A DNA stretch of 25,974 nt from a bacterium. GTDB lineage: Bacteria; UBA9089; JASEIO01. The notes under the pieces were generated by a model. It saw only the letters and a list, made by a program, of their open reading frames with translations, had not been told where the DNA came from and ran no database searches. The stretch is from positions 1 to 25,974 of the forward strand of contig JASEIO010000020.1 in NCBI GenBank assembly GCA_030017475.1, read 5' to 3'. Numbering within the stretch: the first letter of the stretch is position 1; the number at the start of each line of letters is the position of its first letter. Positions 1-25,974 of this stretch are shown piece after piece. The position numbers and the translations under genes are program-made.

Positions 1-1
1 A

Positions 2-82
2 CCACCTACTAAGGTTCACGGTGGGAAGAAAGGCAAAAAGGGATATAAAAGAGAGAAGAAGGATTGGGAAAAAGAAAGGTAA
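2..82 (+). CDS. C-terminal tail of an unidentified protein (partial, 5' end outside window)
   Basis: One frame is open from the window edge to a TAA at 80-82, giving 26 residues that are very rich in lysine and glutamate and start PPTKVHGGKKGKKGYK. Such a basic tail is plausible as the end of an upstream gene in the same operon. It is too short to assign to a family, and a chance open stretch is possible. I see no domain and no function. Confidence 0.3.
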   Translation, partial: PPTKVHGGKKGKKGYKREKKDWEKER

Positions 83-83
83 T

Positions 84-325
84 TATCTATCTGAAGCAGA
101 ATCAACTCTACCATTTTTCTTGACAATAGTAGGTATCTATGATACCATCTCGGTAAGGTTATCTTAGGGAATATCTTTGAACGGGCAATTCACAAAACAT
201 CTAAAGATTACCCTATATTCCAATATCTAAAGGTTACGGATTTCGGAATCTCCTTTAAGGATCTAAAAGATAATGTAGCTGGAAAGGAAATTGACGACGA
301 AGATCTAAGAGGGAAAGATGGATGA
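84..325 (+). pseudogene. Decayed copy of the small helical family found at 2852-3580
   Basis: From 143 to 325 one frame reads a protein-like stretch containing LGKVILGNIFERAIHKTSKD, then PIFQYLKVTDFGISFKDL, with no ATG, GTG or TTG in it and a TGA at 140-142 just upstream. It aligns by eye with both intact small proteins downstream: TVFIVKRALKKT...LEITETGICL in the first and LGAVTVNALLEASIHH...MEFDYDGI in the second. A likely N-terminal piece (FLTIVGIYDTI) lies in another frame around 117-150, about a dozen codons closer than in the intact copies. This suggests a frameshift plus a small deletion. The conserved C-terminal TNLF segment is also missing. Its stop overlaps the start of the next gene by 8 bases, as expected for a former operon member. 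A sequencing error could explain the frameshift but not the missing segment. Confidence 0.5.
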
Positions 326-1901
326 AGGAAGTAGAAGATTAAAAAGTCTTTATAATATTAGTAAATTTATGTCATCTACTATTGAGTTAGATGAGTTGTT
401 AGATATAATCATGGATTCAGTAATCGAAGAATTACAAGCAGATACTGGATCATTGATGCTACTTTCGGAAAAGAAGGAAGAACTTTATATAAGGGTAGCC
501 AGAGGTTTAGCTAAAGATGTCGTAGAGTCAACTAAGGTAAAATTGGGTTATGGGATTTCGGGTTTTGTGGCCAAGAATAAAGAGCCACTTCTTTTGGTTG
601 GAACGGTAAAAGACCCTAAATTGAAAAAGATCATGGAGGAGGAAAGGGAAGAGATAAAGAGTGCTTTATGTGTTCCTTTACTTATAAAAGATGAGGTTAT
701 CGGAACCTTATCGGTTAAAAGGATCGAAAGGGATGGGGATTTTTCTCAAGATGATTTAGAACTCCTCTCTTTATTTGGAGTACATGCTGCTACCTCTATT
801 GAAAATGACCGCCTCTTTAAACAACAAAAAAGAAGGGTAGAAGAACTAATAAGGATTTCTACCGTTTCCCGTATCATCAATTCGCTTCTTGACAAAGAAC
901 AGATATTTGATCTATTATCCAGGGTTTTGCGAGAAATGGTTGGTTTCTCTATCTGCTCCTTAGGTTTAGTAGAAGATTCTGGAACGGCAGTGTTAACTGT
1001 AAAAACTGCTGAAAAGATAGAGGATTTTCCATCCTTAACTGACCAGATAAAGGAAAATCTAATCCAGACATTCTCTGTATTATCAGATTCTCAAATTAAG
1101 GAAACAAAGGTAGAAGTGCAGGAAATGGAAAATTTTGATAAAAAAAGGTCGATTAAAAAAATAAGATCTTTCCTAACTGCCCCTTTGATAGTAAAAGACC
1201 AGGTTAATGGATTGATATCTATTGGATCTCAATTTGAGAATGCTTATGAATCCGAAGACTTAAGAATCCTTTCTACCTTAGCTAATCAGGCAGCCATCGC
1301 CATTGAAAATACTACATTGTATACCCGTCTTCAAGATGCATATATTTCAACCATAAAAAGCTTTATGGCTGCTGTAGAGGCAAGGGATGTGTATACAAAA
1401 GGACACTCAGAGAAGGTAACCAAATTTTCAATAGAGGTTGCTAAAAGAATGGGATTGGACAAGGATGAAATAGAAGCCATTCATGATGCAGGACTGTTAC
1501 ATGATATTGGTAAGATTGGAATCTCGGATGCAACCCTAAGGAAACCTGGCAGATTAACTGATTCAGAGTATAACCTAATCAAAAATCATCCCCAGATTGG
1601 GGTGCATATTGTAGAGTCAATAAAGAAGCTTGGTAAGGTGATTCCCTTAATCTATTATCATCATGAGCGCTATGATGGAAAGGGTTATCTATACGGATTA
1701 AAAGGAGAGGATATTCCGCTTGGTGCAAGAATCTTGGCTGTTGCGGATGCCTTTGATGCCATGACATCAGATAGACCTTATCGGAAAGCCATGAAGAAAG
1801 AATTAGCCCTTGAAGAAATAAAGAAAAACGCAGGTAAGCAATTTGATCCCAAGGTTGTGGAGGTCTTTCTATCCCTATATGGAGAAAATGAGGAGGGGTA
1901 A
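318..1901 (+). CDS. GAF-GAF-HD-GYP cyclic-di-GMP phosphodiesterase
   Basis: This 527-residue cytoplasmic signalling protein has two GAF sensor domains (about residues 20-160 and 180-335) followed by an HD-GYP domain (about 345-520). The HD-GYP catalytic set is present: H363 in a GHS motif, H395-D396 in LLHDIGKIG, and HHERYDGKGY at 448-457, then ADAFDAMTSDRPYR. HD-GYP domains hydrolyse cyclic di-GMP, and some act on cGAMP. The canonical GYP proline is leucine here, which is tolerated in many members. The start is ATG at 318, preceded by a purine-rich GAGGGAAAG. It is the first intact gene of the operon and is followed after 3 bases by a REC-GGDEF-like protein, so synthesis and breakdown of the same messenger may be paired. 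The GAF ligands cannot be read from sequence. Confidence 0.93.
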   Translation: MDEGSRRLKSLYNISKFMSSTIELDELLDIIMDSVIEELQADTGSLMLLSEKKEELYIRVARGLAKDVVESTKVKLGYGISGFVAKNKEPLLLVGTVKDPKLKKIMEEEREEIKSALCVPLLIKDEVIGTLSVKRIERDGDFSQDDLELLSLFGVHAATSIENDRLFKQQKRRVEELIRISTVSRIINSLLDKEQIFDLLSRVLREMVGFSICSLGLVEDSGTAVLTVKTAEKIEDFPSLTDQIKENLIQTFSVLSDSQIKETKVEVQEMENFDKKRSIKKIRSFLTAPLIVKDQVNGLISIGSQFENAYESEDLRILSTLANQAAIAIENTTLYTRLQDAYISTIKSFMAAVEARDVYTKGHSEKVTKFSIEVAKRMGLDKDEIEAIHDAGLLHDIGKIGISDATLRKPGRLTDSEYNLIKNHPQIGVHIVESIKKLGKVIPLIYYHHERYDGKGYLYGLKGEDIPLGARILAVADAFDAMTSDRPYRKAMKKELALEEIKKNAGKQFDPKVVEVFLSLYGENEEG

Positions 1902-1904
1902 GGG

Positions 1905-2855
1905 ATGGCTGGAGAACATGTTTTAATTGTAGAGGATGATGAAGATACAGTCAAATTATTAAGGAATTTGTTAAAAAAGGAGACCTTCCAATTAAGTGTT
2001 GCTGAAGATGGGAATGAGGCCTTAAGAATGGCCAAAAATCTTCAACCTCACATAATCCTGCTTGATATTATTATGGCTGGACTTAATGGATTTCAGGTTT
2101 GTGAAAAACTGAAAAACAATTTTTATACCTCTCATATTCCTATTATCATGTTAACTATTAAGGAGTCAACCTTTGATAGAATAAAGGGTTTAGAGATAGG
2201 TGCAGATGATTATATAGCCAAACCTTTCGATCCTAAGGAATTGGTCGCAAGAATCCGGGCGGTTTTGCGGAGAACCCATTTAGAAAGGGATGTCAATCCA
2301 TTAACTGGATTACCAGGAAATATTATGATAGAAAAGGAGATAAAAAGAAGGATAGAATCTGGAGAATTGTTTGCAGTACTTTATGCTGATATAGATAATT
2401 TTAAGGCCTACAATGACTATTATGGCTATAGTTTAGGGGATAGGGCTATAAAGTTTATTGGAGACGTAATCCTTTCTTCGGTTGAGGGATATGGAAATGA
2501 GTCGGATTTTGTTGGTCATATTGGTGGAGACGACTTTATAATTGTTACAACACCTGATAAGACAGAACCAATATGTAAGAATATTATTGGCACTGTGGAA
2601 TCTACATCCAGCCATTTATATGAAGAAGAGGATAGAAAAAGGGGATATATTGAGGTTAAGAACAGATGGAATGAGACCTTAAGATTTAATACCCGATTTG
2701 AGATAACCATTGCTTCGGCTACTAATAAATATAGAAGGTTAAGTTCTCATGTTCAGGTATCAGACATCCTGGCGTCAGTCAAAGAATATGGCAAAGCGCA
2801 GAAAGGCAGTATATGGGTGGAAGATAAGAGAAGGCATGAGGAAGTGAAGAAATGA
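1905..2855 (+). CDS. Response regulator with receiver and GGDEF-like domain
   Basis: The first ~120 residues form a receiver domain: acidic pocket VEDDED, phospho-acceptor D54 in LLDIIM, T84 and K106 in the AKPFDP motif. Residues ~130-305 form a GGDEF fold, with PLTGLPGN at the start and DIDNFKAYND, which matches the usual DxDxFKxxND guanine and metal site. The signature loop is GGDDF (207-211) instead of GGDEF or GGEEF. The catalytic glutamate is therefore aspartate, and activity may be reduced or lost. The C-terminal part is diverged from typical diguanylate cyclases. The ATG sits 3 bases after the HD-GYP stop, with a GAGGAGGGG ribosome site inside the previous gene. Its stop overlaps the next start as ATGA. 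No histidine kinase is encoded nearby, so the phosphodonor is unknown. Confidence 0.9.
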   Translation: MAGEHVLIVEDDEDTVKLLRNLLKKETFQLSVAEDGNEALRMAKNLQPHIILLDIIMAGLNGFQVCEKLKNNFYTSHIPIIMLTIKESTFDRIKGLEIGADDYIAKPFDPKELVARIRAVLRRTHLERDVNPLTGLPGNIMIEKEIKRRIESGELFAVLYADIDNFKAYNDYYGYSLGDRAIKFIGDVILSSVEGYGNESDFVGHIGGDDFIIVTTPDKTEPICKNIIGTVESTSSHLYEEEDRKRGYIEVKNRWNETLRFNTRFEITIASATNKYRRLSSHVQVSDILASVKEYGKAQKGSIWVEDKRRHEEVKK

Positions 2856-3202
2856 TACAGGACTTAGAAACTCTAATTAAGGGTGGTTTAAAACCCAAGG
2901 ATAAGATAGAGATAATTAAGATATATGAGGATCTATTCCGGGAATTTTGGGAGAAATTGACCAATTCTCTTGATCCAACTACCACTGTATTTATTGTGAA
3001 AAGGGCCTTAAAAAAGACCCAGGAACAACATCCGGTGTTATGCAACTTAGAGATTACAGAAACCGGCATATGCCTCAGTAGGCTTAACATAGACGGGGTA
3101 GAAATAAAGGAGATTGTCTCTGCCTTTCGGGAATTGGCTACCAATCTATTTGCTATTGTAACTAAGTTAACTGGTGGGATAATAATGGATAAATTACTTT
3201 AG
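2852..3202 (+). CDS. Small helical protein, paralog of next gene (unknown family)
   Basis: This 116-residue protein has no recognised domain, signal peptide or membrane segment. It appears mostly helical, with a short predicted beta segment in the middle (LEITETGICLSRLN). The pattern is shared with the protein at 3212-3580 and the relic at 84-325: a helix holding IYxDL, a helix holding an Ala-[LI]-[KH] stretch, a hydrophobic strand ending in GI, and a last helix with TNLF. The start overlaps the previous stop (ATGA), so translation is coupled. Its place between the response regulator and the KaiC-like gene suggests an adaptor or regulator for one of them, but that is inference from position only. 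Overall layout is faintly like V4R-type sensor folds; I cannot establish that relationship. Confidence 0.8.
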   Translation: MIQDLETLIKGGLKPKDKIEIIKIYEDLFREFWEKLTNSLDPTTTVFIVKRALKKTQEQHPVLCNLEITETGICLSRLNIDGVEIKEIVSAFRELATNLFAIVTKLTGGIIMDKLL

Positions 3203-3211
3203 GAGGTGGTT

Positions 3212-3580
3212 ATGGAAGAGAAAAAAGGGGCTGATCATAAAAAGGGACTGATATTGATGATCTATACAGATCTCTTGGTAAGCATATGGAAAAAAACAGT
3301 GGTCATCTTGGGTGCAGTTACGGTAAATGCACTCTTAGAGGCATCTATCCATCATATTGGAAAGATCTATTCGTTTTTAAAGGACATGGAATTTGATTAT
3401 GATGGGATATATCCAGAAAGGATTAAGTATGAAGAGGTATCAACGGATGAGATAAAGAAGGGATTCACTGCCTTAATAACCAATCTATTTGAAGAGATAT
3501 CTGAATTAGCAGGTCGATCTATGGCTGAACAGATAAAGAAAGAGATGGAGCGGGCCCATCTTCCTGGAGGTGAAGAATGA
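3212..3580 (+). CDS. Small helical protein, second paralog (unknown family)
   Basis: The protein is 122 residues from the ATG at 3212. A GTG at 3206 is in frame, but it lies within the ribosome site AGGAGGT (3201-3207), so the ATG with its 5-base spacing is the better start. It shares layout with the upstream paralog: MIYTDLLVSIWKK corresponds to KIYEDLFREFWEK, then LGAVTVNALLEASIHH, a strand segment ending DYDGI, and a final helix with ITNLFEEI matching LATNLFAIV. The C-terminus is charged. No enzyme motif is visible. It ends with ATGA overlap into the KaiC-like gene. Side-by-side duplication with divergence suggests a heteromeric pair. Confidence 0.8.
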   Translation: MEEKKGADHKKGLILMIYTDLLVSIWKKTVVILGAVTVNALLEASIHHIGKIYSFLKDMEFDYDGIYPERIKYEEVSTDEIKKGFTALITNLFEEISELAGRSMAEQIKKEMERAHLPGGEE

Positions 3581-5661
3581 AAAGGATAAAGACTGGAATC
3601 TCAAATCTTGATTTGATATTAGAGGGGGGATTACCAATCTATTCAGTCAATATCATTTCGGGTCACCCTGGTACAGGTAAAACTATCCTTTCCCAACAGA
3701 TAATATTTAAAAATGCCACGCCACAGAATAAGGCTTTATGTCTAACAACCCTATCCGAACCCACCATGAAGATGATAAGGTATCAAGAAGGATTTAGCTT
3801 TTTTCAACCAAATAAGGTAGGTGATTCTGTATTCTTCACTGATATTGGACTTGTAATTAGAAAGAAAGGGCTCGACGAGACCATCAATTTCATTATGGAA
3901 AAGGTAAAAGAGATTGAACCATCCTTTATAACCATCGATTCATTCAAGGCCATCCATGATCTTGCCCAAACAGAGATGGAGATGAGGAAATTTATCTATG
4001 ACCTATCAGTCAAACTCTCCAGTTGGAAGATTACAACATTTCTGATTGGTGAGTATCAAGAGGTTGAGATATCAACAGAGCCCGAATTTGCTATTGCTGA
4101 TGGAATCATCTATTTAGAACACAATTTAGGGACAAGGAATTTAAGGGTGCTAAAGATGAGAGGAACTGGATATATGTCTGGAAATCACTTCTATTTCATC
4201 GATAAAAATGGCATAAATCTATTCCCTCATAAAGTAGAGGTTAAAAGAAAGGAGATAAAAGAGGTTTCGGTAAAGACAGGGATTTTAGAGCTTGATCAAT
4301 TGCTTGGAGGTGAACTCCCCTTTAATTCAGTAACCCTTCTCTCAGGAATTACTGGTGTTGGAAAGACGATTCTATCCTCCCAATTCCTTTATAATGGTGC
4401 AACGATGTATAACCAAAAGGGGATTGCCTTTCATTACGAGGAACATCCAGATGAGTTTTATAAAAAGATGAGGAATTTTGGCTGGGATTTTCAAAGATTA
4501 GAAGAAGAGGGTAAGTTAAAGGTAGTATATACATCATTTACAGATTTAAACATCGATGAGCACTTATCCCAGGTAAAGGAATTGATTTCACGTTTTGAAC
4601 CAGTTAGGGTGGTATTTGATTCTATTCCAGCCTTAATGCACCAGATTGGAAGGGATGAGTATCTTGTAGGAAATAAGATTGGGGAATTACTCAATCTATT
4701 AAAGGGTTTAGGCTGCACCCCAATTCTAATTACAAGATCAAATGTGGATATAAGTGAGTTTAAGGAGGACTCCTTAGTAGACAACATAATAATCCTAAGG
4801 GACTATAAGCAAGAAGAGAAAAGGAAGAGGAGTATAGAGGTCTATAAGACAAGAGGTGGAAGACATGTGATGGGGGAGCATAGGATGCAGATCACTGATC
4901 AGGGAATTAGGTTATTCTATACATCCCCTGTTAGGATAAAAAGAGAGGTGTTGAAGACTGTCTCTTTTTCTCCCCTTGATGGTCTCCTGAAAAAGGAATT
5001 CCCATTCAGTACATCATGGTTAGTTCTTGGTGATACCGATATAGGAAAGTCCATATTTGTCTATCAGTTTCTATGGCAGGGATTGAGAAAGGGTGAATCA
5101 GCCATATATATTGGTACTGATGAACCAATAGAAAACACACGGGAGAATTTAGGTGCATTTGGTTTTGTGACCACACCGTTTGAAAGGGAAAATAGATTGA
5201 TATTGATTGATGGTTTCTCCCCTGCAAGTGATGAACATTATTATATATCTGATCGGACAGATATGGAAGAATTCATCCATATTATAAGCTCTGCCCTATC
5301 CAAGGTTAAAAAACCTTGTCGAGTAGCATTTGATTCCTTAGCCTCAATAGCCATAAATTATTCTAAGGATGAGTTCGTAAAGCTGATCTATGAGAAGAAC
5401 CGTACCTTACAACAGGAGGATGTAGTCTTAATGGATTCCTATCTTTCTCAAACCTTAGAGAAGGACGAGCTATACAATCTTACTAATACCTATGATTTTA
5501 GGATTGACTTATACTTTGGAGAAGAAAAGGCTGGAGTGCCAAAGAGGTATATAAGGTTGAAAAAGGTTTCTGGTAGGGCCTATGATCCAAGACCATTTCC
5601 ATATACTATAAAGGTTGGAGAGGGGATTATAGTTGATAAGGAATTTTATAAAGGGGGTTAA
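3577..5661 (+). CDS. Triple-domain KaiC-like RecA-type ATPase
   Basis: Three KaiC/RecA-like ATPase domains follow one another in 694 residues, whereas classical KaiC has two in about 520. Walker A motifs are GHPGTGKT (29-36), GITGVGKT (257-264) and GDTDIGKS (485-492). Walker B aspartates are D121 (FITIDSFKAI), D348 (VVFDSIPAL) and D586 (VAFDSLASI). Only the middle domain has the paired catalytic glutamates typical of KaiC (E288-E289 in HYEEHP). The first has a single E61 in SEP and the third a single E516 in DEP. The domains may therefore have different activities, with the middle one the likely main hydrolase. No KaiA or KaiB is present, and the KaiC autophosphorylation serine-threonine pair is not evident. 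It is coupled to the small gene before it (ATGA) and lies 3 bases before the V4R gene. A role as a signal-integrating oligomeric switch is inferred. Confidence 0.92.
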   Translation: MKRIKTGISNLDLILEGGLPIYSVNIISGHPGTGKTILSQQIIFKNATPQNKALCLTTLSEPTMKMIRYQEGFSFFQPNKVGDSVFFTDIGLVIRKKGLDETINFIMEKVKEIEPSFITIDSFKAIHDLAQTEMEMRKFIYDLSVKLSSWKITTFLIGEYQEVEISTEPEFAIADGIIYLEHNLGTRNLRVLKMRGTGYMSGNHFYFIDKNGINLFPHKVEVKRKEIKEVSVKTGILELDQLLGGELPFNSVTLLSGITGVGKTILSSQFLYNGATMYNQKGIAFHYEEHPDEFYKKMRNFGWDFQRLEEEGKLKVVYTSFTDLNIDEHLSQVKELISRFEPVRVVFDSIPALMHQIGRDEYLVGNKIGELLNLLKGLGCTPILITRSNVDISEFKEDSLVDNIIILRDYKQEEKRKRSIEVYKTRGGRHVMGEHRMQITDQGIRLFYTSPVRIKREVLKTVSFSPLDGLLKKEFPFSTSWLVLGDTDIGKSIFVYQFLWQGLRKGESAIYIGTDEPIENTRENLGAFGFVTTPFERENRLILIDGFSPASDEHYYISDRTDMEEFIHIISSALSKVKKPCRVAFDSLASIAINYSKDEFVKLIYEKNRTLQQEDVVLMDSYLSQTLEKDELYNLTNTYDFRIDLYFGEEKAGVPKRYIRLKKVSGRAYDPRPFPYTIKVGEGIIVDKEFYKGG

Positions 5662-5664
5662 GGA

Positions 5665-6420
5665 ATGGAGAGGACACAAGTTTTAATAGTTGGTGCTGGT
5701 AAAAGGGGAAGCGCCTTTATTGAAACCTTTCACGGGTCAGAAGGGATAAGGATTTTAGGGGTAGTGGATATAGATAAAACTGCCCCAGGGCTTAAATTGG
5801 CTAAAAGACACAAGATACCTATATCAGATGACTTTAGGAGATTTATCAAGGATGCAAACCTAATCCTAAATCTTACTGGATTAGAGGATGTACAGGCTGC
5901 CTTAGAGCATTTTAAACCTGAAGGTAGTGAGGTACTGACAAAATCTGGTACCAAAATGATAACGGATTTGCTTATGAAATGGAAAGAGGCAACAGTGACC
6001 CGACGTTTTATGGGAGAATTGTTGAGTGATTTTGTAGAAGAGACCTCTGCATCAAGCATCTCTATGTTTAATATTGGTAAAAGGTTTTCAGAAAGGATTG
6101 AAGGGAATCTAAAAGACCATTTAGATACATTTAAGGGTTATGGCTTGGGAACCTTAGAATTAGAAGAGATAGATGAAGAGGAGGGAGAGGTCTCTTTTGT
6201 TGGAAGAAACCTGTTTGAAAGTTATAAGAGATCGGATTATCCACAGGATCACTTCGCTAAAGGATTCTTAGCCAAGACTGTCTCAAAATTGGCTGGGGTC
6301 CCGGAGATGAACTGCGAGGAGATGGAATGTGTAGCGAGAGGGGACGAAATATGTAGATTTATCGTATGTCCTACAAAGAGACTAAAGATTATGGGCTTAC
6401 GAAAGAGTCTGGAAAAGTGA
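5665..6420 (+). CDS. Rossmann-fold and V4R-domain fusion sensor protein
   Basis: Residues 1-100 look like an NAD(P)-binding Rossmann fold: VLIVGAGKRGSAF (glycine-rich loop), then VVDID at the end of the second strand, where D35/D37 favours NAD over NADP. Residues ~112-240 match the V4R (4-vinyl reductase) fold, ending in the four-cysteine signature C217, C222, C230, C235 (CEEMECVARGDEICRFIVC). V4R domains bind small hydrophobic ligands or metal and often act as sensor modules. The protein has 251 residues, no signal peptide, and is probably cytoplasmic. The catalytic part of a full dehydrogenase is absent, so nucleotide binding may be regulatory. It is the last gene of the signalling operon, 3 bases after the KaiC-like gene. 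The joining of these two folds is unusual to me. Confidence 0.8.
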   Translation: MERTQVLIVGAGKRGSAFIETFHGSEGIRILGVVDIDKTAPGLKLAKRHKIPISDDFRRFIKDANLILNLTGLEDVQAALEHFKPEGSEVLTKSGTKMITDLLMKWKEATVTRRFMGELLSDFVEETSASSISMFNIGKRFSERIEGNLKDHLDTFKGYGLGTLELEEIDEEEGEVSFVGRNLFESYKRSDYPQDHFAKGFLAKTVSKLAGVPEMNCEEMECVARGDEICRFIVCPTKRLKIMGLRKSLEK

Positions 6421-6489
6421 AAATCCGGAGTACACAGAAAATATATAATAAAGCTGTACAGCTGCTATATTGAGAGGGTAGTATTGGTG

Positions 6490-6533
6490 AGAAGTGGTGG
6501 GATATGATAAATCTGTAATTTCCCACCACCTCT
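6490..6533. repeat. Inverted repeat between convergent transcription units
   Basis: Arms 6490-6502 and 6521-6533 pair over 13 positions with one mismatch (core GTGGTGGGA with TCCCACCAC) around an 18-base loop. It lies after the signalling operon and before the minus-strand genes. There is no T-run on either side, so it is not a standard intrinsic terminator. It may still protect or end both converging transcripts. A second short palindrome, AGCTGTACAGCT, lies at 6452-6463. I see no coding signal between 6421 and 6538 on the plus strand. Confidence 0.4.
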
Positions 6534-6538
6534 TCCCT

Positions 6539-6721
6539 CTACACCCCCCAGCTAACCTCCGTGTCAGCCACCTTTCTTACTATACAAAAAGGATACTTTA
6601 CATTACGAAATCTTATTATCTTTTCTATCTCTTTTTTACATGAGGAGATTTTGGGAATAAGTGAATTAGATGCACCATGGAAGAGGGAATTAGCGGTAGG
6701 GAAGCCTTTTCGTAGATCCAT
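6539..6721 (-). CDS. Possible 60-residue hypothetical protein
   Basis: On the minus strand an ATG at 6721 is preceded by a strong ribosome site (GGAGGG, 8 bases upstream) and opens 60 codons ending in VADTEVSWGV. The frame stays open further 5' to a TTG at 6781, but no good ribosome site serves that start. It lies directly downstream of the ROK kinase on the same strand, so it could be the second gene of that transcript. I recognise no family or motif; it contains two isolated cysteines and several Lys/Arg. A chance reading frame cannot be excluded. Confidence 0.3.
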   Translation of the reverse strand: MDLRKGFPTANSLFHGASNSLIPKISSCKKEIEKIIRFRNVKYPFCIVRKVADTEVSWGV

Positions 6722-6787
6722 TTTATAACCCTCCTGGTAAAATCTCAATCCTTTTATTATATATATCGGCATTTTCCCCAATTTTCT

Positions 6788-7717
6788 TTAATCCTTTAGT
6801 AGGCTTGCTCCAATTAGTCCTGCATCCTGTCCAAGTTTTCCAATTGCCAACTTAAGCTTTTTTAAAGCTACTGGAAGGACTAACGTCTTCAATTTATTCC
6901 TGATCAGTTCCAATAAAGATGGAGTAGAGTTTATTACACCACCACCTAAGATAACCATTTCTGGGTTTAAGATATTCACCAAATTTGCTATACCTATCCC
7001 CCAATATTTAGTTGCTAATTCCAAAACATCCTGACTCAATTTATCACCCATTTGGGCTGACTTATAGACTATATTAACATTAACCTTATCTAAATCATTA
7101 TTCACTATCTTATAAATCAATGAGTTTGGCTCATCCTTTAGTTTCTCTAAGGCATATTTGACAATATTTTGTCCTGAGGCCAATGCCTCCCAGCAACCAT
7201 AACCACCACAACCACATCTTGGACCAAAAGGATGTATCTTCATATGCCCAATCTCCGCAGCAGAGTTTGTAGCCCCTTTCAGTAATTTGCCATCGATGAC
7301 AATTCCCCCACCAATTCCTGTCCCAATGAATACACATACTAAACCTTTTGCTCCCCTCCCTGCACCAAAACGTGATTCAGCCAAGGCAGCGCAATTGACA
7401 TCATTCTCTAAAAAGATAGGGATTTTATACCTTTCCTCCAAAGGTTTTTTTAAAGGGACATTATGCCAATTAAGATTTGGAGCGTCTGTAACTACACCTT
7501 CCGAATCTATCTGCCCAGCAACACCAATTCCAATACCCGAAACTCGCTTTGCACTTTTAAGCAATTCATCAATCACCTTAAAGGTTCTATCTAATACCTT
7601 ATCTACAGCTTGATAAGACCTTGTTTCTCTCTTTATCTTAAGTACAACCCCACCATTTTCATTAACCAAACCACCCTTAATATTTGTTCCACCTAAATCT
7701 ATCCCTATAGAAGGCAT
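6788..7717 (-). CDS. ROK-family sugar kinase (glucokinase-like)
   Basis: This is a 309-residue cytoplasmic kinase of the ROK family, which phosphorylates glucose, N-acetylmannosamine or related sugars with ATP. Visible motifs are the N-terminal phosphate loop DLGGTN (7-12), catalytic D106 in LENDVN, GTGIGGG (132-138), and the ROK zinc site EIGHM (H158) with CGCGGYGCWEA (C168, C170, C175). The length is normal. There is no N-terminal helix-turn-helix, so it is an enzyme rather than a ROK repressor. The ATG is preceded by GAGGTGA at a good distance. It has its own promoter and is divergent from an ABC transporter. The exact sugar is not determined by sequence; glucokinase is the most common activity for this subtype. 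Confidence 0.93.
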   Translation of the reverse strand: MPSIGIDLGGTNIKGGLVNENGGVVLKIKRETRSYQAVDKVLDRTFKVIDELLKSAKRVSGIGIGVAGQIDSEGVVTDAPNLNWHNVPLKKPLEERYKIPIFLENDVNCAALAESRFGAGRGAKGLVCVFIGTGIGGGIVIDGKLLKGATNSAAEIGHMKIHPFGPRCGCGGYGCWEALASGQNIVKYALEKLKDEPNSLIYKIVNNDLDKVNVNIVYKSAQMGDKLSQDVLELATKYWGIGIANLVNILNPEMVILGGGVINSTPSLLELIRNKLKTLVLPVALKKLKLAIGKLGQDAGLIGASLLKD

Positions 7718-7744
7718 CTCTCACCTCATTCCTTAAGATATAAA

Positions 7745-7773
7745 ATTTTATACTACCAAATCTATTTGGTCAA
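7745..7773 (-). promoter_or_regulatory. Sigma-70-type promoter for the ROK kinase
   Basis: On the minus strand, -35 TTGACC (7773-7768) and -10 TAAAAT (7750-7745) are separated by 17 bases. Predicted transcription starts near 7738, giving a leader of about 20 bases that includes the ribosome site. Confidence 0.6.
7755..7770. promoter_or_regulatory. 16-bp palindrome, candidate operator between divergent promoters
   Basis: ACCAAATCTATTTGGT is a perfect inverted repeat apart from the central two bases. It overlaps the spacer and -35 edge of the minus-strand promoter and lies 14 bases upstream of the -35 of the plus-strand promoter. This is the right size and place for a dimeric repressor site. 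No regulator gene is encoded beside it. Confidence 0.4.
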
Positions 7774-7784
7774 CAATTTTCTGT

Positions 7785-7813
7785 TTGACACACATCTTAA
7801 AACAGGATATAAT
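7785..7813 (+). promoter_or_regulatory. Consensus sigma-70 promoter for the ABC transporter
   Basis: TTGACA (7785-7790), a 17-base spacer, and TATAAT (7808-7813) match the consensus at every position. The ATG of the permease follows only 7 bases after the -10 box, so the predicted start of transcription is at or next to the ATG. Confidence 0.8.
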
Positions 7814-7820
7814 TTGAAGG

Positions 7821-8600
7821 ATGAAAAGGGATATCTTGTGGATAGTGTTTTATATTTTGGGTGGGGTTGTTCTAATCTTTATCTTATCTCCTATACTTTC
7901 CATCATCCTCTCATCCAGTCCAAAGGTTCTTTGGGAGACAATTAGGGAGCAAGAGGTTTATAAGGCTATCTGGCTAACCCTTTATGCCAGCCTTATCTCA
8001 ACCGCTGTGGCATTCCTATTTGGTATTCCTTTGGCATATCTATTGGCTAGAAAAGGATTCTTTGGGAAGGGTTTTATCGAGGGGATAATTGATATACCTA
8101 TTGTCATTCCTCATATTGGAGCAGGGGTTGCTCTATTAACCACCTTTTCACAAGATACCTTATTTGGTAAGATATTTTCTTTAATTGGAATTAGATTTGT
8201 AGGTGAGGTTCCAGGGATAATTTTGGCTATGATGTTTGTATCCATTCCATTTTTAATTGATTCTGCAAAGGAGGGATTTTTAAAGGTAGGTGAAAGATTA
8301 GAAAAGGTATCCCGTACATTAGGGGCAAGTCCCTTTCAAACATTTTGGAAGATATCCCTTCCTTTGGCTAAAAGGGATATCTTGTCTGGATTGGTTTTGA
8401 TGTGGTCAAGAGGAATCTCAGAATTTGGGGCAGTGGTTATCTTAACCTATCACCCAAAAACCTGTCCCGTATTAATTTGGCAAAGGTTTGAATCATTTGG
8501 GATCAGTAGTGCAAGACCTGTTTCGGCCCTTTTAATAATAATATGTCTTCTGGTCTTCACCATATTAAGGATAAGGATTAAGAGATGGGGATTAAGATAA
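7821..8600 (+). CDS. wtpB: Tungstate/molybdate-type ABC transporter permease (WtpB/ModB-like)
   Basis: The protein is 259 residues with about six hydrophobic segments, fitting an inner-membrane permease of the ModB/WtpB family. The EAA loop that contacts the ATPase reads SRTLGASPFQTFWKISLP (about 164-181). The signature SRGISEFGAVVILTYHP and RFESFG...ARPVSALL near the C-terminus is typical of tungstate and molybdate permeases, including archaeal WtpB. An in-frame TGA at 7815-7817 lies just before the ATG, so no longer start exists. A TTG at codon 6 after AAGGGA is a possible alternative start. The ATPase gene overlaps its 3' end by 16 bases. No periplasmic binding protein gene is adjacent. 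Substrate is assigned by family resemblance. Confidence 0.85.
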   Translation: MKRDILWIVFYILGGVVLIFILSPILSIILSSSPKVLWETIREQEVYKAIWLTLYASLISTAVAFLFGIPLAYLLARKGFFGKGFIEGIIDIPIVIPHIGAGVALLTTFSQDTLFGKIFSLIGIRFVGEVPGIILAMMFVSIPFLIDSAKEGFLKVGERLEKVSRTLGASPFQTFWKISLPLAKRDILSGLVLMWSRGISEFGAVVILTYHPKTCPVLIWQRFESFGISSARPVSALLIIICLLVFTILRIRIKRWGLR

Positions 8601-9631
8601 AGGAACTATCCATTTCTTTAGGAGGGTTTTCTCTATCAAACATTACCTTTTCGGTTAAAGATGGTGAATATTTTGTTATCTTAGGACCAACCGGCTCGGG
8701 AAAGACAACCCTACTTGAAACCATCGCTGGATTGAATAAACCCGACAGAGGAGAAATCATACTTAATGGACGCAGGATTACAAACATGCCTCCTGAGGAG
8801 AGGAATTTAGGATTTGTATATCAGGATTATGCACTCTTTCCTCATCTCTCGGTAAAAGAGAATATCCTATTTGGTCTAAGATTAAAAAGGCTGAAAAGGC
8901 AAGACTTGGAGGAAAGACTCAAAAAGGTAGTTAATTTGCTCTCCTTACAAAGATTGCAAAAGGAGAATCCAGGGGATCTATCAGGTGGGGAAAGGCAAAA
9001 GGTAGCTTTAGCCAGGGCATTGATTTTAGAACCGAGGATCTTGCTATTAGATGAACCATTCCAGGCCTTAGATCCTCATACAAGGAAAGGCTTTCAAATA
9101 GCATTGAAAAGGTTGCATGAAGATTTAAAGCCCACTGTAATCCATGTTACCCATTCCTTTGAAGAGGCATTAACCTTAGGTGAAAGGATTGGGGTTATTA
9201 ATCGAGGAGAGATTATCCAGATAGGAAAACCACAGGAAATATTTAGGAAGCCAAAAACACGCTTTGTAGCAGAATTTGTGGGAGCGGAAAACCTATTTAA
9301 GGGTAACATCATTAAAAGGGATGATCGCACATTTATAGATATTGGTCCAATAAGCTTTGATGTAGTAACCTCTCGCATTGGAGAGGTGCATGCAGTAATA
9401 CGAGAAGATGAAATCATTTTGTCAAATGAACCATTCCGTTCAAGTGCCAGAGATAGATTCCAAGGGAAAATAGTCTCCATTACAGAGCTAAATCTCTGTT
9501 ATCGAGTAGTAGTTGATGTAGGTGTTCAGTTTTCGGTATTAATTACAAAGAGGTCCTTTGAGGAATTGGAACTTTTTCATGGAAAGGATGTTTTTATAAC
9601 CTGGAAGGCCTCATCTGTTCATATATTTTAG
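8585..9631 (+). CDS. wtpC: Tungstate/molybdate-type ABC transporter ATP-binding protein (WtpC/ModC-like)
   Basis: A 348-residue ABC ATPase with Walker A GPTGSGKT (34-41), Q-loop region VYQDYALFPHLSV, signature LSGGE (132-136), Walker B LLLDEP with D156-E157, and the H-loop in VIHVTHSFEEA. The C-terminal ~110 residues resemble the TOBE-type regulatory domain that in ModC/WtpC can bind the oxyanion. It overlaps the permease gene by 16 bases, so the two subunits are made together. It couples ATP hydrolysis to uptake of an oxyanion, probably tungstate or molybdate. Sulfate or other anion specificity is less likely given the partner permease. Confidence 0.88.
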   Translation: MGIKIKELSISLGGFSLSNITFSVKDGEYFVILGPTGSGKTTLLETIAGLNKPDRGEIILNGRRITNMPPEERNLGFVYQDYALFPHLSVKENILFGLRLKRLKRQDLEERLKKVVNLLSLQRLQKENPGDLSGGERQKVALARALILEPRILLLDEPFQALDPHTRKGFQIALKRLHEDLKPTVIHVTHSFEEALTLGERIGVINRGEIIQIGKPQEIFRKPKTRFVAEFVGAENLFKGNIIKRDDRTFIDIGPISFDVVTSRIGEVHAVIREDEIILSNEPFRSSARDRFQGKIVSITELNLCYRVVVDVGVQFSVLITKRSFEELELFHGKDVFITWKASSVHIF

Positions 9632-9637
9632 ATAGAT

Positions 9638-10151
<514 letters not shown>

Positions 10152-10296
10152 CTATGTTTTATAATAATTCTTTTCTCGATTGCCAAGCAAAAATTAATTT
10201 TGGTTGACAATATCTCTTAAATTATGCTATGGTTTATTAAATTGCTTACGGAAGATAATAATGTTTTAAGGAGGAGAATTGTCAATGGAAAAGTAT

Positions 10297-10325
10297 TTGA
10301 CAAATCACTAATTTTCTGGTATATT
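10297..10325 (+). promoter_or_regulatory. Sigma-70 promoter for tRNA-Phe and downstream genes
   Basis: TTGACA (10297-10302), a 17-base spacer and TATATT (10320-10325) lie just before tRNA-Phe; transcription should start near 10332. A weaker candidate (TTGACA at 10204-10209 with TATGGT at 10228-10233, spacing 18) lies upstream. Between 10152 and 10296 I see nothing else convincing. Confidence 0.75.
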
Positions 10326-10334
10326 GAAAAAATT

Positions 10335-10407
<73 letters not shown>

Positions 10408-10454
10408 GTCCTTTTTCTTAAGGTTTCTCTTTGTGTCGCTTTTTTAAAAAGGAC
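10408..10454 (+). repeat. Inverted repeat filling the spacer between two tRNA genes
   Basis: GTCCTTTTT (10408-10416) pairs perfectly with AAAAAGGAC (10446-10454). The arms begin at the base after tRNA-Phe and end two bases before tRNA-Thr. The 29-base loop holds a T-rich segment. It may help present the tRNA ends to processing enzymes. Confidence 0.5.
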
Positions 10455-10455
10455 A

Positions 10456-10530
10456 GCCCACGTAGCTCAATTGGTTAAGAGCAAGGCATTCGTAATGCCT
10501 AGGTTACAGGTTCAAATCCTGCCGTGGGCT
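10456..10530 (+). tRNA. tRNA-Thr (CGT)
   Basis: A 75-base cloverleaf: acceptor GCCCACG/CGTGGGC with discriminator T, D-arm GCTC...GAGC, anticodon stem AGGCA/TGCCT around TTCGTAA (anticodon CGT, reads ACG), and T-arm CAGG TTCAAAT CCTG. The outermost T-stem position is an A-C mismatch. No CCA is encoded. Confidence 0.96.
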
Positions 10531-10547
10531 TATTAGGAGTGGATAGG

Positions 10548-12452
10548 TTGCTTAAAAAGGACCATAAAATTCGAATCTTTCTTTTTACTATAATCTTAAT
10601 CATATCCTTTATGGGATTAATTATAAGATTATATTATATTCAAATCTCGCAAAATGGAAAGATGAAAGGATTACCTATAATAAATCATATGAAAAGAGAA
10701 GAGGTGGAGGTTGAAAGAGGAACTATATATGACCGAAAAGGGCGTACCTTAGCAGTAAGTATTGAAGTAAAATCGTTATATGCCAATCCCTTGCATGTTG
10801 AAGACGTAGAATACACTGCTTCTAAGTTATCTCCTATCTTAGATATGAAAAAGGAGGATATAATTTCTAAATTGAATAAGGATTGTTGTTTTGTGTGGTT
10901 AAAAAGAAAGCTTCCTAAAAAAGAGGCTATGGCTATAGAAAGGTTAGATTTACCTGGCATCCATTTTATTGAAGAGTATAAAAGATTTTATCCCAAAGGA
11001 AGGTTGGCTTCAAATATCCTGGGTTTTGCAGGTATGGATAATCGAGGATTAGAAGGTATTGAATTGTCTTTTGATGAATATTTGAAAAGCAAAGGTGAAA
11101 GCTTTCAGTTTATTATGGATGGGACTGGTAAGGTAATATATAATGATATACCTAAAACTAAAGGATATGAGATTGTTTTAACTATAGATGAGGTAATCCA
11201 ACATATCGCAGAATCGGAGTTAGAAAAGGTATGTACTAGATATGAAGCAAAAAATGGGATTGTTTTAGTTATGGATCCAAAAACTGGGGAAATGTTGGCT
11301 ATGGCAGTCTATCCAAATTTCAATCCTAATAATTTCTCGCGGTATTCGCAATCTCGGTTTAGAAATCGCGCAATATCAGATACATTTGAACCAGGTTCTA
11401 CCTTTAAGATTATTACTGGTGCTGCGGCTTTACAAGAAGGAGTGGTAAAATCAAAGGATACTTTTTATTGTGATGGCAATATAAAGATATCAAAGCACAA
11501 GACTAGTTGTATTGTTAAACATAAGGACTTAACATTCTCCGAAATAATAGAAAAATCATGTAATGTTGGAGCCATAAAAACAGCCCTTAGATTGAAACCC
11601 AACACATTCTATGGATACATAAAAAGGTTTGGTTTTGGTAACCTTACTGGAATAGATTTACCAGGAGAAGGAAAAGGGATATTGCGAAAACCAGGGAAGT
11701 GGTCACGATTATCTATCCCGTCTTTAGCTATTGGTCAAGAACTTTCAGTTTCAGCTCTTCAATTAATAACCGCTATTACACCGTTTGCCAATGAAGGCCG
11801 TTTAATAAAACCTTTAATCGTCAAATACATTAGGGATTCAGATGGAAATATAATTAAACGATTTAATCCAACTTGTGTAAGACAGGTCATATCACCCGAG
11901 GTGGCTTTGGAAATTACTCGGATTTTAGAAAAGGCTGTAAGATACGGAACGGGTAAAAACGCCTATATCCCTGGTCTTAGGGTTGCGGGGAAAACCGGGA
12001 CAGCACAAAAGGCAGTTGGTGGTAAATATAGTGAGTTTATATCTTTATTTGTGGGCTATTTACCAGCAGATAATCCAAAGGTTATAATTTTAGTTGTGGT
12101 TGATGAACCTAAAGGGGAACATCTCGGAGGAGTGGTAGCTTCACCAGTTTTTAAAAAAATAGCTGAAAGGATATCGGCTTATTTAGGGATCTTTTCTCAA
12201 TCTAACTTTCAGCCATCGCCTTCCAAGGAACCACTCCAAACTTCTTACAGAAGGACACACCCTATAAATAACAAACTGTCTATTCCTGATTTGCAAGGAA
12301 CTACTATGAGAGAGGCATATCGCATCTTAAGTCGGCATCGGGTAAAAATGGAATTTATAGGTTCTGGAATTGCTGTATCCCAGTTTCCAATAGGAGGAGA
12401 AAAGATTAGACCTAATACAAAAGTAAAGGTTTTCTTTAAGCCACCTAATTAA
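10548..12452 (+). CDS. Penicillin-binding protein 2-type transpeptidase with PASTA domain (FtsI/SpoVD-like)
   Basis: A cell-wall transpeptidase of 635 residues from a TTG at 10548. AGGAG at 10535-10539 gives 8-base spacing to this TTG; the longer frame starting at 10524 lies inside tRNA-Thr and is unlikely. There is one N-terminal membrane segment (about residues 10-30), then a PBP dimerisation domain starting with VERGTIYDRKGRTLA. The transpeptidase domain has the three active-site motifs STFK (S284), SCN (S337) and KTGT (K482). The C-terminus carries a single PASTA repeat (IPDLQGTTMREAYRIL). This is the septal or elongation class B PBP that crosslinks peptidoglycan in the periplasm. It is followed after 4 bases by a DUF502 membrane protein. 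It has no promoter of its own that I can see and probably uses the tRNA promoter. Confidence 0.93.
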   Translation: MLKKDHKIRIFLFTIILIISFMGLIIRLYYIQISQNGKMKGLPIINHMKREEVEVERGTIYDRKGRTLAVSIEVKSLYANPLHVEDVEYTASKLSPILDMKKEDIISKLNKDCCFVWLKRKLPKKEAMAIERLDLPGIHFIEEYKRFYPKGRLASNILGFAGMDNRGLEGIELSFDEYLKSKGESFQFIMDGTGKVIYNDIPKTKGYEIVLTIDEVIQHIAESELEKVCTRYEAKNGIVLVMDPKTGEMLAMAVYPNFNPNNFSRYSQSRFRNRAISDTFEPGSTFKIITGAAALQEGVVKSKDTFYCDGNIKISKHKTSCIVKHKDLTFSEIIEKSCNVGAIKTALRLKPNTFYGYIKRFGFGNLTGIDLPGEGKGILRKPGKWSRLSIPSLAIGQELSVSALQLITAITPFANEGRLIKPLIVKYIRDSDGNIIKRFNPTCVRQVISPEVALEITRILEKAVRYGTGKNAYIPGLRVAGKTGTAQKAVGGKYSEFISLFVGYLPADNPKVIILVVVDEPKGEHLGGVVASPVFKKIAERISAYLGIFSQSNFQPSPSKEPLQTSYRRTHPINNKLSIPDLQGTTMREAYRILSRHRVKMEFIGSGIAVSQFPIGGEKIRPNTKVKVFFKPPN

Positions 12453-12456
12453 TCTT

Positions 12457-13059
12457 ATGAAATTTAGAATCAAAACCAGGTTAAAAACCTATTTTATAAC
12501 TGGTCTTCTGACTGTTTTACCAATTATAGTCACTATTGTAGCCGTTAAATTCCTTTTTCAACTTATAGAGAATATATTGCCATATTCCGTGTTATTAAAG
12601 GATATCCCTGGAAGGGGGGTGCTCTCGCCTCTGTTAAGTTTAACTGTAGCTATAATATCTATCTTATTAGTAGGATTAATTACTACCAATGTCTTAGGAA
12701 GAAGGTTTATTTCGTTAGGAGAAATTTTGTTAACTAAGGTGCCTTTAGTAAGTAATATCTATAATGGAGTTAAAAGCCTTTTGGAAGGCTTAATAAAATC
12801 TAAAGAGTCTTTCGCCAAAGTTGTTTTGGTTGAATATCCCAGATCGGGCATTTACTCAATTGGATTTCTTACCTGTAATACTAAAGGAGAGGTGGGTAGT
12901 ACAACTCCTGAATCTAAGGTTAATGTATTCATCCCTACCACCCCTAATCCTACATCAGGAATGTTAATTATAGTTCCCAAAGATCAAGTTACTCCACTAA
13001 ATCTGACTGTAGAAGAAGGAATAAAATTGGTAATATCAGGTGGCATACTTACTCCATAG
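12457..13059 (+). CDS. DUF502 family membrane protein
   Basis: A 200-residue protein with two transmembrane segments (about 12-36 and 55-80), an NVLGRRF segment, then the family hallmark VPLVSNIYNGVKSLLEGL and a C-terminal soluble domain with FIPTTPNPTSGMLIIVP. This matches DUF502, a widespread inner-membrane family without an established biochemical role. The gene starts 4 bases after the penicillin-binding protein stop, without a clear ribosome site, so it is probably translated by coupling. Co-location with a penicillin-binding protein and bactofilin suggests an envelope role. Confidence 0.9.
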   Translation: MKFRIKTRLKTYFITGLLTVLPIIVTIVAVKFLFQLIENILPYSVLLKDIPGRGVLSPLLSLTVAIISILLVGLITTNVLGRRFISLGEILLTKVPLVSNIYNGVKSLLEGLIKSKESFAKVVLVEYPRSGIYSIGFLTCNTKGEVGSTTPESKVNVFIPTTPNPTSGMLIIVPKDQVTPLNLTVEEGIKLVISGGILTP

Positions 13060-13100
13060 ACAGAAGACAGATGACAGAAAAATCTGACTTCTGACTTCTT
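13060..13100 (+). repeat. Period-7 tandem repeats forming a hairpin
   Basis: Three heptads ACAGAAG, ACAGATG, ACAGAAA (13060-13080) are followed by two TCTGACT heptads (13083-13096). The two halves pair: 13062-13072 with 13082-13092, an 11-position stem with one central A-A mismatch. It starts right after the DUF502 stop and ends before the bactofilin ribosome site. Confidence 0.7.
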
Positions 13101-13117
13101 AAAAAGGAGGTGAAAAG

Positions 13118-13546
13118 ATGTTTGGGTTTAAGAAAAGAGCTCAAAAAGGGAAAATTACCACTATCTTAGGAGAAAATTCGCACTTTACTGGAAAATTAAC
13201 CCTTGATGGAGAAGGAATGGTTAGAATTGATGGGAGGTTTGAAGGGGAAATAAAAGCAAATGGAGACTTAATCATCGGAAAGAGCGGAGATGTTAAAGCT
13301 AATGTAGTTGGAGGATATGTAATTATTGGAGGGAAGGTAGAAGGAAATGTTACAACGCACAAGCATTTAGAGCTACAGTCTGGAGGACAGCTAATTGGTG
13401 ATATTAGAACTCCATCTTTAGGTGTAGGAGAAGGGGTCACATTTAAAGGAAATTGCAATGTTGAACATGGTTTACTTATTTCACACGAGGGAAAGGCAGG
13501 AGAAAGAGAAGAGACAAAGAAGATAAGATTCCCAAAAATAGGCTAA
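13118..13546 (+). CDS. Bactofilin (polymer-forming cytoskeletal protein)
   Basis: The 142-residue protein has a central bactofilin beta-helix of repeating short strands: GENSHFTGKLTLDGEGMVRI, DGRFEGEIKANGDLIIGKSG, DVKANVVGGYVIIGGKVEGN, and so on to about residue 120. Bactofilins polymerise without nucleotide and anchor cell-wall or morphogenesis enzymes on the inner membrane. Short charged tails flank the core, as is usual. AAAGGAGGTG at the right spacing supports the ATG. Its neighbours, the penicillin-binding protein and DUF502, fit a cell-shape function. Confidence 0.95.
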   Translation: MFGFKKRAQKGKITTILGENSHFTGKLTLDGEGMVRIDGRFEGEIKANGDLIIGKSGDVKANVVGGYVIIGGKVEGNVTTHKHLELQSGGQLIGDIRTPSLGVGEGVTFKGNCNVEHGLLISHEGKAGEREETKKIRFPKIG

Positions 13547-13562
13547 TACCGTTTCACAGATT

Positions 13563-13607
13563 GGCCCATAGTCGATGGAAGACTATGGGCCATGGACTAT
13601 GACTATT
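13563..13607 (+). repeat. Perfect 11-bp hairpin with period-7 tail
   Basis: GGCCCATAGTC (13563-13573) and GACTATGGGCC (13581-13591) form a perfect stem with a 7-base loop. From 13581 onward the sequence also shows a period of seven: GACTATG, GGCCATG, GACTATG, ACTATTT. No T-run follows, so it is a weak terminator candidate; it lies between bactofilin and the HU-like gene. Confidence 0.75.
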
Positions 13608-13625
13608 TGAAGGGAGAGGTGTTGA

Positions 13626-13901
13626 ATGAACAAAAATGAATTAGCTGGTGTTATTGCAGAAAAAACGGGTTTAAATACGAAAGATGCAAGAGAAATTGTA
13701 AATGTTACCTTAGATTTCATAAAAGATGGATTAACAAGGGGTGAAAGATTGGAGATAAGAGGACTTGGGTCCTTTGAGGTTAGAAGGAGAAAAAAAGGGG
13801 TAGGAAGAAATATTTCGACAGGAGAGAAAGTGCCTATTCCAGCTCGGCAGGTTCCTGTTTTTATACCTGGTAAGATATTAAAGAAATTAGTTAACAGTTA
13901 A
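13626..13901 (+). CDS. HU/IHF-family DNA-binding protein
   Basis: A 91-residue histone-like protein with normal length and fold: MNKNELAGVIAEKTGL at the N-terminus, then the GLGSFEVRRR strand, and the DNA-binding arm GRNISTGEKVPIPARQVPVF. It bends DNA non-specifically (HU) or at sites (IHF); the sequence does not decide. GGAGAGGTG precedes the ATG. The stop codon lies within a 2 x AGTTAAC tandem heptad (13889-13902), and a tRNA gene begins 3 bases further on, so mRNA and tRNA are probably cut from one transcript. Confidence 0.96.
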   Translation: MNKNELAGVIAEKTGLNTKDAREIVNVTLDFIKDGLTRGERLEIRGLGSFEVRRRKKGVGRNISTGEKVPIPARQVPVFIPGKILKKLVNS

Positions 13902-13904
13902 CGT

Positions 13905-13976
13905 GCGGCCGTAATTCAGAGGTAGAATGCAAGCTTCCCAAGCTTGACGTCGTGGGTTCAATTCCCATCGGCCGCT
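13905..13976 (+). tRNA. tRNA-Gly (CCC)
   Basis: A 72-base cloverleaf: acceptor GCGGCCG/CGGCCGC with discriminator T, D-arm ATTC...GAAT, anticodon stem CAAGC/GCTTG around TTCCCAA (anticodon CCC, reads GGG), and T-arm GTGGG TTCAATT CCCAT. No CCA is encoded. It lies 3 bases after the HU-like gene and 19 before the TPR gene. Confidence 0.96.
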
Positions 13977-13995
13977 TAAGTATTTTGAGAGTTTT

Positions 13996-16413
13996 ATGCC
14001 TATAAAGATAATTGGCTTTGTTTTGTATCTGCTTCTTATCAACATCTCCTTTGCCTTAGATCCATCCTCTTTATATAACCAAGCAACCGAAGCCTTTTTA
14101 AATAGAAATTATGATCAGGCATGTAATCTGTATGAAAGGTATTTAGCCTTTTTCCCAAATGAAGAACGTGCTTTAGAGGCAAAGTATTATAAGGCTGAAT
14201 GCCTTTACAAACTTGGAAAGCCAGATCAAGCCATTCCTTACTATAGAAAGGTAAGTATCTCTTCCCCTGGAACGGAATTAGCAAGAAAGGCACAAAATAG
14301 GATTGGGGATTGTTATGAAAAGCAAGATAAACTTGTCCAGGCAATCAAGGCCTATCAAGAGGTGGTTACGAAATATCCAGATACTCCGGAGGCTCAATAT
14401 GCTGCATATTGTATTTTATGGTGCCGTTCCTTAGGTAAATTGGAAGAAAAGCCTCTGCAAGAGAAAAAGGAGATCATCACTCCACCTAAAAAAGGGGAAT
14501 CAACCGAAAGGGCACAAATCAATTTAGCCAAAAGTCTTTTTGATGCTAAAGAGTATGAAAAGGCAAGGCTTGAATTCCATAATTTCTTCCGCCTCTTTCC
14601 AAAATCGGAATTTTTGCCATATTGTCAGCTTAAAATTGCAGAGTGCTGGTACTATCAAGGTATGTATAAAGAAGCCGTAGAGGCCTATTCCAAGGTTTTA
14701 AATGAATATCCAAATAGTGACTATATAGATTATGCCCAATATTCACTTGCATTTTGCTATTATCATTTAAAAGACTACCAATCCGCTCTTTCTAATCTTA
14801 GAAGATTAATAGATGAATATCCCGAGAGCAATTATATAGAGAGCGCTAAGCGTGCTATTTTAAAGATTGAAAAGGAGATTTCGAAGCAAAAAGAGAGAGA
14901 GATTTTAGAAATCGCAAAGAGATATTATGAACAAGGAGATTTACAACATGCAATAGAAGAGTTTCAAAAGGTGCCTAAAGAAAGCACCTTCTATCAATTT
15001 GCAGAGGATGCTATCGGTAAGATTAAAAAAGAGGTGGCAGAGCAGTTATTTAATCAGGGAAATAGGTATTATAATGAAGGGAAATTGGAAAGGGCTTTGC
15101 AATCATTCCAAAGATTAACCTCTGAATATAAAGATACCCCTTTTTATGAGAAGGCTCGTCAACTTGAGCAAAGGTTAATGGATTTAATTAATAAACGAGC
15201 AAAGGAGGAATACAATAAAGCAGAGGAGCTTTACATTAAGCAAGAGTACAATGAGGCACTCCCTCTCTTTCGTAAAGTGATAGCTGATTTTCCCGGATCT
15301 CCATATGCTGAATTGGCAGAAGATGCAATTCAGAAGATTGTAGCTACGTTTATCAATCAGGAAGCCAAACAGATCTTTGATAAGGCATCAAGGTTTTATG
15401 AAAATGGCAACTTTGACCTTGCCAGATCTGAATTTGAAAGGATTATATCTGATTATCCCACAAGTAAATATCGAGATGAGGCAAGAGATAAAATCTCAAA
15501 AATATTAACTATGAAAGAAAATGAACAGGCTGATTCTCTTTATAACCAGGCAATATCTCATATAGAAAAGAAGGAGTATGAAAAGGCTATTGAGGTGTTA
15601 GAGAAGATCATTCTTACCTTTCCTCATTCTGACTACATTACCCTTTCCAATGAAAGGATAAATGAGGCAAAGAATAAACTGCTTGATGAAAGAGCGAAGA
15701 TTCAGTATGATATTGGAGAAAGATATTACAAGTTAGGGGATTATAAACGAGCTATCATTGAATTTAAGCAGGTTAAAGAAAGGTATCCTGGCTCAAGCTA
15801 CGTCTCTCAAGCTGAAAATGGAATAAAGAAGGCGTCTTCTCATATACTGGAGAAAGATGCTGAAAGATTGTACCAAAAAGGGATGGATTATTATAAACAA
15901 GAAGATTTTGACATGGCTCGGAACCAATTTCAGATATTACTTGCCCAATTTCCAGAAAGTAGATATGCAGAGGCAGCAAAGGAGGTTCTAAAAGGGATAT
16001 ACGAGCATATTGAGTCCAAAGAGGCAGGGGATATCTATAAAAAAGGAAAGAGCCTGCAGGACATGAAAGATTATCGCAAGGCATTACATTATTATGATGA
16101 GATATTGAAAGAATATCCTGAATCAGAATTTGCAAGTAAGGCCCAATATGCTAAGGGTGAATGCTTCTATGCAGTCTCTGACTACTTAAGGGCAAAGGTA
16201 GAATGGGAGAAATGCATAGAAAATTTCCCAAATTCCCCCATTTTACCCGATACCCTGTACCATCTGGGTGATGTCTATGTAATATTAGGTGAGTGGAAAA
16301 AGGCAAGGGATACATATAGCACGCTTATAAGAGATTATCCAGATAGCCCTTATGCCAAAGGAGAATTGGCAGAACTTATAAATGAAAGGATTAAATACGT
16401 TGGCACGAAATAG
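13996..16413 (+). CDS. Large exported TPR-repeat protein
   Basis: An 805-residue protein with an N-terminal signal peptide (hydrophobic IIGFVLYLLLINISFA, cleavage likely near residue 20). The rest is a run of tetratricopeptide repeats of about 35-40 residues. The recurring pattern is a YxxG/KxYxxA helix, then FxxVxxxYPxSxYxxxA, seen for example around 25-65, 165-205, 205-245, 355-395, 530-570 and 690-730. I count roughly fifteen to eighteen units, some degenerate. Such proteins act as scaffolds in the periplasm or at the outer membrane, like YbgF/BamD-type TPRs. No enzymatic domain is present. The ATG follows tRNA-Gly by 19 bases, with only a weak GAGAG ribosome site. The neighbours are envelope proteins. 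Confidence 0.92.
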   Translation: MPIKIIGFVLYLLLINISFALDPSSLYNQATEAFLNRNYDQACNLYERYLAFFPNEERALEAKYYKAECLYKLGKPDQAIPYYRKVSISSPGTELARKAQNRIGDCYEKQDKLVQAIKAYQEVVTKYPDTPEAQYAAYCILWCRSLGKLEEKPLQEKKEIITPPKKGESTERAQINLAKSLFDAKEYEKARLEFHNFFRLFPKSEFLPYCQLKIAECWYYQGMYKEAVEAYSKVLNEYPNSDYIDYAQYSLAFCYYHLKDYQSALSNLRRLIDEYPESNYIESAKRAILKIEKEISKQKEREILEIAKRYYEQGDLQHAIEEFQKVPKESTFYQFAEDAIGKIKKEVAEQLFNQGNRYYNEGKLERALQSFQRLTSEYKDTPFYEKARQLEQRLMDLINKRAKEEYNKAEELYIKQEYNEALPLFRKVIADFPGSPYAELAEDAIQKIVATFINQEAKQIFDKASRFYENGNFDLARSEFERIISDYPTSKYRDEARDKISKILTMKENEQADSLYNQAISHIEKKEYEKAIEVLEKIILTFPHSDYITLSNERINEAKNKLLDERAKIQYDIGERYYKLGDYKRAIIEFKQVKERYPGSSYVSQAENGIKKASSHILEKDAERLYQKGMDYYKQEDFDMARNQFQILLAQFPESRYAEAAKEVLKGIYEHIESKEAGDIYKKGKSLQDMKDYRKALHYYDEILKEYPESEFASKAQYAKGECFYAVSDYLRAKVEWEKCIENFPNSPILPDTLYHLGDVYVILGEWKKARDTYSTLIRDYPDSPYAKGELAELINERIKYVGTK

Positions 16414-16516
16414 TCAATGGGACACAGATTGCGCTGAGTAGCAGGATATTTAAAACCTGATACTCATTCCGAAATGACCAAAATCTTACTTCGTAAGACT
16501 CTCGTTTTGCTCGAAT

Positions 16517-16630
16517 TCAGATATCGTTTATAGGTGCATCTTCTGCACCTTCGATAGACAGCCTTATATCAGAGGGACTACCTCCTGGCTTAACTACGAA
16601 CACCTTCTCTACCTTCTTTGCTGCTGGAAG
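16517..16630 (-). pseudogene. Relic of an SBBP/DUF7948-type beta-propeller protein
   Basis: A minus-strand frame reads KVEKVFVVKPGGSPSDIRLS then IEGAEDAPIND and meets a TGA at 16517. This resembles the DFVVxPGADPSxIRLxFEGA motif of large secreted SBBP-repeat proteins. No start, no ribosome site and no repeats remain, so it is a fragment of a much larger gene. The rest of 16414-16678 holds two short inverted repeats (near 16484 and 16532) and nothing else I recognise. Confidence 0.5.
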
Positions 16631-16678
16631 ATGAATTTGTGATAGTTGTTGGATGTCTTGGAGACAAAATAAAAGTAA

Positions 16679-17962
16679 ATGAAGAGGCCCTTTCTACTCA
16701 CTGCTTACTGCTTATTATTTACTATTCTTCTCCTTGTGAAAGAGGCTACATCGGGCGAAATAAGAGTGGCTATTTTAGATTTTCAAGATAAAGGCTCAAC
16801 ACCCTCACCCCAAACAAAGGAAAGGGTCTATAGAATATTTGAAGACCTATTTTCAAAACTAGATTCTGAGATAGTGGAAAAGGGACTGGTTACCTCTGTT
16901 CAAAAAGGTGTAGAAGAGGTGACCTTAGGTATAGCTAAAATAATGGGAAGAGTAATAGAGGCAGATTTAGTGGTTATGGGAGATTATAAGATTGAAAAAG
17001 GGGTTTTATCTATTAATAGTTATTTCATTGATACAGGCAAAAAAGACCTTAAAGATATGGATGAGGAAATAATCCGCCAAATCAGGGAAATGGGGATAAA
17101 GGAGTTTAATGTCGGGTCAGATGAGATTGCCTTTCTAAATATTAGCATGGTTCTTGGAGAAGAAAAAGAGGAGGGGAAAATCCTACCATTCGGTGCAGAA
17201 GAGACTTATCTTTTTATTACCTCAAGGCCTGGAAATGCAAAGATATATATAAATGATAAATTGCGAGGACTTACTCCGCAAGCCTTTACAGACATTCCGC
17301 CTTCAGTTTATAGAATAAGATTAGTGAAAGATGGATTAAAAAAGGAGCAGACAATCATCTTAAAAAAGGGAGATAGAATAAGATTAGATATTGACTTATA
17401 CGACCAAATCCCTATATCCTTTCCTATCTTTAAAAAAGTAGCTTCGGTAAAATTGTTTGTTATTGAAACGCCATATACGATCTCTAAAGGTAAATATCAT
17501 GTGAGTATTGATTACCCTGAGATACTCATTCTTAGATATGGTGTTTTAAAAGAAGGGATAGAAATAAGAATTCAAGGGTTAGGTATGGGAGTTAAATATA
17601 AATGGAAATGGCTTGGGTTTTCACTTCTTTACAAGACACGTAATTTAAGAGAATCTAAGGAAGGACGTACCTTAGATACAGATATCGTTTTTACCCACTC
17701 TGTGGATACACCTTTAGGAATATTTGACCTTTACAGTGGATTTGGCTATCGATTTCTTAATGATACGGGATTAAGATGTTTCATAGGATTTGAGACCTAT
17801 TTCTTGCCAGAGGCAAAACTTCTTATGGAATATGATAGATATGAAGGTGGAGCAGTAGGATTCCGCTATCCATTACCTTATAACCTAAGGCTTACCTTAG
17901 GTCTTGGGCTTACCTCTACAGGTAAGGCAAGATATGATGGTAATTTATCCTATCACAATTAA
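16679..17962 (+). CDS. PEGA-domain protein with probable C-terminal outer-membrane barrel
   Basis: This 427-residue protein has a signal peptide (hydrophobic residues 5-20, cleavage near SG/E). It then carries an N-terminal alpha/beta domain starting EIRVAILDFQDKG, similar to the CsgG/TolB-N-like domains that open many envelope proteins. A PEGA domain spans about 177-241 (ETYLFITSRPGNAKIYINDK, LRGLTPQAFTDIPPSVYRIRL). From ~250 the sequence alternates in amphipathic strands (VKYKWKWLGFSLLYKTRN, IFDLYSGFGYRFLNDTG, FRYPLPYNLRLTLGLGLTS), suggesting a small beta-barrel. The barrel does not end in an aromatic residue (ends SYHN), so its insertion signal is atypical. No clear ribosome site precedes the ATG. 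A role in the outer membrane is inferred. Confidence 0.8.
   Translation: MKRPFLLTAYCLLFTILLLVKEATSGEIRVAILDFQDKGSTPSPQTKERVYRIFEDLFSKLDSEIVEKGLVTSVQKGVEEVTLGIAKIMGRVIEADLVVMGDYKIEKGVLSINSYFIDTGKKDLKDMDEEIIRQIREMGIKEFNVGSDEIAFLNISMVLGEEKEEGKILPFGAEETYLFITSRPGNAKIYINDKLRGLTPQAFTDIPPSVYRIRLVKDGLKKEQTIILKKGDRIRLDIDLYDQIPISFPIFKKVASVKLFVIETPYTISKGKYHVSIDYPEILILRYGVLKEGIEIRIQGLGMGVKYKWKWLGFSLLYKTRNLRESKEGRTLDTDIVFTHSVDTPLGIFDLYSGFGYRFLNDTGLRCFIGFETYFLPEAKLLMEYDRYEGGAVGFRYPLPYNLRLTLGLGLTSTGKARYDGNLSYHN
16694..16728 (+). repeat. Period-7 tandem repeat within the signal-peptide coding region
   Basis: Five consecutive heptads CTACTCA, CTGCTTA, CTGCTTA, TTATTTA, CTATTCT encode the hydrophobic core LLTAYCLLFTIL of the PEGA protein signal peptide. 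Confidence 0.8.
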
Positions 17963-18077
17963 CATCCTTCAACTTGTGATTCCTCATGTGTTTTTGGCTA
18001 ATTACTTGCATTTCTAATAAAGCCTCTCCTCCTGATACAAACAATTTCTGGTTATTACGGCATAATTAAAAATAATG

Positions 18078-18106
18078 TTGACATAGGAATGTAAATGAAA
18101 TATAAT
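18078..18106 (+). promoter_or_regulatory. Perfect consensus sigma-70 promoter
   Basis: TTGACA (18078-18083), 17 bases, then TATAAT (18101-18106). Transcription should start near 18113, just before the ribosome site GGAGGT (18115-18120) of the gene at 18125. From 17963 to 18077 I see no gene. Confidence 0.88.
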
Positions 18107-18124
18107 GAATTTTGGAGGTAGGGC

Positions 18125-18538
18125 GTGAGCGATATCTATAAGATTGTCTTGATTTTAGCCTTACTTTTAACCCCTTCATTTACCAAAACCAAGGTTGTTA
18201 ATGTTATAGTCCCGAGGGTCCAATCTTCGGATGGAATCTTGGAAGAAAAGGCTAAAATCCCAGAGGATTTTGTGTCATTAGAGGGAGCGGTCATTGGCAG
18301 AGAAGGAGATTTGGTAGTTATTAATTTGGGAGAAAAACACGGAGTAAGAAAGGACATGCGCCTTTTTGTGTACAAAATTACAGGACTCGCAAGAGATGAA
18401 GCTAAAAATATTATAGGTATGGAGCGCATACCTATTGGCGTGTTTAAAATTGACAAATTGGAAGATGAAACCTCGATGGGTTCTATTCAAATATCCTCTT
18501 TCCCAGTTGAAATAGGGGATTTGGTAGGAACAAGATAA
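18125..18538 (+). CDS. Exported FlgT-C-like domain protein
   Basis: A 137-residue protein starting with GTG at 18125, with GGAGGT at good spacing. Hydrophobic residues 5-18 (IYKIVLILALLLTP) form a signal peptide. The mature part (about 55-135) resembles the FlgT C-terminal SH3-like domain: GAVIGREGDLVVINLGEKHG, VRKDMRLFVYKI, then PIGVFKIDKLEDETSMG and IGDLVGTR. Such domains occur in outer-membrane-associated proteins and do not by themselves imply flagella; no flagellar gene is in the window. It is driven by the perfect promoter just upstream and followed after 4 bases by the NHL-TPR lipoprotein. Confidence 0.8.
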   Translation: MSDIYKIVLILALLLTPSFTKTKVVNVIVPRVQSSDGILEEKAKIPEDFVSLEGAVIGREGDLVVINLGEKHGVRKDMRLFVYKITGLARDEAKNIIGMERIPIGVFKIDKLEDETSMGSIQISSFPVEIGDLVGTR

Positions 18539-18542
18539 AGAA

Positions 18543-19799
18543 ATGGTTTGTTTGTCGGCTATTAAACCTTTAAAAAAGTTTCTAATTCACTCTTTACTAC
18601 TTATTACTTACTACTTACTACCTCCCACCTATTTAACAGGTTGCACGAACCTTTTCTACATATCCTCCATCTCCACTGGGGAAGAAAATATATCTGGCTA
18701 TAAATCAAGTCTTGTTATAGATGGATTTAAGAATCCACAGGATTTGTGTGTTTCTGATAAAGGATATATCTATGTAACCGATACTGGTAATCAGGAAATC
18801 AAGAAATTTAATCGAGATGGTGAGCTTATTATGACAATAAAATCCGAGCATGAATGGCTAACAGGGATTACTTGTTCTAAAAGATATCTATATGTTATTG
18901 ATCGTAATACCAATACAGTCAATAGATATACAAAGGACGGGGAATTCTTAAATAAGGTGTATTCTGTACAAAAAGGCAGGCAAGAACCTTCTCAGCTTAA
19001 TGATATAGCGGTAACTCCGGACAATAAGACTATCTATGTAGTAGAGGGTGATCGGGCAATTACTATTTCTTCAGGATATCTCTATTTAGTGAGTCCCTCA
19101 AGGATTCAAAAATTTAGATTACCTGATTTGGAACAGGTATTAACATTCGGCTCTTTTGGTACGGAGGAGGGTGAATTTCGCTGCCCTCAAGGAATTGCCG
19201 TGGATAAATCTGGCAATATTTTCGTGGCAGATACCATGAACAATAGGATTCAAAAATTTGATAAAAACGGTGTCTTTATTACATGTTTCAATGGATTGCA
19301 TCATCCTATGGGTATTTCGGTCAATAAGACAGGGGAAGTATGGGTTGTAGAACATGGAGGAGATAGGATTCAAAAGCTTCGACCATTGGTAAATGTAGTA
19401 TTTCCAAAGGTAGAAACGATAAATTATGAATGGATATATAACAGGGCAAGGCAATTTCAAACGATAGGTAAATATCATCAAGCTATAGCCTTTTACGAAA
19501 GATGTATCGATATGGGAAGAGATTCATCCCTTGCCCCAAAGGCCTGCTTTCTGATTGGAGAGTGTTATAGATCGCTCAATGACTTTGAGAGTGCACTTAT
19601 TTCCTATGATAAGGTTATAAACAATTATTCAAAAAGTGCGTACGTTCCATGCTCTTTATTGAAAAAGGGAGAAATGGCTTATAAATTAAAACTTTTGGAG
19701 GTTGCCATTAAGTCCTATAAACAATTGATTGATAATTACCCAAAAACATATCAAGCAGAGATTGCTAAAAAGAGGCTAATTATACTCAAATCCCAATAA
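18543..19799 (+). CDS. NHL-repeat and TPR lipoprotein
   Basis: A 418-residue predicted lipoprotein: hydrophobic region, then lipobox LTGC with C34. Residues ~50-275 form NHL-type beta-propeller blades (FKNPQDLCVSDKGYIYVTDT, FRCPQGIAVDKSGNIFVADT, NNRIQKF, HHPMGISVNKTGEVWVVEHG). Residues ~285-415 hold about three TPR units (YNRARQFQTIGKYHQAIAFY, CFLIGECYRSLNDFESALIS, YKLKLLEVAIKSYKQLI). It is likely anchored to a membrane and exposed in the periplasm as a binding scaffold. The ATG at 18543 has no clear ribosome site, so coupling to the preceding gene is probable. The signal region is built of period-7 repeats. Confidence 0.88.
   Translation: MVCLSAIKPLKKFLIHSLLLITYYLLPPTYLTGCTNLFYISSISTGEENISGYKSSLVIDGFKNPQDLCVSDKGYIYVTDTGNQEIKKFNRDGELIMTIKSEHEWLTGITCSKRYLYVIDRNTNTVNRYTKDGEFLNKVYSVQKGRQEPSQLNDIAVTPDNKTIYVVEGDRAITISSGYLYLVSPSRIQKFRLPDLEQVLTFGSFGTEEGEFRCPQGIAVDKSGNIFVADTMNNRIQKFDKNGVFITCFNGLHHPMGISVNKTGEVWVVEHGGDRIQKLRPLVNVVFPKVETINYEWIYNRARQFQTIGKYHQAIAFYERCIDMGRDSSLAPKACFLIGECYRSLNDFESALISYDKVINNYSKSAYVPCSLLKKGEMAYKLKLLEVAIKSYKQLIDNYPKTYQAEIAKKRLIILKSQ
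18590..18631 (+). repeat. Period-7 tandem repeat within the lipoprotein signal region
   Basis: Six heptads, CTCTTTA, CTACTTA, TTACTTA, CTACTTA, CTACCTC, CCACCTA, run through the region coding for HSLLLITYYLLPPTY just before the lipobox. Same unit type and orientation as the repeat at 16694-16728. Confidence 0.85.
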
Positions 19800-19856
19800 T
19801 AGATGTAAAAGGGAATAAAGGATTATTGAAAAAGATAAGTTACAAGGGGTATTAAA

Positions 19857-20786
19857 TTGAGAGTATTGGTCACAGGAGGAGCAGGTTTTATTGGCAGTCA
19901 TTTATGTGATCTATTATTGCGGAAAGGCCATAGGGTGATCTGTATGGATAACCTAATTACGGGAAGCATGGCTAATATAAGTCATATTAAATCAGAGGAG
20001 TTCCAGTTTTATAAACATGATGTCTCAGAATATATAGAGGTGGAAGATAGACTTGATTATATTCTCCACTTTGCCTCCCCTGCCTCACCCATTGACTATT
20101 TAAGACTTCCTATTCAGACCTTGAAGGTTGGTGCCTTAGGGACACATAAAACATTAGGCTTAGCAAAGAAGAAGAGAGCTTCCTACCTCTTAGCTTCCAG
20201 CTCAGAGATTTATGGAGATCCTTTGGTCAATCCACAGCATGAGGATTATTGTGGAAATGTGGATCCAATTGGACCAAGAGGGGTGTATGATGAGGCAAAG
20301 CGTTTTGCTGAAGCAATGGTTATGGCTTATCATAGGGTTCATGGAGTAGATACCCGAATTGTCCGAATATTCAATACCTATGGCGAAAGGATGAAAATAG
20401 ATGATGGTCGAGCAGTCCCTACCTTTATCTATCAGGCATTGCTCGGAAAACCAATAACTGTTTTTGGCGATGGAAGTCAAACCAGGAGTCTTTGCTATAT
20501 CACGGATACGATTGAGGGAATATATAAGCTTATCTGTTCAAACATCAATGACCCTATAAATATTGGTTCAGAAGAGGAGATAACCATCTTAGAGTTAGCT
20601 GAAAGGATAATCAAACTCACCCGATCGAAAAGTAAGATTGTGCATAACCCATTACCTGTGGACGATCCCAAAGTGAGACGACCGGATATTACCAAAGCGA
20701 AAAGGCTTCTTCAGTGGGAAGTAAAGGTATCCCTTGATGATGGGTTACGTATGACCATTGACTGGTTCAAGAATCTTAGCAAGTAG
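19857..20786 (+). CDS. NAD-dependent nucleotide-sugar epimerase/dehydratase, UDP-glucuronate decarboxylase-like
   Basis: A 309-residue extended short-chain dehydrogenase. The NAD loop is GGAGFIG (7-13), the [11 protein letters not shown] motif at 71-81 is typical of UDP-glucuronate decarboxylases (UXS), and the catalytic pair is Y144-K148 in VYDEAK, with S114-S116 nearby. UXS enzymes make UDP-xylose; dTDP-glucose 4,6-dehydratases are the close alternative. The UXS signature usually reads SCYDEGKR, whereas here it is GVYDEAKR, so the substrate may differ. It starts with TTG at 19857 after AAGGGG with 7-base spacing. The last codons and stop lie in the P1 helix of RNase P RNA. It groups with the oxidoreductase and acyltransferase downstream in making surface sugars. 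Confidence 0.88.
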
Positions 20787-21136
20787 ACCAGGTGATCGGG
20801 TCCTTGACATCTTTTTGTGTCGAGGATCAGGAAAGTCTGAGCTCCATAGGGCAGGGTGCTTGGTAACACCAAGTGGGAGTGATCCTAAGGAAAGTGCCAC
20901 AGAAAGGGAGACTACCGAAGGCGAAGTTTAGCCAGGTAAAGGTGAAAAGGTGAGGTAAGAGCTCACCAGAAGACTGGGTGACCAGTTTTGCTTGGTAAAC
21001 CCCACCTGGAGAAAGACCAAATAGGAGAGGGAGTTGCCCGCTCAATCCTCTCGGGTGGGTTGCTTGAGACATATGGTAACATATGTCCCAGATAGATGAT
21101 CACCAAATACAGAACTCGGCTTATGGTCTACTTGCT
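20778..21136 (+). ncRNA. rnpB: RNase P RNA, class A
   Basis: The catalytic RNA of RNase P. Conserved blocks are present in order: GGAAAGTCTGAGCTCC (P4 5' strand, CRI), ATAGGGCAGGGTGCTTGG..AACACC, GGAAAGTGCCACAGAAA, GGTGAGGTAAGAGCTCACC, TTGGTAAACCCCACC (L15 site for tRNA 3' ends), AAGACCAAATAGG, GGGTTGCTTGAG, and ACAGAACTCGGCTTAT (P4 3' strand). P4 shows a compensatory change from the common GGG/CCC to GAG/CTC. P2 pairs 20791-20797 with 21098-21104. P1 pairs 20778-20789 with 21125-21136 over 12 bp. The 5' strand of P1 includes the end of the preceding coding region. The spacer 21137-21271 shows no gene. Confidence 0.97.
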
Positions 21137-21271
21137 ATCTTATCAAAGAAGATTAACTACAGAGAAAAATTTTAAAGAAGCGTCTATCAGAAGAAGGCTT
21201 GGCTTAATTTTGGGAGGTTTGAAAAATTCCATTTACTGGAAAGCTCAAAGGTCAAAAAAGAGGAGGTTAAA

Positions 21272-22285
21272 GTGGGAATTAATATTGGTGCTATTGGATG
21301 TGGTTATTGGGGTCCAAATTTAATCAGAAACTTTGATGCATTACCTGATTCAAACCTTTTTATGTGTTCAGACTTAGATCAAAGAAGATTAGATTATATT
21401 CTAAGCCTGTATCCACATACTAAGGTAACAAAGGATTATAAACAGATTTTGCACCACCCAAAGGTGGATGCTGTAGTTATTACAACACCTGCCAGAACCC
21501 ACTTCACATTGGCAAAAGAGGCCTTATTAGAAGGGAAGCATGTTTTTGTTGAGAAGCCACTCTCTTTAACCACAAAAGAATGTGAAGAACTCATTTCGCT
21601 ATCTGAAAAAAAAGGCAAGATCTTGATGGTTGGACACCTTCTGATTTACCATCCAGCAGTGAGAAAGATAAAAGGGTTCATTGACCAAGGTGAATTAGGA
21701 GATATTTATTACATTTATACAACACGTGTGAATTTAGGAAGGGTAAAAACCGATGTCAATGCATTATGGAATTTTGGTCCACATGATATATCTGTTATCT
21801 TATATTGGTTAGATGCCTTTCCAATCAGTGTATCTGCTGTTGGAGAAAGTTACTTGCAAGATAAAATAGAAGATGTGGTATTTATTACCTTAAGATTTGA
21901 AAACAAGGTAATTGCTAGTCTTCATATAAGTTGGCTTGATCCAGGAAAGGTAAGAAGAATAACAGTAGTTGGCTCAAAGAAGATGGTGGTATACGATGAT
22001 GTAAATACAGAGGAAAAGGTGAAGGTTTATGACAAAGGTGTAGTAATGAATAAATCCTTTGATAATTTTGGAGAGGCAACTATGACCTTGCGATTTGGCG
22101 ATATCTATTCCCCGAGGATAGATACAAAAGAACCTCTCAAGGTTGAATGCCAGCATTTTTTAGACTGTATCTTAAATAATCAAAGCCCATTAACCAACGG
22201 GTATGAAGGAATGAAGGTAGTGAAAATCTTAGAAAAGGCTTCTATTTCATTAAAAGAAGGGGGGAAGGTGATAGATATTGAATAA
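21272..22285 (+). CDS. Gfo/Idh/MocA-family nucleotide-sugar oxidoreductase
   Basis: A 337-residue NAD(P)-dependent oxidoreductase. The N-terminal Rossmann fold has GAIGCGYWGPNLIRNF, and the family hallmark VFVEKPLSLT follows, then GHLLIYHPAV and the catalytic-region motif NFGPHDISV. It is close in style to WlbA/WbpB 3-dehydrogenases acting on UDP-N-acetyl sugars. The start is GTG at 21272, with AGGAGG about 6 bases upstream. Its stop overlaps the start of the beta-helix acyltransferase, the usual partner in 2,3-diamino sugar synthesis. An aminotransferase for the middle step is not in the window. Confidence 0.9.
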   Translation: MGINIGAIGCGYWGPNLIRNFDALPDSNLFMCSDLDQRRLDYILSLYPHTKVTKDYKQILHHPKVDAVVITTPARTHFTLAKEALLEGKHVFVEKPLSLTTKECEELISLSEKKGKILMVGHLLIYHPAVRKIKGFIDQGELGDIYYIYTTRVNLGRVKTDVNALWNFGPHDISVILYWLDAFPISVSAVGESYLQDKIEDVVFITLRFENKVIASLHISWLDPGKVRRITVVGSKKMVVYDDVNTEEKVKVYDKGVVMNKSFDNFGEATMTLRFGDIYSPRIDTKEPLKVECQHFLDCILNNQSPLTNGYEGMKVVKILEKASISLKEGGKVIDIE

Positions 22286-23048
22286 CTACATTGACAAATC
22301 CGCAAACTTGGGTAAAGGTTGTGAGATTGGATTTAATTCCGTAATCTTAGAAGATGTCCGTATAGGTGATGCGGTAAAAATCGGAAATAATGTTTCGATC
22401 CGGGAGGGAAGTATTATTGGAGATAGGGTAGTAATAAATGATAATGCTATAATTGGAAAAAGACCACAAGCAAGTAAAACAGGTACCCTAAAGATTTCTT
22501 CGGATATTCAACCAGTAAATATTGGGGCTTCCTGTATAGTTGGGTGTTCATCGATTATCTATGCCGGAGCAAAGATTGGTCAAGAGGTATTTATAGGAGA
22601 TTATGCATCAATCCGAGAGGACACAGAGATTGGAGATTTTAGTATAATCGGCTGTAATGTATCAGTAGATAACAAGGTAATTATTGGAAAGTATGTAAGA
22701 GTTCAAACAGGGGCTTATATTACAAGTCTCTCTATCTTAGAGGATTACACATTTATAGCTCCGAATGTTGCGATGGCCAATGATAATTTTCTGGGCCGTA
22801 CTCAGGAAAGGTTTAAATATAGAAAGGGACCCCATGTTAAGAAAGGGGCACGGATTGGAATAAACGCAACCCTTTTACCAGGAATAGTGATTGGAGAAGA
22901 AGGGGTAGTGGCAGCAGGATCAGTTGTGACAAGGGATGTTCCTCCATATAAATTAGTTATGGGCGTTCCAGCAAGGGTAGTTAGGGATGTTCCAAAAGAG
23001 CAATTAATTACCCATCTTTTGCACCCTGAAGGTGTAAAATCTGGGTAA
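22278..23048 (+). CDS. Left-handed beta-helix acyltransferase (WbpD/WlbB-like)
   Basis: A 256-residue protein made of hexapeptide repeats ([LIV]GxxxxI pattern), for example VRIGDAVKIGNNVSIREGSI, AKIGQEVFIGDYASIREDTE, and the closing VIGEEGVVAAGSVVTRDVPP with YKLVMGVPARVV. This is the standard left-handed beta-helix trimeric acyltransferase. The family transfers an acetyl or similar group onto an amino sugar. The first ~60 residues form an extra, well-formed coil set and the protein is longer than a minimal WlbB. It starts with TTG at 22278, inside the end of the oxidoreductase gene (8-base overlap), after GAAGGTGA. Confidence 0.9.
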   Translation: MNNYIDKSANLGKGCEIGFNSVILEDVRIGDAVKIGNNVSIREGSIIGDRVVINDNAIIGKRPQASKTGTLKISSDIQPVNIGASCIVGCSSIIYAGAKIGQEVFIGDYASIREDTEIGDFSIIGCNVSVDNKVIIGKYVRVQTGAYITSLSILEDYTFIAPNVAMANDNFLGRTQERFKYRKGPHVKKGARIGINATLLPGIVIGEEGVVAAGSVVTRDVPPYKLVMGVPARVVRDVPKEQLITHLLHPEGVKSG

Positions 23049-23118
23049 TAGAAAGTTTCAAACAATCATGTAACTTAAAGAGCAGATCTGTGTCTAAACC
23101 ATTATATGATGTGAGTTA

Positions 23119-23601
23119 ATGGCTATTTGTTATATCTCCTTGGGATCAAATGTAGGGAACAAAAAGAAGAATATAGAAAGAGCCTTGGAATTGATAAAAG
23201 ATATAGATAAGGTAGAAATTTCCAAGGTTTCATCTTTATATCATACTGAACCTGTTGGGGTTAAAGATCAAGATTGGTTTTTGAATTGCTGCGCAGAGAT
23301 AGAGGTTTCTTTATCACCTAAAGGGCTATTATCCGCTTTACAGGATATTGAAAATAGGCTTGGCAGGGAAGAAGGAATTAGATGGGGGCCTAGAATAATA
23401 GATATAGATATTTTGTTATATGATGCCCTGGAGATTTCATCCAAAGATTTAAAGATCCCCCATCCTTACTTGGATAAACGCAGGTTTGTTCTAATCCCTT
23501 TACGAGAGATTGCAGAAAAGATAAAACATCCTACGTTGAATCTGACTATTAAGGAATTACTGAACAATTTAGACGATGTAAGTATTGTTGAGAAGATTTA
23601 A
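23119..23601 (+). CDS. folK: 2-amino-4-hydroxy-6-hydroxymethyldihydropteridine pyrophosphokinase
   Basis: This folate enzyme moves pyrophosphate from ATP to hydroxymethyldihydropterin. The 160-residue length is typical. Visible motifs are YISLGSNVGN at the N-terminus, LYHTEPVGVKDQDWFLNCC, the HPPK signature RWGPRIIDIDILLYD (two metal-binding aspartates), and PHPYLDKRRFVLIPL. No folB or folP is adjacent. It lies 44 bases before panB, and the two may share a transcript. No strong ribosome site or promoter is seen; TATATG at 23104-23109 is a weak -10-like element. Confidence 0.96.
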   Translation: MAICYISLGSNVGNKKKNIERALELIKDIDKVEISKVSSLYHTEPVGVKDQDWFLNCCAEIEVSLSPKGLLSALQDIENRLGREEGIRWGPRIIDIDILLYDALEISSKDLKIPHPYLDKRRFVLIPLREIAEKIKHPTLNLTIKELLNNLDDVSIVEKI

Positions 23602-23645
23602 CCACAGAGGACTTAAAGAGTTCTACTTGAGAAAGAGATGATATA

Positions 23646-24440
23646 ATGTCAAAGATAACTATACCTAAATTATTGGAGATAAAAAAGGCTAACCGAAAGA
23701 TTACTATGCTTACCTGCTATGATTATTCCACAGCCCAAGTCTTAGATGAAACGGAAATAGACATAATCCTTGTAGGTGATTCATTAGGAATGGTGATTTT
23801 GGGCTATGAGAATACACTGCCTGTTACAATGGGAGAGATGATTCATCATACCAAGGCTGTGAAACGTGGAGTAAAACGTGCATTCTTGATCGCTGATCTA
23901 CCTTTTATGTCCTATCAGGTAGGGATAAAAGAGGCTATCTCAAATGCCGGGGAACTGATCAAGGTAGGAGCTGAGGCAGTAAAATTAGAAGGAGGAGAAG
24001 AGGTGGCTTCTACAATCGAGGCATTGGTTAAGGCAGAAATTTCTGTTATGGGACATATAGGATTAACCCCTCAGTCGATACATAAGTTTGGTGGATATAA
24101 GGTTCAAGGAAGGGATAAAAGGATGGAGGAAAAGATAAGGCATGATGCAAAGGTATTGTCCCAAGCCGGGGTATTCTCAATTGTATTGGAATGCATCCCT
24201 TTCAATTTGGCAAAAGACATTACAAAGGAATTGGATATTCCCACAATTAGCTGTGGTGCAGGTCCATATTGCGATGGGCAAGTCTTGGTTATAAACGACT
24301 TATTAGGATTTTATGAAAAGGTTCCAAGATTCGTTAGAAGGTATGTAGATTTAAGATCAGTTATCTTAAAGGCGGTAGATGAATACATAAAGGATGTAAG
24401 GGAATGTAAGTTTCCAAGTTTGGATGAAAGCTACAAATAA
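23646..24440 (+). CDS. panB: 3-methyl-2-oxobutanoate hydroxymethyltransferase
   Basis: The first enzyme of pantothenate synthesis adds a hydroxymethyl group from 5,10-methylene-tetrahydrofolate to alpha-ketoisovalerate. At 264 residues the length is normal. Metal and substrate motifs are visible: MLTCYDYSTAQ, VGDSLGMVILGYENTLPVTM, KLEGG, GHIGLTPQS, VLECIP (catalytic glutamate) and ISCGAGPYCDGQVLV. Its folate cofactor links it to folK just upstream. The gene converges with mltG; only 15 bases lie between them. Confidence 0.97.
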   Translation: MSKITIPKLLEIKKANRKITMLTCYDYSTAQVLDETEIDIILVGDSLGMVILGYENTLPVTMGEMIHHTKAVKRGVKRAFLIADLPFMSYQVGIKEAISNAGELIKVGAEAVKLEGGEEVASTIEALVKAEISVMGHIGLTPQSIHKFGGYKVQGRDKRMEEKIRHDAKVLSQAGVFSIVLECIPFNLAKDITKELDIPTISCGAGPYCDGQVLVINDLLGFYEKVPRFVRRYVDLRSVILKAVDEYIKDVRECKFPSLDESYK

Positions 24441-24455
24441 TTTTATGAAGCAAAA

Positions 24456-25433
24456 TCATTTGTTTATTACTCTCTTAGCCCTATTATGTTGAGAAAATGT
24501 GAAGGTAAATCTATGGGTTCCATCTCCTTTAGATACAAAATAAAGGTAATCTACCTTTTTTGGGAAAACTGCAGCTCGGATTGATGCCTCACCTGGTGAA
24601 CATATTGGTCCAGGAGGTAGACCTGGATATAAATAGGTATTATAAGGAGAGTCTATGTTCAAGTCTTCTTCAGATAGATTGGCTTTATGTTCACCCAGGG
24701 CGTACAAAACCGTTGGACAAGCACATAAATTCAATCTCCGCTTTAGTCTATTGTGGTAAACAGCAGAGATTATTGACCTCTCATAATCAACCTTTGCCTC
24801 CTTTTCAATTATAGAGGCAAGTGTTGTAATCTCAAAGATAGAAAATCCCTGTTTTTTTGCTTGAGCCTCATATTTTTCAATCACTACCTTTTTAAATCTA
24901 TCGACCATCATTCTGATTATATCCTCTTCCTTCATTCCTTTAGCTATCTCATATGTATCAGGAAACAGATAGCCCTCTAAATTATTTCTAGGTATAAACT
25001 TAAGGCGCTTGAAGAAATCTTTATCATTACATAATTTTAAAAATCTCTCTTCATTGACTAATCCATTCTCCATTAATCTTCGAGCTATCTTACTTAATGT
25101 AAATCCTTCTGGTATAGTAATCTTACAAGGAATGGTTTCTCCTTTTACTAATTTATCTATTATTTTGCCAATCCTCATTCCTTTGTTTAGTCTATATCTT
25201 CCTGCCTTTAACTCCCCTTCTACCCCACGAAATTTCACAAAGATAACAAAGATACACTTTGTCTTTATTAACCCATTATCTTCAAGAAGCTGGGCTATCT
25301 TTTTAGTATCCGCTCCACCTGGAATAGTAACAATAATGGAAGAAGAATATCCATCTTTTTTTCTGAGAGATATAGAGAGGAGCAATATACTTATGATAAT
25401 AGGAACGAGTGCATACCATATCCTCTTTTTCAT
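24456..25433 (-). CDS. mltG: Endolytic peptidoglycan transglycosylase MltG
   Basis: An inner-membrane lytic transglycosylase that cuts nascent glycan strands. It has 325 residues: one N-terminal membrane helix (about 5-23), a LysM-like part (IPGGADTKKIAQLL..LIK), then the YceG domain with NLEGYLFPDTY, catalytic-glutamate motif ASIIEKEA (206-213), YHNRL, and SPYNTYLYPGLPPGPICSPG. The usual DPTV segment reads CPTV (LNLCACPTVLYALGE). The ATG at 25433 overlaps the ruvX stop by 4 bases (ATGA), so it is translated with ruvX. This pair is a common arrangement in bacteria. Confidence 0.96.
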   Translation of the reverse strand: MKKRIWYALVPIIISILLLSISLRKKDGYSSSIIVTIPGGADTKKIAQLLEDNGLIKTKCIFVIFVKFRGVEGELKAGRYRLNKGMRIGKIIDKLVKGETIPCKITIPEGFTLSKIARRLMENGLVNEERFLKLCNDKDFFKRLKFIPRNNLEGYLFPDTYEIAKGMKEEDIIRMMVDRFKKVVIEKYEAQAKKQGFSIFEITTLASIIEKEAKVDYERSIISAVYHNRLKRRLNLCACPTVLYALGEHKANLSEEDLNIDSPYNTYLYPGLPPGPICSPGEASIRAAVFPKKVDYLYFVSKGDGTHRFTFTFSQHNRAKRVINK

Positions 25434-25867
25434 TCCCTATCCTCTGTGGTTAGATCATCTTTTTTGTTATCTAAATAATTCTGGAGGATAATACTGGCTG
25501 ATAACTTATCAATTATCCCTTTGCGGTTATTGCGCCGCATATTGGCTTTAATCAGGACTTTTTCTGCCATAACAGTAGTCAGTCTTTCATCCCACAACTT
25601 AATGGGTAATTTTATCTCTCTCTTAACCAAGACAATAAATGAGTAAACCTTTCTTGTCTGCTCAGAATTTTCTCCATCCATACCTTTGGGAAGCCCAACT
25701 ACTATTTCAGAAATATCATAATTTGAGATAATCTCTTTCAAATGAACCATGGTATGTTCATCATCCTTTCTTTCGATAACCTCAATTGGCGTTGATAAGG
25801 TACAAGATTCATCAGACACTGCTACCCCAATCCTTCTATCTCCAACATCTAAACCTAAAATTCTCAT
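25430..25867 (-). CDS. ruvX: Holliday junction resolvase-like RuvX/YqgF
   Basis: A 145-residue RNase H-fold nuclease-like protein. Motifs are GLDVGDRRIGVAVSD (first acidic strand), IVVGLPKGMDGENSEQT, LWDERLTT and the C-terminal DKLSASIILQNYL. The family is linked to 16S rRNA 5'-end maturation and proposed Holliday junction resolution. Its start ATG has no ribosome site upstream; the -10 box ends 6 bases before it. The gene leads a two-gene unit with mltG. Confidence 0.96.
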   Translation of the reverse strand: MRILGLDVGDRRIGVAVSDESCTLSTPIEVIERKDDEHTMVHLKEIISNYDISEIVVGLPKGMDGENSEQTRKVYSFIVLVKREIKLPIKLWDERLTTVMAEKVLIKANMRRNNRKGIIDKLSASIILQNYLDNKKDDLTTEDRE

Positions 25868-25873
25868 ATTGTA

Positions 25874-25902
25874 ATTTTACCATGTTCCTATAAATATCTC
25901 AA
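25874..25902 (-). promoter_or_regulatory. Sigma-70-type promoter for ruvX-mltG
   Basis: On the minus strand, TTGAGA (25902-25897), a 17-base spacer and TAAAAT (25879-25874) lie so that only 6 bases separate the -10 box from the ruvX ATG. The remaining sequence to the window end (25903-25974) is AT-rich without a recognisable gene. Confidence 0.65.
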
Positions 25903-25974
25903 TAACTTTTTTCTATGCCAATATCGGAGTTATAAAATTTTTTTTGGATAGTAAAGACACAAGGTATCCAGGTC

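Follow-up and report, generated by a model that had tools for sequence, protein, structure and literature searches.

A family of small proteins, here called SM, is encoded directly upstream of, or fused to, a subfamily of KaiC-like ATPases in bacteria of at least 12 phyla, and is very probably a true partner of these ATPases. The adjacency and the fusion are observed; physical binding we infer from them. In the window (the whole 25,974-nucleotide stretch of bacterial DNA analysed here) two SM genes share an operon with a three-domain KaiC-like ATPase, two proteins of cyclic-di-GMP (c-di-GMP) enzyme families and a predicted V4R sensor.

KaiC-like ATPases, relatives of the cyanobacterial clock protein, occur all over bacteria, and outside cyanobacteria their partners and function are mostly unknown. 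A conserved, unnamed partner offers a concrete handle on them: a protein to co-purify, a gene to delete and an output to measure, whether histidine kinase or c-di-GMP enzyme. Our search of the open-access literature for KaiC together with V4R, with HD-GYP or with a small protein encoded 5' of it returned no paper describing the gene set, SM or the SM-KaiC pair, in agreement with an earlier reading of this DNA made from the sequence only, which knew of no described system of this composition. It is probable that a signalling module of wide distribution has so far been overlooked.

The window operon

Six intact genes (318–6420) run in one direction, with every junction either a 3-base gap or a 4-base overlap; open reading frames and junction coordinates thereby confirm the six co-directional genes with 3-base gaps or ATGA overlaps reported by the sequence-only reading. 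Their order is GAF-GAF-HD-GYP, REC-GGDEF, small protein A, small protein B, KaiC-like ATPase with three domains, and Rossmann-V4R.

59–295, + strand: decayed third SM gene copy, not an intact ORF (SM profile E 3.3e-9, 3 stop codons)
318–1901, + strand: GAF-GAF-HD-GYP, 527 aa, predicted cyclic-dinucleotide phosphodiesterase (Pfam HD_5 1.6e-39, GAF_2 twice)
1905–2855, + strand: REC-GGDEF, 316 aa (gap 3; Pfam Response_reg 1.5e-30, GGDEF 3e-16)
2852–3202, + strand: small protein A (smA), 116 aa, SM family (overlap 4; SM profile 1.1e-37)
3206–3580, + strand: small protein B (smB), 124 aa, SM family (gap 3; SM profile 1.3e-39)
3577–5661, + strand: KaiC-like ATPase, 694 aa, 3 KaiC domains (overlap 4; Pfam KaiC ATPase PF06745 in 3 stretches, 7e-108)
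5665–6420, + strand: Rossmann-like N-terminal domain plus V4R, 251 aa, predicted sensor (gap 3; V4R 1.1e-10, DapB_N 0.0024)
6476–6547, + strand: imperfect hairpin 3' of the last operon gene (inverted repeat, 30-nt arms, 73% complementary)

A purine-rich, Shine-Dalgarno-like stretch lies just 5' of most gene starts, and smB starts at either GTG (3206) or ATG (3212). The operon had been given as 84–6420. Its end at 6420 holds and its start does not, as the first intact gene begins at 318 and 59–295 is the decayed SM copy, which ends 22 bases 5' of the HD-GYP gene. The readable remnant of this copy is ILGNIFERAIHKTSKDYPIFQYLKVTDFGISFKDL, and its last part (170–295) is matched by the broad SM profile too. 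Position 1 of the window is a contig end, which puts the real beginning of the cluster, and anything upstream of it, out of view. Beyond the last gene, the hairpin is a possible transcript end; it has neither a T-tract terminator nor an Rfam match.

The HD-GYP protein carries the motifs LLHDIGK and HHERYDGKGYL, in which the HD and HHExxDG residues are kept and the signature reads GYL, that is, all but the P of GYP. Its best PDB matches are cyclic-dinucleotide phosphodiesterases, and it is predicted to be one. The REC-GGDEF protein retains the substrate motif DIDxFKxxND...GD, reads GGDDF at residue 207 instead of the GG(D/E)EF active-site motif and lacks the allosteric inhibitory RxxD (I-site). 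The GGDDF motif and the lost RxxD render its activity uncertain, and the GGDEF domain may be inactive. A segment reading YGYSLGD had raised the suspicion of a hybrid, cGAMP-making GGDEF; this was rejected because the selectivity aspartate, the D of 'GD', is kept. The protein belongs to a multi-copy family with paralogs mostly elsewhere in the genome and phylum, and is probably a local recruit.

The three KaiC domains of the ATPase (about residues 1–222, 225–455 and 460–694) each have a Walker A motif and a Walker B-like strand, and these RecA-like domains assign the protein by sequence to the KaiC superfamily. In two sister genomes the third KaiC domain is a separate gene, followed by SM, KaiC1-2 and a Rossmann-V4R-PAS protein with 45–46% identity to the window Rossmann-V4R. 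A Chloroflexota locus (L097) reads KaiC - SM - KaiC - third KaiC domain - V4R, its genes overlapping or closely spaced, and the third domain is fused, as in the window, in Acaryochloris and (as far as the contig runs) Ammonifex. These layouts indicate that SM, KaiC1-2 and the third domain form an old arrangement, to which V4R is attached in two phyla: V4R adjoins KaiC in the window, two sister genomes and one Chloroflexota genome only. The sister genomes G001 and G006 have SM-KaiC-V4R with no HD-GYP gene nearby. As for the previously proposed Rossmann-V4R fusion, the V4R domain is well supported by its profile match and keeps its conserved cysteines; the Rossmann match is weak.

The SM family and its link to a KaiC subfamily

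smA and smB are paralogs (28% identity over 88 aa, E 4e-10), and neither has a Pfam or NCBIfam family, which bears out the earlier description of two small paralogs of an unnamed family. Among the members of a 41-row SM alignment there were no Pfam matches and no resemblance to any PDB sequence, and NCBIfam gave a doubtful match for just one member (E 1e-3). For smB, weak Pfam hits to Dynein_light and FlpD (E > 0.1) were dismissed. SM is therefore a candidate widespread domain absent from Pfam and NCBIfam, annotated 'hypothetical protein' in the records checked, including its members in PLSDB plasmids. The scan of close relatives returned no viral homologs.

AlphaFold models of smB (pLDDT 92) and of a member of the other deep SM clade (pLDDT 86) are predicted to have a common topology of a long helix or helix pair, a short helix, a beta hairpin and a long helix. 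Profiles of the two clades, built from disjoint sequences, aligned with an hhalign probability of 96.7% (E 4e-10). The profile match and the topology common to both models establish SM as one family across the two clades. Foldseek searches of the PDB with models of both clades gave no match at E <= 0.001. The highest VIA-align Z score was 6.9, to unrelated helical proteins, and such matches may, for helical models, reflect just a common arrangement. Two tandem SM genes lie 5' of KaiC in about ten loci, as in the window. A single ancient duplication as the source of these twins was rejected: the tree, which is rough and built on few columns, separates the window smA and smB from the Acidobacteriota tandem pairs, so the twins probably arose more than once.

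A profile covering KaiC1-KaiC2, run against 84,980 species genomes, yielded at least 518 confirmed relatives, and the best 80 were taken with their flanks for counting. By ORF count plus six-frame search, 66 of these 80 best loci have SM immediately 5' of the KaiC-like gene or fused to it (46, 19 more and 1 fusion). In one further locus SM preceded a neighbouring KaiC gene instead, and 13 were without SM, at least one of them being cut by a contig end. The SM-KaiC loci fall into at least 12 phyla: Acidobacteriota, Verrucomicrobiota, Planctomycetota, Gemmatimonadota, Chloroflexota, Armatimonadota, Pseudomonadota, Myxococcota, Bdellovibrionota, Bacillota, Cyanobacteriota and Fibrobacterota. The recurrence of the order in so many phyla argues that it is not due to chance. 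In many phyla the junctions are overlaps or very short gaps, and in Bacteriovorax (L099) SM and KaiC form a single ORF. An SM profile made from the window's phylum only, before the 80 loci were seen, matched 19 of the 1,221 ORFs in them, all in SM-KaiC clusters; iteration converged on 81 ORFs across all loci read, with zero matches among reversed decoys.

In a sample of 386 genomes, SM was present in 9 of the 10 having a high-scoring KaiC of the window type (E < 1e-120), in 2 of the 33 whose KaiC-like genes are of other kinds and in 4 of the 343 that lack any. This supports the link, yet it is not independent of the window's phylum, to which 8 of the 10 high-scoring genomes belong. Searches starting from SM gave four PLSDB plasmid records, in which KaiC followed directly in two, followed in frameshifted form in one and was missing in one, and gave only four genomes in the phylum of G382. 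Nine genomes of the window's phylum have SM; eight of them also have a KaiC-like gene, with the two adjacent in seven, and in seven a GAF-GAF-HD-GYP gene lies with SM, KaiC or both. The small proteins, KaiC and HD-GYP thus keep together in related genomes, as the sequence-only reading had grouped them, and do not lie mostly apart, the pattern by which that reading would have been refuted. Its view of the set as a signalling module is supported. Of its full gene set, V4R recurs in part and REC-GGDEF is probably a local addition.

SM also occurs in KaiC-free contexts, for example in G010, G113, G120 and G251, and is therefore not exclusive to KaiC. It is fused to a receiver domain (REC) in L092 and L159, to DUF4388 in L093 and to a PAS-histidine kinase in L088, L089 and L091. 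In G001 and G006 it is a free-standing protein encoded in clusters with FHA and PP2C proteins nearby. Judged by these contexts, SM probably serves signalling proteins more generally as an adaptor, most often with KaiC as the partner. The role of adaptor, already proposed for the two window proteins, is the most likely one given the genetic tie to KaiC-like ATPases across phyla, including the Bacteriovorax fusion, and the fusions to signalling domains.

Genes beside the SM-KaiC pair and a proposed mechanism

GAF-GAF-HD-GYP genes accompany both SM and KaiC in the window and in G013, G018 and G014 of the same phylum. In G012 the order is KaiC - HD-GYP - histidine kinase, and in G007 and G010 the gene directly follows SM with no KaiC. 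SM abuts GAF-GAF-HD-GYP in G013, G018, G007 and G010, as does the decayed SM copy in the window; in G013 and G018 there is, in addition, a GAF-GAF-GGDEF gene whose motif is intact. In other phyla the slot after SM-KaiC is usually taken by a histidine kinase (8 of 10 loci scanned; also L175), so the general output may be something other than c-di-GMP. The earlier statement that no kinase is encoded describes the window operon only. The same slot holds a GGDEF protein in Thermanaeromonas (L104), GGDEF-EAL in Glaciimonas (L130) and Solimicrobium (L170), and a GGDEF-histidine kinase fusion in two Caballeronia plasmids. Together with HD-GYP in the window's phylum, this amounts to a c-di-GMP linkage in at least three phyla through different enzymes.

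We propose that the core is a two-part module of a small helical SM protein and a KaiC-like ATPase, which by homology to KaiC would form a ring. SM, as an adaptor or regulatory subunit dedicated to the ring, would bind it and relay its state, whether of bound nucleotide or of phosphorylation, to an enzyme partner; the information could also travel the other way. In the window, smA and smB would connect the three-domain ATPase with the GAF-GAF-HD-GYP phosphodiesterase, and perhaps with REC-GGDEF, so that the c-di-GMP level would respond to what the ATPase, the GAF domains and the Rossmann-V4R sensor detect. To SM as an adaptor or regulatory subunit of a KaiC-like ATPase hub, wired here to c-di-GMP turnover, we give about an even chance. 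The SM family, its position 5' of KaiC, its fusions and the repeated linkage to c-di-GMP enzymes are observed; binding, the direction of control, c-di-GMP as output and V4R as input are what the proposal would add to them. Taken separately, c-di-GMP turnover as the output of the window operon could equally prove right or wrong. More tentatively, SM could be the general partner so far missing for a large KaiC subfamily of bacteria, coupling ring to output independently of KaiA and KaiB in at least 12 phyla. The two main outputs would then be c-di-GMP turnover and phosphorelay, and SM paralogs would be interchangeable adaptors; this broader version has somewhat less than an even chance.

Competing explanations and known systems

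A rather unlikely alternative keeps SM as the KaiC partner and makes a two-component phosphorelay (histidine kinase, REC) the output, with HD-GYP and GGDEF as merely co-regulated neighbours. The prevalence of histidine kinases 3' of KaiC outside the phylum, the kinase following HD-GYP in G012, the fusions of SM to histidine kinases and REC and the REC protein of the window operon are consistent with such an output. It accounts less well for HD-GYP abutting SM where KaiC is missing (G007, G010), for the independent filling of the post-KaiC slot by GGDEF, GGDEF-EAL and GGDEF-histidine kinase in Bacillota and Burkholderiales, and for a window operon that has no kinase. That the cluster is kept by co-transfer only, SM having a function unrelated to KaiC, for instance as a dimerisation cap for signalling proteins in general, is improbable: its several KaiC-free contexts and its fusion to many signalling domains would fit, whereas the near-constant position immediately 5' of KaiC, where the two genes in many phyla overlap or are only a few bases apart, and the direct SM-KaiC fusion would not be expected.

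The least probable explanation, which we regard as very unlikely, is a circadian or hourglass timer in which a KaiC-like ring times c-di-GMP and SM takes the place of KaiA and/or KaiB. KaiB (PF07689) was matched in none of 19 genomes of the window's phylum, with the control genome S. elongatus matching, and KaiA (PF07688) had no match in the window genome, with matches in the other two genomes searched, one of them Acaryochloris; the absence of both, noted earlier for the operon, thus extends to these searches. When the ATPase was aligned to KaiC, D398 and S399 fell at the positions of S431 and T432, the adjacent autophosphorylation pair of KaiC CII, and the Ser/Thr phosphosite pair is therefore not conserved. 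SM as a distant KaiA C-terminal domain was rejected at an hhalign probability of 0.4% (E 0.16), with two sequences only on the KaiA side. The SM models combine helices with a predicted beta hairpin and KaiA has a four-helix bundle; KaiA is absent among the fold matches listed, which decides nothing. The host has no known relation to light or day. A KaiABC-type clock is thus unlikely here, given the lack of KaiB and KaiA, the failure of SM to align with KaiA and the unconserved phosphosite pair. In favour of a timer, the ATPase is of the KaiC family and the S. elongatus clock responds to the level of c-di-GMP (PMC13001216). The position of SM and the REC-SM fusions also recall KaiA3 of Synechocystis, in which a receiver domain is joined to a KaiA-like C-terminal domain and whose gene lies 5' of kaiB3 (PMC11372060). 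KaiA3 demonstrates that receiver-fused KaiC partners exist.

The adaptor reading borders on several known systems. In the cyanobacterial KaiABC and KaiA3-KaiB3-KaiC3 clocks (PMC5520375, PMC11372060) a KaiC-family ATPase likewise has small partners encoded upstream, KaiA3 resembling REC-SM; unlike them, the window has three KaiC domains in addition to the differences above. Rhodobacter sphaeroides has a bacterial kaiBC-histidine kinase operon (PMC5520375), which pairs KaiC with a histidine kinase as do most SM-KaiC loci outside the phylum, but there the small partner is KaiB rather than SM. The window c-di-GMP pair resembles other GAF-HD-GYP and REC-GGDEF enzymes in domain make-up and, for the HD-GYP protein, in most catalytic motifs, and differs in its GGDDF motif and in sharing an operon with a KaiC-like ATPase and SM. 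V4R sensor proteins include the phenol sensors PoxR/MopR and archaeal MsvR. The window protein has in common with them a V4R domain with conserved cysteines, whereas it has an N-terminal Rossmann-like domain, no DNA-binding domain was found in it and it is encoded after KaiC. KaiC-like ATPases have been proposed as archaeal signalling hubs (Makarova, Galperin and Koonin 2017, cited in PMC5847659). In these hubs, too, KaiC-superfamily ATPase domains are found in signalling gene sets alongside receiver domains, sensor domains and domains that bind small molecules; they are described for archaea, whereas the window is bacterial and adds c-di-GMP enzymes and small partners of an unnamed family.

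SM genes outside the operon

In each of the sister genomes G001 and G006 a second SM gene (L054:7473-7844 and L055:3483-4007) lies among genes for an FHA/FG-GAP protein, a PP2C-PEGA phosphatase, an OmpA protein and a GH3 glycosidase, and no KaiC gene was found near it at either locus. This FHA/PP2C cluster suggests that SM may have a further role in Ser/Thr phosphorylation signalling. The kaiA-carrying genome G340 encodes an SM protein (L087:7566-8000) distant from its KaiC-like genes. The KaiC-like gene that follows SM on plasmid pSBC2-3 of Caballeronia sp. SBC2 is broken across two frames (L226:4324-5843) and is absent from the gene table of the plasmid record. Other Caballeronia plasmids carry two SM-KaiC-GGDEF/kinase sets, both intact.

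HTH_17 and Rossmann-like proteins within the phylum

Small DNA-binding proteins are encoded directly 5' of KaiC-like genes in two genomes, and in G007 the two genes overlap by 4 bases:

L049:1792-2121 (G007) and L048:5445-5735 (G013), small HTH_17 (excisionase-like) proteins

In other genomes of the phylum, long proteins (about 590-645 aa) start with the Rossmann-like domain that forms the N-terminus of the V4R protein, and in some cases they are encoded close to receiver-domain genes:

G008:C58, G003:C1 and G012:C181 (loci L180, L181, L184), long proteins opening with this domain

RNA features of the window

Just 3' of the operon is an inverted repeat with neither a T-tract nor an Rfam match:

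6476-6547, imperfect hairpin, 30-base arms

Class A RNase P RNA (20780-21138) overlaps the 3' end of a sugar-epimerase-like ORF (19857-20786).
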